Assembly: GCF_009674685.1 (NCBI RefSeq)
Contig: NZ_WKJI01000003.1
Coordinates: forward strand, 248,001 to 312,000
DNA length: 64,000 bases
Reading direction: 5' to 3'
Origin: Pedobacter puniceum
GTDB lineage: Bacteria > Bacteroidota > Bacteroidia > Sphingobacteriales > Sphingobacteriaceae
This document shows, one piece after another, positions 1 to 64,000 of the stretch. The number at the start of each line of letters is the position of its first letter. The stretch's first letter is position 1. The position numbers and the translations under genes are program-made. The notes beneath the pieces are model-generated. The model was not told the origin of the DNA and made no database searches. It was given only the letters and a program-made list of their open reading frames with translations.

Positions 1-61
1 CCTTAGCGTCGCGTTTCCCTACGTTCTCTCTTGGAGAACCGCTAATTGCGATTGATTTCAT
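1..61 (-). CDS. rplY: 50S ribosomal protein L25 / general stress protein Ctc, N-terminal fragment
   Basis: Only the first 20 codons are in the window; the gene runs off the left edge. The translation starts MKSIAISGSPRENVGKRDAK, the typical opening of Bacteroidetes L25/Ctc proteins, which bind 5S rRNA in the large ribosomal subunit. It begins 12 nt downstream of the prs stop codon on the same strand, so the two are probably cotranscribed; prs-rplY is a recurrent pair in this phylum. Length and C-terminal domain cannot be judged. The call rests on one short conserved segment plus context. Confidence 0.82.
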   Translation of the reverse strand, partial: MKSIAISGSPRENVGKRDAK

Positions 62-73
62 GTTTGTTATATA

Positions 74-1009
74 TTAAATTTTAAAAAGTTCACTAATTGA
101 TGCATGCTCATTTACGTTGGTGATAGCCTTCGCAAATAAGTCTGCAGTTGATAATACCTTAATTTTACTGCTCTCTTTTTTAACAGGGATAGTGTCTGTA
201 ACAATAATTTCTGTTAAAGCCGAGTTTTCTATAGTTTCATATGCATTGCCAGATAATACAGCATGTGTACAAACGGCTCTTACACTTTTAGCGCCCTTTT
301 CCATAATTAAAGCTGCTGCTTTAGATAAGGTACCGGCAGTGTCGCAAATGTCGTCAATTAAAACGATATCTTGGCCAGTTACATCGCCAATGATAGACAT
401 TGATTCTATTTCGTTTGCTCTTTTTCTTCTCTTATCACAAATTACAACCTCAGCATTAAAGAATTTAGCAAATAAACGAGCTCTGTAGGAACCACCCATA
501 TCTGGTGATGCAATGGTTAAATTCTCTAATCCTAAGCTTTTGATGTATGGAACAAAAATAACAGCTGCATCTAAGTGGTCTACCGGGATATCAAAAAATG
601 CTTGTATTTGTGCTGCGTGTAAATCCATAGTCATTACACGGTGTGCGCCAGCAGCAGTTAATAAGTTGGCAACTAACTTAGCGCCTATAGCAACTCTGGG
701 CTTATCTTTTCTATCTTGACGAGCGTAGCCAAAATAAGGGATAATCACGTTGATATAATGTGCTGATGCTCTTTTAGCAGCATCTATCATCATCAATAAT
801 TCAAAAAGATTATCGTTAGGTTGGCAGGTAGATTGTACTAAGAAAACATCACAACCTCTAATAGATTCATCGAATGATGGTTGAATTTCACCATCTGAAA
901 AACGAGATAGCTTAATATCTCCGAGTTCTTTTCCGTATGACTTAGCAATTTTATCAGCAAGAGTTCTTGTTGCAGATCCTGAGAAGAGTTTTACTGGATT
1001 AGAAGGCAT
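74..1009 (-). CDS. prs: Ribose-phosphate pyrophosphokinase (PRPP synthetase)
   Basis: A 311-residue cytoplasmic enzyme that makes PRPP from ribose 5-phosphate and ATP for purine, pyrimidine, histidine, tryptophan and NAD synthesis. The length matches class I PRPP synthetases. The PRPP-binding loop is visible as VLIDDICDTAGT near residues 215-227, and the catalytic-loop segment follows the DKRRKRANE stretch. The start lies 57 nt downstream of tRNA-Gln and just after a terminator hairpin for that tRNA, so expression needs either its own promoter, which I could not identify with confidence, or readthrough. rplY follows in the same direction. Confidence 0.97.
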   Translation of the reverse strand: MPSNPVKLFSGSATRTLADKIAKSYGKELGDIKLSRFSDGEIQPSFDESIRGCDVFLVQSTCQPNDNLFELLMMIDAAKRASAHYINVIIPYFGYARQDRKDKPRVAIGAKLVANLLTAAGAHRVMTMDLHAAQIQAFFDIPVDHLDAAVIFVPYIKSLGLENLTIASPDMGGSYRARLFAKFFNAEVVICDKRRKRANEIESMSIIGDVTGQDIVLIDDICDTAGTLSKAAALIMEKGAKSVRAVCTHAVLSGNAYETIENSALTEIIVTDTIPVKKESSKIKVLSTADLFAKAITNVNEHASISELFKI

Positions 1010-1026
1010 GAGCTTTCGATTCGATT

Positions 1027-1065
1027 TTAAAAAAAATCAGATTGTGGCTTTCACAATCTGATTTT
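1027..1065 (-). terminator. Terminator after tRNA-Gln
   Basis: On the minus strand a 14-bp perfect stem (1033-1046 with 1052-1065) with a 5-nt loop is followed by a T-rich run. It sits directly downstream of tRNA-Gln and upstream of prs. Confidence 0.8.
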
Positions 1066-1074
1066 AATTTCTAG

Positions 1075-1145
1075 TTGCCCGACCAGGATTCGAACCTAGA
1101 CAAACGGTACCAAAAACCGTCGTACTACCATTATACTATCAGGCA
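1075..1145 (-). tRNA. tRNA-Gln (anticodon TTG)
   Basis: The minus strand folds as a full cloverleaf of 71 nt: acceptor arms TGCCTGA/TCGGGCA, T8-A9, anticodon stem ACGGT/ACCGT around the loop TTTTGGT with anticodon TTG, T-arm CTAGG-TTCGAAT-CCTGG, discriminator A. CCA is not encoded. It has a consensus upstream promoter and a downstream terminator, so it is probably a single transcription unit. Confidence 0.95.
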
Positions 1146-1179
1146 ATCTCCAATTTCAAGTATTTCCCGAAATGGAATG

Positions 1180-1211
1180 CAAATATAGCCTCATTAGAGA
1201 AAGCATGCAAA
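1180..1211 (-). promoter_or_regulatory. Bacteroidetes-type promoter for tRNA-Gln
   Basis: On the minus strand TTTG (1208-1211) is followed after 20 nt by TATATTTG (1180-1187), a perfect match to the Bacteroidetes -33/-7 consensus TTTG...TAnnTTTG. It lies 34 nt upstream of the mature tRNA 5' end. Confidence 0.75.
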
Positions 1212-1393
1212 TTTTTTTTAAAAATTTTTAAAGATGATTTAGCTATTGGAATCTCGAAAAGTGTAACTGCTTGTTTTATAGCGGTAATTTAGAATGAAAT
1301 AAACTTTAATAGCTGGTTAATATTTGTTAAAGTCCTGTTTTATTCATTTCAAATAGTTATTTTCGGCCAATGAAGAATCAATTTAAATAGAAA

Positions 1394-4300
1394 ATGGCCT
1401 ATAAGAAGATTAATAATTTACTGGGTTGGTTTAGCTTTTTAGTAGCTGCGGTGGTTTATACCTTAACATTAGAACCAACTTCAAGTTATTGGGATTGTGG
1501 AGAGTTTATCTCTGCAGCGTATAGATTGCAAGTGGTACACCAGCCTGGTGCTCCTTTGTTTTTAATGATAGGAAGAATCTTCAGCCTTTTTGCTGGTAGC
1601 CAGGATAAGGTAGCTTTTTGGGTTAATATGAGTTCTGCTTTGTCTAGTGCGGCAACAATTTTATTCCTCTTTTGGACAATAACAGCTTTAGCAAAGAAAG
1701 TTGTAGCATCTGGTAAGCAGGAACCTACATTAGCACAGCTTATCAGCATTATGGGGGCGGGTTTAGTAGGAGCTTTAGCTTATACTTTTTCTGATACCTT
1801 CTGGTTTTCTGCAGTTGAGGCAGAAGTTTATGCCATGTCATCACTTTCTACAGCAGTAGTTTTTTGGGCAATTTTAAAATGGGATGCTCATGCAGATGAA
1901 CCACAAGCCGATAAATGGCTATTATTTATAGCCTACATTATGGGTTTGTCTATTGGTATTCACTTACTAAATCTACTAGTGATACCTGCTATGGCTGTTA
2001 TTTATTATTTCAGGAGAACAAAGAAAGCTACTACTAAAGGAACTTTTATAGCTTTAATTATTGGAATAGCGGTTTTAGGTTTTATCCAATATGGTATTAT
2101 TCAATACCTAGTGAAATTTGCTGCAAATTTTGATCTGTTCTTTGTAAATACACTAGGAATGGGCTTTGGTAGCGGAGTTATCTTTTTTGCGCTGCTAGTT
2201 ATTGGTGCTGTTGTATGGTTACTATATTATTCTATAAAGAAAAGTAAGCCAGTTTTAAATTTAGCTGTTCTTTCTTTCTTACTCATCATATTTGGGTATA
2301 GCTCTTATGCGATGATTGTGATTAGAGCTAAAGCTGATACAAATCTTAATAATAGTGACCCTGAAAATGTATTTGCTTTATTAGGCTATTTAAACAGAGA
2401 GCAGTATGGTGATAGACCGTTATTATACGGGCAGTATTTTGATAGTAAAGTTGTAGATTCTAAAGAAGGTTCTGAAAACTATCGTAAGGGAAATGATAAA
2501 TATGAGGTAACAGGTAAAAAACAATCTTACGTTTACGATAGAAATACTTTATTCCCTAGAGTTTATAGTGAGGAAGGAAATCATGTTGCTGTTTATCGTG
2601 ATTGGTTAGATATGGGACCAGAGGAAAGCCCTAGCTTTAAACATAACATAGGATTCTTCAGTACTTATCAAGTTGGGTTTATGTACATGCGTTATTTCTT
2701 ATGGAATTTTGCAGGGAGACAAAACGATGAGCAAGGAATAGGTGATTATACCAAAGGTAATTGGATAAGTGGCATTAAACCTCTTGATGCTTTGCGTTTA
2801 GGTGATCAAAATAATTTACCTAAAAGCATGACAGAGAATAAGGCTTACAATCAATTATATTTCTTGCCTCTTATCTTGGGAATTTTGGGGGCTTTCTGGC
2901 ACTTTAAACGCAACCAAAAAGACGCAGGTGTTGTAGCTTTATTATTTTTCTTTACAGGTTTAGCTATTGTTTTATATCTAAATCAAACACCAAACCAGCC
3001 GCGTGAAAGAGATTATGCTTATGCAGGGTCTTTTTATGCATTTGCAATTTGGATAGGTTTAGGTGTATTTGCCATTAGCGAGTGGTTGAATAAATTCTTA
3101 AATGCAAAAACAGCTGGGGCTTTAGCTACTATAATTTGCTTGTTGGCAGCTCCGGTATTAATGGCAAGTGAAGAGTGGGACGATCATGATAGATCTGGAA
3201 AAACTACTGCCAGAGATTTGGCAAAGAATTATTTAAATAGTTGCGCTCCTAATGCCATCTTATTTACTTACGGAGATAACGATACTTACCCGTTATGGTA
3301 TGTACAAGAGGTTGAAAATTTTAGGCCCGATGTAAGAATCGTTAACTTAAGCTTATTTGATACAGATTGGTATATTAATCAGTTGAGGAAGCCTTTTAAT
3401 GCCTCTCAACCATTACCTATAACCATGGATTCATCTGCTTATGTAACAGGTACACGTGACGTACTTTTTTATCAGGATTTTAATCTTCCAGGAAATCAAG
3501 AGTTGAGCGATATCTTTGAATTTATTACTTCAGATAATCCAGAAGCAAAAGTTCAATACCAAAGTGGTAGACAAGAAAATTTCTTACCAACAAAAAACTT
3601 TAAGCTTACTGTAAATGCAGATGAGGTTTTAAAAACTAAAACTTTAAGTAACCCTGCCGAGGTAGTTCCTGCTTTAGAATGGCAATTTCCTGGTAATTAC
3701 CTTACTAAAGGTCAATTGGCTTTTTTAGATATCTTAATTCATAACAAATGGGAGCGTCCTATTTATTTCGCCTTCACAGTACCTAGTAGCAATTTCTTTG
3801 GCTTAGATAAATATTTATATAATGAAGGTTTTGCTTTAAGATTATTGCCTAAGAATAAAACAACTATTAATGATAATAATCCATTATCAGAAACTGACGT
3901 GGTAAATACTACTGCCATGTATCAAAACATGATGAGTAAATTTACTTGGGGTAACATGAAAACAGCATCTTATTTAGATACTGAATCAACTAAAATGATT
4001 TATTTATCTGTAAATAAGTTTACAGAGTTAGCTAGAAATTTAATATTTGAAGGTAAAGTAGATAGCGCAAGAAATGCTTTGAAGGAGTGTTTAGATAAAC
4101 TACCTATTTACACTACATATGATTCTAATTTTGCCCTTAGTAAGTATGAATTGGTTGATTTGATGTATCAAGTAGGGATGAAACAAGAAGCTGCTAAGTT
4201 ATTGGCGCAAAGTAAAAATCTAATAAAAGGCGAGCTTGATTATCATTATATTTTAACACAAAATAAAGAAAACTTGGGTATGAGAGATATTCAGCTTGGA

Positions 4301-4417
4301 TTATTTGTACTAGCTCAGTTTGATGATATTACCAAACGGAATGGAGAAGCATCGCTAAATAAAGAGATAAATACTTTGCTGAGTGATTATGAAAGAAAAT
4401 TTGGAGTAAGTAGATAG
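1394..4417 (+). CDS. DUF2723 multi-spanning membrane protein (GT-C-like, protein O-mannosyltransferase-related)
   Basis: A 1007-residue protein of the DUF2723 family, widespread in Bacteroidetes. The N-terminal half (about residues 1-310) and a block around 490-600 consist of hydrophobic helices, and the last 350-400 residues look soluble and extracytoplasmic. The first luminal loop contains SSYWDCGEF, with the acidic residues that GT-C glycosyltransferases place there. The family is linked by sequence to PMT-like glycosyltransferases using lipid-linked sugars; the substrate here is unknown. It stands alone, with a strong terminator after it. No promoter match better than TATTTTCG near 1363 was found. 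Confidence 0.85.
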   Translation: MAYKKINNLLGWFSFLVAAVVYTLTLEPTSSYWDCGEFISAAYRLQVVHQPGAPLFLMIGRIFSLFAGSQDKVAFWVNMSSALSSAATILFLFWTITALAKKVVASGKQEPTLAQLISIMGAGLVGALAYTFSDTFWFSAVEAEVYAMSSLSTAVVFWAILKWDAHADEPQADKWLLFIAYIMGLSIGIHLLNLLVIPAMAVIYYFRRTKKATTKGTFIALIIGIAVLGFIQYGIIQYLVKFAANFDLFFVNTLGMGFGSGVIFFALLVIGAVVWLLYYSIKKSKPVLNLAVLSFLLIIFGYSSYAMIVIRAKADTNLNNSDPENVFALLGYLNREQYGDRPLLYGQYFDSKVVDSKEGSENYRKGNDKYEVTGKKQSYVYDRNTLFPRVYSEEGNHVAVYRDWLDMGPEESPSFKHNIGFFSTYQVGFMYMRYFLWNFAGRQNDEQGIGDYTKGNWISGIKPLDALRLGDQNNLPKSMTENKAYNQLYFLPLILGILGAFWHFKRNQKDAGVVALLFFFTGLAIVLYLNQTPNQPRERDYAYAGSFYAFAIWIGLGVFAISEWLNKFLNAKTAGALATIICLLAAPVLMASEEWDDHDRSGKTTARDLAKNYLNSCAPNAILFTYGDNDTYPLWYVQEVENFRPDVRIVNLSLFDTDWYINQLRKPFNASQPLPITMDSSAYVTGTRDVLFYQDFNLPGNQELSDIFEFITSDNPEAKVQYQSGRQENFLPTKNFKLTVNADEVLKTKTLSNPAEVVPALEWQFPGNYLTKGQLAFLDILIHNKWERPIYFAFTVPSSNFFGLDKYLYNEGFALRLLPKNKTTINDNNPLSETDVVNTTAMYQNMMSKFTWGNMKTASYLDTESTKMIYLSVNKFTELARNLIFEGKVDSARNALKECLDKLPIYTTYDSNFALSKYELVDLMYQVGMKQEAAKLLAQSKNLIKGELDYHYILTQNKENLGMRDIQLGLFVLAQFDDITKRNGEASLNKEINTLLSDYERKFGVSR

Positions 4418-4444
4418 ATAAACTATTGATAATAATAACTTTGT

Positions 4445-4475
4445 AAAAATCCGAATCATTGATTCGGATTTTTTG
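4445..4475 (+). terminator. Terminator of the DUF2723 gene
   Basis: 11-bp perfect stem (4447-4457 with 4461-4471), 3-nt loop and a T tract, 30 nt after the stop codon. Confidence 0.85.
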
Positions 4476-4494
4476 TTTTAGATGATTCTAACAT

Positions 4495-4529
4495 AAAAAA
4501 AGCCTCTAAGCTAAATGCTTAAAGGCTTT
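4495..4529 (-). terminator. Terminator of accA
   Basis: On the minus strand AAAGCCT...AGGCTTT closes a stem of about 12 bp with one mismatch, followed by a T-rich run (poly-A on the plus strand up to 4500). It lies 22 nt beyond the accA stop. Confidence 0.78.
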
Positions 4530-4551
4530 GTATTTTTATATAAAGGCCTGA

Positions 4552-5508
4552 TTAATCTTCTACAACAACACCCATGTTACAGAATTTTTCAATTCTTTCA
4601 TCAATTAATTTTTCAATTTTCTTAGCTTTTAGCTCAGATAAATCTGCTAATAATTGTGTTTTAATGGTCTCTGCCATAGCTTTAGGATCTTGATGTGCGC
4701 CGCCAAGAGGTTCTTTGATGATACCATCTATCAATTTATTTTGATACATATTATCAGCGGTAAGCTTTAAGCATTCTGCAGCTTGTTCTTTAAAATCCCA
4801 GCTTCTCCATAAAATAGAAGAGCAAGATTCTGGAGAGATAACCGAGTACCAAGTATGCTCTAACATATAAACTTTATCTCCAATACCAATACCTAAAGCT
4901 CCACCAGAAGCACCTTCACCAACAATAATGCAAATGATAGGTACATTTAAGACAGACATTTCAAGTAGGTTTCTTGCAATAGCCTCGCCTTGTCCTCTTT
5001 CTTCGGCTTCTAAGCCAGGGAAAGCACCAGGTGTATCTATAAAAGTAATAACTGGTTTGTTAAATTTCTCGGCAAGCTTCATCAATCTTAGCGCTTTTCT
5101 ATATCCTTCAGGATTAGCCATACCAAAATTTCTATATTGACGCATTTTGGTGTTTACACCCTTTTGATGACCGATAATCATTACAGATTGCCCTGCAATA
5201 GTACCAAAACCGCCAACAATAGCTTTATCGTCTTTAACGGTTCTATCACCATGCATCTCAATAAAATCATCACAAATCATTTCTATGTATTGTAATGTAT
5301 AAGGTCTTTCTGGATGCCTAGAGATTTGTACTTTTTGCCAGCCTGTAAGGTTATTATATATGTCTAGCTTGGTTTTTTCTATTTTATCTTGCAGTTCTTT
5401 CAATGTAGCAGACATGTCTACTTTGGTTTTTTCTGCTACCTGCTTCACTTTTTCAACCTGTTGCTGTAAATCTGCAATAGGTTTTTCAAAGTCGAAAGAT
5501 GTATTCAT
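4552..5508 (-). CDS. accA: Acetyl-CoA carboxylase carboxyltransferase subunit alpha
   Basis: 318 residues, the usual length. AccA pairs with AccD to move the carboxyl group from biotin to acetyl-CoA, giving malonyl-CoA for fatty acid synthesis in the cytoplasm. The N-terminal region (residues 8-50) is a charged coiled coil typical of AccA. The crotonase-like core shows [16 protein letters not shown] and the oxyanion-hole motif [15 protein letters not shown]. The ATG is preceded at 4 nt by AAGGAG (5513-5518), an uncommon Shine-Dalgarno-like match for this phylum that supports this start. Two small genes lie just upstream in the same direction, so it may be the last gene of a three-gene transcript. 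Confidence 0.97.
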
Positions 5509-5563
5509 ATCACTCCTTTATTTAGGTTGCTAAGTTATCGTTTAATCTTAAATTTTAAAAAAA

Positions 5564-6058
5564 CTAATTTCTAACAACTAGTTGTTTGTACTTATTTAAT
5601 TGATTTGTGGTAAATACCTTTTTAGTTGCGATATAAGCTTTCAAATAAGCATTTCTTAATTCGCCTTGTAATGCTCCAATTTTATTGGTATAAAAAATTA
5701 AAGAACCATCGTTTACCTTTTGCTCTTTAAATAAAGTATTGAGCTTATCTTCTTGAGCTAAAATGAAATTATTCATTTCTTTGGCCTTTCTATTCATTTC
5801 ACTCAGGATTTGCGTGATTTGCGTCTTTTGTACTGCGCTTAAATTAAGTTGTTGAGCATATTGTAAAGCTTTCTGAGGAGAAGGATAGTTGTTAGTTTCT
5901 GCCACTAAGATCATTTCTAAAACACTGGTTTTAGGTTGCTCTTTATTTAAATGTATCGGAACTTTATTTTCTATAGAATCTGTCTTATGCGTATTGGCAT
6001 TTACTATAAAAGAGTTTAATCCGCAAAATAATAGTGCTAATCCTATAATTTTTTTCAT
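5564..6058 (-). CDS. Secreted Spy/CpxP-like small helical protein
   Basis: 164 residues with a signal peptide (MKKIIGLALLFCGLNSFIVNA), so probably periplasmic. The mature part is helical and carries two degenerate LTxxQ-type motifs, LSAVQ near residue 74 and FTTNQ near 151, spaced as in the Spy/CpxP family of periplasmic chaperones and stress sensors. No metal-binding cluster is visible. It starts 5 nt after the upstream 70-residue gene and ends 55 nt before accA, suggesting cotranscription. The family assignment comes from motif spacing and helical character only. Confidence 0.6.
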   Translation of the reverse strand: MKKIIGLALLFCGLNSFIVNANTHKTDSIENKVPIHLNKEQPKTSVLEMILVAETNNYPSPQKALQYAQQLNLSAVQKTQITQILSEMNRKAKEMNNFILAQEDKLNTLFKEQKVNDGSLIFYTNKIGALQGELRNAYLKAYIATKKVFTTNQLNKYKQLVVRN

Positions 6059-6063
6059 GAATT

Positions 6064-6276
6064 TTAGGTTTTTATTTTGTTTAATTTCTCTTTAGCCGCA
6101 TCCCAAGTATTCTGCTGTGATTTTTCTGGGGTATTATCTATTAACTCTTGCAGGTTAGATAGGCCTTTAAGTACTTCTTCTGCCTTTATATTGGCCTTTT
6201 TTAAATACAGCAAGTCTATGATTAAAGCTTTGCTATTCCCTTTATCATCTGTTATGATGTTGATGCCTTCTGTCAT
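6064..6276 (-). CDS. 70-residue protein of unknown function, Phd/antitoxin-like N-terminus
   Basis: A small soluble protein. The N-terminus has the pattern INIITDDKGNSKALIIDL, recalling the first strands of Phd/YefM-type antitoxins and short Bacteroidetes proteins beginning similarly; the C-terminal half is a charged helix. It lies 5 nt upstream of the Spy-like gene on the same strand. No toxin-like gene is adjacent, so an antitoxin role is not supported by context. It could equally be a small regulator of its operon. The reading frame is credible because of tight spacing and coding-like composition. Confidence 0.55.
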   Translation of the reverse strand: MTEGINIITDDKGNSKALIIDLLYLKKANIKAEEVLKGLSNLQELIDNTPEKSQQNTWDAAKEKLNKIKT

Positions 6277-6326
6277 ATCAAAATATAAACGTTTCTAAAA
6301 GCAAATATGGTATTAAATTTTAAAGC

Positions 6327-6356
6327 AAAAAAAAACCGGGCCTTGCGGTCCGGTTT
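6327..6356 (-). terminator. Terminator of the PepSY-like secreted gene
   Basis: On the minus strand AAACCGG...CCGGTTT closes a 10-bp stem with one mismatch and a 4-nt loop, followed by a run of T. It lies 19 nt after the stop of the gene at 6376-6861. Confidence 0.85.
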
Positions 6357-6375
6357 ATAATAGAGTGTTATGCAG

Positions 6376-6861
6376 TTAAAGTTTAATTGAAGTAACAGTT
6401 GTAATGTTATCTTCAGGAGAAACTAATAAGATGATTTGCTTTTCTCCGCTAATTAATGATACCCAGTAAGAACCTGTATCATCTGAAAATTGAAAATCTG
6501 ATGGTCTTGAAATGATTTTAACAATTTTTTGAATTTTAGCGCTTGCATAAGCATCGTTAATGTTTTTTAATGCAGTTTTAGAAAACTCTTCGATTTTAAT
6601 AACTTGTGTAGCAACTAAAAATTCATTTTGTAAGCTGTAAAGAGCGTAAGCAGGTTTGTCATTTAGCTTAAAAGATGCAGTTTGAAACTTTTCATTGATA
6701 TTCCATTTTACATCAGTAGCATTATAGAAGTTGTAGGCAAATTGTCTAAGAACATTTTCTGCAACGTTTCCAGATTTTACTGCTGATTTAGAATCTTTTT
6801 CATCAGCAAAACTTACAGTTAAACTTAATAATAGTGCGATTGATAATATAGCCTTTTTCAT
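6376..6861 (-). CDS. Secreted PepSY-like (DUF2874-type) protein
   Basis: 161 residues: signal peptide ending near VSFA (residue 19), then a small alpha/beta domain with the pattern FYNATDVKWNI...FQTASFKLNDKPAYALYS, typical of short periplasmic PepSY-like/DUF2874 proteins abundant in Bacteroidetes. Function is unknown; related domains are proposed to inhibit proteases or bind the envelope. A single-gene transcript is likely: a -7 box lies 40 nt upstream and a strong terminator follows. Confidence 0.6.
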   Translation of the reverse strand: MKKAILSIALLLSLTVSFADEKDSKSAVKSGNVAENVLRQFAYNFYNATDVKWNINEKFQTASFKLNDKPAYALYSLQNEFLVATQVIKIEEFSKTALKNINDAYASAKIQKIVKIISRPSDFQFSDDTGSYWVSLISGEKQIILLVSPEDNITTVTSIKL

Positions 6862-6900
6862 AATTTTAAATTTTAAGTAGTGTTGTAATTATTTACACAA

Positions 6901-6932
6901 CAAAAGTATGTATTTATTGATAAATATGTAAA
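6901..6932 (-). promoter_or_regulatory. Probable promoter of the PepSY-like gene
   Basis: On the minus strand TACTTTTG (6901-6908) matches the -7 consensus TAnnTTTG. TTTA (6929-6932), 20 nt upstream, is an imperfect -33 box. The leader would be about 35 nt. Confidence 0.5.
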
Positions 6933-7146
6933 CTAAATTGAATTTTTATGAAAAATTTATATAAAAATGGCTTTTTAATTAAAATTGAAAAAAATCTTAG
7001 TGTAAACGCTACACTATTTAATAAATTTATAAAAAGAACTTAGAGAGTTTTAATGTTTTGCTTTGTAAGTAGTTGATAAAGAGTGTTTTTATGTAAAATA
7101 TTTGTTAAATAAGTGTTAGGTTATGGTAAATCTTACCTTGCGAAAT

Positions 7147-7181
7147 AAAAAAGGGTTAATTCGTAGAATCAACCCTTTTTT
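7147..7181 (-). terminator. Terminator of the M1 aminopeptidase gene
   Basis: AAAAAAGGGTT (7147-7157) pairs with AACCCTTTTTT (7171-7181), with a further inner TTC/GAA pairing. It lies 19 nt after the stop codon; the T run follows the stem on the minus strand. Confidence 0.8.
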
Positions 7182-7199
7182 AACTTGGCGTTATTACAA

Positions 7200-9689
7200 T
7201 TATAATTTTTCTAAGACTGCGATATTAGTTTTCAAATATTCTATTTGGTTGTCAAGATCAGCCTTGGCTTGAGTATAGCCAGCATTTAACTGTTCTGTTT
7301 TGATTTTTAAAAGGTTATTAAGTAAGCCTATAACGTATTTATCAATTCCATAAGATTTATATTGTATGCCAATTCCTTTTAGAAGATCAATGTTTTCATT
7401 GAAAACGCTAGCACTTTTTACCTTACCTAGCATACCAACGTAACGTTGCATCATCTGGAATTTTTCTTCTATACCACCATCCTTAAAAGCTTTAGAAACA
7501 AAGTTGAAATTATTTTCAGAGCCTTCGGCAGCATAAAGAGATACTAATGCAACTGATAATGGTCCTCTGCTATCTTGTTCAAGAGATTTTGCAAGTTGTA
7601 AAGCATCTTTTTTATTAGTAGTGGCTAATGCCTGTAAAGCAGCTCCTTGTACAGCATATGATTTACTTTTTAAAGCTTCTTTGAATAATAGCTCATTTGT
7701 GTTATCTTTTAATGATGATAATGCTGTAATTGCCGCAGCTTGAACAAGGGGTTTTTCATCAGCTTTAGCTAAATTCTTAAGAATAGGCAATGACTTATTT
7801 TTTACTGATGCTTGGTCTAATTTTAAAGCGTCAATGGCTTTGATTCTTATTTTGTAATACTTGTCTTTTAAAGCATTTTGAATAATAGTTTGAGCTATTG
7901 CCTCGCTACTGTTTTTTATTGCTGCGTTTAAAGCTTCTAACCGATCTACATAAAGTGGGGCGTTATCATACTGAAAAGCATATTCATTTAAAGATTTTTC
8001 ATCGATTTTCTTTGTTAGTATGATTTTATCAGCATCAACATTAACTAAATCTGCTTTTTTATTTAAAATGAAATTTAGTGTATCGGCTTTTTTGCTCATG
8101 AAATAATCATGACGTTCTTTTTTGCCGCCTACATAAATGTCAATTTTCATAGGTAGCAAGAATACATCTGTTTTTTGATTTTGACTTAAAATAACTTGTT
8201 GTGTTTTGGTTGCATCGTTCCAATTATATTTTATGTTAAGCTCAGGATGGCCCTCTCTAAAATACCATTGATTAAAAAACCAATTTAAATCTTTACCTGT
8301 AACTTCTTCAAAAGCAAGTCTTAGCTGGTGTGCTTCACCAGTTTTAAAGGCATTACTTTTTAGGTATAAATTTAAGCTTTTGTAAAAGGCGTCCTCACCA
8401 ATGTAATGACGAAGCATGTTCAAAATACGTCCACCTTTTTGGTAAGATACTACATCAAACATATCTTCTTTATCTTCATAGTGGAATCTAATAAGGTGTT
8501 TAGATTTAGCAGAAGGATTATTTAGGTAGGCTTGCATAGCTTCATAATTATGAGCATCTCCAGCATCTTTACCAAATTTATATTCGTTCCAGAGGGTTTC
8601 GCTTATATCGGCAAAAGATTCGTTAACAGATAAATTACTCCAGCTTTCAGCAGTTACATAATCTCCAAACCAATGGTGGAAAAGTTCGTGAGCAATAACA
8701 TCTTCTCCGGCACTTCCATCTAATAATTCTCGGTCTGTTTGTTGAACAAAATCACCATGAATAGTAGCTGTTGTGTTTTCCATAGCGCCACTTACGAAAT
8801 CTCTAACTACAACTTGTGCATATTTATCCCAAGGATAATCTATTCCTAATTTATTAGAAAAGAAAGTCATCATTTCTGGTGTATTACCAAAAATGTTTTT
8901 TGCATAAGGGGCATATTCAGGCTCTAAATAATAATCAACCGGGATATTTTTCCATTTATCTTGATAGATTTTAAAATTCCCAACAGCCATCATAAATAAA
9001 TAGGGTGCATGTGGTTTATCCATTTTCCAGGTATCGGTACGGGTACCATCTTTATTGGTTTTCTTACCCACCAAGATACCATTAGATAAAGTAGTGTATT
9101 TAGCTGGTGCAGTTATGCTGATTTCCTGGGTAGTTTTTTGATTAGGGCTATCTAAAGTAGGAAACCAAACAGATGAGCTTTCGGTTTCGCCTTGTGTCCA
9201 TATTTGCACAGGTTTGTTTTGTACAGTGCTATCCGGATTTATAAAATACAAACCTTTAGCATTGGTAATAGCAGCACTGCCTTTAGCTTTTAGTTCATCC
9301 GGCTTAGCCACATAATCAATATAAACGGTGTAATTTTCTTTACTAGAATAAGTTTTATCAAGCTTTATTTTAAGCTTTAAACTATCATAGCTAAAATTTA
9401 GTTTATTGAGTTTGTTGTTAGCAACCAAAGCCACATTTTTGATATCCATTCCTTTAGCGTCTAAGGTTAAAGAATCTGTATTATAAAAATGAGGTTTAAG
9501 GGTTATCCACGCTTTACCAATTAATCTTCTCTTTTGGTAATCAAAGCTAACATCTAATTTTGTATGAATTAAGCTATTAATTTTTTCGGCAGTTGCCCTG
9601 TAAATTTTTTGTTCTTGCGAAAAAGAAGATTGGTTAAGTGAAAATAATAAAGCTATTACAGATAAAAACCTGAAAAAATGATAAAACAT
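7200..9689 (-). CDS. M1 family zinc aminopeptidase with HEAT-like C-terminal repeats
   Basis: 829 residues with an N-terminal signal peptide ending near SSFSQ, so probably periplasmic or envelope-bound. The catalytic core is intact: exopeptidase motif GAMEN, then HELFHH with H334, E335 and H338, and the third zinc ligand E357 in NESFAD (HExxH-X18-E). The last 250 residues are a helical repeat region as in other M1 enzymes. It trims N-terminal residues from peptides; substrate preference cannot be read. Divergent from the TPR histidine kinase, with a consensus -7 box 24 nt upstream of the start. Confidence 0.93.
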   Translation of the reverse strand: MFYHFFRFLSVIALLFSLNQSSFSQEQKIYRATAEKINSLIHTKLDVSFDYQKRRLIGKAWITLKPHFYNTDSLTLDAKGMDIKNVALVANNKLNKLNFSYDSLKLKIKLDKTYSSKENYTVYIDYVAKPDELKAKGSAAITNAKGLYFINPDSTVQNKPVQIWTQGETESSSVWFPTLDSPNQKTTQEISITAPAKYTTLSNGILVGKKTNKDGTRTDTWKMDKPHAPYLFMMAVGNFKIYQDKWKNIPVDYYLEPEYAPYAKNIFGNTPEMMTFFSNKLGIDYPWDKYAQVVVRDFVSGAMENTTATIHGDFVQQTDRELLDGSAGEDVIAHELFHHWFGDYVTAESWSNLSVNESFADISETLWNEYKFGKDAGDAHNYEAMQAYLNNPSAKSKHLIRFHYEDKEDMFDVVSYQKGGRILNMLRHYIGEDAFYKSLNLYLKSNAFKTGEAHQLRLAFEEVTGKDLNWFFNQWYFREGHPELNIKYNWNDATKTQQVILSQNQKTDVFLLPMKIDIYVGGKKERHDYFMSKKADTLNFILNKKADLVNVDADKIILTKKIDEKSLNEYAFQYDNAPLYVDRLEALNAAIKNSSEAIAQTIIQNALKDKYYKIRIKAIDALKLDQASVKNKSLPILKNLAKADEKPLVQAAAITALSSLKDNTNELLFKEALKSKSYAVQGAALQALATTNKKDALQLAKSLEQDSRGPLSVALVSLYAAEGSENNFNFVSKAFKDGGIEEKFQMMQRYVGMLGKVKSASVFNENIDLLKGIGIQYKSYGIDKYVIGLLNNLLKIKTEQLNAGYTQAKADLDNQIEYLKTNIAVLEKL

Positions 9690-9712
9690 GAGAATTTTAG
9701 TTAGTGAAAACG

Positions 9713-9720
9713 CAAAGATA
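9713..9720 (-). promoter_or_regulatory. -7 promoter element of the M1 aminopeptidase gene
   Basis: TATCTTTG on the minus strand, a perfect TAnnTTTG, 24 nt from the ATG. No clean -33 TTTG is seen; a T-rich segment lies at the expected distance. Confidence 0.55.
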
Positions 9721-9801
9721 TTTAAATTGAGTTAAAAGTATTGCACTTTCATTTGTAAAGAATTTATATCCTATTTATATTACAGCTTTTAAACACTATA
9801 C

Positions 9802-11772
9802 ATGAATATCTACTATATCCTACTCTGTTTTAATCTACTTTTATTTCAAAGTATTGATGTAAATCATTACAAAAAAGTTATAAACACATCGAAGAATGAT
9901 TCTTTAGTGGTTAATGCTCATGTAATGATCATGAAGTCTCTCGGGCCTAATAAAATAGATTCTGTAAGATTTTATTATAATAAGGCGATAGCTTACTCAA
10001 AAGAAAATGATTTTGTATTAGGAGAGATTTTGTTGAACCATAATATGGCCAATCTCTTAAGTGTACATGGAGATTTGTCTGAAGCTTTAGTTTATGCAAA
10101 TAAAGCACTTAAACTAGCGAAGAGCCAAAAAGATCAAATTAACTTAGCTAGAGCTTATGGTTTATTGTCTGTTATCTACGGCAGAAAGGGAGATTTCCCA
10201 AAATCTACAGCTAATGCTTTTTCATCCTTAAACATTTTTGAAAAATTAAAAAATAAAGGGGGAATGATAAACGCTTACATTAAACTAAGCGCTATTCATA
10301 TACAAATTCATGATTTTAAAAGTGCTCTTAAGTATTGTAAAATTGCCGATTCTTTAAATAGAGATGTTAAGGATAAAGATTTTGAACTAGATATTGCTAA
10401 TAATATGGCTATTGCATTTGCAGAGCAAGGAAAGCTGGATGATGCTTTAGCTATGTTTGAGAGAGTAAGTAGGCTAACCAAAGGCAATAGAGAACAAGTA
10501 GCGGCTCATGCCTCGTCTTTGATGAATATTGGCTTGGTTTACAAAGAAAAGAAAGAATATAAGCAGGCATTAGATTATTATCAGCAATCATACAAAGTTT
10601 CTTTAGATAACAATTATCCAGAAGGAATTTTAAAGAACATGCAAAATATCTCTGTAGCTTATTATTTCATCGGAGATTATGAGAAAAGTAATAGTGAAGC
10701 TCTTAAAGCTCTGATGAAATCAAGAGAAATGGGAGTGATAGATTTAGAAGTTGAGATTTTAGAAGGTTTAAGAACTAATTATTTAAAGCAAAAAGACTAT
10801 AAAAATGCTCACAAATATACCGAGGAGTATTATGAGGCTTCTATGAAGTTAAACACAAAGGAACGTGAGCTTGAAATTTCTGGAATTAAGGATAAATACG
10901 AGTTAGAGAAAACCCAAGAGCAATTAAAACTTTTAAATGAGATAAATGAAACAAGAACCAATCAACGTAATTTAAGCATTATTCTATTGGTAATTGCATT
11001 GTTATCCATGGTGGTTTTTGCTTATTCCTACTATCGAGTAAGAATTTTAAATAAGCAAAATATCCTCGTAAAGGATAAACTTTCTGAAAGTAACCAAGTA
11101 AAGGATAGAATTTTTTCTATCATTGGACATGATTTAAGGAGTGCTTATGTTTCTACATTAGGCATTTTAAACCTCATTAAAGAAGATGATTTATCAGCTA
11201 GCGAAAAGAAAGATATGATTAATCGTGTTATTCATCAATCTGAAACAGCCTTAGAAACGCTAGATAAATTATTGCATTGGGGGTATAGTCAAATTAGAGG
11301 AGCTAAAATAAATTTAGAAGATTTTAATTGTACTGTGCCACTTAATCAAACATTAGACTTTTTATCACAAATTATTCATGAAAAGGAGATTAAGGTAAAT
11401 AATCACATAAATGAAGAAATATGTGTTTTAGCTGATAAGAATCATTTCAACTTTATTATTAGAAACCTCATATCTAATGCTGTGAAATTTACTCCAAAAA
11501 GAGGTGAAATCAATTTAAGTTGTACTGATGAACAAGACTATTTTAAGTTTTCTATCCAAGATAGCGGCATAGGCATTTCTCAAGATAGACTAAATAAGAT
11601 TTTTACTGCAGACTCTTCAAGTACAAGTGGTACTCATAATGAAAAAGGTACAGGTCTAGGTTTAATTATCTGTAAAGAATTTATAGAAAGTAATGGAGGC
11701 CAGATTACAGTGAGTAGTGTAGAAGGGAAGGGGGCAACTTTCAGTTTTACATTAAAGAAAGGTAATTGTTAA
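9802..11772 (+). CDS. TPR-domain membrane sensor histidine kinase
   Basis: 656 residues. Residues 1-17 are a short hydrophobic leader, 30-370 hold tetratricopeptide repeats (for example the ALVYANKALKLAKSQ and QALDYYQQSYKVS helices), then a single membrane helix at about 393-412. After it come a HisKA domain with phosphoacceptor H443 in GHDLRSA and a HATPase_c domain with N box NAVKFTP, G1 DSGIGIS and G2 GTGLGL. This periplasmic-TPR architecture is common in Bacteroidetes. No response regulator is adjacent; the ligand is unknown. Divergent from the M1 peptidase and closed by a bidirectional terminator. Confidence 0.9.
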   Translation: MNIYYILLCFNLLLFQSIDVNHYKKVINTSKNDSLVVNAHVMIMKSLGPNKIDSVRFYYNKAIAYSKENDFVLGEILLNHNMANLLSVHGDLSEALVYANKALKLAKSQKDQINLARAYGLLSVIYGRKGDFPKSTANAFSSLNIFEKLKNKGGMINAYIKLSAIHIQIHDFKSALKYCKIADSLNRDVKDKDFELDIANNMAIAFAEQGKLDDALAMFERVSRLTKGNREQVAAHASSLMNIGLVYKEKKEYKQALDYYQQSYKVSLDNNYPEGILKNMQNISVAYYFIGDYEKSNSEALKALMKSREMGVIDLEVEILEGLRTNYLKQKDYKNAHKYTEEYYEASMKLNTKERELEISGIKDKYELEKTQEQLKLLNEINETRTNQRNLSIILLVIALLSMVVFAYSYYRVRILNKQNILVKDKLSESNQVKDRIFSIIGHDLRSAYVSTLGILNLIKEDDLSASEKKDMINRVIHQSETALETLDKLLHWGYSQIRGAKINLEDFNCTVPLNQTLDFLSQIIHEKEIKVNNHINEEICVLADKNHFNFIIRNLISNAVKFTPKRGEINLSCTDEQDYFKFSIQDSGIGISQDRLNKIFTADSSSTSGTHNEKGTGLGLIICKEFIESNGGQITVSSVEGKGATFSFTLKKGNC

Positions 11773-11776
11773 AATC

Positions 11777-11811
11777 AAAAGCACTAGCTTTTACAAAAGC
11801 TAGTGCTTTTT
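11777..11811. terminator. Bidirectional terminator between the TPR kinase and bacilliredoxin genes
   Basis: Near-perfect 15-bp stem AAAAGCACTAGCTTT...AAAGCTAGTGCTTTT with T runs on both strands, between two convergent stop codons. Confidence 0.9.
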
Positions 11812-11816
11812 AGAAA

Positions 11817-12227
11817 TTAACAGTATTGTTCAAAAGCACCAATTAAATTATCGGCAATCATTTGTGCTGGGCGACCTTCTATCTGATGTCTTTCTATAAT
11901 ATGTACCAATTTACCATCTTTAAATAAAGCCATAGAAGGTGATGATGGTGGATAAGGCAACATGTAATTACGGGCAGCATCAACCGCTTCTTTTTCCATT
12001 CCTGCAAAAACAGTTACAATTTTATTAGGCTTTTTACCTTCTTGTACAGCAATTTTAGCAGCCGGACGAGCATTTGCAGCCGCACAACCACAAACAGAGT
12101 TAACAACCACAAACGTAGTGCCTTCTGTTTCTATAGCTTGCTTTACTTCATCGGCATTTTTTAATTCTTCAAAACCAACACTAGTTAAGTCGGTTCTCAT
12201 TGGGGCAACTAAATATTCTGGATACAT
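11817..12227 (-). CDS. BrxA/BrxB-family bacilliredoxin
   Basis: 136 residues, thioredoxin fold. The Cys-Gly-Cys active site is at C46-G47-C48 in NSVCGCAAANARPA, the signature of the bacilliredoxin (DUF1094/YphP-YqiW) family. In Firmicutes these remove bacillithiol from S-thiolated proteins. Whether this organism makes bacillithiol cannot be told from the window; in its absence the protein would be a generic disulfide reductase or isomerase. A good promoter lies about 50 nt upstream. Confident about family, less about physiological thiol. Confidence 0.9.
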   Translation of the reverse strand: MYPEYLVAPMRTDLTSVGFEELKNADEVKQAIETEGTTFVVVNSVCGCAAANARPAAKIAVQEGKKPNKIVTVFAGMEKEAVDAARNYMLPYPPSSPSMALFKDGKLVHIIERHQIEGRPAQMIADNLIGAFEQYC

Positions 12228-12279
12228 TTTTTTGTATTTACGATTTACGAATTAAGATTTTTGATTCTTTTTACAAGCA

Positions 12280-12310
12280 CAAAATTAAGCTTTTAACCAG
12301 ATGCTAACAA
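12280..12310 (-). promoter_or_regulatory. Promoter of the bacilliredoxin gene
   Basis: Minus-strand TTG (12308-12310), 20 nt, then TAATTTTG (12280-12287), matching the Bacteroidetes consensus. The leader would be roughly 45 nt. Confidence 0.65.
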
Positions 12311-12367
12311 TAAAGCATATCAAGGCTTTGTCATAAATGTAATTTTCTTCTTATCTATAGTTAAAGG

Positions 12368-12399
12368 TTTGAATTTCATCCGCCTAAGCGGTATCTTTG
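12368..12399 (+). promoter_or_regulatory. Promoter of ahcY
   Basis: TTTG (12368-12371), 20 nt, TATCTTTG (12392-12399): full match to the -33/-7 consensus. The ATG is at 12422, giving a leader of only about 15-18 nt, which leaves no room for a riboswitch. Confidence 0.75.
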
Positions 12400-12421
12400 C
12401 AGCTCACAAAATAAAACAACT

Positions 12422-13738
12422 ATGTCATCAGTAGAGACAACTTACGTACCTTACAAAGTGAAGGACATTTCCCTGGCAGAATGGGGAAGAAAAGAAATTG
12501 AATTAGCCGAGGCAGAAATGCCTGGCTTAATGGCCCTTAGAGAAGAGTTTGGCGCAAGCAAACCTTTAAAAGGCGCAAGAATTGCCGGATGTTTACACAT
12601 GACCATCCAAACAGCAGTTTTAATTGAAACTTTAGTAGAGTTAGGTGCAGATGTTACTTGGTCTTCTTGTAATATTTTCTCAACTCAAGATCACGCAGCT
12701 GCTGCAATTGCTGCCGCAGGTATTCCTGTTTACGCATGGAAAGGTATGAATGCAGAAGAGTTTGATTGGTGTATTGAGCAAACCTTGTTCTTTGGCGAAA
12801 ACCGCGAGCCTCTAAACATGATTTTAGATGATGGTGGCGATTTAACCAATATGGTTTTAGATAAATATCCAGAACTAGCAGCAGGTATCAAAGGAATCTC
12901 AGAAGAAACAACTACAGGTGTTTTACGCTTACACGATCGCGTTAAAAAAGGAACACTTCCAATGCCGGCAATCAATATTAACGATTCTGTAACCAAATCT
13001 AAATTCGATAATAAATATGGCTGTCGCGAGTCTTTAGTAGACGCTATCCGTAGAGCTACAGACGTGATGATGGCTGGTAAAGTAGCCGTTGTTTGCGGTT
13101 ATGGCGATGTTGGTAAAGGTTCTGCAGACTCTTTACGTAACGCAGGTGTAAGAGTTATCGTTACAGAAATAGATCCAATTTGTGCTTTACAAGCTGCAAT
13201 GGAAGGTTTCGAGGTTAAAAAACTAGCTACCGCTATCAAAGAGGCAGACATTGTAGTAACAGCAACTGGTAATAAAGACATCGTTAGAGGCGAGCATTTT
13301 AAAGGCTTAAAAGACAAAGCTATCGTTTGTAACATTGGCCACTTCGATAATGAAATTGATATGGCTTGGTTAAACGCAAACTATGGCGATACCAAAATCG
13401 AAATTAAACCACAAGTAGATAAATATACTATTGATGGTAAAGACGTTATCGTTTTAGCAGAAGGTCGTTTAGTAAACTTAGGCTGTGCAACTGGTCACCC
13501 ATCATTTGTAATGTCTAACTCATTTACAAACCAAACTTTAGCTCAAATAGAGTTATGGACAAACTCGGCAGCTTACGAAAACAAAGTTTATGTTTTACCA
13601 AAAACTTTAGATGAAAAAGTAGCTCGTTTGCACTTAGCAAAAATCGGGGTAGAGTTGGAAGAACTTCGTCAAGACCAAGCAGAATACATTGGTGTTACGG
13701 TTCAAGGTCCTTTCAAGTCAGACGCATACCGTTATTAA
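12422..13738 (+). CDS. ahcY: Adenosylhomocysteinase
   Basis: 438 residues. Hydrolyses S-adenosylhomocysteine to adenosine and homocysteine in the methyl cycle. The NAD-binding Rossmann motif [13 protein letters not shown] is near residues 221-233, substrate residues appear in the [16 protein letters not shown] segment, and the C-terminus ends in the canonical DAYRY, whose tyrosine and lysine/arginine neighbours reach into the partner subunit. Monocistronic: own promoter upstream, palindrome and terminator downstream. Confidence 0.98.
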
Positions 13739-13753
13739 TATTTTTGATTGTTG

Positions 13754-13771
13754 TCCCGATAGCTATCGGGA
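13754..13771. repeat. 18-nt perfect palindrome after ahcY
   Basis: TCCCGATAGCTATCGGGA is fully self-complementary. It lies 15 nt beyond the ahcY stop and just before the rho-independent terminator. The form resembles dispersed palindromic repeats found between genes in Bacteroidetes; only one copy is present in this window, so its dispersed nature is inference. Confidence 0.55.
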
Positions 13772-13783
13772 GACGATTAATCT

Positions 13784-13816
13784 AAGCCGCTCTGTACAAA
13801 CAGGGCGGTTTTTTTA
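13784..13816 (+). terminator. Terminator of ahcY
   Basis: CCGCTCTGT (13787-13795) pairs with ACAGGGCGG (13800-13808) around a 4-nt loop, followed by eight or more T. Confidence 0.88.
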
Positions 13817-13818
13817 TT

Positions 13819-13956
13819 TCATAGGGATTTTAATTTAGAAAAGCAATGGCAGCATTTCATTTTAAGGCTAGTCCGGTGCTTTGCTTTACTCCTCGTCCAT
13901 TTTTCGCAAAAGCTACAAATGTACTGCGGGGTATCGCCCTCGCCCCGGTTTATTTT
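13819..13956 (-). pseudogene. Start-less reading frame with two CxxC pairs (possible gene or repeat remnant)
   Basis: Between ahcY and pdxJ the minus strand stays open for 45 codons between TGA at 13957-13959 and TGA at 13819-13821. The translation has a zinc-ribbon-like layout with CSFC at residues 14-17 and CHC (C35/C36-H37-C38) about 18 residues later, and is strongly basic. There is no plausible start near its N-terminus. The block 13860-13950 is more GC-rich than its surroundings and has a CGGGG/CCCCG stem at 13927-13947. It may be a remnant of a coding repeat; it may also be chance. Confidence 0.25.
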
Positions 13957-14009
13957 TCAAAACCTATACAAGGTATTTACAGTATCGTAGCATAATGATA
14001 CCTTTGTAT

Positions 14010-14732
14010 ATGTCATTAGCCAAATTATCAGTAAACATCAATAAAATAGCCACTTTAAGAAACTCAAGAGGTGGTAACAATCCAAATGTATTACAAACAG
14101 CATTAGATTGCGAGCGTTTTGGTGCACAAGGAATAACCGTACATCCACGTCCGGATGAAAGACATATACGCTATCAAGATGTTTATGATTTAAAAGGTCA
14201 AATTCAAACAGAATTTAACATAGAAGGCAATTGCCAAGAAGAAAAATTTGTAGAACTGGTTTTAGCTAACAAACCAGCACAAGTAACTTTAGTACCCGAT
14301 GCTTTAGGGCAAATCACTTCTAACCATGGTTGGGATACTATCAAACACCAAAACTACTTACAAGATATCATTGCTGTTTTTAAACAAGAAGGTATTAGAG
14401 TTTCTATTTTCGTAGATCCTAATCCAGAAATGGTAGAAGCAGCAAAAACTACAGGTACAGATAGAATAGAACTTTATACAGAGTCTTACGCGGTAAATTA
14501 TCATCAAGATAAAGAAAAAGCCATATTGCCTTATGTAAAAGCAGCCGAAATGGCCAATAAAGTAGGTTTAGGCATCAATGCTGGGCATGATTTAGATTTA
14601 CATAACCTTCAATATTTTGCGCAAAATATACCGGGCTTGTTAGAAGTTAGTATAGGCCATGCACTTATTTGTGATGCACTTTATTTAGGCTTAGAAAATA
14701 CCATACAACGGTATTTATATCAGTTAAAATAA
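14010..14732 (+). CDS. pdxJ: Pyridoxine 5'-phosphate synthase
   Basis: 240 residues from the ATG at 14010. Condenses 3-amino-2-oxopropyl phosphate with 1-deoxyxylulose 5-phosphate to form pyridoxine 5'-phosphate (DXP-dependent vitamin B6 route). This start gives [20 protein letters not shown], aligning with the conserved PdxJ N-terminus; the frame stays open for 43 more codons upstream, but that extension overlaps the start-less minus-strand frame and is not PdxJ-like. TACCTTTG (13999-14006) is a -7 box only 3 nt from the ATG, which would imply a leaderless or nearly leaderless mRNA. A terminator follows before gcvP. Confidence 0.95.
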
Positions 14733-14818
14733 AGATAAAACGCAGTTATAAACATTTATAGCTAACCACTGTTAAATGTGGATAATTTGTCTTGTAATCT
14801 TTACAATTCTACAAGGGT

Positions 14819-14848
14819 TAAGGCTTTATTAAGAGCCTTGTTTTTTTT
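14819..14848 (+). terminator. Terminator of pdxJ
   Basis: AAGGCT/AGCCTT stem followed by eight T (14841-14848). The T run overlaps a -7-like TAATTTTG (14848-14855) that probably belongs to the gcvP promoter, though no clear -33 box is seen. Confidence 0.75.
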
Positions 14849-14878
14849 AATTTTGCGCATCTTAAAACTTCCGTTTAA

Positions 14879-17764
14879 ATGAAATTAAATGTTGATTATC
14901 AGGAACTGTTCGAGCAAAGACATATTGCACCAAATGAGCAGGATACCCAAGAAATGTTAAAGGCTGTTGGAGTAAATTCTTTAGATGAATTAATTTCTCA
15001 AACAGTACCACAAAACATCCGTCTAAAGAAAGCAATGGATTTGCCTACGGCAAAAAGTGAGTTCGAATACCTGAATCATCTGAAGCAAACGGCATCTAAA
15101 AACAAGATTTTTAAATCGTATATAGGGCAAGGTTATTACGGCGTTATTGTACCGGGTGTTATCCAAAGAAACATTTTAGAAAACCCAGGATGGTACACGC
15201 AATACACACCTTATCAGGCAGAAATTGCGCAAGGTAGATTACAAGCGCTGTTAAATTTCCAAACGATGGTTATTGATTTAACCGGAATGGAAATAGCAAA
15301 CGCTTCTCTGCTTGATGAAGGAACAGCAGCTGCAGAAGCGATGTTTATGCAATACAGCTTAAGAAAAAATACCGCAGCTAAGAAGTTCTTTGTTTCTCAA
15401 GAAGTATTCCCGCAAACCATAGATATTTTAAAAACACGTTCACAGCCTTATGGTATAGAGCTAGTTATTGGCGACCATAGAACCGCAGAACTAACAGAAG
15501 ATATGTTTGGTGCTATTGTACAATACCCAGCAGGTAATGGTGAAGTATTTGACTATAGCGATTTTGCTAATAAAGCTCATGAAAAAAATATAAAACTTAC
15601 TGTTGCGGCAGATATTATGAGTTTAGCTTTATTAACTCCTCCAGGAGAATGGGGCGCTGATATTGTTGTAGGTACAACCCAACGTTTTGGTATTCCAATG
15701 GGTTTTGGTGGGCCTCATGCCGCTTTTTTTGCTACAAAAGAAGAGTACAAAAGGTCTATGCCAGGTCGTATCATTGGTGTAACTATTGATGCTCATGGAA
15801 ATTACGCTTTGCGTATGGCTTTACAAACCAGAGAGCAACATATCAGAAGAGATAAAGCAACTTCAAATATTTGTACAGCACAAGCTTTATTAGCTATTAT
15901 GGCCGGTATGTATGCTACTTACCATGGTCCTAAAGGCCTTAAACTTATAGCAGAAAGAATACATGGTTTAGCCGTTTTATTGTCTAATGCTTTGCAACAG
16001 CTAGGTTATAAACAAGAAAACCAAGCTTATTTTGATACGGTAAGGTTTAACGTAGGGGCTTTGGTAAATGCTATCAAAGCAGAAGCTTTAAATAACGAAG
16101 TTAACTTAAACTACCGAGGTGAAACCGTAACCATTGCTATTGATGAAACTACCTCTGTAGAAGATATTAAAACTTTAGTTAGATTTTTCGGAAAAGTAAA
16201 AGGCATCAATCAAAATGATATAGATGTTGATGCTTTAAAAGGAGATTTAGCAACTACTATCCCTGCTTCTTTAGCTAGAGCATCAGCTTATTTAACGCAT
16301 CCTATATTTAATAGTCATCACTCAGAACATGAGTTGCTGCGTTATATCAAATCTTTAGAAGCAAAAGATTTATCCTTATGCCACTCTATGATAGCTTTAG
16401 GTTCATGTACCATGAAATTGAATGCTACCACAGAAATGATTCCGGTTACATGGCCAGAGTTTGGAAACTTGCATCCTTTTGCACCAATAGATCAAACTGG
16501 TGGTTATATGCAAATTATGGATGAGTTAAACCGTTGGTTAAGTGAGATAACTGGTTTTGCAGCCATGAGCTTACAGCCAAACGCTGGTGCACAAGGTGAG
16601 TATGCAGGTTTAATGGTTATCAGAGCCTATCATCAAGATAGAGGAGATTTCCATAGAAATATTGCTTTAATTCCATCTTCTGCACATGGTACAAACCCAG
16701 CTTCTGCTGCTATGGCAGGTATGAAAATCGTGGTAACTAAATGTGACGAAAAAGGAAATATTGATGTTGAAGATTTAAGAGCAAAAGCAGAAGAACACTC
16801 TGCTAACTTAAGTTGTTTAATGGTGACATATCCGTCAACTCATGGTGTTTTTGAAGAGTCTATCATAGAAATCTGTGATATTATTCATCAACACGGTGGA
16901 CAGGTTTATATGGATGGTGCCAATATGAACGCACAAGTAGGTTTAACATCTCCAGCAAATATTGGTGCCGATGTTTGCCACCTCAACTTACATAAAACAT
17001 TTTGTATTCCACATGGAGGTGGTGGCCCAGGTATGGGGCCGATTGGTGTAGCTAAACATTTAGTTCCGTATTTGCCTGGGCATGCTGTGGTAAATATCGG
17101 TCAAGAAAAATCTATAAATGCAGTTTCGGCAGCACCTTGGGGTTCTGCATCTATTTTGTTAATTTCTCATGCCTATATAGCTATGATGGGAGCTGAGGGC
17201 TTAACCAATGCTACAAAATATGCTATCCTAAATGCAAATTATATCAAAGCTAGGTTAGAACAGCATTATCCTGTTTTGTACTCAGGAGCAAATGGAAGAT
17301 GTGCACATGAGATGATTTTAGACTGCCGAGAGTTTAAGGCTTTAGGTATCGAGGTAACTGATATAGCTAAAAGGCTTATGGATTACGGTTTCCATGCACC
17401 AACAGTTTCTTTCCCAGTAGCTGGCACTGTAATGGTAGAGCCTACAGAATCTGAACCAAAGCATGAGCTAGATCGCTTCTGCGATGCTATGATAGCTATC
17501 AGAAATGAAATAGCTGATATAGAATCTGGTTTATTAGATAAAGTAAATAATCCTCTAAAAAATGCTCCACATACTGCTGCGGTAGTAACAGGTAATGATT
17601 GGGATAAACCTTACACCAGACAAAAAGCAGCATTTCCTTTGCCTTATGTAGCTCAATATAAATTTTGGCCTTCTGTAGGTAGAGTTAATGATACACATGG
17701 GGATAGAACCTTAGTATGTTCTTGCCCACCATTAGAAACATACACAGAATTAGAGTCTGTATAA
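14879..17764 (+). CDS. gcvP: Glycine dehydrogenase (decarboxylating), P-protein of the glycine cleavage system
   Basis: 961 residues, the fused homodimeric form. Decarboxylates glycine and passes the aminomethyl group to lipoyl-GcvH. The PLP lysine is K706 in [16 protein letters not shown]; the glycine-rich loop follows immediately. The N-terminal half is the second, catalytically silent aminotransferase-like repeat. gcvT and gcvH are not in the window. No glycine riboswitch-like structure is present in the 146-nt upstream gap. Confidence 0.98.
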
Positions 17765-17784
17765 ATTAAATATTTTATTCAAAA

Positions 17785-17815
17785 GAAAAGCTAGGCTATT
17801 GTCTGGCTTTTTTTA
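17785..17815 (+). terminator. Terminator of gcvP
   Basis: AAAGCTAG (17787-17794) pairs with CTGGCTTT (17803-17810), then a T run. Confidence 0.75.
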
Positions 17816-17891
17816 TTTAATGCGCTTATAAAAAGCATGTTATAAACAATTAATGTGTTAGATTTATAGGGCAGTTACTAAGTTATACAGG

Positions 17892-20111
17892 ATGAGGTTT
17901 TTATTAGCACCACTTATTCTTTTCGTGTTTTTATTGAAGCCTTCTTATGCAATAAAAAAAGATACTTTAAAGCTACAACTTAAGTGGCGACATCAATTTC
18001 AATTTGCAGGATATTATGCTGCGCTTATTAAGGGATATTACAAAGAAGAGGGCTTGAATGTAGAGCTAATACCCGGCGGACCAAATATCTCGCCTGTACA
18101 AGAAATTTTAAAGGGTAATGCAGATATTGGAGTTTTTGATCCCAATGTTGTTTTAAGAAATACCAAAGAGAAACCTCTAGTAGTACTTTCCACCATCATG
18201 CAATCTTCTCCCTATGTCATCATCAGCTTAAAGCGTAAAAATATATTAAAACCATCAGATCTTATCGGAAAAACAATTTTAGCTGATCAAGATCAAGGTT
18301 GGAATATTTTTAAAGCCGTATTGTTAAAAGAAGGAATAAAATCAGATTTAATTGATGTTATTCCAAGAAAAAACGATTCAGAAGAAATAGCAGAAGGTAA
18401 AGCAGATGCGGTTGTAACTTACATCACCACGCAACCTCAAAGACTACAAAAGCTAGGCTTATCAGTTAACATGATAAGACCTGTAGAGTATGGTGTTGAT
18501 TTTTATGGCGATGTGATTTTTACAACAAAGTCTTTTGCTTATGAGAATCCAGAAAGAACAGATGCTTTTATAAGAGCCACGTTGAAAGGCTGGGAATATG
18601 CTTTTGAGCATGAGGATGAACTTATCGATTATATTTTAACACTTCCCGGGGTTAAAAATTACGGAAATAATAGAGCTTTTTTAAAAATAGAAGCTCAACA
18701 AGTTAAAAAGCTAGTGATGCCAGATTTAGTACAAATTGGCCACATGAATATAGGGCGATGGCAATATATGCTACAAATTTATCAGCAGCTGGGTATTGCA
18801 GATAAGAAGGTTAGCTTAAAAGATTTTATTTATAATTCTGAAGATGAGCGTTTGAACAAGTGGTTAAAACCAATTGTATACGCTGCTATTGCAGCTTTTA
18901 TCATTATTGTAGTTATAGTGGTTATAAATTGGCAGCTAAGAAAGCTAGTTAAAACCAAAACTGCAGAGCTTTCTGCAGAAATTGAAAATAGAAAATCGGC
19001 AGAACTTTCAGCAAAACGAAATGAAGAAAAGCTAAAACTAGCTATTAAGAGTGCAAATATTGGTATATGGGATTGGGATGTTATCAATAAAAAAGCGTTT
19101 ATAAGTAGAGATTGGTGTGAGATGTTAGGGATAGATTATCAACCATCTTTAAATAAAGCTAATCTTTTAGATTTTGTTCATCCTGATGATAAAATTATAG
19201 CTCTTAAGAGTTTTAAAGAATTTAAAAGAGGTAACAAAAAAAGGCAGATTTTTCAAGTTAGATTAAAGCTTAAAAATGGCGAGGTTCTACACGTGATGAT
19301 ATCTTTTACAGCAAATAACTATACGGATAAGTTGAGAAATAAGGTATCTGGAATTGTAATTAACATTGATAAGATAAGGAGAAAAGAGTTTCAACTTATT
19401 AAGGTTTCTGAAGAATTGATGCGTAGCAATAACGAGTTGAAAAAGTTTGCTTACATAACTTCACATAATTTAAGAGCACCTATTGTAAATATAGAGGCTC
19501 TTTTTGGAATGCTGAATGTAGATACTTTAAATCCAGAGGATTTAGTGATTGTAAATCATATTAAAGCATCTATAGATAAATTAAGTGGGGTTTTAAATGA
19601 TTTGATTGAGATTGTTTCGCATGAAATAAAATCAGAGGAGAAATGCTCAACAAATGTAAATATAGAAGAGGTATGCGTAAGAGTTATAAATTCTTTGGAA
19701 AGTAAACTGGTTAAAGCACACGCTAAAGTAAAATTAGAACTTGATGTAAATACATTATTTTACCCAGAAAAATATTTAGAGAGTGCTGTTTTCTGTTTAT
19801 TGTCTAATGCTATTAACTATAAATCTAATCATTTAAACCTAGAAATTCATATCACTAGCCAGTTAATCAATAATGATGTAGTTTTAAAAGTAAAGGATAA
19901 CGGTTTAGGAATTGATTTAAAAAAGAATGCTGGAAAAATGTTTGGTTTATATCAAAGATTTCATCAGCATACTGAAGGGCGAGGTATAGGGTTATTTATT
20001 CTTAAATCGCATGTAGAATCTTTAGGGGGCTCAATTGAGGTGGAAAGTGAGCCAAATAAAGGAGCCACTTTTATCTTAAGATTTCCTCAGCCTGAATCTT
20101 TAGAGATGTAA
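17892..20111 (+). CDS. Hybrid sensor kinase: NMT1/THI5-like binding domain - TM - PAS - histidine kinase
   Basis: 739 residues. A signal peptide (1-20) is followed by an ABC-type solute-binding domain of the NMT1/THI5/SsuA class (about 25-250; opens LKLQLKWRHQFQFAGYYAA, with GYYKEEGLNVELIPGG). A membrane helix lies at about 330-352, then a short coiled coil, a PAS domain (about 380-490), a HisKA segment with H525 in TSHNLRAP, and HATPase_c with KDNGLGID and GRGIGLF. The binding domain is the family that recognises HMP-type pyrimidines, taurine or nitrate-like ligands, so it likely senses a small periplasmic solute. No transporter genes or thiamine genes are adjacent. A lone receiver lies 1.1 kb downstream and could be a partner. 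Confidence 0.88.
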   Translation: MRFLLAPLILFVFLLKPSYAIKKDTLKLQLKWRHQFQFAGYYAALIKGYYKEEGLNVELIPGGPNISPVQEILKGNADIGVFDPNVVLRNTKEKPLVVLSTIMQSSPYVIISLKRKNILKPSDLIGKTILADQDQGWNIFKAVLLKEGIKSDLIDVIPRKNDSEEIAEGKADAVVTYITTQPQRLQKLGLSVNMIRPVEYGVDFYGDVIFTTKSFAYENPERTDAFIRATLKGWEYAFEHEDELIDYILTLPGVKNYGNNRAFLKIEAQQVKKLVMPDLVQIGHMNIGRWQYMLQIYQQLGIADKKVSLKDFIYNSEDERLNKWLKPIVYAAIAAFIIIVVIVVINWQLRKLVKTKTAELSAEIENRKSAELSAKRNEEKLKLAIKSANIGIWDWDVINKKAFISRDWCEMLGIDYQPSLNKANLLDFVHPDDKIIALKSFKEFKRGNKKRQIFQVRLKLKNGEVLHVMISFTANNYTDKLRNKVSGIVINIDKIRRKEFQLIKVSEELMRSNNELKKFAYITSHNLRAPIVNIEALFGMLNVDTLNPEDLVIVNHIKASIDKLSGVLNDLIEIVSHEIKSEEKCSTNVNIEEVCVRVINSLESKLVKAHAKVKLELDVNTLFYPEKYLESAVFCLLSNAINYKSNHLNLEIHITSQLINNDVVLKVKDNGLGIDLKKNAGKMFGLYQRFHQHTEGRGIGLFILKSHVESLGGSIEVESEPNKGATFILRFPQPESLEM

Positions 20112-20168
20112 TAATGTCAATTTAATGTAATATCAAAAATAGATGTTTAAACATATAAATTATTTATG

Positions 20169-20176
20169 TAGGTTTG
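20169..20176 (+). promoter_or_regulatory. -7 promoter element of the YceI gene
   Basis: TAGGTTTG matches TAnnTTTG, 19 nt before the ATG at 20196. A TTTA at the -33 distance is an imperfect partner. Confidence 0.5.
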
Positions 20177-20195
20177 TTTAACAAAATTAAAAATT

Positions 20196-20783
20196 ATGAA
20201 AAAAGGAATATTATTAATTGCTTTCGTAAGCATGATTTCGTTGGCATTTAAGCCAGCTGCAGTTGAGTATAAAGTTGATACTCAAAAATCTAAAATTGAG
20301 TGGATTGGTAAAAAAGTTACTGGTGAACACCGTGGAGAAATTAAATTAGCTTCTGGGGTTCTTAATTACAATGGTTCTGCTTTAAATGGAGGTAATTTTG
20401 TTATCAACATGAATAGCATGACTGTAACTGATTTACAAGGCGAAATGAATGGTAAATTATTAGGCCATTTAAAAGCTGACGACTTCTTTGGCGTTGATAA
20501 ATTTGCTCAATCAAAATTTGTGATTACTAAAGTTACTGCTGCTGGTGCAGGTAAAGTAAATATTTCTGGTAATTTAACAATTAAAGGAATCACTCAGCCA
20601 TTAACTTTCCCTGCTGCAATCACTGTAATAAATGGTGTTTTGGTAGCTGTTGCTAATGGAGTTAAAGTTGATAGAACAAAATACGATATTAAATATGGTT
20701 CTAAAAGCTTTTTTGATAGTTTAGGAGACAAAGCAATTAATGATGAGTTTGAATTAAATATCAACTTGGTTGCGAAAAAATAG
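20196..20783 (+). CDS. YceI-family periplasmic lipid-binding protein
   Basis: 195 residues with signal peptide (cleavage near AFKPAAV). The mature part is an eight-strand lipocalin-like barrel: opening YKVDTQKSKIEWIGKKVTGEHRGEIKL, internal GHLKADDFFGVDKFAQSKF, and closing NDEFELNINLVA, all hallmarks of YceI. Family members bind polyprenoids or other amphiphiles in the periplasm; the ligand here is not known. It has its own -7 box and a very strong terminator. Confidence 0.92.
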   Translation: MKKGILLIAFVSMISLAFKPAAVEYKVDTQKSKIEWIGKKVTGEHRGEIKLASGVLNYNGSALNGGNFVINMNSMTVTDLQGEMNGKLLGHLKADDFFGVDKFAQSKFVITKVTAAGAGKVNISGNLTIKGITQPLTFPAAITVINGVLVAVANGVKVDRTKYDIKYGSKSFFDSLGDKAINDEFELNINLVAKK

Positions 20784-21172
20784 AATATTTCTATTATAAA
20801 GTATGAGAGGCTAGCTATTAAAGCTAGTCTCTTTTTTTTTTTTTTGCCTTATATTGTAGAATAAAATTCTCAAATTCCCCATTTTGGGTATTATAATAAT
20901 CAAAAAAGAGGCGTTTTTTTATTTGATTTAATAAGCTTATAAATAATATGCCTTTTTAATATGGTCTTTAAATCTTTTAAGCAAGATAATATCAATTTAA
21001 AATCTTAATTATCTAGAAAAATGCTTTTATGGTATAAAACTTGAAACTATTTTAAAGTTAAAGTGTATCTATAAATATTAATAGTTATAATAGCGGGATA
21101 ATTATTAATGAGTTTAATATGCTTTGAAATCATTAAAACTTTATTTTTAAGCTTTCGTAGAAGAGCCCAGAT
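20784..21172. other. 389-nt intergenic region
   Basis: Contains the YceI terminator (20805-20846), then about 320 nt of AT-rich sequence before the receiver gene with no credible ORF, consensus promoter or repeat. No RNA fold stood out by eye. Confidence 0.6.
20805..20846 (+). terminator. Terminator of the YceI gene
   Basis: GAGAGGCTAGC...GCTAGTCTC stem followed by a run of about 15 T, the strongest terminator tract in the window. Confidence 0.9.
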
Positions 21173-21583
21173 ATGATAGATGAAACGTTACATATTTTAA
21201 TTATTGATGATGACGAAATCAATAATTTTATAGCCGCTAAATTAATAGACAAGATACCGCCTAGAGCAAGAGTTTCTACTTGTTTAAATGGTCAGGAAGG
21301 TATAAATTATATAACATCTAGATTAAATAATCAAAAAGATCTTCCAGATATTATTTTTTTAGATATTAACATGCCAATCATGAATGGCTGGGAGTTTTTA
21401 GAAGAATATGCTGCCGTAACTCATCAAATATCAAAAAAGATTGTAATTAATATGTTGTCATCATCTGTTTATAATGATGATATCAGTAAATCTAAAACAT
21501 ATCCTACTGTTAACAGGTTTATTTCTAAACCTTTAACCATAGAAAAAATTCAAGATTTGTATCAAAGCTTAGGTATTAGCTAA
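21173..21583 (+). CDS. Single-domain response regulator (CheY-like receiver)
   Basis: 136 residues, receiver domain only. Acidic pocket IIDDDEIN at residues 11-17, phosphoacceptor Asp in FLDINMPIMNGWEF (about residue 63), conserved Ser/Thr in NMLSSSV and Lys in FISKPL. No output domain, as is usual for Bacteroidetes relay receivers. Nearest kinase is the NMT1-type sensor 1.1 kb upstream, separated by the YceI gene and a terminator, so pairing is only a guess. Its stop codon overlaps the stop of the convergent MBL gene by 4 nt. Confidence 0.93.
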   Translation: MIDETLHILIIDDDEINNFIAAKLIDKIPPRARVSTCLNGQEGINYITSRLNNQKDLPDIIFLDINMPIMNGWEFLEEYAAVTHQISKKIVINMLSSSVYNDDISKSKTYPTVNRFISKPLTIEKIQDLYQSLGIS

Positions 21584-22353
21584 AAAGCGTCTACTCTTAT
21601 ATTACCTTGTTCATCCTCTTTAACTGTGCCAATAGCCCTGTTCTTGGCATGGTAAAATAAGCATATCCAATTGTTTATGGCAGCCTTTTTTCCATACTCT
21701 GTTCTTAAGTCTTTAGCTAGCTTTCCATCGTAATCATACTTAGCAATAAAATTTCTTTGTAATTGTTCGGGCTCAGGTACCACATCTCCACCAAAAAAAA
21801 TTTCATGCTCATCATTTTTGATATGATAAACTTGATGATATTCACAATGTCCACCAGTTAGTTCGTAGCTTATTTCATCAGTTAAGATTCCAGTTCCTTC
21901 AATAAAATGCACCTGTCCGGATCTTTGTATAACATCAAAAATTTCTGTTTTATATGAGGATGATTGTTTGGCATAAGCAGTTTCCCACTCGCCCTGTTGA
22001 ATAATATATTCTGCATTTGCAAAACTAGGTTCTAGTTTTCCTTGCTTATCCCAAACCATACCACCGCTATGGTCATAATGTAGATGAGACATTAAAACTT
22101 TGGTAACATCATCTGGATGATAGCCTGCTTTTTTAATATTCTCATGTAAAATAAGATTGCCTTTTTCATCATTATAGCCTAATCCTGTATCTAGAATAAG
22201 TAGTTCTTTTTCGGTTTTAATCAAAAAGGGATTGATATGTATAAATAATGAAGCAGGTCTTTCACTTGCTTTATGAATGCTAGGGTCAAAGGGGATGAAT
22301 TTCTTTGATGAATCTACAGAATATGAACCTTCGTTAAGTGCTATGATTTCCAA
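21580..22353 (-). CDS. MBL-fold metallo-hydrolase
   Basis: 257 residues, metallo-beta-lactamase fold. The metal-binding motif HLHYDHSGG is near residues 89-97, further ligands are in GGHCEYHQ (about 167) and FFGGDVVPE (about 186), and a late histidine is in CLFYHAKN. This resembles N-acyl-homoserine-lactonase/glyoxalase II-like hydrolases, but the substrate cannot be assigned. Convergent with the receiver gene and divergent from recJ. Confidence 0.85.
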   Translation of the reverse strand: MEIIALNEGSYSVDSSKKFIPFDPSIHKASERPASLFIHINPFLIKTEKELLILDTGLGYNDEKGNLILHENIKKAGYHPDDVTKVLMSHLHYDHSGGMVWDKQGKLEPSFANAEYIIQQGEWETAYAKQSSSYKTEIFDVIQRSGQVHFIEGTGILTDEISYELTGGHCEYHQVYHIKNDEHEIFFGGDVVPEPEQLQRNFIAKYDYDGKLAKDLRTEYGKKAAINNWICLFYHAKNRAIGTVKEDEQGNIRVDAF

Positions 22354-22460
22354 AATGCTAGTTTTTTGTAATTTAAATAAGACATAATCAGTAGCTTACA
22401 ATTCTTTTTTATGGAGCTTGCTGATTATTGTATCTTTACTGTGTTACATTGCGCAAATAT

Positions 22461-24161
22461 ATGGAAAAAAGGTGGGTAGAGCATTCAATACAAGATTTAG
22501 AAACTGTTAATTTACTCTCAGAAGAGTTAAATATAGATGAGATTTTAGCCCAGATGTTGGTTGCCAGAGGTATTAAAACTTTTGAGCAGGCTAAACTATT
22601 TTTTAGACCATCTTTGGATGATTTGCATGACCCATTTTTAATGAATGGGATGGAGGAGGCCGTATCCAGAATACAAAGAGCCATCAAAAACCAAGAGCAT
22701 ATTTTAATTTATGGAGATTATGATGTTGATGGTACAACCTCCGTAGCTTTAACCTATTCTTTTTTTAAAGATTTATATCCTCATTTAACTTATTATATAC
22801 CAGATAGATATGTAGAAGGTTATGGTATATCCACACAAGGGATTGATTATGCTGCTCATCATGGTATTAGCCTTATTATAGCTTTAGATTGTGGTATAAA
22901 ATCTATTGATAAGGTTGAGTATGCAAAAGAAAAGGGAATAGATTTTATCATTTGCGACCATCATTTACCGGGAGATGAAATTCCGGATGCTGTTGCTGTG
23001 CTAGACCCAAAACGTAAAGATTGTAATTATCCATATAAAGAGCTTTCTGGTTGTGGTTTAGGCTTTAAACTTATTCAAGCTTTTGCCTCTAGAAATGATA
23101 TACCACAAGAAAAGGTTTTAAAATACCTCGATTTGGTAGTGGTAAGTATCGCCTCAGATATTGTACCTATTACTGGAGAAAATAGAATCTTAGCACATTA
23201 TGGTTTAAAGAAGCTTAACTCAGAGCCATGTAACGGTTTAAAAGCTTTGATAGAATTATCTGGCAAAGCCGATGATTTTACCATCACAGATATTGTTTTT
23301 TCTATAGGCCCTAGAATTAATGCTGCAGGTAGAATTGATGATGCTAAACAAGCTGTTAAACTTTTAATTGCCTCATCAACACAATTGGCAGAAGACGCTG
23401 GCTTTATCATTAACCTCAAAAATTCTGAACGTAAAGAGTTTGATAATAATATTACAGAGCAAGCTCTTAACATGATTTTAAACTCTCCAGAAATGGAAAA
23501 AAGAAAATCAACCGTTGTTTACCACGAGACCTGGCATAAAGGTGTGATAGGAATTGTAGCAAGTAGGTTAACAGAGAAATATTATCGTCCAACTATTGTT
23601 TTAACCCAATCTAATGGGCATATAGCTGGTTCGGCCAGGTCTGTTTTAGGATATGATTTGTACGAAGCTTTATGCGAGTGTAGTGATTTGTTAGAGCAAT
23701 TTGGCGGACATAAATATGCAGCAGGTTTAACCATGAAACCAGAAAACTTGCCTGCTTTCATCCATAAATTTGAAGAAGTTGTATCGGCTACTATCACAGA
23801 TGATATGTTGATGCAAGTAATAGAGGCAGAAAAGTGTATTGATTTAAAAGATATTACACCTAAATTTTTTAGGATATTAAAACAATTTGCACCTTTTGGC
23901 CCTCAAAACATGGCGCCAGTTTTTATTAGTAGAAATGTATATTCGTATGGTTATGGCTCTATCGTGGGTAATAACCATTTAAAAATGAGTGTTAGGCAAA
24001 AAGATAGTCAGGTTTTTGATTGTATAGCCTTTGGTCATGGAGATTTTTTAGAGCAAATTAACAGAGGTATTCCTTTTGATATTTGTTACACCATAGAAGA
24101 AAATGTATGGAAAGATAAGCGTTCTATACAATTAAACATAAAAGGCATTAAAACCTATTAG
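22461..24161 (+). CDS. recJ: Single-stranded-DNA-specific exonuclease RecJ
   Basis: 566 residues from the ATG at 22461 (MEKRWVEH). The frame also offers an ATG at 22428, but a -7-like TATCTTTA at 22431-22438 sits inside that extension, and RecJ homologues start at the later position. A 5'-3' ssDNA exonuclease in recombination and repair. DHH phosphoesterase motifs: D86-Y-D-V-D90-G in motif I, DCGIKS, D166-H-H in motif III, then [10 protein letters not shown], and [11 protein letters not shown] in the DHHA1 domain. lptB follows 10 nt downstream, so the two are cotranscribed. Confidence 0.95.
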
Positions 24162-24171
24162 GTTAAAATTT

Positions 24172-24912
24172 ATGATATTAAGAGCAGAAAATCTAATTAA
24201 AAAATATAAGCAAAGAACTGTTGTAAATAACGTTTCTTTTCATGTAGGGCAGGGTGAAATTGTAGGGTTACTTGGCCCAAATGGAGCCGGAAAAACAACT
24301 TCATTTTACATGATAGTGGGTTTAATAAGACCAAATGAAGGCAATGTTTTTTTAGAGGATGAAAATATCACCCAAGACCCTATGTACAGAAGAGCGCAAA
24401 AGGGAATTGGTTATTTGGCGCAAGAAGCTTCTGTTTTTAGAAAACTTACGGTTGAGGATAATATTAAGGCTGTTTTAGAAATGACGCAACTATCTAAGGC
24501 AGAACAAAAAGATAAATTAGAACAACTTATTGATGAATTTAGCCTTCATAAAGTAAGAAAAAACCGTGGCGATTTATTATCTGGTGGCGAGCGAAGAAGA
24601 ACAGAAATTGCCAGAGCTTTAGCTGCTGACCCAAAGTTTATTTTACTAGATGAGCCATTTGCTGGGGTAGACCCCATTGCGGTAGAAGAAATTCAGACTA
24701 TTGTGGCCAGACTAAAACATCGTAATATTGGTATTTTAATTACTGATCATAATGTGAACGAAACCTTATCTATTACAGATAGAGCTTACCTATTAGCAGA
24801 AGGTAAAATTATGCTTGCTGGTACTCCGCAAGAAATTGCAGATAATGAAATGGCTAGAAAATTTTATTTAGGCCAGCATTTTGTACTTAAAATCAAGAAT
24901 TTTAAAGTTTAA
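24172..24912 (+). CDS. lptB: LPS export ABC transporter ATP-binding protein
   Basis: 246 residues. ATPase of LptB2FG, which extracts lipopolysaccharide from the inner membrane. Walker [10 protein letters not shown] near residues 35-43, signature [15 protein letters not shown], Walker [17 protein letters not shown]-loop TDHNV. The GERRR signature and GVDP after Walker B are typical of LptB. It sits 10 nt after recJ; this recJ-lptB linkage puts it in an operon unrelated to LPS. lptF/lptG are not in the window. Confidence 0.95.
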
Positions 24913-24951
24913 ATTTATATCTCTTATATTCAAGGTAGCCAATAACCCATT

Positions 24952-26469
24952 ATGACAATTGTAAATTCTTTTCTTAACTGGATAATGAAAAAGCGTATGC
25001 ACCAAATAGAGCTTTTCATGAAATATCCTAATGAAGTGCAAGAAGAATGGCTAAATACTTTGATAAACTCTGCAGAAAATACAGAGTGGGGAAAGCTTTA
25101 TGATTATAAATCAATAGAAAACGAGCGCCAATTTAAAGAGCGTGTACCGCTTCAAAGCTATGATACCCTTAAGCCTTTTATTGAAAAAATGCTAAAAGGA
25201 GAGCAGAATATACTATGGCCATCAGAAATTAAATGGTTTGCCAAATCATCTGGCACCACTAGCGATAGAAGTAAATTTATCCCCGTAAGTGAAGAGGCTT
25301 TAGAAGAATGTCATTTTAAGGGAGGGAAAGACATGTTAGCAATTTATTGTAATAATAGGCCAGATGCTAAGATGTTTACCGGTAAAAGTTTGGTGTTAGG
25401 TGGTAGCCATCAAATCAATCAATTAAGTCCTGATTCTTTTTACGGAGATTTATCTGCTGTTATCATAAAAAACTTGCCTATATGGGCAGAAATGATGCGT
25501 ACGCCTGATATGTCTATCGCCTTAATGGATAATTATGAGGAGAAGATAGAAAAGATGGCCAGAGCAACTATGGAAGTTAATGTAACTAATATTGCCGGAG
25601 TACCAACTTGGACTATCGTTTTGGCAAAACGCGTATTAGAACTTACAGGTAAAAATAACTTAATGGAAGTTTGGCCTAATTTAGAGCTTTATGTGCATGG
25701 CGCTGTAAATTTTGAACCTTATCAGGAACAATTTAAAATGCTTATTCCTAACGAGCAGATGTATTACTTAGAAACCTACAATGCATCAGAAGGCTTTTTT
25801 GGGATACAAGATCAAAGTGAAGATAAAGACTTATTGTTGATGTTAGACTATGGTATTTACTACGAGTTTTTACCAATGGAGCATTTTGATGAAGAAAATC
25901 CTAAGACATTATCCCTAAGCGAGGTTGAGCTTAATAAAAATTACGCTATCATCATCAGTACCAATGCCGGTTTATGGAGGTATGTTATTGGTGATACAGT
26001 AAAGTTTACTTCATTAGACCCTTACCGAATAAAAATAACTGGAAGAACTAAACATTTTATTAATGCATTTGGCGAGGAGGTTATCATAGATAATGCTGAA
26101 AAGGCACTTACTAAAGCTTGTGCGGAAACCAATGCTATTATTAAAGATTATACTGCCTGCCCAATTTATTTCCAAGGAAATGAAGCTGGCGGTCATGAAT
26201 GGATTATAGAATTTGAAAAGAAACCTAACGAGTTTAATAGGTTTGTTGATATTTTAGATAATACTTTACGCGAAGTAAACTCTGATTATGACGCTAAAAG
26301 ATTTAAAGATATGGCTTTAAGAAGGCCAACTGTGCATATTGCCCCAGATAATACTTTCTATAAATGGTTGAAACAGAAAGGGAAATTAGGCGGGCAACAC
26401 AAGGTTCCAAGATTGGCAAACAACAGAACTTATGTTGATGAAATCTTGCAAATCATACAAAGTAGCTGA
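24952..26469 (+). CDS. GH3-family protein (acyl-adenylate-forming, auxin-responsive-promoter family)
   Basis: 505 residues, full-length GH3 fold. ATP/AMP-binding motifs are visible: FAKSSGTTSDRSKFIP near residues 98-113, YNASEGFFG near 279, and YVIGDT near 344 followed by GRTKHFINAFGEE. Plant GH3 enzymes conjugate amino acids to acyl acids; bacterial members have no established substrate. The gene follows lptB by 39 nt and precedes an ECF sigma operon by about 70 nt. No secondary-metabolite genes are nearby. Confidence 0.9.
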   Translation: MTIVNSFLNWIMKKRMHQIELFMKYPNEVQEEWLNTLINSAENTEWGKLYDYKSIENERQFKERVPLQSYDTLKPFIEKMLKGEQNILWPSEIKWFAKSSGTTSDRSKFIPVSEEALEECHFKGGKDMLAIYCNNRPDAKMFTGKSLVLGGSHQINQLSPDSFYGDLSAVIIKNLPIWAEMMRTPDMSIALMDNYEEKIEKMARATMEVNVTNIAGVPTWTIVLAKRVLELTGKNNLMEVWPNLELYVHGAVNFEPYQEQFKMLIPNEQMYYLETYNASEGFFGIQDQSEDKDLLLMLDYGIYYEFLPMEHFDEENPKTLSLSEVELNKNYAIIISTNAGLWRYVIGDTVKFTSLDPYRIKITGRTKHFINAFGEEVIIDNAEKALTKACAETNAIIKDYTACPIYFQGNEAGGHEWIIEFEKKPNEFNRFVDILDNTLREVNSDYDAKRFKDMALRRPTVHIAPDNTFYKWLKQKGKLGGQHKVPRLANNRTYVDEILQIIQSS

Positions 26470-26538
26470 TGATTTAAAAAAAAATTAAACCCTCATGCAA
26501 CCAATATTACAAATTCATCATCTACCTCATATAACACG

Positions 26539-27111
26539 ATGAATTTGCAGCACAAATACTCTCAAGAAGAAATTATTCAAGGATGCCAAGCAGGCGAACG
26601 ACGTTATCAAGAGTTACTCTATAAGATGATGTCATCCAAAATGCTAGGTGTTTGTATGCGCTACGCCAAAGATCAGTTTGAAGCAGAAGACATGATGCAA
26701 ACTGCTTTTGTAAAGGTGTTTAGAAATATAAACGCTTACCGCGGAGAAGGTTCGTTTGAAGGTTGGATAAGAAGAATTATGGTAAATACTTCTATAGAAG
26801 TTTACCGCAAAAATTTAAGAAGTTTAAATGTTGTTGATATAGATGAAACACATGATCACCAAGCATCAACAGCGTTTGATATGAGTAGATTAAATATTGC
26901 AGACTTAATGAAGTTGATTAGAAATCTTTCTGACGGTTACAGATTGGTATTTAACATGTATGCAATAGAAGGATACTCGCACAAAGAAATAGCAAATGAG
27001 CTTGGCATTACTGAAGGAGCCTCAAAATCTCAACTCAGTAGAGCCAGAGCGATATTAAGAGAACAAATTTTAAAAATGGAGGGAAACAGTTATGGAACCA
27101 ATGTCGGATAA
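26539..27111 (+). CDS. ECF-type RNA polymerase sigma factor
   Basis: 190 residues. Region 2 (about 30-95) contains QFEAEDMMQTAFVKVFRNI and FEGWIRRIMVNT; region 4 (about 125-180) contains GYSHKEIANELGITEGASKSQLSRAR, the DNA-binding helix-turn-helix. No region 1 or 3. Its last 20 nt overlap the next gene, so sigma factor and membrane partner are translationally coupled, the usual sigma/anti-sigma arrangement in Bacteroidetes. Confidence 0.94.
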   Translation: MNLQHKYSQEEIIQGCQAGERRYQELLYKMMSSKMLGVCMRYAKDQFEAEDMMQTAFVKVFRNINAYRGEGSFEGWIRRIMVNTSIEVYRKNLRSLNVVDIDETHDHQASTAFDMSRLNIADLMKLIRNLSDGYRLVFNMYAIEGYSHKEIANELGITEGASKSQLSRARAILREQILKMEGNSYGTNVG

Positions 27112-27853
27112 AGAATTGGATCTTTTATTCAAATCTAAATTTACAGATTATGAAGTAGAGCCATCAGTTTCAAGTTGGTCTAAAATAGAAGAACAACTAT
27201 CTGTTAAGCCAATGCAGCACAGAAAAGTTCCTTTTCTATGGATGGCAGCAGCAAGTGTAATAGTAGTTTTTGGCTTAGGTTTACTTTTATGGAATAAGCC
27301 ACAAGAGCAAATCATGCTAAAAGGAAAGCCAACTGTTGAAGAAGGTGATATGGTTATCGCTCAAAATAATGCAGCTAGAAAGCGTGAAGAAGTTATTTCT
27401 CGTAATCAACCTGTTGATAATAAGGTAGATAATTTTAGTCGTGTAGCTCAGGAGGTAAAACCAAAAACAATAGAAGAAAGTAATACACAAGAAGAGGAGA
27501 GTTTTATAGCTTCAACACAAATAGACAAGCCTGAAACCCAGCCAGAACAAGAGTTTGTAGCTACACGTACAGAGCCTGTAAAAAGAATTACAGTGACAGA
27601 ACTGATGCTTCTTGAAGAAGAAAACGCAGCAAAAACTAATAAAATTAAATCAACTATGTTCTCTTCATTAAGCAGTAAAGATGAAGACAGCAGCCAGCCA
27701 GAAAGAATAAGATCTGTTGGAGATTTGGTGAACTTTGTTATCGCTAAAGTAGATAAGAGAGAAAATAAAGTGCTAAAAATCAGTAAAACAGAAGAAAGCG
27801 ATATTGAAATAACAGGAATTAATCTAGGACTCTTCAAATATAAAAAAGACTAA
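27092..27853 (+). CDS. Single-pass membrane protein, candidate anti-sigma factor
   Basis: 253 residues. A cytoplasmic N-terminus (MEPMSDKELDLLFKSKFTDYE, about 45 residues), one membrane helix (about 48-66, WMAAASVIVVFGLGLLLW), then a long low-complexity, charged periplasmic segment. This topology and the 20-nt overlap with the sigma gene suggest it holds the sigma factor at the membrane, although no FecR or zinc anti-sigma motif is present. No match to a named family that I recognise. Confidence 0.65.
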   Translation: MEPMSDKELDLLFKSKFTDYEVEPSVSSWSKIEEQLSVKPMQHRKVPFLWMAAASVIVVFGLGLLLWNKPQEQIMLKGKPTVEEGDMVIAQNNAARKREEVISRNQPVDNKVDNFSRVAQEVKPKTIEESNTQEEESFIASTQIDKPETQPEQEFVATRTEPVKRITVTELMLLEEENAAKTNKIKSTMFSSLSSKDEDSSQPERIRSVGDLVNFVIAKVDKRENKVLKISKTEESDIEITGINLGLFKYKKD

Positions 27854-27859
27854 AAAATC

Positions 27860-28675
27860 ATGAAACAATTAATACTTATAGCTTGTACAATGTTTTCCTT
27901 CGCCCAGTTGGCGCAGGCACAAGCAACAGATTCTATCGTTGTAAAGAAAGAAAAAAACGCCCAGGTAGAAATCAGTAAAGAGGGTGTAAATATCCATATA
28001 GGTAAAACAGATTCTACCAAGAAAGATAATAAAGGTAGTTTTCCAAAAGTAAGCTTTGGATTAAATATCGAGCATTTTGACATTGGTTTAAGTAAATATC
28101 ATAACGGTAGTGATTTTGGTTTTCCTTCTAGTTATGGTTTCTTAGAAAATAATACATGGAAAACTCATACCGTTGGTTTTGATTTACTACAATTTGGTGT
28201 AAGATTTAATTCTAATTTCAAAGTTGCTTTGGCCGGAGGTATAGATTGGAACCATATCAGATTAGAAAGAGATGTAACAATTAGACCAGATGCAGCAGTT
28301 TTAATCGCTGATCCTTCATCAGAAACTAATCTAAAGAAGAATAGATTTTCTAGCAGATATGTAAGAGTACCTTTATATTTTGAATATAGAAGCAATCAAG
28401 GTAAAGATGGAAAGAGATTTTCTTTAGTTGCCGGGCCAGAAGTTGGTTTCTTAATAGATGGTAAAGTGAAACAAAAGACTAATGGTGGTGAGAAAATTAA
28501 AGTTAAAGACGATTATAACTTTACCCAATTTAGATACGGAGCTAATGTTAGATTAGGTTATGGTGGTGCCGGTTTATTCTTTAAATACTACTTTAATGAT
28601 GTATTTGCAGATAATACAGCTCCTGGTTTAGAAGGCTATAAAAATCTTTCATTCGGATTAACCTTCGGATTCTAA
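27860..28675 (+). CDS. Outer-membrane beta-barrel protein
   Basis: 271 residues, signal peptide cleaved near AQAQA. After a short polar stretch (about 20-55) the chain alternates in amphipathic beta strands, rich in Gly and aromatics, and ends with LSFGLTFGF, a terminal-Phe barrel signature. PorT/OmpA-barrel-like size. It starts 6 nt after the membrane protein gene, so the sigma, membrane protein and barrel form one operon; the barrel is a plausible target or sensor of the sigma system. Confidence 0.75.
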   Translation: MKQLILIACTMFSFAQLAQAQATDSIVVKKEKNAQVEISKEGVNIHIGKTDSTKKDNKGSFPKVSFGLNIEHFDIGLSKYHNGSDFGFPSSYGFLENNTWKTHTVGFDLLQFGVRFNSNFKVALAGGIDWNHIRLERDVTIRPDAAVLIADPSSETNLKKNRFSSRYVRVPLYFEYRSNQGKDGKRFSLVAGPEVGFLIDGKVKQKTNGGEKIKVKDDYNFTQFRYGANVRLGYGGAGLFFKYYFNDVFADNTAPGLEGYKNLSFGLTFGF

Positions 28676-28699
28676 CCTTTAATAAAATGATGTGTATGT

Positions 28700-28728
28700 A
28701 AAGCCCCGTAATTGTTGCGGGGCTTTTT
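28700..28728 (+). terminator. Terminator of the ECF sigma operon
   Basis: AAAGCCCCG (28700-28708) pairs perfectly with CGGGGCTTT (28718-28726), then T. Confidence 0.9.
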
Positions 28729-28783
28729 GTTTAATTCTTTTTTTTACCGATGCGATGGTTATATTTACCGAGTAATCAAGAAT

Positions 28784-29755
28784 ATGGCTCCTTTAATAAC
28801 TGTTCATAATATCTATAAAAACTTTACAGATACGGCTCATTCTGGCGTTTCGGGAATTAATCTAGAAATTAATGAAGGTGAAATTATAAGTATTGTGGGA
28901 GAGAGCGGCAGTGGTAAAACAACTTTATTAAAGTTAATTTATGGTTATTTGATACCGCAAAAAGGCGAAATTCTTTTTGAAGGTAAACGCGTACTCGGGC
29001 CCACAGAAAAGCTGATACCTGGCCATGATGAAATGAAAATGGTTACACAAGAAGTTACCTTAAATCTTTATGCTAGGGTTTATGATAATATATCTTCTTT
29101 ACTTTCTAATACAGATTTAGAAGTTAAAAGAGATTTAACCATGCAAACCATGGAGTTTTTGAGGATAGACCATTTAGCGTATAAAAAAATTGTGGAGCTG
29201 AGCGGTGGCGAGCAGCAACGTGTTGCCATAGCAAGAGCTGTAATTACAGAGCCTAGGGTATTGTTGTTAGATGAACCTTTTAGTCAGGTTGATACTATTT
29301 TAAAGAAGCAATTAAGAGATGATATAGAGCGCTTAGCTCGTTTTTTGAAGATAACAGTCATTATGGTTTCTCATGACCCTAGTGATGGTTTATCACTATC
29401 AGATAAATTGGTGATTATAAAAGACGGAAAAGTAGTTAGAGAGGGTAAACCTCAGGATATTTATCACCAACCACAGCATGCTTATGTAGCTCAGCTCATT
29501 GGTAAAGCCAATATTTTGGAAGGTTTATCCTTTCTAGAGGATGGTAAATATGCTGTTTATCCGCAAGATGTTTTTGTAAATCAAGATGGGATGACTGCTA
29601 AAGTAAAATCAGTTCATTTTGGAAGCTTGTATCAAGAAGTAGAATATATAATTGAAGATAAAACCATCTTATCTTACGATTTTGATTTTATATCCTTATC
29701 CAAAGGAGATGAAGTAAATATCGCTTTTAAAAAGCTGATGAAACTAGATTCATAG
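28784..29755 (+). CDS. ABC transporter ATP-binding protein (PotA/FbpC-like)
   Basis: 323 residues from the ATG at 28784 (MAPLITVHN); the frame is open upstream to 28712 but that part overlaps the preceding terminator. Walker A GESGSGKTT, Q-loop VTQEVTL, signature LSGGEQQRVAIARA, Walker B VLLLDEPFSQVD, H-loop VSHDPSD. The last 90 residues form a TOBE-like regulatory domain as in polyamine, iron and molybdate importers. No permease or binding protein is next to it, so the substrate is unknown. Confidence 0.85.
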   Translation: MAPLITVHNIYKNFTDTAHSGVSGINLEINEGEIISIVGESGSGKTTLLKLIYGYLIPQKGEILFEGKRVLGPTEKLIPGHDEMKMVTQEVTLNLYARVYDNISSLLSNTDLEVKRDLTMQTMEFLRIDHLAYKKIVELSGGEQQRVAIARAVITEPRVLLLDEPFSQVDTILKKQLRDDIERLARFLKITVIMVSHDPSDGLSLSDKLVIIKDGKVVREGKPQDIYHQPQHAYVAQLIGKANILEGLSFLEDGKYAVYPQDVFVNQDGMTAKVKSVHFGSLYQEVEYIIEDKTILSYDFDFISLSKGDEVNIAFKKLMKLDS

Positions 29756-29776
29756 GTTTTTTTACGATCTCAACTT

Positions 29777-29874
29777 TTGCGCTCGTTTGCAACGAGTGCT
29801 TCATCTGGTTTAACGATTTCATCGTTATTTAATAAGTACTGCCTTTGCCACCTAAACCCGGTTGAAACGGCATC
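29777..29874. repeat. REP-like repeat, long copy A (left direct repeat of the RAYT element)
   Basis: 98 nt: a first stem-loop CTCGTT-TGC-AACGAG inside a 25-nt core (29777-29801), a second AACGAT-TTC-ATCGTT (about 29812-29826), and a 38-nt tail ending GGTTGAAACGGCATC. It matches copy D (31099-31196) over all 98 nt with about 6 substitutions and no gaps. Confidence 0.85.
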
Positions 29875-29880
29875 TTTTTC

Positions 29881-29935
29881 TTGCGCTCGTTTGTAACGAG
29901 TGCTTAATTGGTTTAACGATTAAATCGTTATTTCA
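29881..29935. repeat. REP-like repeat, short copy B
   Basis: The core stem-loop (29881-29905, one change from copy A) and the second palindrome AACGATTAAATCGTT (29915-29929). The second palindrome supplies the last codons and TAA stop (29920-29922) of the transposase. Same orientation as A, with 6 nt between the two; lacks the 38-nt tail. Confidence 0.85.
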
Positions 29936-30501
29936 TAAAAATCACTAAAGCTAGTATCAACTTTTATAACATCTAAAAGACCTTTTTCATTTAAGTAGTT
30001 TTTTGCAGAGCTGTATAAATATTCTTCAGGTAAATCTACAATTTCAGCTTTTACGGGATTGTTGTGTATATAATCTAGTTTTTGAGCTAGGGTATGATGA
30101 TTGAAACATTCAATAGCATGATAGCCATCTTGCCAAACTTTATAATCTTTTATCCTATTATTAAACTTAGCGTGGTAACTAAAGCGGTATAACATCCAAT
30201 CTCTTCTACTTTCATGCTCTGTCTCCATTATCTTGATGATTTCTTTATTAGTGAATTTTTTAAAATCTCTAACAAAGTCTGATAATAATAAAGGCTCTTT
30301 AATAGAAACTAGCAGGTGTAAATGGTTAGTCATTAAGCACCACGCATACAGTTCTAATCCTTTATTTTCTTGTGCGTATTTTAAAGAGTTGATGATGATT
30401 TTTTTATAGACTGGTCTAATAAATATATCTACCCAATCTACAACTGTAAAAGTTATAAAATGGATTAGATCTTGCGTTCTTACACGGTATTGATGCGACA
30501 T
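29920..30501 (-). CDS. REP-associated tyrosine transposase (RAYT, Y1/IS200-like)
   Basis: 193 residues, full length for the family. HUH motif H60-L-H62 in MTNHLHLLV; the probable nucleophile is Y144 in KLDYIHNNPVKAEIV, the conserved helix before NPV. RAYTs are single-strand nucleases that cut and join at REP palindromes. Both flanks carry REP-like copies: B overlaps the 3' end and C lies 59 nt upstream of the start. No ISxx ends are visible, as expected for RAYTs. The frame is intact, so the enzyme is probably functional. Confidence 0.92.
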   Translation of the reverse strand: MSHQYRVRTQDLIHFITFTVVDWVDIFIRPVYKKIIINSLKYAQENKGLELYAWCLMTNHLHLLVSIKEPLLLSDFVRDFKKFTNKEIIKIMETEHESRRDWMLYRFSYHAKFNNRIKDYKVWQDGYHAIECFNHHTLAQKLDYIHNNPVKAEIVDLPEEYLYSSAKNYLNEKGLLDVIKVDTSFSDFYEITI

Positions 30502-30534
30502 AGGTTTGATTTTAGTATCTAAATTTATTGAAAA

Positions 30535-30584
30535 TTCGATGAAATCGAAAGCCCATTTTAAGCACTCGTTGCAAACGAGCGCAA
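30535..30584. repeat. REP-like repeat, inverted copy C
   Basis: The 25-nt core at 30560-30584 is the exact reverse complement of the core of copy A. The adjacent second stem-loop TTCGATGAAATCGAA (30535-30549) differs from the A version in both arms in a way that keeps pairing. It lies just upstream of the transposase start. Confidence 0.82.
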
Positions 30585-30681
30585 GGGGAGAGATTTTAAT
30601 GTTAATTAGAAGTTATAGTTAATATTTTAATATTAATATTTTAATTTAGGAACTAATAATTATAGTATTTAATTTTGAAGA

Positions 30682-31089
30682 ATGAGGATTCATAAATTAA
30701 CAACAGAGAATCAATATAATTTGATAGAACTAATTTTGAGATTAGATAAGATAAATCTTGAGCTGTTTAAATCTGATGACGATTTAAAAGCATTATTAAA
30801 ATTTAATGAAGTGTTTCAGATAGATGTATCTCATTATGATGATTTTCATAGAAGGATATGTTATTTAAGAGTTGCAAAGGAAATTTATTTGTTAAAGATA
30901 AAATCTGATAATTACTATGTAGACTTTAGGCAACTTTTGAAGGATGTTAGATATTTAAATTTAAGCGGTAATGAAGATGTTCAAGAATTAATAGATGAGG
31001 TAATTAATAAAGACAATTTGATTCATTACAAAGTATTGTCAAAAAGTTATTCTTATTGGGGAGAAATTCAGAAGAGAATTATCTCTTAG
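30682..31089 (+). CDS. Unknown 135-residue protein inside the RAYT element
   Basis: Not recognised. A soluble, helical, charged protein rich in Leu, Ile, Lys and Asp with no signal peptide, membrane segment or cysteine cluster. The ATG follows a T/A-rich 90-nt stretch with many TTAATATT words. The stop codon lies 9 nt before repeat copy D. Composition is more AT-rich than neighbouring housekeeping genes, as expected for accessory DNA. It may be cargo of the element or the product of an unrelated insertion. Confidence 0.6.
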   Translation: MRIHKLTTENQYNLIELILRLDKINLELFKSDDDLKALLKFNEVFQIDVSHYDDFHRRICYLRVAKEIYLLKIKSDNYYVDFRQLLKDVRYLNLSGNEDVQELIDEVINKDNLIHYKVLSKSYSYWGEIQKRIIS

Positions 31090-31098
31090 TGCTAGAGC

Positions 31099-31196
31099 TT
31101 GCGCTCGTTTGCAACGAGTGCTTCATTTGGTTTAACAATTTCATCGTTATTTAATAACTACTGCCTTTGCCATTTAAACCCGGTTGAAACGGCATC
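31099..31196. repeat. REP-like repeat, long copy D (right direct repeat of the RAYT element)
   Basis: 98 nt, same orientation and length as copy A with about 6 substitutions. The 25-nt core (31099-31123) is identical to copy A; one arm of the second palindrome is changed (AACAAT for AACGAT). Downstream, 31197-31265 is a GC-richer stretch of unknown nature before the leuB terminator. Confidence 0.85.
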
Positions 31197-31276
31197 CCCA
31201 AAACGACCATCGGGAGTGGAGGGATATAGTGGAAAACGGGACTAGCGGGACAAAAATAATGACGCAACTGCTTTTC

Positions 31277-31305
31277 AAAAAAAACAGCCCCAATTTTTGG
31301 AGCTG
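31277..31305 (-). terminator. Terminator of the ilv-leu operon (after leuB)
   Basis: On the minus strand CAGCTCC (31305-31299) pairs with GGGGCTG (31291-31285), one G-U pair and a 7-nt loop, followed by eight T (31284-31277). Confidence 0.85.
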
Positions 31306-31320
31306 CTTTCTTTAGATTTT

Positions 31321-32379
31321 TTATACGTTTTTAGCTAACCAATCGCCAACTTCGCTGGTTTTGTAAGCTTTATTAGTTCCGGCTAAATCTTCTGTTACTA
31401 CGCCTTCTGCTAAAGATTTATTAACTACGTCTCTAATAGCTGCTGCTTCTGCGTGTAAGCCGAAAGCGTCTTCAAACATCATAGCGGCAGATAAAACGGT
31501 TGCCAATGGGTTTGCAATGTCTTTTCCGGCTGCTTGTGGGTAAGAACCGTGAATAGGCTCGTACAATGAAGTATGTAAGCCTTTAGACGCTGATGGCATT
31601 AAGCCCATAGAACCTGAAATTACAGAGGCCTCATCTGTTAAAATATCTCCAAAAAGGTTTTCGGTAATTAAAACATCGTAAGAGTTTGGCCACTGTACTA
31701 AACGCATAGCTACGGCATCAACAAACTCGTAACTAACGGTTACTTCTGGATAATCTTTTTCCATATCCTGTACGGTTTCTCTCCATAAACGAGAGCTTTC
31801 TAGTACGTTTGCTTTATCCACACAGCATAATTTTTTGCTACGTGTCATGGCTATTTCAAAGCCTAATTTAGCTAAACGCTGAATTTCTGCTCTGGTGTAT
31901 GTACAAGTGTCAAAAGCGGTGTTGCCATCGTCTTTTCTACCTCTTTCACCAAAGTAAATTCCGCCAGTTAGCTCACGTAAAATAATTAAATCTGTACCTT
32001 CTATGCGCTCTCTTTTTAACGGCGAGTTGTCTATTAAAGAAGGGAATGTAAAAGTAGGACGAACGTTTGCAAATAAGCCTAATTTCTGACGCATTTTTAA
32101 TAAACCTTGCTCTGGGCGAACTTTTGCTTTAGGGTCATTATCGTATTTTGGATGGCCAATAGCGCCAAATAAAACAGCATCAGCAGCCATACAAACTTCG
32201 TGTGTGCTATCTGGATAAGGCTCTCCGCACTCATCAATAGCGCAAGCACCTGTTAAAGCAGATGTCCAATTGATTTCGTGGTTAAACTTTGTAGCAACAG
32301 CATTTACTACTTTAACAGCCTGGTCTACAACCTCAGGCCCAATTCCGTCTCCCGCTAAAAGGGCGATATTTAATTTCAT
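31321..32379 (-). CDS. leuB: 3-isopropylmalate dehydrogenase
   Basis: 352 residues. Oxidises and decarboxylates 3-isopropylmalate to 4-methyl-2-oxopentanoate with NAD. Signature elements: LAGDGIGPEV at the N-terminus, LRELTGGIYFGERG, and VYEPIHGS-type SLYEPIHGSYPQAAGK near residue 275. It would also accept erythro-3-methylmalate if the neighbouring cimA-like enzyme makes citramalate. Last gene of the ilv-leu operon, 94 nt after cimA, with a terminator downstream. Confidence 0.96.
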   Translation of the reverse strand: MKLNIALLAGDGIGPEVVDQAVKVVNAVATKFNHEINWTSALTGACAIDECGEPYPDSTHEVCMAADAVLFGAIGHPKYDNDPKAKVRPEQGLLKMRQKLGLFANVRPTFTFPSLIDNSPLKRERIEGTDLIILRELTGGIYFGERGRKDDGNTAFDTCTYTRAEIQRLAKLGFEIAMTRSKKLCCVDKANVLESSRLWRETVQDMEKDYPEVTVSYEFVDAVAMRLVQWPNSYDVLITENLFGDILTDEASVISGSMGLMPSASKGLHTSLYEPIHGSYPQAAGKDIANPLATVLSAAMMFEDAFGLHAEAAAIRDVVNKSLAEGVVTEDLAGTNKAYKTSEVGDWLAKNV

Positions 32380-32402
32380 ATTTTTATTTAGTTTGTTCGT
32401 TT

Positions 32403-32469
32403 CTAGTTTGTTAGTTGGTTAGATTGTTTTATATCCGTTTTCAAGAGTTCTAACAAACTAACAACCTAA
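32403..32469 (-). repeat. Imperfect inverted repeat in the cimA-leuB spacer
   Basis: CTAGTTTGTTAGTTGGTTAG (32403-32422) is nearly complementary to 32450-32469 (about 17 of 20 positions), with a 27-nt loop. Both arms are built from degenerate TTAGTTTG words, like the leuD-leuC spacer. Confidence 0.65.
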
Positions 32470-32473
32470 CCAC

Positions 32474-33991
32474 CTAGATGATATTTAACATTTTTTGTGT
32501 TGCTTTAATGGCACATACGGTTTGGTCTGAGTCTAAACCGCGTGTTTTAAAGCTTTTTTTATCAGTTTCCCAAGTAATAATGGCCTCACAAAGTGCATCA
32601 GAATCACTTCCTGGCGCAATTCTTACAGCATAATCTATCAATTTTGGTAAGTGCAATTTCTTTTTAGCATATACCTTATTTAAAGCATTCATAAAGGCAT
32701 CAAACTGTCCATCGCCTTGTGCATTTTCTTCAAAATGCTCTCCTTCTATTGAAACTGAAATGGTTGCAGACGGACGTAAACCTTTAGCATGTGTTAGAAC
32801 GTATGATTGTACAGTAACTTTTTCTTCATACAGCTTACTATCTAGAACATCAGAAATGATATAAGGAAGGTCTTCTTTAGTAACCGTTTCCTTTTTATCT
32901 CCAAGTTCTATAACGCGTTGGGTAACCTTTTTTAAATCTTCATCATTAAGTTTTAAACCTAATTCTTGAAGGTTTTTTTCAATGTTGGCTTTGCCCGATG
33001 TTTTACCTAAAGCGTAAGTACGTTTTCTGCCAAATCTTTCTGGTAATAAATCGTTAAAATAAAGATTGTTTTTATTGTCGCCATCAGCATGGATACCAGC
33101 GGTTTGGGTAAATACATTGTCGCCAACAATAGGTTTATTTGCAGGTATTCTGATGCCCGAAAATGTTTCTACCAGTTTGCTCACTTTAAAAATAGAAGAT
33201 TCTTTTAATGAGATTTTTACCTCTGGCAGAAAATCGTTAATAACAGCTACAGCACTTGCCATTGGTGCATTTCCGGCTCTTTCACCCATACCATTTACGG
33301 TTAAATGTAAGCCATCTATACCTGCTTTTACAGCTTCCAGAACGTTGGCGGTACTTAAATCGTAATCATTATGAGCATGAAAATCAAAATGAACTTTAGG
33401 GTATTTTGATTTTAATTCGGCAATATATTCATACGTTTCTGAAGGCGTTAAAACACCTAAAGTATCTGGTAGAAGCACCCTTTTTACAGATTGCTGGCCA
33501 AGAAAGTCTAAAAACTGGAAAACATAGTCTTTAGAATTACGCATGCCATTACTCCAATCTTCTAAATAAACATTGGTTTCTATTTGGTTTTGAGTAGCCA
33601 AAGCTATAACTGCAGCAATTTCTTCAAAATGTTGCTCAGCAGTTTTTTTAAGTTGATGTGTTAAATGATTTAAAGAACCTTTGGTAAGTAAATTCTGAAC
33701 TTTAACACCAGCATTTAGCATCCAATTGATAGATACCCCATTATCAACAAAAGAAAGTACTTCTATACGATTGGTGTAACCGTTTTGGCTTGCCCAATCC
33801 ATGATGGTTTTTACAGCTTGAAATTCTCCATCTGAAACACGGGCAGAAGCAATTTCAACTCTGTCTACATGTAGTTCCTCCAGTAATAGCTGGGCAATTG
33901 TAAGCTTTTCAGAGGCGGAAAATGAAACTCCCGAGGTTTGTTCACCATCACGGAGTGTTGTATCCATTATTTCTATTTTCCTTTTTACCAT
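32474..33991 (-). CDS. cimA: Citramalate synthase homologue (LeuA-like, Leptospira CimA type)
   Basis: 505 residues: TIM barrel (about 1-320), linker, and C-terminal allosteric LeuA dimer domain (about 390-500). Catalytic motif DTTLRDGEQ at 10-18 with R14 and D15, metal motif FHAHNDYD, and GERAGN. Compared with LeuA in the same operon, it reads VDRVEIASARVS, NLLTKGSL and NVYLEDWSNG, the segments that in Leptospira citramalate synthase line a pyruvate-specific pocket (Leu, Leu and Tyr). Likely converts pyruvate plus acetyl-CoA to citramalate, entering isoleucine synthesis through LeuCDB. A second isopropylmalate synthase is the alternative. Confidence 0.8.
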   Translation of the reverse strand: MVKRKIEIMDTTLRDGEQTSGVSFSASEKLTIAQLLLEELHVDRVEIASARVSDGEFQAVKTIMDWASQNGYTNRIEVLSFVDNGVSINWMLNAGVKVQNLLTKGSLNHLTHQLKKTAEQHFEEIAAVIALATQNQIETNVYLEDWSNGMRNSKDYVFQFLDFLGQQSVKRVLLPDTLGVLTPSETYEYIAELKSKYPKVHFDFHAHNDYDLSTANVLEAVKAGIDGLHLTVNGMGERAGNAPMASAVAVINDFLPEVKISLKESSIFKVSKLVETFSGIRIPANKPIVGDNVFTQTAGIHADGDNKNNLYFNDLLPERFGRKRTYALGKTSGKANIEKNLQELGLKLNDEDLKKVTQRVIELGDKKETVTKEDLPYIISDVLDSKLYEEKVTVQSYVLTHAKGLRPSATISVSIEGEHFEENAQGDGQFDAFMNALNKVYAKKKLHLPKLIDYAVRIAPGSDSDALCEAIITWETDKKSFKTRGLDSDQTVCAIKATQKMLNII

Positions 33992-34038
33992 GTAAATGTT
34001 ATTTGTTGATGATTGTTATTTCTATAAATCTATTTTAG

Positions 34039-34074
34039 AAAACACACCTTCTATTTTTTTAGAAGATGTGTTTT
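34039..34074 (-). repeat. Strong stem-loop in the leuD-cimA spacer
   Basis: 15-bp stem with one mismatch (34039-34053 with 34060-34074), 6-nt loop. On the minus strand it ends in TTTT, so it could act as a partial terminator or an mRNA-processing or stability element between leuD and cimA. Confidence 0.75.
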
Positions 34075-34102
34075 AAATAAGTTTATTAAAAACAGTCTGT
34101 TG

Positions 34103-34699
34103 TTATAATGGAAGTTGCGTAGCAAATTCCTGAATTTCTGATTTTATGTTTTGTAGATAATCAATATCATCAAAACCGTTCATCATATTTTCTTTTTTGT
34201 ATGAGCTAATATCGAAGCTTTCTTGCTCTCCGGTTGTAGTTAAAGTAATGGTTTGTGCCGGAAGATTAATTTCTAATTCTGTTTTAGGGTTTGCCGCAAT
34301 AGCTTTAAATATTTTATCTAAAAACTCTGGACTAACCTGTACCGGTAAAACACCAATATTTAAACAGTTATTTTTAAAAATATCTGCAAAGAAGCTAGAA
34401 ACAACCGCTCTAAAGCCATAATCGTAAACAGCCCAAGCAGCATGCTCTCTTGATGAACCTGAACCAAAGTTTTTACCACCTACTAAAATTTTACCGCTGT
34501 AAGTTGGGTTATTAAGTACAAAATCTGGTTTAGGAGTATTATCTGGATTATATCTCCAATCTCTAAATAGGTTATCACCAAAGCCTACACGTTCTGTAGC
34601 TTTTAAGAAACGAGCTGGTATAATTTGGTCAGTATCAACATTCTCTATAGAAAGTGGAACTGCACTGCTTTTTAATATGTTAAATTTATCGTATGCCAT
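34103..34699 (-). CDS. leuD: 3-isopropylmalate dehydratase small subunit
   Basis: 198 residues, normal size. With LeuC isomerises 2- to 3-isopropylmalate (and citramalate to methylmalate in the pyruvate route). Motifs: NVDTDQIIPARFL near the N-terminus, and GGKNFGSGSSREHAAWA, the substrate-binding swivelling loop, near residues 75-91. Located 81 nt downstream of leuC, in the same operon. Confidence 0.96.
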   Translation of the reverse strand: MAYDKFNILKSSAVPLSIENVDTDQIIPARFLKATERVGFGDNLFRDWRYNPDNTPKPDFVLNNPTYSGKILVGGKNFGSGSSREHAAWAVYDYGFRAVVSSFFADIFKNNCLNIGVLPVQVSPEFLDKIFKAIAANPKTELEINLPAQTITLTTTGEQESFDISSYKKENMMNGFDDIDYLQNIKSEIQEFATQLPL

Positions 34700-34710
34700 T
34701 TTATTTGTTT

Positions 34711-34792
34711 TTAGTTTATTGGTTTGTTAGTTTTTAGTTTGTTAGATTAAACTTAGCGAACCAACTAACAACCTAATCATCTAACCAACTAA
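34711..34792 (-). repeat. Imperfect inverted repeat in the leuC-leuD spacer
   Basis: Left arm of TTAGTTT/TTGGTTTG words (34711-34748) faces a right arm of CCAACTAAC/ACCTAAT words (about 34759-34792) that overlaps the leuC stop. Same word family as the cimA-leuB spacer. Confidence 0.5.
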
Positions 34793-36190
34793 TTCTTCAA
34801 TTAATTCTCTAGGGTCTGTTACTTTACCTGTAACCGCTGCCGCAGCTGCTACTAGTGGGCTTGCAAGCATGGTTCTAGAACCTGGTCCTTGACGGCCTTC
34901 AAAGTTTCTGTTTGATGTACTTACTGCATATTTACCTGCAGGAATTTTATCATCATTCATAGCTAAACAAGCAGAACAACCTGGTTGGCGTAGTGTAAAA
35001 CCAGCCTCAGTTAAAATATCTAAAATACCTTCTTCTTTTATTTGAGACTCAACAATATGAGAGCCTGGTACTAACCAAACGGTTACATTTTCTGCTTTTT
35101 TTCTTCCTTTTACAACTGATGCAAAAGCTCTGAAATCTTCTATTCTACCATTAGTACAGCTTCCTACGAAAACATAATCAACAGGTTTGCCTATCATAGA
35201 ATCGCCTTCATTGAAACCCATATAGTTTAAAGATTTTTCATAAGTTTCTACACCACCTTCTACTTGCTCAGCATCAGGGATTTGGTTAGAAATACCAATA
35301 CCCATACCAGGGTTGGTACCATAAGTAATCATAGGTTCAATTTCAGAAGCATTATAAGCTAACTCTTTATCAAATACTGCATCAGCATCTGTTTTAAGGG
35401 TTTTCCAATATTCCATTGCTTTATCCCAAGCTGCACCTTTTGGTGTAAACTCACGACCTTGGATATAATTGAAAGTAGTTTCATCTGGAGCTATCATACC
35501 ACCACGAGCACCCATTTCTATACTTAGGTTACATACGGTCATACGGCCTTCCATACTCATTTTCTCGAAAACTTCACCAGCATACTCCACAAAATAACCA
35601 GTGGCGCCAGAGGTAGTTAATTTAGAGATGATGAATAAAGCAACGTCTTTAGGCGTAACACCTTTGCTTAAAGTACCGTTGATGGTGATTCTCATTTTCT
35701 TTGGTTTTGGTTGCATGATACATTGTGTAGAAAGTACCATTTCTACTTCAGATGTACCTATACCAAAAGCGATAGCACCAAAAGCACCATGTGTGGAAGT
35801 ATGCGAGTCGCCACAAACAATAGTTGCACCTGGTTGAGTAATACCGTACTCTGGTCCAACTACGTGAACAATACCATTTTTTTGATGACCTAAACCCCAG
35901 TGAGAAATACCATATTCTTTAGAGTTAGCCTCTAAAGCTTTCAGCTGATTAGCTGATAATGGATCTGCAACTGGTAAATGTTGGTTAATAGTAGGCGTGT
36001 TATGATCTGCCGTAGCAAAAGTACGTTCAGGATATAAAACTTTAATACCTCTGGTTTTTAATCCTAAGAAAGCTACCGGGCTAGTTACTTCATGGATTAA
36101 ATGACGATCGATAAATAAAACATCCGGACCGCCTTCTATCTTGCGAACCACATGTTTATCCCACACTTTGTCAAACAATGTCTTGCTCAT
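34781..36190 (-). CDS. leuC: 3-isopropylmalate dehydratase large subunit
   Basis: 469 residues, aconitase family. The three [4Fe-4S] cysteines are in [10 protein letters not shown] (about residue 345) and [13 protein letters not shown] (about 405-408). Substrate motif [22 protein letters not shown] near 127-148. Partner of leuD directly downstream. Separated from leuA by a 70-nt spacer that contains a stem-loop. Confidence 0.97.
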
Positions 36191-36224
36191 CTTATTATAA
36201 TTTTATTTGTTTTCTAATCTTAAA

Positions 36225-36249
36225 GCCTTATCAATAATCTCGATAAGGC
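36225..36249 (-). repeat. Stem-loop in the leuA-leuC spacer
   Basis: GCCTTATC (36225-36232) pairs with GATAAGGC (36242-36249), 9-nt loop. On the minus strand the stem is followed only by TTTAAG, so it is a weak terminator at best. Confidence 0.65.
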
Positions 36250-36260
36250 AAATTTAAATT

Positions 36261-37766
36261 TTATATAAATTTATTTATAGCATCTAAATAAGCATTTGCA
36301 GATGCTTTTACGATATCTGAACTGAAACCGTAACCTGCATAATATTTATCGCCATATTTTACCCTCATATTTACTTTACTAATATCATGGCTTCCACCAT
36401 GTATCGCATCTATATGGAACTCTTTTAAAGTAACTTCTTTTTTAATGATGCTATCCATAGCTTTAATGGTCGCGTCTACCGGACCATTTCCTGATGCTAC
36501 AGCTTCATATACTTTTTCATGAATTTCTAGCTTTACCATAGCGGTAGGAATTAATGGATCACCACACATCACCTGTAATAATTTTATGGTGATACCATCT
36601 TTATAGTTACGTTCTGTACCATCGCCCATTAAAAGTAATAAGTCGTCATCTTTGATTTCTTTTTTACTATCAGCAAGTACTAAAAAACGCTCGTAAACTT
36701 CATCTAAGTTTATTTTTTCTATAACATATCCTAAACGCTCTAAATGGTGTTTAAGCGCATGACGACCACTTCTTGCGGTTAAGATAATCTCTGATTGGTC
36801 TATACCCACATCTTCCGGATTGATGATTTCATAATTCTCTCTGAATTTTAAAACACCATCTTGATGGATACCCGAACTATGTGCAAATGCATTTTTACCA
36901 ACAATAGCTTTGTTTGGCTGTACTGGCATACGCATCATACGACTAACCATTCCGCTTAGCTCATAGAATTTTTTGCTATTGATATTGGTATAATAACCTA
37001 ATTGATGGGTTTTTAATATCATAGCAACTTCTTCTAAAGAAGTGTTACCGGCTCTTTCTCCAATACCATTTATAGTACATTCTACTTGGCGAGCTCCGTT
37101 TTGGATACCAGCAATAGAGTTTGCTGTTGCCAAACCTAAATCATTATGGCAGTGTACAGAAATTATAGCTTGATCTATATTTTTAACATTCTCTTTCAGG
37201 AAACGAATTTTAGAGCCATACTGGTCTGGTAAGCAATAGCCATTAGTATCTGGTATATTAACTACCGTAGCACCGGCTGCAATTACAGCCTCTATCATTT
37301 GTGCAAGAAAAACTACATCTGCTCTTCCAGCATCTTCTGCATAAAACTCAATATCTTCTACAAACTTTTTGGCATATTTTACTGCTGCAACACCACGCTC
37401 CAGAATATCTTCACGGGTACTGTTAAATTTGTATTTGATATGCATGTCTGATGCGCCAATTCCTGTATGTATTCTTGGTCTTTTGGCATGTTTTAAAGAT
37501 TCTACAGCAGCATCAATATCCTTTGTATTGGCTCTTGTTAAAGCACAAATAATAGGATCTTTTACAGCTTTAGATAGCTCAACAACACTTTGGAAATCTC
37601 CTGGGCTTGAAATTGGGAAACCAGCCTCAATAACATCAACACCTAAGATTTCTAATTCTTTTGCAATCTCTATCTTTTCTGATGTTGTTAATTGACAACC
37701 AGGTACCTGTTCACCGTCTCTTAAAGTAGTGTCGAAAATGTAAATTCTATTCGGGTCGTGTAACAT
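36261..37766 (-). CDS. leuA: 2-isopropylmalate synthase
   Basis: 501 residues. Condenses acetyl-CoA with 2-oxoisovalerate, the first step of leucine synthesis. [16 protein letters not shown] at the N-terminus, metal-binding VHCHNDLG near residue 202, [13 protein letters not shown] near 235, and a C-terminal LeuA dimer domain for leucine feedback. It keeps the EAGFP and HTGIG segments typical of true LeuA, unlike the cimA-type paralogue 2.3 kb downstream. Confidence 0.96.
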
Positions 37767-37782
37767 ATTCTTTTGTTAGCTT

Positions 37783-37809
37783 CATTTACGCTTGTTTAAG
37801 GGGTAAATG
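37783..37809 (-). repeat. Small stem-loop in the ABC ATPase-leuA spacer
   Basis: CATTTAC (37783-37789) pairs with GTAAATG (37803-37809), 13-nt loop. A weak structure, listed because the neighbouring spacers also hold stem-loops. Confidence 0.45.
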
Positions 37810-37829
37810 AGTTCATTTTTTTATTCTTT

Positions 37830-39344
37830 TTATAATGATGGCTCAAAGTTTAATGCATAATCTTTAAGCTGTTTATATGCTTTATCTGTTTTTAAATCTT
37901 CTATCAGGATAACTTCTCCGTTCTCCAAAACAATCTTTTTTTCTAAGCAGTTGGGTAATTGAGATTCAAAATGACCAACGTAAATTAAAGTCATACCATT
38001 ACTGCAAAGCTCATCTACCAATTGGTTAAAATGTTTGGTTTGTTGTTTATCTAAACCTTGGCAAGGCTCATCCAGAATAAGTAATTCTGGGTTTTTAATG
38101 ATGGTTCTAGCCAGTAAAACCAATCTTTGTGTACCTAAAGGCAAGGTGTTTAAAAGTCTGTTTTTTTCTTCGGTTAAACCAAAATATTCAACTAACTCAT
38201 CTACTAAAATACTTTTAGAATAAGGGAGCTGTCTAAATAAACCTACCGAGTCATAAAGGCCAGAAGCAATACTTTCCCATACCGTAGCTGATGCATCAAA
38301 ATACCAATGAAATTCTGGAGAAATTAAGCCAATATGTTGTTTAATATCCCAGATACTTTCTCCGCTACCTCTTTTATTACCAAATAAATACAAGGTATTG
38401 GCATAAGATTGTGGATGATCTCCGTTTATTAAGCTTAATAAAGTTGATTTACCAGAACCATTATGTCCTTGTAGCAGCCATTTTTCACCAGCTTTAACTT
38501 CCCAGTTGATATTTTTTAGCACTTGTTTTTCTCCATAACTAATTTGGATGTTCTCCATTTTAGCTATTTGCTGCGAGCTATAAACAGGCGATGTTCTTAA
38601 AAAAGCTGGTATTGTTTTATTTTCCCTTAGAGGGATGAATTGCTGTAAATCAGTTTTTGTATTTACGGCTACCAATTTTTTGTTTACAATGGTAGCAAAA
38701 CGATTGATAGACGATGGTAAATCATCATCATTACTGATTAAGATTAACGTTACCCCTGCCGATGCAGTTTCATCTAAAAGAAGATTTAGGTTTTTTCTCG
38801 ATTTTAAATCTAAACCTGTATAAGGTTGGTCTATAATAAGCACTTGAGGTTTTAACCACAAAGCTTTAACCAGTTGTAATTTTTTATGCTCGCCACTAGA
38901 AAGCTCTATAAGTTGCGAGTTTTGTAAAGATGTAAAGTCTAATCTATTTAAGATAGGTTCAACATCAGCAATATTTAAGTGATATTCTTTAGCGTAATAA
39001 GCTAGTTCTGCTTTTACAGTTAAAGTTTCTTTAGCCTGTTGGCTTGTATAGCGTTGCTGATAGTAAAAATTAGCAACACCTTCTAAATTTTTAAATTGAT
39101 ACCAGCTTTCTACAAACAAAACTTTTGCGGGTAATTTACTTGTATCGTTAAAAGTGATTTTGATGTTTCCAGATGCAGGTAATAAGCCAGCTATAACTTT
39201 GCCTAAGGACGTTTTTCCGTTGCCACTATTCCCGCCTAATAACCAGTTTTCTCCAGAAAGGATAGTCCAATTCAAATCTGATAACACCAGCATTTGCTGA
39301 TATTGCAAGTTTAAATTGTTGATATGGACGACTGGTTGTGACAT
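37830..39344 (-). CDS. Tandem ABC ATPase, ModF/PhrA-like
   Basis: 504 residues, two nucleotide-binding domains and no membrane segments. NBD1: Walker A GGNSGNGKTS, signature LSSGEHKKLQLV, Walker B LIIDQPYTGLD, in which the catalytic Glu is replaced by Gln. NBD2: Walker A GHNGSGKST, a degenerate signature LPLGTQRLVLL, Walker B LLILDEPCQGLD with Glu intact. The layout and degenerate signatures match the ModF (PhrA) family of soluble ABC proteins, whose function is uncertain. It lies between ilvC and leuA with short spacers, so it is cotranscribed with branched-chain amino acid genes; why is unclear. Confidence 0.88.
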   Translation of the reverse strand: MSQPVVHINNLNLQYQQMLVLSDLNWTILSGENWLLGGNSGNGKTSLGKVIAGLLPASGNIKITFNDTSKLPAKVLFVESWYQFKNLEGVANFYYQQRYTSQQAKETLTVKAELAYYAKEYHLNIADVEPILNRLDFTSLQNSQLIELSSGEHKKLQLVKALWLKPQVLIIDQPYTGLDLKSRKNLNLLLDETASAGVTLILISNDDDLPSSINRFATIVNKKLVAVNTKTDLQQFIPLRENKTIPAFLRTSPVYSSQQIAKMENIQISYGEKQVLKNINWEVKAGEKWLLQGHNGSGKSTLLSLINGDHPQSYANTLYLFGNKRGSGESIWDIKQHIGLISPEFHWYFDASATVWESIASGLYDSVGLFRQLPYSKSILVDELVEYFGLTEEKNRLLNTLPLGTQRLVLLARTIIKNPELLILDEPCQGLDKQQTKHFNQLVDELCSNGMTLIYVGHFESQLPNCLEKKIVLENGEVILIEDLKTDKAYKQLKDYALNFEPSL

Positions 39345-39358
39345 AAATTTAACCCTTA

Positions 39359-39388
39359 AAATCTCCTCTCCATTGAGAGAGGAGATTT
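39359..39388 (-). repeat. Strong stem-loop in the ilvC-ABC ATPase spacer
   Basis: Perfect 12-bp stem AAATCTCCTCTC (39359-39370) with GAGAGGAGATTT (39377-39388), 6-nt loop, 25 nt after the ilvC stop and 15 nt before the ATPase start. Not followed by a T tract, so a processing, stability or translation-control element is more likely than a terminator. Confidence 0.8.
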
Positions 39389-39412
39389 GGGTATTTTCCT
39401 TATATTATTTAC

Positions 39413-40894
39413 TTAAGCAGTTTTAATAGCTTTCATAGCTGTCATTGCTTTACGCAATTTTACACCTACAACTTCTACTTGGTGGCTACGTAAAATTTCA
39501 TTGATTTCTACTAATCTTCTGTTATCTACAGAACCATCTTTTCCTTCGTTAAAGTTTTTACCTACTAAGTCTGTATCAACTTTCTTCATGAAATCGGCTA
39601 ATAAAGGCTTACAAGCTTGGTCAAATAAATAGCAACCGTACTCAGCAGTATCAGAAATTACACGGTTCATTTCGAATAATTTTTTACGAGCAATGGTATT
39701 TGCAATCAGCGGAGTTTCGTGTAAAGACTCATAATAAGCAGATTCCGGTTTAATACCAGCCTCAACCATAGTTTCAAAAGCCAATTCAACACCTGCTCTA
39801 ACAAAAGCAACCATTAATAAATAGTTATCAAAGTATTCTTGCTCGCCAATTTTAACATCTCCGGCAGGAGTTTTTTCAAAGGCAGTTTCACCTGTCTCTG
39901 CTCTCCAAGCTAATAAGTTTTTGTCTCCATTTGCCCAATCTTCCATCATGATACGGCTAAACTCGCCACTCATAATATCATCTTGGTGCTTTTGGAATAA
40001 AGGACGCATAATGTCTTTTAACTCTTCAGAAACTTCAAAAGCTTTAATTTTAGCAACATTACTTAAACGATCCATCATACCAGAAACGCCACCATGTTTT
40101 AAAGCTTCAGTGATAACTTCAACACCATATTGTACCAATTTAGAAGCATAACCAGCATCAATACCTTTTTCAATCATTTTATCAAAAGAAAGAATAGAAC
40201 CAGTTTGTAACAAACCACAAAGTATAGTTTGCTCGCCCATTAAATCTGATTTTACTTCAGCAACAAAAGATGATTTTAATACACCAGCTCTGTGGCCGCC
40301 AGTACCTACACAATAAGCTTTTGCTTGTGCTAAACCTTTTCCTTCCGGATCATTTTCTGGGTGCACTGCGATTAAAGTAGGTACTCCAAAACCTCTTACA
40401 TATTCTGCTCTTACCTCGCTACCAGGGCATTTAGGTGCCACCATAATAACGGTAATATCTTTACGGATTTGCATGCCTTCTTCAACAATGTTAAAACCGT
40501 GAGAATATAATAGGGTAGAACCTTGTTTCATTAAAGGCATAATAGCATTAACAACAGCAGTATGTTGCTTGTCTGGTGTAAGGTTAACTACTACATCTGC
40601 AGAAGGAATTAATTCTTCGTAAGTACCAACTTTAAAGTTGTTTTCTGTAGCATTTTTCCATGAATCACGTTTACCTTCAATTGCTTCTTTACGTAAGGTA
40701 TAGCTTACATCTAAGCCGCTATCTCTTAAATTTAAACCTTGGTTTAAGCCTTGTGCACCGCAACCTACAACTACAATCTTTTTCCCTTTTAAAGCATTTA
40801 CTCCATCTGCAAACTCTGCATTATCCATGAATTCACAAACGCCTAATTGGTTTAGTTTTTCTCTAAGGGGTAAAGTATTAAAATAATTTGCCAT
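39413..40894 (-). CDS. ilvC: Ketol-acid reductoisomerase, class II
   Basis: 493 residues, the long (class II) form with a duplicated C-terminal knotted domain, as in E. coli and plants. Isomerises and reduces acetolactate and acetohydroxybutyrate with NADPH. Rossmann motif [20 protein letters not shown] near residues 40-59, and the catalytic acidic residues lie in the [12 protein letters not shown] segment. A 141-nt spacer with an inverted repeat separates it from ilvN. Confidence 0.96.
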
Positions 40895-40910
40895 TGTTTT
40901 TTGTTTTTAT

Positions 40911-41029
40911 GTCCGAAGTTGGAAGTCTGTAGACTAGAGCCAAATTCGTTCTTTATATATGTTTGTTTATTGTTTCTATTTTTTTAATTAATTCTTATGA
41001 CTTTAGTCTTCTGACCTCGGTCTGCCGAC
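40911..41029 (-). repeat. Imperfect inverted repeat in the ilvN-ilvC spacer
   Basis: Left arm 40911-40939 (GTCCGAAGTTGGAAGTCTGT...) is roughly complementary to 40998-41029, about 20 of 29 positions. Both arms are degenerate repeats of GTCnGAAG-like words. No open reading frame. Confidence 0.55.
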
Positions 41030-41035
41030 GTTAAA

Positions 41036-41638
41036 CTACATCGTAAAGACCTTATCGCCATTGTTCAGGTATTCATTCTCTGCAGCTGGCTCTCCTGGTT
41101 CGCGATTTTCAAATTGTTTAAGTTTGGTATGGAAACCATCGCTAGCTTTTATAATAGCTACACGGGCACTTCTTACAAACTCTATTAAACCATATTGTTG
41201 CAATACAACCACTAAAGCATCAGTTTCTTCTCTATGTCCAGTAGTTTCAAAAACGGTGTAATCTTTACGGATAACCACGGCTCTTGCACCATATTCACGT
41301 AATAAACGCTCTACACTAACATGCTCTGCAATAATTTCTGTAGGTACTTTGTAAAGTGCAAGCTCTTGCCAGATAACATCTTCATTGGTATTGTAGTATA
41401 CTTTTAATACTTCAACTTGCTTTTCTAACTGACGAGCAACTTTTCTTACCACCTCTTCTGTTTCGTTTATCACGATGTTAAAACGGTGAATACTTTCTAC
41501 CTCTGAAGGGGATGTATTTAAGCTTTCAATATTCAGTTTTCTTCTACTAAATATAATTGCTATCCTGCTCAGTAAACCAACCTGGTTTTCGGTATAAACA
41601 GTGATGTTAAATTCCTTCTTTTCTAATTTTGATTCCAT
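41036..41638 (-). CDS. ilvN: Acetolactate synthase small (regulatory) subunit
   Basis: 200 residues: N-terminal ACT domain (about 10-85; YTENQVGLLSRIAIIFSRRKLNIESL) that binds valine for feedback inhibition, and a C-terminal ALS_ss_C domain. The length matches long IlvN/IlvH-type subunits. 19 nt downstream of ilvB. Confidence 0.95.
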   Translation of the reverse strand: MESKLEKKEFNITVYTENQVGLLSRIAIIFSRRKLNIESLNTSPSEVESIHRFNIVINETEEVVRKVARQLEKQVEVLKVYYNTNEDVIWQELALYKVPTEIIAEHVSVERLLREYGARAVVIRKDYTVFETTGHREETDALVVVLQQYGLIEFVRSARVAIIKASDGFHTKLKQFENREPGEPAAENEYLNNGDKVFTM

Positions 41639-41657
41639 GATTTTTTAAATTGAAGGT

Positions 41658-43403
41658 TTACTTAAGCCTGATTTCACTAACGCTACAGCCTTGTGGAACC
41701 ATAGGGAATACATTATTTTCTTTAGTTACCATAACTTCTAAAAGGTATGAGCCCTTATGATCAAGCATAGTTTTTAAAGCGTCTTTTAGTTCTGTTCTTT
41801 CAGATATTTTTTTACCGTCTATGTAATAGCTTTTTGCAAGAGCTACAAAATCCGGACTGGTAATATCAACAAAAGAATATCTTCTATCGTGGAAAAGCTC
41901 TTGCCATTGTCTTACCATCCCTAAGAACTGATTATTTAAAATCATGATTTTTACATCAATACCACTTTGCATAATAGTACCTAGTTCTTGTAAAGTCATT
42001 TGGAAACCACCGTCACCAATAACAGCTACTACTGTTTTATTGGGTGCGCCAAACTTAGCTCCAATAGCTGCGGGTAAAGCAAAGCCCATGGTACCTAAGC
42101 CACCGCTAGTGATATTACTTCTGGTATGGTTAAATTTAGCATAACGGCAAGCTACCATTTGGTGCTGACCAACATCTGTTACAATAACAGCATCTCCGTT
42201 AGTTAATTGGTTAAGCTGATTGATGACTTCGCCCATGGTTAACTCTCCAGATTGAGGGTTAATTTCAGCATCAATACACTGAGCAAATTCTTCTTTAGAA
42301 TAATTATTAAACTTAGCTAACCATTCTTCGTGTTTGTTTTCTTTAACTAAGACAGTTAATAAAGGTAAAGTTTCTTTGCAATCTCCCCATACCGGAACAT
42401 GAGCTTTCACATTCTTATCAATCTCGGCAGGGTCTATATCTAAATGAATAACCTTAGCTTGTTTAGCATATTTGTCTAAACGGCCGGTAACACGGTCATC
42501 AAAGCGCATCCCAATCGCAATTAAAACATCGCACTCATTGGTTAAAACATTTGGGCCGTAATTACCATGCATACCCAACATACCTACGTTTAGAGGGTGA
42601 TCTGTAGGTATAGCACCAGCTCCTAAAATTGTCCAAGCAGCAGGAATACCTGTTTTCTCAACAAAAGCTTTAAACTCTTGTTCTGCGTTACCTAATAGAA
42701 CACCTTGTCCAAATAAAACAAAAGGTCTTTTAGCATCATTGATTAAAGCTGCGGCTTGTTCTATATAATTATTTCTAATAATAGGAGTTGGACGATAACT
42801 TCTTATATGGTCGCATTTTTGGTAACCTTTATAAGCTGCCAATTGTAGTTGAGCATTTTTAGTAATATCAATAAGCACTGGTCCTGGTCTGCCTGTTTTA
42901 GCAATATGGAAAGCCTTGGCTAACACTTCAGCAATTTCAGATGCATCAGTTACTTGGTAATTCCATTTAGTAACAGGTGTTGTGATATTAATAACATCAG
43001 TTTCTTGGAAAGCATCAGTACCTAAAAGATGTGCAAATACTTGTCCTGTGATGCACACCATTGGAGTACTATCAATTTGAGCATCGGCTAAACCTGTAAT
43101 TAAGTTGGTAGCACCTGGTCCGCTAGTGGCAAACACAACACCTACTTTCCCTGATGTACGGGCATAACCTTGAGCAGCATGTGTTGCACCTTGCTCATGC
43201 CTAACTAGAATATGTTTTAATTGATCTTGATAATCATATAAAGCATCGTAAATAGGCATAATCGCTCCACCAGGATATCCAAAAATGGTATCAACACCTT
43301 CGGCAATTAAACCGTTTAATAAAATTTCTGAGCCTTTAAGCTGTTCCACAGTGGTTGCTGTCTCTTCTTCAGAACTCATCAGTAACGCATCCTTCTGTTG
43401 CAT
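41658..43403 (-). CDS. ilvB: Acetolactate synthase large (catalytic) subunit
   Basis: 581 residues, ThDP-dependent. Condenses two pyruvates, or pyruvate with 2-oxobutanoate. E of the ThDP activation site in [14 protein letters not shown] and [15 protein letters not shown], and the ThDP-Mg motif [22 protein letters not shown] near residue 445. The ATG at 43403 lies 35 nt inside ilvD and follows an A-rich stretch; a second ATG at 43379 would cut the overlap to 11 nt. Either start implies coupling to ilvD. Confidence 0.95.
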
Positions 43404-45048
43404 TTTTTACAAGTTTAAAATATTTATACAATACCCCGCTTTTTACCGGAGGCTCTGGTTGTGTCCATTTTGATTTTCTTGCAGCTAATTCTTCATCAGA
43501 CAGCATTACATTAATGGTATTTTTAGTAGCATCAATCTCTATAATGTCATCATCATTAATTAAAGCGATATTACCTCCTTCAAATGCTTCAGGTACAATA
43601 TGGCCTACTACAAAACCATGTGTACCTCCAGAAAATCTACCATCAGTAATTAATGCTACTGAAGAACCTAAGCCTGCGCCAAAAATGGCAGAAGTAGGTT
43701 TTAACATTTCAGGCATACCTGGTCCGCCTTTTGGACCTACATAACGAATTACCACTACATCTCCTGCCTTTACTTTTCCTGAAGAAATACCATCAATAAG
43801 TGCAGATTCACCATTGAAAACTCTTGCTGGTCCAGAGAAACGTTCACCTTCTTTACCTGATATTTTAGCAACACTGCCTTGAGTTGCAATATTGCCATAT
43901 AGCATTTGTAAGTGGCCTGTAGTTTTGATAGGATTTTCTATAGGGAAAATAACTTTTTGAGCATCAAAATCAAGGTCTTTAGCTTCTGCAACGTTCTCAG
44001 CAACAGTTTTTCCTGTAACAGTTAAACAATCACCATGTATCAAACCTTTCTTTAAAAGATATTTCATAACAGCAGGTGTTCCACCTAACTCATGAACATC
44101 TTCCATCATATATTTTCCGCTAGGTTTTAAATCTGCAATTACTGGTACGCTATCGCTGATGTCTTGGAAATCTTTCATGCTTAACTCTATACCTACAGAT
44201 CTTGCCATAGCAATCATATGTAAAACAGCGTTGGTAGAGCCACCCATCACCATAATAACAACCATAGCGTTATGGAAAGCTTTACGAGTCATGATATCAC
44301 GCGGTTTGATATCTTTCTCCATTAAAATTCTGATGAATTTACCAGCTTCTAAACATTCATCTTTTTTCTCTTGGCTTAAAGCCGGATTAGATGAACTGTA
44401 AGGTAAACTCATACCTAAAGCTTCAATAGCAGAAGACATGGTATTAGCAGTATACATACCACCACAAGCACCAGCACCTGGGCAAGAATGTTCTATAATA
44501 CCTTGATAATCTTCTTCGCTAAGGTTACCAGCAATTTTTTGCCCTAAAGCCTCAAACGCCGATACAATATTTAAAGATTGTCCTTTATAATTTCCAGAGT
44601 GTATAGTACCACCATACACCATAATAGATGGTCTGTTTAATCTTCCCATTGCAATGATTGCGCCTGGCATATTTTTATCACAACCAGGTAAAGCTATTAA
44701 AGCATCATAATAATGGCCACCGCAAACAGTTTCTATAGAATCTGCAATCACATCTCTAGAAACCAAAGAAAAACGCATCCCATCAGTACCATTAGTAATA
44801 CCATCGCTAATACCAATAGTATGGAATTTTAAACCTACAAGATTATTATTCCAGACGCCTTTTTTTACAATATCTGCTAAATCATTAAGGTGCATGTTAC
44901 AAGTGTTACCATCATAACCCATGCTGGCAATACCTACTTGTGCTTTTGCTAAATCTTCTCTTGTTAAGCCAATTCCATAAAGCATTGCTTGTGAGGCAGG
45001 CTGTGTCTCATCTTGCGTAATAGTCTTACTATACTTGTTTAATTCCAT
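43369..45048 (-). CDS. ilvD: Dihydroxy-acid dehydratase
   Basis: 559 residues. Dehydrates 2,3-dihydroxy-3-methylbutanoate and -pentanoate to the 2-oxo acids. Fe-S ligands in GCDKNMPG (about residue 121) and [16 protein letters not shown] (about 190). Its start overlaps the ilvE stop by one base (TAATG), indicating translational coupling, and its end overlaps ilvB. Confidence 0.97.
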
Positions 45049-45926
45049 TATATTATTACTTCGAAACTTAATTTATCTAATACTAAATTTTTATAGGCTC
45101 TTTGTATGGTTGCGCCAAGCGAGTCTTTAAAAGGTGTTTTAAAAGGAACATCGTCTAAAGACGCAATACCAACAACTTCTATAGCTGTACTGCATAAAAA
45201 TGCGCTATTGGCATTTTTTAATTCTTCAACAGAAATAGATTTTTCTATAACTTCTATATCTAATTGCTTGGCAATTTTAATGATGGTGGCTCTAGTAATA
45301 CCTGGTAAAATATAGGCTGAGATTTCTGGAGTATATAATTTACCGTTTTTCTCGATAAAGATATTTGCACCAGGTGCTTCTGCAATATATCCTCTAGCAT
45401 CTAGCTGTATAGCATCATCATATCCGTTTTGTGCTGCGTCTGTGGTTGCTAAAATAGAGTTGATATAATTACCTGTAAGTTTTGCGTCTACTGGTACTGA
45501 TTTAGGATTTGGTCTTTCAAACCTAGAAATACAAGTATTTAATGATTTGTTGGCGTCATAATAATCCCAATGCCAAGCCATAATCGTAATCTCTGACTGC
45601 TTATTCACTTTTAAATCCATGCCTGTTCCGCATGTGACAAGAGGTCTTAAATAAGCGTTCTTTAACCTGTTTTTATGTAAAACTTTGTATGAAACTTCTA
45701 TCAATTCTTCTAAATCCCACTGAAAAGGAATATTTACTTTTTCGCAAGATCGTTGAAGACGCTCAAAATGTTCACGAGCTTTAAAAAGCTTTACGCCATT
45801 ATTAGTTTGATAAGATCTAATACCCTCAAAAGCTCCAAATCCATAATGAACGGTTTGGCTGAAAATATCTATACCTGCATGTTCTGCCTGGATAAATTCT
45901 CCATTTTGGTATATAATTGTTTTCAT
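45048..45926 (-). CDS. ilvE: Branched-chain amino acid aminotransferase (class IV)
   Basis: 292 residues, PLP fold type IV. Performs the last amination for Ile, Leu and Val. The N-terminal segment [13 protein letters not shown], the PLP lysine in [10 protein letters not shown] (about residue 155) and EAPGANIF(I) near 190 are characteristic. First structural gene of the ilv-leu operon, 71 nt downstream of the leader peptide stop and 24 nt beyond the attenuator hairpin. Confidence 0.95.
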
Positions 45927-45950
45927 TTTACTGTTGTGGGTTTAAATGAT

Positions 45951-45978
45951 AAAAAAAAAGCCTTCTTTATTGGAAGGC
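45951..45978 (-). terminator. Attenuator terminator in the ilv-leu leader
   Basis: On the minus strand GCCTTC (45978-45973) is not the first arm alone: the hairpin is GCCTTC-7 nt-GAAGGC (45978-45960) followed by nine T (45959-45951). Its 5' arm is shared with an upstream antiterminator arm at 46009-46016, so formation is conditional. It lies between the leader peptide and ilvE. Confidence 0.85.
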
Positions 45979-46016
45979 ATTTTTAATTTTTATGTAGCTA
46001 ATTAAAACATGCCTTC
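45960..46016 (-). promoter_or_regulatory. Antiterminator/terminator switch of the ilv-leu attenuator
   Basis: On the minus strand GAAGGCAT (46016-46009) is exactly complementary to ATGCCTTC (45980-45973), and pairing continues through TTTTAATT/AATTAAAA, giving a stem of about 16 bp with one bulge. The second strand of this stem is also the first strand of the terminator, so the two are exclusive. The first strand overlaps leader codons 21-25 just before the stop, where a terminating ribosome would hide it. Confidence 0.82.
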
Positions 46017-46078
46017 GACTGCATACCTAGTAAAATAGGTAAGAAAATAATGACTGTTAGAATAGCTGTTAAAATCAT
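45998..46078 (-). CDS. ilv-leu operon leader peptide (attenuator)
   Basis: 26 codons, ATG at 46078 and TAG at 45998-46000. 11 of 26 residues are Ile (5), Leu (5) or Val (1), clustered at I2-L3, I6-L7, V9-I10-I11, L13 and I15-L16-L17; the tail is polar (Q20-S-K). It lies directly before an antiterminator/terminator pair and 71 nt before ilvE. When charged Ile, Leu or Val tRNA runs short, the ribosome should stall at residues 2-17, leaving the antiterminator arm free; otherwise it proceeds to the stop and the terminator forms. Short codon-biased leaders of this design are well known in other phyla; the assignment here is inference from sequence. Confidence 0.85.
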   Translation of the reverse strand: MILTAILTVIIFLPILLGMQSKACFN

Positions 46079-46371
46079 ATTTATACTTTGCTTTTAATCA
46101 ATTTTAATCTTCTCAAGGTAAGGCATGTAATATTTAATGTCAAGAGTAAATCATGAAAAAGGTTAAAAAAAATATTATTTCATAAAACATGTTCAAACAG
46201 AATAATATTTGCTCTTTAAACATCAAACCGTTATAAATTTCATAATTTTTGAACCAAAAATGAAAATGGTATTTAGTATAAAACAATCGAATACTATGCA
46301 AGCATTGTATTTTAAGTACTAAATCTTCCTGAAATGTCGGTTAGGCTATAAAAATTTAAAATTTTGGTCAA
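46079..46371. other. Intergenic region upstream of the ilv-leu leader
   Basis: Holds the operon promoter (46113-46143), a CATGCCTT word (about 46118-46127) complementary to the attenuator arm, and about 230 nt of AT-rich sequence without ORF, repeat or further promoter match up to the atpC terminator. Confidence 0.5.
46113..46143 (-). promoter_or_regulatory. Probable promoter of the ilv-leu operon
   Basis: On the minus strand TTG (46143-46141), 20 nt, TACCTTGA (46120-46113), one or two changes from TAnnTTTG. The leader ATG would be about 28-30 nt downstream of the start of transcription. Confidence 0.5.
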
Positions 46372-46402
46372 AAAAAAACCGATGATTATATCATCGGTTT
46401 TT
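46371..46402 (-). terminator. Terminator of atpDC
   Basis: ACCGATGAT (46378-46386) pairs with ATCATCGGT (46390-46398), flanked by A7 and T runs, so it can also act on the plus strand. Confidence 0.88.
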
Positions 46403-46422
46403 ATATTTTCAGAAAGCTTTGT

Positions 46423-46671
46423 TTAGCTTCCTATTACTCCTTCTGCAAGAACAATTATTTTATTATCAATAACTTCTATTGCTCCACCGTTAATGATAAG
46501 CTTTTCAGTCTTGCTTGCAGTTCTGATGATAACCTGTCCTTTTTCTAAAGTAGAAATAATAGGAGCGTGGTTATTTAGTACTTCAAAAGATCCCATGGTT
46601 CCTGGTACAGTTACAGATGTAACTTCGCCATCAAATACTTTTTTATCTGGAGTTAATATTTCTAAGTTCAT
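46423..46671 (-). CDS. atpC: ATP synthase epsilon subunit (short form)
   Basis: 82 residues, the N-terminal beta-sandwich only (LEILTPDKKVFDGEVTSVTVPG..GSFEVLNNHAPIIS). The C-terminal helical hairpin that inhibits ATP hydrolysis in E. coli (about 139 residues) is absent, which is usual for Bacteroidetes epsilon. Follows atpD by 70 nt; the rest of the F-type ATPase is not in the window. Confidence 0.93.
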   Translation of the reverse strand: MNLEILTPDKKVFDGEVTSVTVPGTMGSFEVLNNHAPIISTLEKGQVIIRTASKTEKLIINGGAIEVIDNKIIVLAEGVIGS

Positions 46672-46741
46672 ATTTATCGTATTGCGTATTTAGTATAGCG
46701 TAATGCGATTTACTCAATACGCTATAAGCAAATCTCAATTC

Positions 46742-48620
<1,879 letters not shown>

Positions 48621-49919
48621 ATGAAATTTAAATACGCATTTAAATGGGCTTTTGCGGCTGTAATTTTGGTTGCATCGGCCTGCAAGAAAGAGGATGATGC
48701 TGTAGTTGTTCCGAGTTCTGGAAGTGCAGACTTTACAAGGTATATTTCAATAGGGAACTCATTAACAGCTGGTTTTGCAGATGGAGGGTTATACTTAAGT
48801 GGTCAAATGAACTCTTTTCCTTACATTCTTTCGCAGCAAATGAAGCTGGCTGGAGGAGGTGAGTTTGCCCAACCTTGGTTCTCGGTAAGTCAGAAAAATG
48901 GAACTGGATATGTAAGATATGGGGGCTTAACTTCTGCTGGTACTCCCAACCTAATACCTGTTACAACAGAATTGGCTGTAAGAGGAGTAGCTACAATACC
49001 AGGTTTTGGTAATGTTACACTTTATACCAAGCATACAGGTCCTTTAAATAATTACGGTGTACCTGGTATAAAGTTAAGAGACATAAAATTAAGTGTTTAT
49101 GGTAATGTAAATGGTTACTTTGAAAGATTATTACCTGGTAATGCTGGAAGTAATACAACTACTTATTTAGATTTTGTGACAGCAACACCTTTTACCTTTT
49201 TTACCAATTGGCTAGGTAATAATGATGCTTTAGGATATGCAACTAGTGGTGGTGTTGGTGATGTTTTAACACCTACAGCAGATTTTACTACTATGTATAC
49301 AGAACTAATTAACAGATTAACAGCTACCGGCGCAAAAGGTGTAGTAGCAACTGTTCCAGATGTTTCTGTTATACCATTTTTTAATACGGTAACCATTGCG
49401 GCAATTTTGTCTAATGTTCAAAAAAATGCGCCTACAGTAACATCAATTTTTATCCAAACCGCGGGCGGAGCAAGAGTTGCAACAGCAGAAGATTTGGTTG
49501 TTTTAAATTTTCCAACATCTTTAATGGGAGTGCCAAATTCTAATATGCTTCCTTATGGTTTACACCCAGGTAATCCAATAGAGAGTAAATACATCTTAGA
49601 TAAAGATGAAGTTGCTAATGTTAGAGCAGCAATAACAAGTTACAATAACACCATTAAAACAGTTGCTAATTCTAAAGGCTTGGCTGTTTTTGATGCTAAT
49701 GAGTATCTAAATAAATTTAAAGGAGCAGGTACTACTGTTGATGGACTTACCTTTACTACAGCTTATATCAGTGGGAAAATATTCTCTTTAGATGGTATTC
49801 ACCTTACTCCAATGGGTAATGCAGTAGTTGCTAATGAGTTTATCAATGTTATCAATGCAAAATACAATGCTACCTTACCAAAGGTTTATTTAGGGAATTA
49901 TAGTTTCTTAAGATTTTAA
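48621..49919 (+). CDS. GDSL/SGNH-hydrolase-like lipoprotein
   Basis: 432 residues. A lipoprotein signal with lipobox ASAC (Cys near residue 21) followed by KKEDD. SGNH blocks: block I as IGNSLTAGF near residue 45 (Ser nucleophile in GNSL), block III NWLGNNDAL near 192, and block V SLDGIHLTPMGN near 393 with the Asp-His pair. Probably an outer-membrane-anchored esterase; substrate unknown. The middle part has a long insertion relative to minimal SGNH enzymes. Transcribed alone. Confidence 0.85.
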   Translation: MKFKYAFKWAFAAVILVASACKKEDDAVVVPSSGSADFTRYISIGNSLTAGFADGGLYLSGQMNSFPYILSQQMKLAGGGEFAQPWFSVSQKNGTGYVRYGGLTSAGTPNLIPVTTELAVRGVATIPGFGNVTLYTKHTGPLNNYGVPGIKLRDIKLSVYGNVNGYFERLLPGNAGSNTTTYLDFVTATPFTFFTNWLGNNDALGYATSGGVGDVLTPTADFTTMYTELINRLTATGAKGVVATVPDVSVIPFFNTVTIAAILSNVQKNAPTVTSIFIQTAGGARVATAEDLVVLNFPTSLMGVPNSNMLPYGLHPGNPIESKYILDKDEVANVRAAITSYNNTIKTVANSKGLAVFDANEYLNKFKGAGTTVDGLTFTTAYISGKIFSLDGIHLTPMGNAVVANEFINVINAKYNATLPKVYLGNYSFLRF

Positions 49920-49961
49920 TTAATGTTTTTGTAAGCTTTTTGTTAAAGCCTTTAAGACGTT

Positions 49962-49994
49962 AAAAGGATAGCTAAATCAGCTATCCTTTTTTTG
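49962..49994 (+). terminator. Terminator of the GDSL lipoprotein gene
   Basis: 12-bp stem AAAAGGATAGCT/AGCTATCCTTTT with a 5-nt loop, followed by T. Confidence 0.88.
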
Positions 49995-50049
49995 TTTTAA
50001 AAATTAAATCTTAAAATGGTTTTTCATATAAAAGAAGTATTTTCGAGCG

Positions 50050-50955
50050 ATGAAAAAGATTTTAGTCACAGGTAGTAATGGCTTGCTAGGACAAAAAATA
50101 ACCGAAAGAATTTTAGCTCAACAAGATTTTGAATTAATTGCTACATCAAAAGGAAAAAATAGATACACTATAAAAGAAGGTTATACTTATGCCGAGATGG
50201 ATATCACCAACCAAGACAGTATTGATGAAGTTGTAGGTAGATATAAACCAGATGTCATTATTCATACTGCTGCAATGACTAATGTAGATACTTGTGAAAA
50301 TGAAAAGGAACTTTGTTGGTTGCTTAATGTTACAGCAGTGGATTACTTAATTAAAGCATGTAAAAAACATCAAATCCAACTGATACATCTCTCAACAGAC
50401 TTTATATTTGATGGTGAAGATGGTCCTTATACAGAAGAAGATAAAGCTAATCCGGTTTCTTATTATGGAGAATCTAAATGGGCAGCAGAAAAGCTTTTAA
50501 TGCAGTCTGATATTCATTACACAATTTTAAGAACTATTATTGTATATGGTATTGTTAACGATATGAGTCGTAGTAATATCGTACTTTGGGCAAAGGGGGC
50601 GCTAGAAAAAGGCATGCCAATCAATATTGTTAACGACCAGTGGAGAATGCCTACACTAGCCGAAGATTTAGCAGAAATTTGTTTGTTGGCTGCTGAAAGA
50701 GGTGCTAAAGGTGTTTATAATGCTTCTGGAAAGGATATGATGAGTATTATGGAGCTTGTAGAACAAGTAGCTGATTTTTATAATTTAGATAAAAGCTTAA
50801 TCAAGCCTATTAGCTCTGATTCCTTAAATCAGGCTGCTAAAAGACCAAAAAAGACTGGATTTATTTTAGATAAGTCTATTAAAGAGTTGGGTTATCAACC
50901 TCGCTCTTTTAAAGAAGGTTTAGAAATTATGGATAAGCAGTTAAAACAAAGATGA
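50050..50955 (+). CDS. RmlD-like NAD(P)-dependent sugar/SDR oxidoreductase
   Basis: 301 residues, extended SDR fold. Rossmann motif LVTGSNGLLGQK at residues 5-16, active-site YxxxK in SYYGESKWAAEK near residue 140, preceded by LSTDFIFDGEDGPY, the motif that places it with dTDP-4-dehydrorhamnose reductases. No rmlABC genes are nearby, so the substrate may differ. A peroxiredoxin gene follows 70 nt downstream. Confidence 0.82.
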   Translation: MKKILVTGSNGLLGQKITERILAQQDFELIATSKGKNRYTIKEGYTYAEMDITNQDSIDEVVGRYKPDVIIHTAAMTNVDTCENEKELCWLLNVTAVDYLIKACKKHQIQLIHLSTDFIFDGEDGPYTEEDKANPVSYYGESKWAAEKLLMQSDIHYTILRTIIVYGIVNDMSRSNIVLWAKGALEKGMPINIVNDQWRMPTLAEDLAEICLLAAERGAKGVYNASGKDMMSIMELVEQVADFYNLDKSLIKPISSDSLNQAAKRPKKTGFILDKSIKELGYQPRSFKEGLEIMDKQLKQR

Positions 50956-51025
50956 CTTTTTAGAAGTTAAAAATGAGGTTTGAAAATCAATCATTCAATA
51001 AATAAACATTCAATCAATAAATATT

Positions 51026-51487
51026 ATGGCATTACAAGTAGGAGAACAAGCACCAGATTTTACTTTGTTTAATTCTGAGCTTAAAGAAGTAAGTTTAAAA
51101 GATTTTGCAGGAAAAAAAGTGATTATCCACTTTTTTCCGATGGCGTTTACAGGAGTTTGTACTACGCAATTATGTACTTTGAGAGATAATTTTGGCTTTT
51201 ATGAAGGTTTAAATGCTCAAGTATTAGGGATTTCAGTAGACTCTCCTTTTACATTAGCTAAATTTAAAGAAGATAATAATTATCAATTTCCATTACTATC
51301 AGATTTCAACAAAGAAGTTTCAAAAGCATTTGGAGCTTATTATGATGAGTTTGTATTTAATTTAAAAGGTGTTTCTAAAAGGGCAGCATTTGTAATTGAT
51401 GAAAATCAGAAGGTAATTTATGCGGAAGTATTAGAATCTGCTGGAGATTTACCAAATTTCAAAGCAATTGACGATATTGTCAAATAA
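51026..51487 (+). CDS. Peroxiredoxin (BCP/AhpE-like)
   Basis: 153 residues, thioredoxin fold. Peroxidatic C45 in [10 protein letters not shown] with the Thr at 42; C50, five residues later, is placed like the resolving cysteine of BCP/PrxQ. The remaining motif PMAFTGVC differs from classic BCP (TPGC) and is nearer to AhpE-type redoxins. Reduces peroxides in the cytoplasm. 20 nt upstream of floA on the same strand. Confidence 0.88.
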
Positions 51488-51507
51488 TTAAATTTAAAAA
51501 TCAGCTT

Positions 51508-52494
51508 ATGGATGGTTCTCTAAACATTGTTTTTATTATAGTAGGGAGTTTTATTGCTCTAGTACTTGTCTTGTATTTTTTACCCATAAACTTGTGGTTC
51601 ACAGCCCAATTATCAGGGGTAAGAATTAACTTGCTCAATTTGGTTTTAATGCGATTAAGAAGAGTACCCCCTTCTTTAGTAGTAAACGCAATGATTACAT
51701 CAACTAAAGCTGGTTTAAATATTACTTCTAATGAGATAGAGACGCACTATTTAGCTGGTGGGCATGTAAATAATGTTATAAAAGCTCTTATTTCGGCAGA
51801 TAAAGCTAATATTCCTTTAGATTTTAAATTAGCTACCGCGATAGATTTAGCAGGAAGAGATGTTTTTGAAGCCGTACAGTTATCAGTAAATCCAAGAGTT
51901 ATTAACACGCCTCCTGTTGCTGCTGTTGCAAAAGATGGTATACAGTTGATTGCAAAAGCAAGAGTAACAGTTAGAGCTAATATTAATCAATTAGTTGGTG
52001 GTGCTGGCGAAGAAACTATTCTAGCTCGCGTAGGCGAAGGCATTGTAACTACTATTGGTTCTGCAGTTAGTCATAAAGAAGTATTAGAAAATCCAGATAA
52101 GATTTCTAAAGTTGTACTTTCTAAAGGTTTAGATTCTGGAACAGCGTTTGAAATTTTATCTATCGATATTGCTGATATTGATATTGGCGATAACATAGGC
52201 GCAAAATTACAAACAGACCAAGCTGAGGCTGATTTAAAAGTAGCTAACGCGAAAGCTGAAGAAAGAAGGGCTATAGCGGTTGCTTACGAGCAAGAAATGA
52301 AAGCTAAGGCACAAGACGCAAGAGCTAAGGTTATTGAAGCAGAAGCACAAGTACCGTTAGCCATGGCAGAAGCTTTTAGAAGTGGTAACCTTGGTATTAT
52401 GGATTATTATAAAATGCAAAATATACAAGCCGATACAGAAATGAGAGAATCTATTTCAAGACCCGGTGGAGATCAAAAAAAAGATAAGAAATAA
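51508..52494 (+). CDS. floA: Flotillin-like protein FloA
   Basis: 328 residues. N-terminal membrane hairpin (about 7-30), then an SPFH/band-7 domain ([21 protein letters not shown]...), and a charged, Ala/Glu-rich coiled coil at about 245-290 ([19 protein letters not shown]). Organises functional membrane microdomains in bacteria. The nfeD partner common in some genomes is not adjacent. Terminator follows. Confidence 0.93.
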
Positions 52495-52513
52495 AATTTA
52501 TCTTATTGTATAG

Positions 52514-52544
52514 GAAGCGCTTAATGAAAATTAAGCGCTTTTTA
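52514..52544 (+). terminator. Terminator of floA
   Basis: Perfect 11-bp stem AAGCGCTTAAT/ATTAAGCGCTT with a GAAA tetraloop, then T. Confidence 0.92.
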
Positions 52545-52597
52545 TTTATAAAAATCTCTGAGTTTAAAAGTTCAAATCCGCCTTATTTTAAATAAAA

Positions 52598-52628
52598 TTT
52601 GCATTAATGTCTATATTGTCTATTTTTG
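52598..52628 (+). promoter_or_regulatory. Promoter of tRNA-Arg
   Basis: TTTG (52598-52601), 19 nt, TATTTTTG (52621-52628): full consensus match, 20 nt before the tRNA. Confidence 0.78.
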
Positions 52629-52648
52629 CAATCCCAAATATGGGAAAT

Positions 52649-52722
52649 GGATCTGTAGCTTAACTGGATAGAGCACCTGACTACGGATCAGGAGGTTAGG
52701 GGTTCGACTCCCTTCAGGTCCA
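52649..52722 (+). tRNA. tRNA-Arg (anticodon ACG)
   Basis: 74-nt cloverleaf: acceptor GGATCTG/CAGGTCC, anticodon stem CCTGA/TCAGG around CTACGGA with anticodon ACG (expected to be edited to ICG), T-arm with TTCGACT, discriminator A. CCA not encoded. Confidence 0.96.
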
Positions 52723-52733
52723 CTAATTAAGGT

Positions 52734-52767
52734 AAAGCCTTTTTGCCAACAGGCGAAAAGGCTTTTT
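52734..52767 (+). terminator. Terminator after tRNA-Arg
   Basis: AAAGCCTTTTTGCC pairs with GGCGAAAAGGCTTT around AACA, then T. Directly upstream of adk. Confidence 0.88.
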
Positions 52768-52787
52768 AAATTTTAACAGACATTACT

Positions 52788-53360
52788 ATGCTTAATTTAG
52801 TACTCTTTGGCCCTCCGGGAGCCGGTAAAGGCACACAATCTCAAAAACTTATTGAAAAATACAACTTAGTGCATCTTTCAACAGGTGATATTTTGAGAGG
52901 AGAAATTAGCAATGGCACAGCGTTAGGGCTAGAAGCTAAGAAATTAATGGATGAAGGTATTTTAGTGCCTGATGAAGTAGTTATTGGCATGATTAGCAAT
53001 AAATTAGACGCTAATAAAGAGGCTAACGGTTTTATCTTTGATGGTTTCCCAAGAACAGTAGCACAAGCCGAAGCTTTAGATAACTTATTATCATCTAAAG
53101 GTGAAGCTATATCAGGAATGATAGCTTTAGAAGTAGAGCCTACAGAATTAGAGAAGAGACTCTTATTAAGAGGTAAAGATTCTGGTCGTCCTGATGATCA
53201 AAATCCTGAAATCATTAAAAAAAGAGTAGAAGAGTACAACTCTAAAACAGCACAAGTAGCTAATTATTACAAAGAACAAGGTAAATTCACCAGTATTAAT
53301 GGAATTGGTACTATTGAAGATATTTTTACCAACATTTGTAAAGTAGTAGACACTTACTAA
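52788..53360 (+). CDS. adk: Adenylate kinase
   Basis: 190 residues, short LID variant without the zinc-binding insertion. P-loop FGPPGAGKGTQ at residues 6-16, STGDILR, FDGFPRTVAQA near 85, and RPDDQNPEIIKKR in the LID region. Interconverts AMP, ADP and ATP. obg lies 74 nt downstream behind a terminator. Confidence 0.97.
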   Translation: MLNLVLFGPPGAGKGTQSQKLIEKYNLVHLSTGDILRGEISNGTALGLEAKKLMDEGILVPDEVVIGMISNKLDANKEANGFIFDGFPRTVAQAEALDNLLSSKGEAISGMIALEVEPTELEKRLLLRGKDSGRPDDQNPEIIKKRVEEYNSKTAQVANYYKEQGKFTSINGIGTIEDIFTNICKVVDTY

Positions 53361-53380
53361 GCACAAATCACAGAAAATTG

Positions 53381-53411
53381 GCGGATGTGTTTTTGTACAT
53401 CCGCTTTTTTT
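53381..53411 (+). terminator. Terminator of adk
   Basis: GCGGATGT (53381-53388) pairs with ACATCCGC (53397-53404), then seven T. Confidence 0.85.
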
Positions 53412-53419
53412 ATTTTTAC

Positions 53420-53426
53420 AGAGGAG
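53420..53426 (+). promoter_or_regulatory. Shine-Dalgarno-like site of obg
   Basis: AGAGGAG 8 nt before the obg ATG. Such matches are rare in this window, where most starts have only A-rich leaders. Confidence 0.55.
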
Positions 53427-53434
53427 AATAAATT

Positions 53435-54433
53435 ATGTCACAGGGTTCAAATTTCGTTGATTATGTTAAAATTTGCGGACGTTCAGGTAATGGAGGTCCT
53501 GGTTCTGCACATTTACACCGCGATATTAGAACAAGTATGGGCGGCCCTGACGGAGGCGATGGTGGCAGAGGCGGTCATGTAATTGTGAGAGGGAATGCTC
53601 AACTATGGACATTGTTACATCTTAAATACCGTAAACATGTTATTGCAGAGCATGGCATGTCTGGTGGTAGCTCTTTAAAAACAGGTAAATGCGGTAAAGA
53701 TGAAATTTTAGAAGTTCCTTTGGGTACCGTAGTTAAAGACGCAGAAACTGGTGAAATAGCTTTCGAGATTACTAAAGATGGGGAAGAGCGTATTTTGGTT
53801 GAAGGTGGAAGAGGAGGTTTAGGTAACTGGCATTTTAAGAGTGCTACCCGTCAAACACCTCGTTTTGCGCAACAAGGCGAGCCTGGAAAAGAAGAATGGA
53901 AAATTCTTGAACTTAAAGTTTTAGCAGATGTTGGTTTAGTAGGTTTTCCTAATGCTGGTAAATCAACATTGTTGTCTGTTATTACAGCTGCTAAGCCAGA
54001 AATTGGTGATTATCCTTTCACAACCATAGTCCCAAATTTAGGTATTGTTTCTTATCGTGGTAATCAATCTTTTGTGATGGCAGATATCCCCGGTATTATA
54101 GAAGGTGCTTCAGAAGGTAAAGGATTAGGATTTAGGTTTTTACGTCATATAGAAAGAAATTCGGTTTTACTTTTTATGGTTCCTGCCGATACACATAGAA
54201 GTATTAAAGAAGAGTATGAGATTTTATTAGCAGAGCTGGAAGCTTATAACCCAGAAATGATGCAAAAGCCGAGGATTTTGGCAATTACAAAATCTGATAT
54301 GTTGGATGAAGAGCTTGAAAGCGAAATGCGTAAAGAAATTGATTTAGATATTCCTTTTGTTTTTATTTCTTCCGTGGCCCAAAAAGGGCTATTAGAACTT
54401 AAAGATTTACTTTGGAAAGAGATTAATCAGTAG
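53435..54433 (+). CDS. obg: GTPase Obg/CgtA
   Basis: 332 residues. Glycine-rich Obg fold (about 1-158; [34 protein letters not shown]), then the G domain with G1 GFPNAGKST near 166-174, switch I/G2 [11 protein letters not shown]3 [11 protein letters not shown]4 TKSD. The C-terminal OCT domain is absent. Functions in late 50S assembly and stress control. Confidence 0.97.
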
Positions 54434-54522
54434 TCTAACAGTTTTGGTTAAAGGTTTTTAGTTGCGAGTGTTTGGTTTCAGCTCTAATAAAATTACTTGC
54501 TATTCACTACAAATCTTCAAAC

Positions 54523-54921
54523 TCAAATCTTATCACCCTTAAATTTTTCTGAAGAATAAACAATTTTAGTTTTACCATGGGGCTCTGGTTTACCGTCTTC
54601 ATTCATGTTTACAAATACAATTTTGTCTATTGTTAAAATCCGCTGACGGGTGATTTTATTTCTTACTTCGCAATATAAAGTGATAGATGTAGTTCCAAAA
54701 TGTGTTGCAGTAATCCCCATTTCTATCACATCACCTAAACGAGCCGAGCTTACAAAATTAATCTCAGACATATATTTAGTCACTATTCTATTGTTGTCTA
54801 ATTGACAAATAGTGTAAATAGCTGCCTCCTCATCTATCCATTTTAATAAACTGCCACCAAATAAAGTTCCGTTAGGGTTTAAGTCTTCTGGTTTTATCCA
54901 TTTTCTAGTATGAAAATTCAT
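54523..54921 (-). CDS. Acyl-CoA thioesterase (hotdog fold, YciA-like)
   Basis: 132 residues from the ATG at 54921 (MNFHTRKW); an in-frame ATG at 54963 would add 14 hydrophobic residues not seen in the family. Hotdog motif NPNGTLFGGSLLKWIDEEAAIY near residues 16-37, with the catalytic Asp. Hydrolyses acyl-CoA; chain-length preference unknown. Divergent from alkB. Confidence 0.87.
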   Translation of the reverse strand: MNFHTRKWIKPEDLNPNGTLFGGSLLKWIDEEAAIYTICQLDNNRIVTKYMSEINFVSSARLGDVIEMGITATHFGTTSITLYCEVRNKITRQRILTIDKIVFVNMNEDGKPEPHGKTKIVYSSEKFKGDKI

Positions 54922-55034
54922 CGTTTTTCTTTTAAAGAAAAGCTTTAGAATATCAAAAAGCAAAATAATTCTTCAATTTATTTTAAAAACTTAATATGTT
55001 TTATCCTGTTAGCCTTAATAAATGGAAATTATTG

Positions 55035-55637
55035 ATGGATTTATTTAATCAGCGTAAGCATAATAATTTTTTACCTTATGATGGTGAGGTGCTTTATTAT
55101 CCAAATATTTTTTCTCTAGAGGATTCAAGAATATTTTATCAAAATCTTTTGTCGGATATAGCTTGGCAGCAAGATGTTGTTAAAATTTTTGGAAAGCAAT
55201 TTATTACTACTAGGAAAGTAGCATGGTACGGGGATGATTCTTGTGCTTACACTTATTCTAACCAAACTAAAATAGCTTTACCTTGGACAAAAGATCTTTT
55301 AACGTTAAAATATAAAGTTGAGGATATTTCTAAAGAACATTATAACGCTTGTTTGTTAAATCTTTATCATCACGGTGATGAAGGAATGGGTTGGCATAGT
55401 GATGATGAAAAATCTATTGTTCCACAGTCTGCAATAGCATCTTTAAGTTTTGGTGCAGCAAGAAAATTTGTTTTCAAGCATAAAGAAAGTAAAGAAAGTT
55501 TTTCTCTGTTATTAGAAAACGCTAGCTTATTGCTAATGAAAGGTTGTACCCAAGAGAAATGGGTACATGCTTTGCCTAAAACTAAAAAGGTGAAAGATTT
55601 AAGAATTAATTTAACATTCAGAAAAATGATAATATGA
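55035..55637 (+). CDS. alkB: AlkB-like 2-oxoglutarate/Fe(II) dioxygenase
   Basis: 200 residues from the ATG at 55035 (MDLFNQRK), the usual start for Bacteroidetes AlkB; the frame also opens at 54996. Iron motif HxD in GMGWHSDDE near residue 117, later His in KWVHALPKT, and RINLTFR, the 2-oxoglutarate-binding motif, at the C-terminus. Repairs alkylated bases by oxidative demethylation. Its TGA overlaps the next ATG (ATGA). Confidence 0.92.
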   Translation: MDLFNQRKHNNFLPYDGEVLYYPNIFSLEDSRIFYQNLLSDIAWQQDVVKIFGKQFITTRKVAWYGDDSCAYTYSNQTKIALPWTKDLLTLKYKVEDISKEHYNACLLNLYHHGDEGMGWHSDDEKSIVPQSAIASLSFGAARKFVFKHKESKESFSLLLENASLLLMKGCTQEKWVHALPKTKKVKDLRINLTFRKMII

Positions 55638-56359
55638 GTGAAGAAAGCCCTTTTTTAACTGCCGAGTGGAATGATTTAATAATGGCTAATTATGTTGTAC
55701 ATGCAGATTTGTTAACGCCCTATATCCCCAAAGGAACTGTTTTAGATGATTATCATGGACAAGTATTTGTAAGTTTAATTGGATTTATGTTTGAGAAAAC
55801 CCGTTTATTAGGTTTTAAAATACCTTTTCATGTAAACTTTGAAGAAGTGAATCTGAGATTTTATGTGAAATATTTAGACCAAGGCATTTGGAAAAGAGGT
55901 GCGGTATTTATCAAAGAAATAGTACCTAAACTTGCTATAAGTTTAGTAGCTAATACTTTGTATCGAGAGAAATATAGCACCATGCCCATGAAGCATTACA
56001 AAAAACAAACTATCGATGAAATAAAATTGGGCTACTTTTGGAAGTATAAAGGAACATGGAATAGCATAGAAGCTGTAACTTCTACCAAAGCAAGAGTTAT
56101 GGAAGCAGGTAGCGAGGAAGAGTTTATTGCAGAACATTATTGGGGTTATTCTCAATACAATATCAACACAACTTATGAATATGCTGTAGGACATCCTTCT
56201 TGGTTAATATATGATGTGAAGTCTTATCATATCAATTGCGATTTTGAAGGTTTATATGGTGCTAAATTTGCTTTTTTAAAAGATAGAAAACCCAATTCTG
56301 TTTTCGTTGCTCAAGGTTCGCCTATCAGGATTATGAATAAAAATGTGATTAAATTTTAA
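55634..56359 (+). CDS. DUF2071 (YqjF-like) family protein
   Basis: 241 residues. Begins with TAEWNDLIMANYVV and DLLTPYIPKGTVLDDYHGQVFVSL, then VNFEEVNLRFYVKY, characteristic of DUF2071. The fold resembles acetoacetate decarboxylase-like barrels; no activity is established. Overlaps alkB by 4 nt, so the two are coupled, although no functional link is known. Confidence 0.85.
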   Translation: MSEESPFLTAEWNDLIMANYVVHADLLTPYIPKGTVLDDYHGQVFVSLIGFMFEKTRLLGFKIPFHVNFEEVNLRFYVKYLDQGIWKRGAVFIKEIVPKLAISLVANTLYREKYSTMPMKHYKKQTIDEIKLGYFWKYKGTWNSIEAVTSTKARVMEAGSEEEFIAEHYWGYSQYNINTTYEYAVGHPSWLIYDVKSYHINCDFEGLYGAKFAFLKDRKPNSVFVAQGSPIRIMNKNVIKF

Positions 56360-56485
56360 GACCTTTTACCTGCTTATTTGTCGCCTCATAAATTAATATC
56401 TACATTTAGTATCAAAAATTACAGATAAAAAAATGCGTTATTAAGCTATTATTTTGATGATGCTTTTTGGCTTTTATGATTTAAC

Positions 56486-58564
56486 ATGGCGTTATCCCTC
56501 TTATTTATAGTATTTTCTGAATTTTCTATTTGGTGGATTTTACCTTGTTTAGGTGTAGGCCTTTTATTTGGATGGTTTTTTTACAGAAAAGAATTGTCTA
56601 AAAAATCGAAATTACACTATTTCTTATTTGCTTTAAGAGCTGTTTTAATTAGTTTATTGTGTTTTTTATTATTAGCACCTCTTATCAAAACTCAGCGTAA
56701 GCGTATAGAAAAACCTTTAATCGTTATAGCACAAGATAATTCTGCCTCTATAAAAGTAGGGAAACCCACTGGGTTTGATTTACAGGCTTACGAGAAACAG
56801 TTGAGGTTATTTAAAGAGCGTTTAAGTGAAGATTATGAAGTAGAAGTTTTAAGTTTCGGAAAAGCAGTAAAATTTAGCGATACTTTAGATTATAAAGAGC
56901 AACAAACTAATTTTTCGGTACTTTTTGATTTCATCAATAAACAGTATGAGGGTAGAAATTTAGGAGCAATTATTTTAGCTTCTGATGGGATTATAAATGC
57001 TGGATATAATCCTACAACCGAGCTTACAAAGTTTAAATCACCAGTTATTAGCATTGCCTTGGGCGATACGATTCCTAAAAAAGATTTATTTATCAATAGT
57101 GTTAATTATAACAAAATTGCCTATTTAGGTAATGATTATACTTTAGCCGTTAATTTAGGCGCTTTTGATTTAAAAGGAAAAAAAGCCATAGTGAATATAA
57201 AAGCAGAGGGTTTATCAGCTTTTAATAAATCGGTGATGATTGATGAAAAGGATTGGCGAAATACTTTAATCTTTAACTTAAAAGCCGCTAAGCTAGGGAC
57301 ACAAAAAATAACCATAGAGGCTTTACCTTTGGAGAAAGAGGCAACCTTGCAAAATAACAAGCAAACCATTTTTATTGATGTTCTGGATAGCAAAAAGAAG
57401 GTTCTGTTATTAGCTCATGCTCCACATCCAGATTTATCCGCTATTAAGCAGGGTTTAGAGGCTAATGAAAATTACGAAGTACTAGTAAATGTAGCTAATG
57501 GTAGCGAAAGTAGTATTAATTTTGATGCTTATAGTTTGGTTATTTTGCATAATCTACCATCAGCGAAAGCGTATTCAAAAGCTGTTTTTAATAAGATAAA
57601 AAGTAAGCCCAGATTATTTGTCATGGGCTTAGATGTTGATTTTGCGCAGTTAAATCAAGTGCAAGATTTACTAAAAACAACAAAAGGAACAGCTACTGAG
57701 GATTTTTTACCTAAACTAAATACCGGTTTTTTTGCTTTTAATTTATCTAGTTCTGCTGCTGGTTTGATTTCTAAATTACCACCATTAAGCAGTAAGATAG
57801 GTTCTTTTACATTTGTTGCACAGCATCAAAATTTTTTGGTTAAACCTGATGATAAGCCGCTTTTATCTTTCGTGAATCAGAATAATTTAACTACAGGATT
57901 TCTTTTTGGAGAAGGTTTATGGAGATGGAGGTTAGAAAATTACAAGCTAACAGATAACCATGATGCTTTTCAAGAAATTTTAAGTAAAGTAATACAGTAC
58001 TTGAGTATACAAGAAGATAAAAGGAAATTTAGAGCCTATCCTGTAAAAAATAGGTATCATGATGATGAAGCTATCATACTAAATGCCGAAGTATATAATG
58101 ATGTTTTTGAGCCTGTAAAAAATGCCGAAATAGCGGTAGATGTTTTTAGCAATACAGGTAAAAAGTATAGTTATATTTTTACCGCTAAAGGAGAAAATTA
58201 TGAACTTAATGCAGGTCTATTGCCAGCTGGTACTTATAATTTTATAGCTAAAACCAATGCTATAGGAAAACAGCAAGTGGCTAAAGGACAGTTTTTAGTT
58301 GAGCAGCAGGTAGCAGAATATCAACAAACAAAAGCAAACCACCAATTACTATATCAAATAGCACAAGCTACCGGGGGAGATTTTTTATATCCAGATGATT
58401 TAGAAAGTTTAGATTCACTTTTGAAGCAAAAAGAGCAAATCAAAACCATCGCTTTTGATGATAAAAGCTATGATGATTTAATTAATTTGAAGTGGTTTTT
58501 TGCTGTTTTAATAGTATTGTTAAGCTTAGAATGGTTTTTAAGAAAGAGAAATGGAATTATTTGA
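56486..58564 (+). CDS. Membrane protein with VWA-like domain (BatA-type architecture)
   Basis: 692 residues. Two N-terminal membrane helices (about 2-30 and 42-65), then a VWA-like fold starting IVIAQDNSASIKVG, a MIDAS-like DxSxS variant with N replacing S in part, followed by FGKAVKFSDTL and IILASDGIINAGYNP. The middle and C-terminal parts contain glutamine-amidotransferase-like and Ig-like segments, ending in one membrane helix (about 668-685). Similar proteins occur in Bacteroidetes without assigned function. It overlaps the TRIC gene by 14 nt. Confidence 0.75.
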   Translation: MALSLLFIVFSEFSIWWILPCLGVGLLFGWFFYRKELSKKSKLHYFLFALRAVLISLLCFLLLAPLIKTQRKRIEKPLIVIAQDNSASIKVGKPTGFDLQAYEKQLRLFKERLSEDYEVEVLSFGKAVKFSDTLDYKEQQTNFSVLFDFINKQYEGRNLGAIILASDGIINAGYNPTTELTKFKSPVISIALGDTIPKKDLFINSVNYNKIAYLGNDYTLAVNLGAFDLKGKKAIVNIKAEGLSAFNKSVMIDEKDWRNTLIFNLKAAKLGTQKITIEALPLEKEATLQNNKQTIFIDVLDSKKKVLLLAHAPHPDLSAIKQGLEANENYEVLVNVANGSESSINFDAYSLVILHNLPSAKAYSKAVFNKIKSKPRLFVMGLDVDFAQLNQVQDLLKTTKGTATEDFLPKLNTGFFAFNLSSSAAGLISKLPPLSSKIGSFTFVAQHQNFLVKPDDKPLLSFVNQNNLTTGFLFGEGLWRWRLENYKLTDNHDAFQEILSKVIQYLSIQEDKRKFRAYPVKNRYHDDEAIILNAEVYNDVFEPVKNAEIAVDVFSNTGKKYSYIFTAKGENYELNAGLLPAGTYNFIAKTNAIGKQQVAKGQFLVEQQVAEYQQTKANHQLLYQIAQATGGDFLYPDDLESLDSLLKQKEQIKTIAFDDKSYDDLINLKWFFAVLIVLLSLEWFLRKRNGII

Positions 58565-59165
58565 TAGTTTAGGATATATCATAACCATTTGCGGAACTAT
58601 TTCTTTCGCAATATCTGGCGCTTTTGCGGCTATGCAGAAAAGGTTAGATGCTTTTGGAGTACTTATTGTAGCTTTTGTAACTGCCGTTGGGGGAGGAACT
58701 CTTAGAGATTTAATTGTTGGCGATACACCTGTATTTTGGCTAAAAGGTGCAAATTATAGTTTACTAATTATTTTAACTGCGCTTTTCTCTATGTTCTTTT
58801 GGAAGAAACTAAAATCTTTAAAAATAACCTTGTTTTTATTTGATTCACTAGGCTTGGGTTTCTTTACTATAGTAGGTTTACAAAAAGGTCTAAGTTTTGA
58901 TTTAAGTCCGGGTATTTGTATTGCTTTAGGGACTATTACAGGTTGTTTTGGCGGTATTAGTAGAGATATATTATTAAATAACATCCCTTTAATTTTTAGA
59001 AAAGAAATTTATGCTACAGCTTGTATAGTTGGTGGCTTATGTTTTTTCCTGTTGTCTTATTTAGGGATGAATATCGCTTTTGTAGAAATTATATCTGTAA
59101 TTGTAGTTTTTGTTATCAGGATAGTTTCTGTGAAGTATAATTTTACCTTGCCGAGGTTTTATTGA
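58551..59165 (+). CDS. TRIC/YicG-type cation channel family protein (UPF0126)
   Basis: 204 residues with six to seven membrane helices. Two repeats each contain the kink motif, FAISGAFAAMQKRLDAFGV with AVGGGTLRDLIVG, and GCFGGISRDILLNNIP, with the paired glycines of bacterial TRIC channels. Probably a monovalent cation channel in the inner membrane. Overlaps the VWA-like gene by 14 nt; convergent with the GAF kinase. Confidence 0.9.
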   Translation: MELFDSLGYIITICGTISFAISGAFAAMQKRLDAFGVLIVAFVTAVGGGTLRDLIVGDTPVFWLKGANYSLLIILTALFSMFFWKKLKSLKITLFLFDSLGLGFFTIVGLQKGLSFDLSPGICIALGTITGCFGGISRDILLNNIPLIFRKEIYATACIVGGLCFFLLSYLGMNIAFVEIISVIVVFVIRIVSVKYNFTLPRFY

Positions 59166-59195
59166 CCAACAAGAAGCTTAATTGCTTCTTGTTGG
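59166..59195. terminator. Hairpin between convergent TRIC and GAF-kinase genes
   Basis: Perfect 12-bp stem CCAACAAGAAGC/GCTTCTTGTTGG, loop TTAATT at 59178-59183. The GAF-kinase stop (TAA at 59180-59178) is in the loop, so one arm of the stem is coding sequence. No long T tract on either side. Confidence 0.7.
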
Positions 59196-60386
59196 TTGTG
59201 GAAGAGTAATTAAAAAAGTTGTTCCTTCACCTTCTTTTGATGAAATACTTAGTGAGCCTTTTAATCCATCTATCAGATGTTTCACAAGTGCTAAACCAAA
59301 TCCGTAGCCTTCTTCTCCTTTTGTACCTGATGTTGAATTTATTTTGCCTTCCAATAATGCGTTTATCCGTTCTTGATTGATACCGATACCATTATCTTTA
59401 ACGATAATTTGTAAAGAATTATCAGGAACTCCAGCAAATAAGTCTAGGTCAACAGATACGCTTCCGTTGTCTTCTGTAAACTTCATAGAATTAGAGATAA
59501 GATTACCAATAATTTGGAGTATTTTATCTTTAGGGAAAGGTATCTCTTCTGCTTTTTTATTGATATTAACTGTAAAGTTGATGTTTTTATTAATTGCTTG
59601 TGGTTTGTACAGTTGTTCTAATTTGTCTTTTAAGGTGATTAGATTAAACTCATCATTACCAAGTTGTTTAGGCTTATTAGCAGTTAAAATTTCATCTGCT
59701 AATTCTAACAAAGAAGTTCCACTTTTTTGGATTAATTGTACAAATTCTAAAACCTCATCAAGTTTATTCTGATCTCCTTGTTCACTAATAATTTGAGCTA
59801 AGCCGATGATGCCACCAATAGGCCCTCTTATATCATGAGCAACCTTTTTCTGAACCTGAGTAGCTTCTTCTAATTTGTACTTTAAACCTTTAATAACTTT
59901 TAATGCAGTTAATCTATTGATGATTTCGCTTGCAATAATTTTTAATAATTCTGCTTTTTCAGGGTCAATACTTTTTGTTTGAGTATCTAAAACGCAAAGA
60001 GCACCAATATTATAACCATCGGTGGTTGTAAGAGGAATACCGAAATAATATTTTAAGCGTTCTCCGTCTGTTCCTGCGTATACTTTATCCTTAAATCTTT
60101 CGTCTTCAGTAAGATTATCAACTTCAAAAGACTTATTATCTAGAATAGTGTATTGGCAAACAGAATTTTCTCTGGGCATTTGGCTCATTTCAAAGCCAAA
60201 ACCTGCAACTGTCCATTGGGTGTAAGAATCTATTAAGTTTACTAAAGAAATAGGAGCACCCAACGCTTTTGCAGCTAAACGGGTTAAATCTTTAAAATTA
60301 TCCTCCAGGCTATAATAGTCTAAATCAAAATCAGAAAGATTAAGGATTCTTTGAAGCTCATTGTCTGGAATAGGTGGATTTTGCAT
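59178..60386 (-). CDS. GAF-domain sensor histidine kinase (cytoplasmic)
   Basis: 402 residues, no membrane segment. GAF domain about 20-160 (PISLVNLIDSYTQWTVAGFG, GALCVLDTQ), short coiled coil, HisKA with H184 in AHDIRGPIGG, and HATPase_c with NLISNSMKFTED, KDNGIGIN and GYGFGLALVKHL. No regulator nearby. Its 3' end folds into the hairpin shared with the TRIC gene. Confidence 0.92.
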   Translation of the reverse strand: MQNPPIPDNELQRILNLSDFDLDYYSLEDNFKDLTRLAAKALGAPISLVNLIDSYTQWTVAGFGFEMSQMPRENSVCQYTILDNKSFEVDNLTEDERFKDKVYAGTDGERLKYYFGIPLTTTDGYNIGALCVLDTQTKSIDPEKAELLKIIASEIINRLTALKVIKGLKYKLEEATQVQKKVAHDIRGPIGGIIGLAQIISEQGDQNKLDEVLEFVQLIQKSGTSLLELADEILTANKPKQLGNDEFNLITLKDKLEQLYKPQAINKNINFTVNINKKAEEIPFPKDKILQIIGNLISNSMKFTEDNGSVSVDLDLFAGVPDNSLQIIVKDNGIGINQERINALLEGKINSTSGTKGEEGYGFGLALVKHLIDGLKGSLSISSKEGEGTTFLITLPQPTRSN

Positions 60387-60474
60387 AGTTAAAATTTAGA
60401 GTGTGCTCTAAATAACAAAATTAGTTTGAAATACAAGTAATACTTAATATGTAACTTTATTGTATCTAGACGAT

Positions 60475-60792
60475 TTAAAAAAGGCTTTTCTGCTCTTCTT
60501 TTTTCTCTTCTTCAATAATTACAAAAACATCTTCATTATCTCTTTTCATTAGATAATGTTCTCTAGCAAATTTTTCGAGCTTATCTTTATTAGTAGTTAG
60601 CTCGTCTAAATCTTTTTGAACTTTAGCAATTTCCTGAGTGTAGAATTGCTTTTCTTGTTCTAGTTTTTGTAATTGAGAGCGGTATTCGTATTGGGATAGC
60701 AAATCATTTCTATCAAAAAATAACATCCACACTAAAAACGCAGTAGTAGATAGGAAGTATTTATTCTTAAGTAATGATAATAACTTTTGCAT
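60475..60792 (-). CDS. Septum formation initiator family protein (DivIC/FtsB-like)
   Basis: 105 residues: a short cytoplasmic tail, one membrane helix (about 10-28), and a coiled coil (about 33-75; QLQKLEQEKQFYTQEIAKVQKD) followed by KLEKFAREHYLMKRDNEDVFVI, the FtsB/DivIC signature. Component of the divisome with FtsL and FtsQ. Stands upstream of the GAF kinase gene by 88 nt. Confidence 0.88.
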   Translation of the reverse strand: MQKLLSLLKNKYFLSTTAFLVWMLFFDRNDLLSQYEYRSQLQKLEQEKQFYTQEIAKVQKDLDELTTNKDKLEKFAREHYLMKRDNEDVFVIIEEEKKEEQKSLF

Positions 60793-60889
60793 ATCACCAA
60801 ATGTTTATACAAAGATGTATAAATTAAAGAATACCAAAAAATAAATTCTCCACATGTTAACATCTAAATAAAAAGAGCTCAATTTTAGG

Positions 60890-60897
60890 TACTTTTG
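60890..60897 (+). promoter_or_regulatory. -7 element directly before the DEAD-box-like gene
   Basis: TACTTTTG matches TAnnTTTG but ends only 5 nt before the ATG at 60903, which would give a leaderless transcript. No -33 box is obvious. Confidence 0.4.
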
Positions 60898-60902
60898 TAC
60901 CA

Positions 60903-62204
60903 ATGGCATCATTTGAGAAATTAAAACTTACTAAACAGTTACTAATTGCTGTTTCTAACGCAGGCTTTGTGCAGCCAACAGAATTACAATCAAAAATTTT
61001 AACTAGAATTAACGGGGGACAAGATGTAATTGCAGTTGCGCCTGAAGGCGCTGGTAAATCTACCGCTTTGGTATTAGCTGTTTTAAATAAATTAAAATTT
61101 ACTGAAGAAATTGCTCCACGAGTTTTGGTTTTAGTGCCTGATATAGAAAGCGGCGAGTTATTGATTGATGCTTTCCATACCTTAAATAGAAATAGAAATT
61201 TAAGAATCATGGGGCTTTTTAATGGCGAAACAAGTTTAGATACCCATGTTTTAGAATTAACAGATGGTGTTGATATTGTTGTTGCTACACCAGATAGAGC
61301 AAGAGCAGCTTATCTGAAACTGGGCTTAAACCTCAATAAAATACAAATGTTTATTTTGGATGATGCTGACTTAATTATTAAAAAAGGTTTGCAATTACCC
61401 GTAGTTGAGTTGGCCAGAGGGATTATAAAGACTCAGCATTTGGTGTTTACAGAAGTTTATCATCCTAAATTACAACATATAGTAGAGCAGTTTATTGATA
61501 TACCTAATCTTATAGAAATAGAAGATTTAGGAAACGAGCAATTAGATACGCTAGAGCAAATACTATATCAAGTACCTAACTTCAAAACAAAGCTTAATTT
61601 ACTTTATCTGCTTTTGGCAGATAAGGAGGTTTTTGATAAAGTAGTTGTTTTTGTAAATAGTACGTTTAATGCAGAAACAGCTTATAAAAATATCTTAAAA
61701 TCTGATGAGCAAGAAGTGATTATCCTCAACCATCCAGAGTTTGGGGATACTGGTATTCAAAATATTCAGGATTTTAAATTGAGCCCAAAAAGTAGAGTTT
61801 TGATTATTGTTGGGCAACAAGAGGAGCAATTAGACCTAAGCCAGTTACCTATTTTTATCCATTTTGATATTCCTGAAGATGATAGTCAATATTTGAAAAG
61901 AGTAATTCTTAAAAGTGATGATCAAAAAGATCATTTAGCTATTACTTTATGTACAGATTTAGAATTGCTTCAAATTAAAAAGCTAGAGCAAAAGCAAGGT
62001 AAGAAAATGCAATTGATGGATTTACCTGATGATTTATACATCGAGAAAGAAAGTAAGAAAAAGAAAGAAGAGGAGGAAGAGGATGATCCAACAAGAGGTG
62101 GTGCTTTTCATGAGAAAAAAGCTAAAAACCTAAAGACACATAATTATAGCGCTAGAGAAAAAATAAGATTGTCAGGTAAAATCAGTAATAAGAGACTAGA
62201 CTAA
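60903..62204 (+). CDS. Degenerate DEAD-box helicase-like protein
   Basis: 433 residues. RecA-like domain 1: Q motif PTELQ (25-29), Walker A APEGAGKST (K52), Ib TPDRA, motif II LDDAD in place of DEAD. Motif III (SAT) is not recognisable (LVFTEVY). Domain 2 keeps motif IV VVFVNS, but motif V is degenerate and motif VI (HRxGRxxR) is missing: the equivalent reads HFDIPEDDSQYLKRVI. It ends in an acidic/basic tail (about 385-433; KKKKEEEEEDD then a lysine-rich end). Likely binds RNA or ribosomes without normal unwinding. Confidence 0.82.
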   Translation: MASFEKLKLTKQLLIAVSNAGFVQPTELQSKILTRINGGQDVIAVAPEGAGKSTALVLAVLNKLKFTEEIAPRVLVLVPDIESGELLIDAFHTLNRNRNLRIMGLFNGETSLDTHVLELTDGVDIVVATPDRARAAYLKLGLNLNKIQMFILDDADLIIKKGLQLPVVELARGIIKTQHLVFTEVYHPKLQHIVEQFIDIPNLIEIEDLGNEQLDTLEQILYQVPNFKTKLNLLYLLLADKEVFDKVVVFVNSTFNAETAYKNILKSDEQEVIILNHPEFGDTGIQNIQDFKLSPKSRVLIIVGQQEEQLDLSQLPIFIHFDIPEDDSQYLKRVILKSDDQKDHLAITLCTDLELLQIKKLEQKQGKKMQLMDLPDDLYIEKESKKKKEEEEEDDPTRGGAFHEKKAKNLKTHNYSAREKIRLSGKISNKRLD

Positions 62205-62222
62205 ATATTAGATTTAAATGAG

Positions 62223-62257
62223 TTTGACTTATTGTTTGCGTGTATCAATAAGTCAAA
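62223..62257. terminator. Inverted repeat between convergent genes
   Basis: TTTGACTTATTG (62223-62234) and CAATAAGTCAAA (62246-62257), perfect 12-bp stem, 11-nt loop, between the helicase-like gene and ygiD. No T tract; probable bidirectional termination or 3'-end structure. Confidence 0.6.
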
Positions 62258-62274
62258 TTCGCTTAGCTGATAAA

Positions 62275-63114
62275 TCAATTAGTTTTCATCATTACCGATG
62301 TCATGGTTAATGAACCGCCAACGGCAACATCATTAATGAAACTTACCTCATCATGCTTATTCTGTAAGCCTAAAATGTATAATAAAGGCAAATAATGTTC
62401 TGGTGTTGGTATAGCGTATTTACCAGCCTGACCAAAATTCTCGAAATTAACCATAGCCTGATGGTTACCTTCTAAAATATTTCTTTTAAACGTATCATTA
62501 AGTTCTAAAGCCCAATCATAACCAAAACCAGGCTGATTAAGTTTATCCCAAGCTACCATTCTTAAATTATGAACCATATTGCCACTACCAATAATAAGTA
62601 CACCTTTTTTGCGCAATAATTGTAGCTCTTTGGCTAGTTCATAATGATAGATAGCAGGTTTTGTATAGTCTAAACTCAACTGCAAAACCGGAATATTTGC
62701 TAGCGGGTAAAGATGTTTCACTACGCTCCAAGTGCCGTGGTCTAAACCCCAAATATGGTTTAATTCTACAGGCGTGTAATGCTTAAGTGCTTCTTTAATA
62801 AATTCAGCAAGTTCTGGGTCGCCTGGGGCAGGGTATTGTACATCAAATAAAGCTTGGGGGAAACCACCAAAATCATGTATGGTATGTGGTTTTTCTACGG
62901 CCGTAACTGCTGTACCACGTGTTTCCCAATGTGCAGATACAACAACAATAGCTTTAGGTTCTGGTATTTCTAAGGCTAATTTTCTCCAGTTGTCAACAAA
63001 ATCATTTTCTTCAATAGCATTCATGGGGCTGCCGTGGCCCATGAATAAAACAGGCATTGTTGTGCTGGTATCTAAATCTTGCTGCCAGCGGTATAAGTTT
63101 TTAAGCGTTTCCAT
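62275..63114 (-). CDS. ygiD: 4,5-DOPA-extradiol-dioxygenase-like protein
   Basis: 279 residues, LigB superfamily. Metal ligands in MGHGSPMNA near residue 28, VVSAHWETRG near 62, and LDHGTWSVVKHLYP near 125; C-terminal histidines in the GSGNMVHNLR segment. In other bacteria YgiD opens the DOPA ring; the true substrate here is unknown. It starts 2 nt after the deaminase stop, so the two are cotranscribed. Confidence 0.92.
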   Translation of the reverse strand: METLKNLYRWQQDLDTSTTMPVLFMGHGSPMNAIEENDFVDNWRKLALEIPEPKAIVVVSAHWETRGTAVTAVEKPHTIHDFGGFPQALFDVQYPAPGDPELAEFIKEALKHYTPVELNHIWGLDHGTWSVVKHLYPLANIPVLQLSLDYTKPAIYHYELAKELQLLRKKGVLIIGSGNMVHNLRMVAWDKLNQPGFGYDWALELNDTFKRNILEGNHQAMVNFENFGQAGKYAIPTPEHYLPLLYILGLQNKHDEVSFINDVAVGGSLTMTSVMMKTN

Positions 63115-63116
63115 AT

Positions 63117-63554
63117 TTAAACTCCAATATCTTCATTCCAAAGACTTGGCTTTTCTTTGATAAATTGTTGCATCAACTGGTAGCAACCTTCATGGTGGGT
63201 AACCAATACTTTAACACCGCGGCTGCTTAGGAGTTCTTCTTCTCCCATAAAAGTTTTATTCTCTGCAATAACTACCCTAGGGATACCATATAAAAGTATA
63301 GTGCCCGAACACATAGGGCATGGTGATAAAGTAGTATACAAAGTACATTCTTGATAAATTTTAGCAGGTAATCTGCCAGCATTTTCTAAGGCATCCATCT
63401 CGCCATGTAAAATAACACTGCCTTTTTGCACTCTTTTATTATGGCCTCTACCTATAATTTTTCCATCATGTACCAGAACGGAGCCAATAGGAATACCACC
63501 TTCTTCGTAACCTTTTTTAGCTTCTTCAAAAGCTGCTTCCATGAATTTATCCAT
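63117..63554 (-). CDS. Cytidine-deaminase-fold deaminase, fungal cytosine deaminase (Fcy1) type
   Basis: 145 residues. Zinc ligands H50 in LHGE (general acid E52) and C79/C82 in SPCPMC. Flanking segments strongly recall yeast cytosine deaminase: GRGHNKRVQKGS, LHGEMDALENAGRL, CTLYTTLSPCPMCSG, YGIPR and a C-terminal WNEDIG. It differs from TadA, which has HAE and other neighbours. Predicted to deaminate cytosine or a related small base or creatinine-like compound. Between the LLM oxidoreductase and ygiD, spacing 11 and 2 nt. Confidence 0.85.
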   Translation of the reverse strand: MDKFMEAAFEEAKKGYEEGGIPIGSVLVHDGKIIGRGHNKRVQKGSVILHGEMDALENAGRLPAKIYQECTLYTTLSPCPMCSGTILLYGIPRVVIAENKTFMGEEELLSSRGVKVLVTHHEGCYQLMQQFIKEKPSLWNEDIGV

Positions 63555-63565
63555 CTTTTTGTAAG

Positions 63566-64000
63566 TTAATTAATTAAACCAGCCAAAAGCTCGTAAGATT
63601 TAAACCTATCTTCTGCTGTATCTGTAAAGGTAGAAATCATAATTTCATCAGTATCAAAATTACGACAGATATTTTCTAGCTTCACTTTCATTTCTTCTGG
63701 TGTACCAATAGCCATTCTTTGGCGGTTATATAAAATTCTATTCCACTCTAGTGTGTCGTAATCTTCATTTTTGATGTCTTCGTAAGAGAAACGCTCGTTA
63801 AACTTACCTTTTTCAAAGCTTAATAAGCGGTAATCCATTAAGGCTTGTACTTGTTTTACTTTTTCTTCATCTTCAGAACAGAAGCCAAAAATACCAACAC
63901 TAGTTTGTGGTGTCTTTAATTCATCAGAAGGAACAAATTTTTCTTTGTATGCTTTTATAGCCTGTGGGCCACCTTGCGGATTAATAAACTGAGCAAATGA
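63566..64000 (-). CDS. LLM-class flavin-dependent oxidoreductase, C-terminal part
   Basis: The frame is open from the right edge of the window (codon at 64000) to a stop at 63566, 144 codons; the ATG at 63838 is internal. Segments SFAQFINPQGGP, TSVGIFGFCSEDEEKV and the final MISTFTDTAEDRFKSYELLA match the C-terminus of MsnO8-like luciferase-family proteins (FMN-dependent monooxygenases). It heads a three-gene minus-strand operon with the deaminase and ygiD as far as can be seen. Confidence 0.85.
   Translation of the reverse strand, partial: SFAQFINPQGGPQAIKAYKEKFVPSDELKTPQTSVGIFGFCSEDEEKVKQVQALMDYRLLSFEKGKFNERFSYEDIKNEDYDTLEWNRILYNRQRMAIGTPEEMKVKLENICRNFDTDEIMISTFTDTAEDRFKSYELLAGLIN

Follow-up and report, generated by a model that had tools for sequence, protein, structure and literature searches.

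In E. coli and Salmonella, the attenuators of the ilvGMEDA, ilvBN and leu operons combine an ORF for the operon's own amino acids, a terminator, an exclusive antiterminator and a switch set by the position of the ribosome (PMC1183508), and the locus described here has these parts in common with them, the ribosome switch as a proposed one. The Corynebacterium ilvBNC operon, with its uORF and ilvB-II motif, likewise shares with our locus an Ile/Leu/Val-rich uORF and a terminator plus antiterminator ahead of ilv (PMC10272879). Within the Bacteroidota, strong clues for leader-peptide attenuation were described upstream of amino-acid operons of Flavobacterium psychrophilum with transcriptome support, and structured elements before pheA and hisG were mentioned (PMC9723704). 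Short ORFs reminiscent of leader peptides were also noted in Bacteroides thetaiotaomicron, with ilv absent from the text concerned (PMC7366714).

We analyzed a stretch of 64,000 nt from Pedobacter puniceum, hereafter the window, in which an element upstream of ilvE, judging from its sequence, very probably controls the ilv-leu operon by ribosome-mediated attenuation of transcription. The locus has codons for its own amino acids, an intrinsic terminator before ilvE, an exclusive antiterminator and, under the ribosome footprint that we assumed, control codons suitably placed relative to the antiterminator strand. Reading the minus strand from 46160 downward, a TTG box, a TACCTTG box, the ORF, a spacer, a hairpin, nine T residues and ilvE follow in this order:

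46114 to 46143, minus strand: predicted promoter, TTG box at 46143-46141 and TACCTTG box at 46120-46114 (sequence and pattern search)
45998 to 46078, minus strand: leader peptide ORF of 26 codons, MILTAILTVIIFLPILLGMQSKACFN and stop (sequence and alignment of relatives)
46028 to 46036, minus strand: likely decisive control codons ATT-TTA-CTA (Ile15 Leu16 Leu17), proposed from geometry
46000 to 46016, minus strand: antiterminator 5′ strand, core GAAGGCAT at 46016-46009 and extension at 46007-46000 (fold; covariation at one pair)
45973 to 45988, minus strand: antiterminator 3′ strand, whose end at 45978-45973 doubles as the terminator 5′ arm (fold)
45960 to 45978, minus strand: terminator hairpin, GCCTTC at 45978-45973 and GAAGGC at 45965-45960 (sequence and 14 relatives)
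45951 to 45959, minus strand: nine-T tract of the intrinsic terminator (sequence)
45048 to 45926, minus strand: ilvE, the first gene under the proposed control, ATG at 45926
31321 to 45048, minus strand: remaining cluster genes, ilvD, ilvB, ilvN, ilvC, ABC ATPase, leuA, leuC, leuD, leuA/cimA-like and leuB

The first-pass annotation had proposed attenuation at this site, and this reading is supported, with the regulation itself read from sequence. The 26-codon ORF with 11 Ile/Leu/Val residues in MILTAILTVIIFLPILLGMQSKACFN was reproduced to the base, with the ATG at 46078 and the TAG ending at 45998 (stop codon 46000-45998), and the coordinates given for ATGCCTTC (45980-45973), the GCCTTC/GAAGGC terminator and the nine T residues before ilvE were confirmed. 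The antiterminator arm GAAGGCAT does lie at 46016-46009 but within the last codons of the ORF, not after it as had been described, and the pairing drawn with eight base pairs has 16, in which 46016-46009 and 46007-46000 pair with 45988-45973. The competing stems are mutually exclusive because the antiterminator uses the terminator 5′ arm. In fold calculations with a footprint assumed to extend 12 nt beyond the first nucleotide of the codon in the A site, placing the ribosomal A site on codons 15 to 17 gave the antiterminator of 16 pairs with one bulged base (-14.3 kcal/mol), and placing the ribosome on the stop codon left the terminator alone (-7.1 kcal/mol). The minimum-energy structure without a ribosome holds the terminator and a TACCTA/TAGGTA hairpin, a possible counterpart of the 1:2 pause/protector hairpin with which trp-type attenuators pause polymerase and leave the terminator free in the absence of translation.

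In the proposed mechanism, transcription would start near 46109, and a ribosome would trail RNA polymerase through the 26-codon leader. If charged Ile-, Leu- or Val-tRNA were short, the ribosome would wait on the Ile/Leu/Val codons, the last of which are at 46036-46028, and the RNA from 46016 would be free to pair with 45988-45973 once the latter is made. This pairing would use up the terminator 5′ arm, and the polymerase would continue into ilvE. With plentiful amino acids, the ribosome would stand at the stop codon 46000-45998 and cover the antiterminator strand, the terminator at 45978-45960 would form, and transcription would end in the T tract.

The predicted promoter boxes would place the transcription start near 46109, upstream of the ORF, because such boxes sit at -12 to -5 relative to the start (PMC9723704). 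Of 19 Pedobacter-type loci, 16 have a TTG-N15..22-TAnnTT pattern a short distance before the leader, as do 31 of 70 leaders overall, both being raw counts without a chance control and the latter excluding locus L031. The box in the window (46143-46114) and in the Pedobacter relatives reads TAnnTTG, one base less than the usual TAnnTTTG, and resembles the SM5 class of PMC9723704. The word CATGCCTT occupies 46127-46120 in the spacer between the TTG and TACCTTG boxes and has one base in common with the latter. It had been put forward as a second strand complementary to the terminator arm, with the caveat that it may lie inside the promoter; its position between the predicted boxes bears out the caveat, and we rejected the role of a competing RNA strand on the same evidence. 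Since the box pair flanking it recurs in the Pedobacter-type loci counted above, CATGCCTT is probably part of the promoter rather than an RNA element.

Downstream, 11 co-directional genes extend from 45926 to 31321 over 14.6 kb, in agreement with the 11-gene, 14-kb cluster described previously, and from their arrangement on one strand the ilv-leu cluster is a putative single operon. Hairpins are located at 39388-39359, between ilvC and the ABC ATPase gene, and at 34074-34039, between leuD and the leuA/cimA-like gene (the latter seen by eye); they are possible partial terminators or RNA ends inside the operon. The gene at 37830-39344 within the cluster encodes a two-domain ABC ATPase, for which the closest NCBIfam model, ModF, scores below its cut-off, and a REP-associated tyrosine transposase gene lies past the cluster end at 29920-30501. 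On the other side of the leader are atpD (48250-46742) and a short ORF that we take to be atpC and that has a separate hairpin and T tract behind it, near 46402-46374.

We scanned the upstream regions of ilvE in 104 loci retrieved with ilvE as the query, 24 from relatives of the window's genome and the best 80 of a longer list from GTDB species genomes. The scanner accepted an ATG-initiated ORF 10-60 codons long in which Ile/Leu/Val codons numbered six or more and made up no less than 30%, followed 5-60 nt past the stop by a hairpin with a T-rich tail. Such a unit was present in 70 of the 104 loci and in one of 1030 dinucleotide-shuffled upstream regions; thus, the unit is not a product of chance. 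The 104 loci include the duplicate pairs L009/L031 and L016/L039, two loci with hardly any sequence upstream of ilvE (L084 and L089, both without a match) and six low-identity records named for other groups or simply 'bacterium' (L103, L105-L108 and L110, none a match), and one match (L079) and one miss (L055) are metagenome bins named for other phyla. According to the record titles, the matches come from Pedobacter, Chitinophagaceae, Cytophagales including Chryseolinea, Hymenobacter and Pontibacter, and, in Flavobacteriia, from Flavobacterium, Myroides, Chryseobacterium and Tenacibaculum. Under stricter rules, the unit was found in 82 of 123 ilvE loci and in none of 1024 shuffles. To this set, 23 loci were added after 395 genomes of the class had been drawn; just 46 of these genomes carry such an ilvE (E below 1e-60), and upstream regions were taken from the best 30 of the 46. 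The count omits L151, L158 and L166 (repeats), L153, L156, L159 and L163 (incomplete), L031 and L039, as well as L084 and L089 (upstream sequence too short). The spread described here applies to genomes that have this ilvE and is not a figure for Bacteroidota as a whole.

Among the ilvE loci scanned, no match carries a Bacteroidales name. The unit was not found at five Sphingobacterium-named loci (L047, L049, L052, L053 and L109), nor at L048 and L050, which are near them and have ilvE. Nor was it found in the small-genome members of the window's GTDB genus (L012, L016, L017 and L019), which have kept ilvE; by eye, the region upstream of ilvE in these four contains a different short ORF starting with MF and CAAATCATAAATC-like repeats. 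A SAM riboswitch lies about 500 bases upstream of ilvE on the opposite strand in L067 (904-1009).

The check suggested in the first-pass annotation came out positive: close relatives retain the ORF together with its Ile/Leu/Val codons and the competing stems, and the same design of ORF and stems recurs in further families whose arm sequences differ. Inside the ORF, all 14 aligned relatives have only indels whose length is a multiple of three, which is often not so past the stop codon. Strong conservation among the 14 aligned sequences of the window's genus is confined to the start codon, the arms and the terminator. The peptide sequence itself appears to be loosely held, because non-synonymous differences outnumber synonymous ones in close pairs: 44, including 10 interchanges among Ile, Leu and Val, vs 26 in ten pairs, two of the original twelve having been omitted for unequal lengths. 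An SD-like word precedes 2 of the 70 leaders. Bacteroidota make little use of Shine-Dalgarno sequences.

The arms of the terminator differ by lineage: GAAGGC in the closest relatives, GGCGCT in other Pedobacter, GGAGG in Chitinophagaceae, CGGGGC in Cytophagales and varied sequences in Flavobacteriia. Nevertheless, the leader tail matches the terminator arm of its own locus, with a mean score of 18.3 vs 11.8 for non-cognate combinations, a difference reached in none of 20,000 permutations across 69 loci, and the first 30 nt of the same ORFs scored 3.6 as a control. L031 (same contig as L009) and L039 (same as L016; no match) were left out of this set and of that used for geometry. Arms shared among relatives raise the non-cognate score and bias against this result, and the antiterminator score used by the scanner for ranking introduces a mild selection bias in favor of both the pairing and the geometry tests.

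In the alignment of 14 sequences from the window's genus, pairing is seen in 93.8% of the antiterminator cells, and sliding the partner strand lowers the pairing to 35-50%. Columns 72 and 106 form A-U in seven sequences, G-C in six and neither in one. The covariation score of this alignment was equalled in 2 of 500 shuffles; by the two measures least prone to false alarm, the number of double-changed pairs was reached by 349 of 500 shuffles and that of further pair types by 500 of 500, neither being above the shuffles for these 14 relatives. In some rows, the A-U/G-C change adds to the terminator stem as well. The terminator is paired in 100% of cells in the 14 relatives and is invariant except for one G-U.

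Folding of the 69 loci (without L031) predicted the terminator in the ribosome-free structure of 62, including the window's. With a stalled ribosome, the minimum-energy fold retained the terminator in 53 of the 69, the window's locus not being among them, and in all 69 the terminator 5′ arm was at least half paired upstream before the 3′ arm was made. As the stalled-ribosome fold keeps the terminator in those 53 loci, antitermination in most relatives would have to be kinetic; the window's own element is clear-cut by predicted energy too.

The position of the Ile/Leu/Val codons relative to the antiterminator arm follows the scale of a ribosome. Their share is 0.74-0.97 at codons 13 to 5 upstream of the arm (0.78-0.97 at codons 5 to 7) and then 0.25, 0.16, 0.14 and 0.05 at codons 4, 3, 2 and 1, respectively. 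This edge, 12-13 nt before the arm, equals the assumed reach of a stalled ribosome. Ile/Leu/Val codons make up 802 of 1361 codons at which a stall leaves the arm free vs 84 of 495 elsewhere. With the assumed footprint, a ribosome at the stop codon would cover 5 nt or more of the arm in 68 of 69 loci and all of it in 48. Because each arm was located where ungapped complementarity was highest, its position in any one locus is uncertain. Codons lying on the G-rich arm can hardly encode Ile, but codons 4 to 2 are outside the arm.

Other amino-acid genes are preceded by comparable units. The pheA gene of the window's genome has a Phe/Tyr leader, MKFNATYYFGYFYYSNKSRA, and a terminator upstream (L133, contig C1 near 76860-77010), and a Phe/Tyr leader was found before pheA in 18 of 19 loci, a raw count without a shuffle control in which L142 has no antiterminator by the measure used. 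A leader with a His run and a terminator precedes hisG in 3 of 18 loci (L111, L123 and L127, from three other lineages; also without a shuffle control), and such a leader was absent before hisG from the ten genomes of the window's genus among these 18 loci. L129, a match below the cut-off, was left out of this survey. The same rule is thus followed with another amino acid at pheA and hisG, which an incidental ORF would not do.

Two strict Ile/Val units in series were found at 11 of the 123 ilvE loci (L043, L059, L080, L087, L088, L095, L099, L149, L161, L164 and L171), several of which are closely related; Tenacibaculum and Chryseobacterium are among the lineages with two such units. The leaders of these units scored on average 18.1 with their own terminator vs 10.5, and the second unit of L043 does not favor its own by this measure. 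Looser cases are L091, L093 and L051, the last from Myroides with possibly three units and an intervening run of N. The loose listing also included false units formed by the end of the upstream gene and its terminator, and only the strict list was counted; we take the gene behind the false Pedobacter units to be atpC.

These results bear on explanations other than attenuation. The hairpin could be a fixed intrinsic terminator behind an incidental ORF, giving constant read-through without sensing. Its status as the best conserved element, with every cell paired, and its presence in the ribosome-free fold of 62 of 69 loci fit this explanation. The leaders, however, carry Ile/Leu/Val at ilvE, Phe/Tyr at pheA and, in three lineages, His runs at hisG, which together with the cognate antiterminator pairing and the sharp codon edge makes a fixed terminator highly improbable. 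Control might instead be independent of the ribosome, with the RNA binding a ligand, a tRNA as in a T-box, or a protein, and the ORF being secondary, given that riboswitches and T-boxes also act through a terminator/antiterminator pair. However, no Rfam family reached the gathering score at this position, the sub-threshold matches are assorted unrelated families of which none is a T-box, the 14 relatives strongly conserve only the start codon, the arms and the terminator, and the arm sequences vary between lineages; we consider ribosome-independent control no likelier than a fixed terminator. In these searches, no family was found for the leader element at gathering or permissive thresholds. 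Leu_leader, Thr_leader and Phe_leader stayed below gathering, the best in the window being Phe_leader with 26.6 bits vs 55, and the T-box model had no match in the window at gathering and none up to E 10 within 45900-46200.

The ORF might also serve mainly to make a small hydrophobic protein that is conserved, or a leader that works in trans, as the peptide is hydrophobic and conserved in frame and a trans role has been reported for a trp leader peptide (PMC7298713). What is kept, however, is the Ile/Leu/Val content and the position of these codons relative to the arm, and much less the sequence, in which non-synonymous differences are common, and this explanation seems less probable still. 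Attenuation by a translating ribosome is the reading that we retain.

The leaders also differ from the downstream genes in codon choice. Val is encoded by GTC in 89 of 226 cases in the leaders vs 105 of 1096 in ilvE of the same loci, about four times as frequently, and the GTC share exceeds that of the locus's own ilvE in 55 of 66 Val-containing leaders (L031 left out). In Pedobacter-type leaders, GTC accounts for 19 of 33 Val codons vs 8 of 439 in 14 genes of the window. We also observed that GTCATTATT encodes 31 of the 55 Val-Ile-Ile stretches in the leader ORFs of the 69 loci. In E. coli, codon bias in leaders has been explained by selective charging of isoacceptors (PMC1183508).

The Leu share is 0.41 in 23 leu-linked loci vs 0.11 in 35 unlinked ones (Mann-Whitney p 2e-8, kinship ignored), a comparison covering 58 of the 69 loci. 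Linkage was read off the positions by eye, and a shared contig was unproven in the case of named genomes. No difference between linked and unlinked was found within the Cytophagales-like loci, and we dropped Leu codons as a sign of leu control, because the effect is inseparable from lineage.

Lopatovskaya et al. may have listed Bacteroidetes cases in 2010. Our full-text literature search returned one earlier statement of the mechanism for amino-acid operons of the phylum (PMC9723704). The mechanism has therefore been suggested for one flavobacterium, and the window element would add an ilv-leu case. The spread over several Bacteroidota groups, the Phe/Tyr leader before pheA and the GTC preference are new, and the like units in series in relatives are a probable new variant. 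If the reading is correct, a translating ribosome would run close behind RNA polymerase in Bacteroidota, although the leaders start without SD-like words, and the ilv-leu operon of Pedobacter and other Bacteroidota would gain a specific candidate regulator without a matching Rfam family. Serial like attenuators and the GTC preference would also be natural tests of the selective tRNA charging theory outside E. coli. It may be, with about equal chances of being right or wrong, that leader-peptide attenuation is a main and old form of amino-acid control in Bacteroidota, with rewired stems, serial Ile/Val units and a GTC/ATT code tuned to the isoacceptor that is first uncharged.

Compared with the E. 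coli and Salmonella attenuators (PMC1183508), the element belongs to a different phylum, does not reach the Rfam Leu_leader or Thr_leader models, has an SD-like word in only 2 of 70 leaders and carries the antiterminator strand inside its last codons. The Corynebacterium ilvBNC system differs in being actinobacterial, in its uORF of usually 15-17 codons and in having ilvB as the first gene (PMC10272879). F. psychrophilum is of the same phylum, and the mechanism proposed there is the same as for the window element; the main text of that paper contains 0 occurrences of ilv, and its section on attenuation is without codon geometry, pairing or units in series (PMC9723704). In Salmonella mgtCBR, a single leader RNA contains two leader ORFs and their attenuators, and the two units sense different signals, ATP and proline (PMC3641672), whereas both units of the series described here are Ile/Val-rich.
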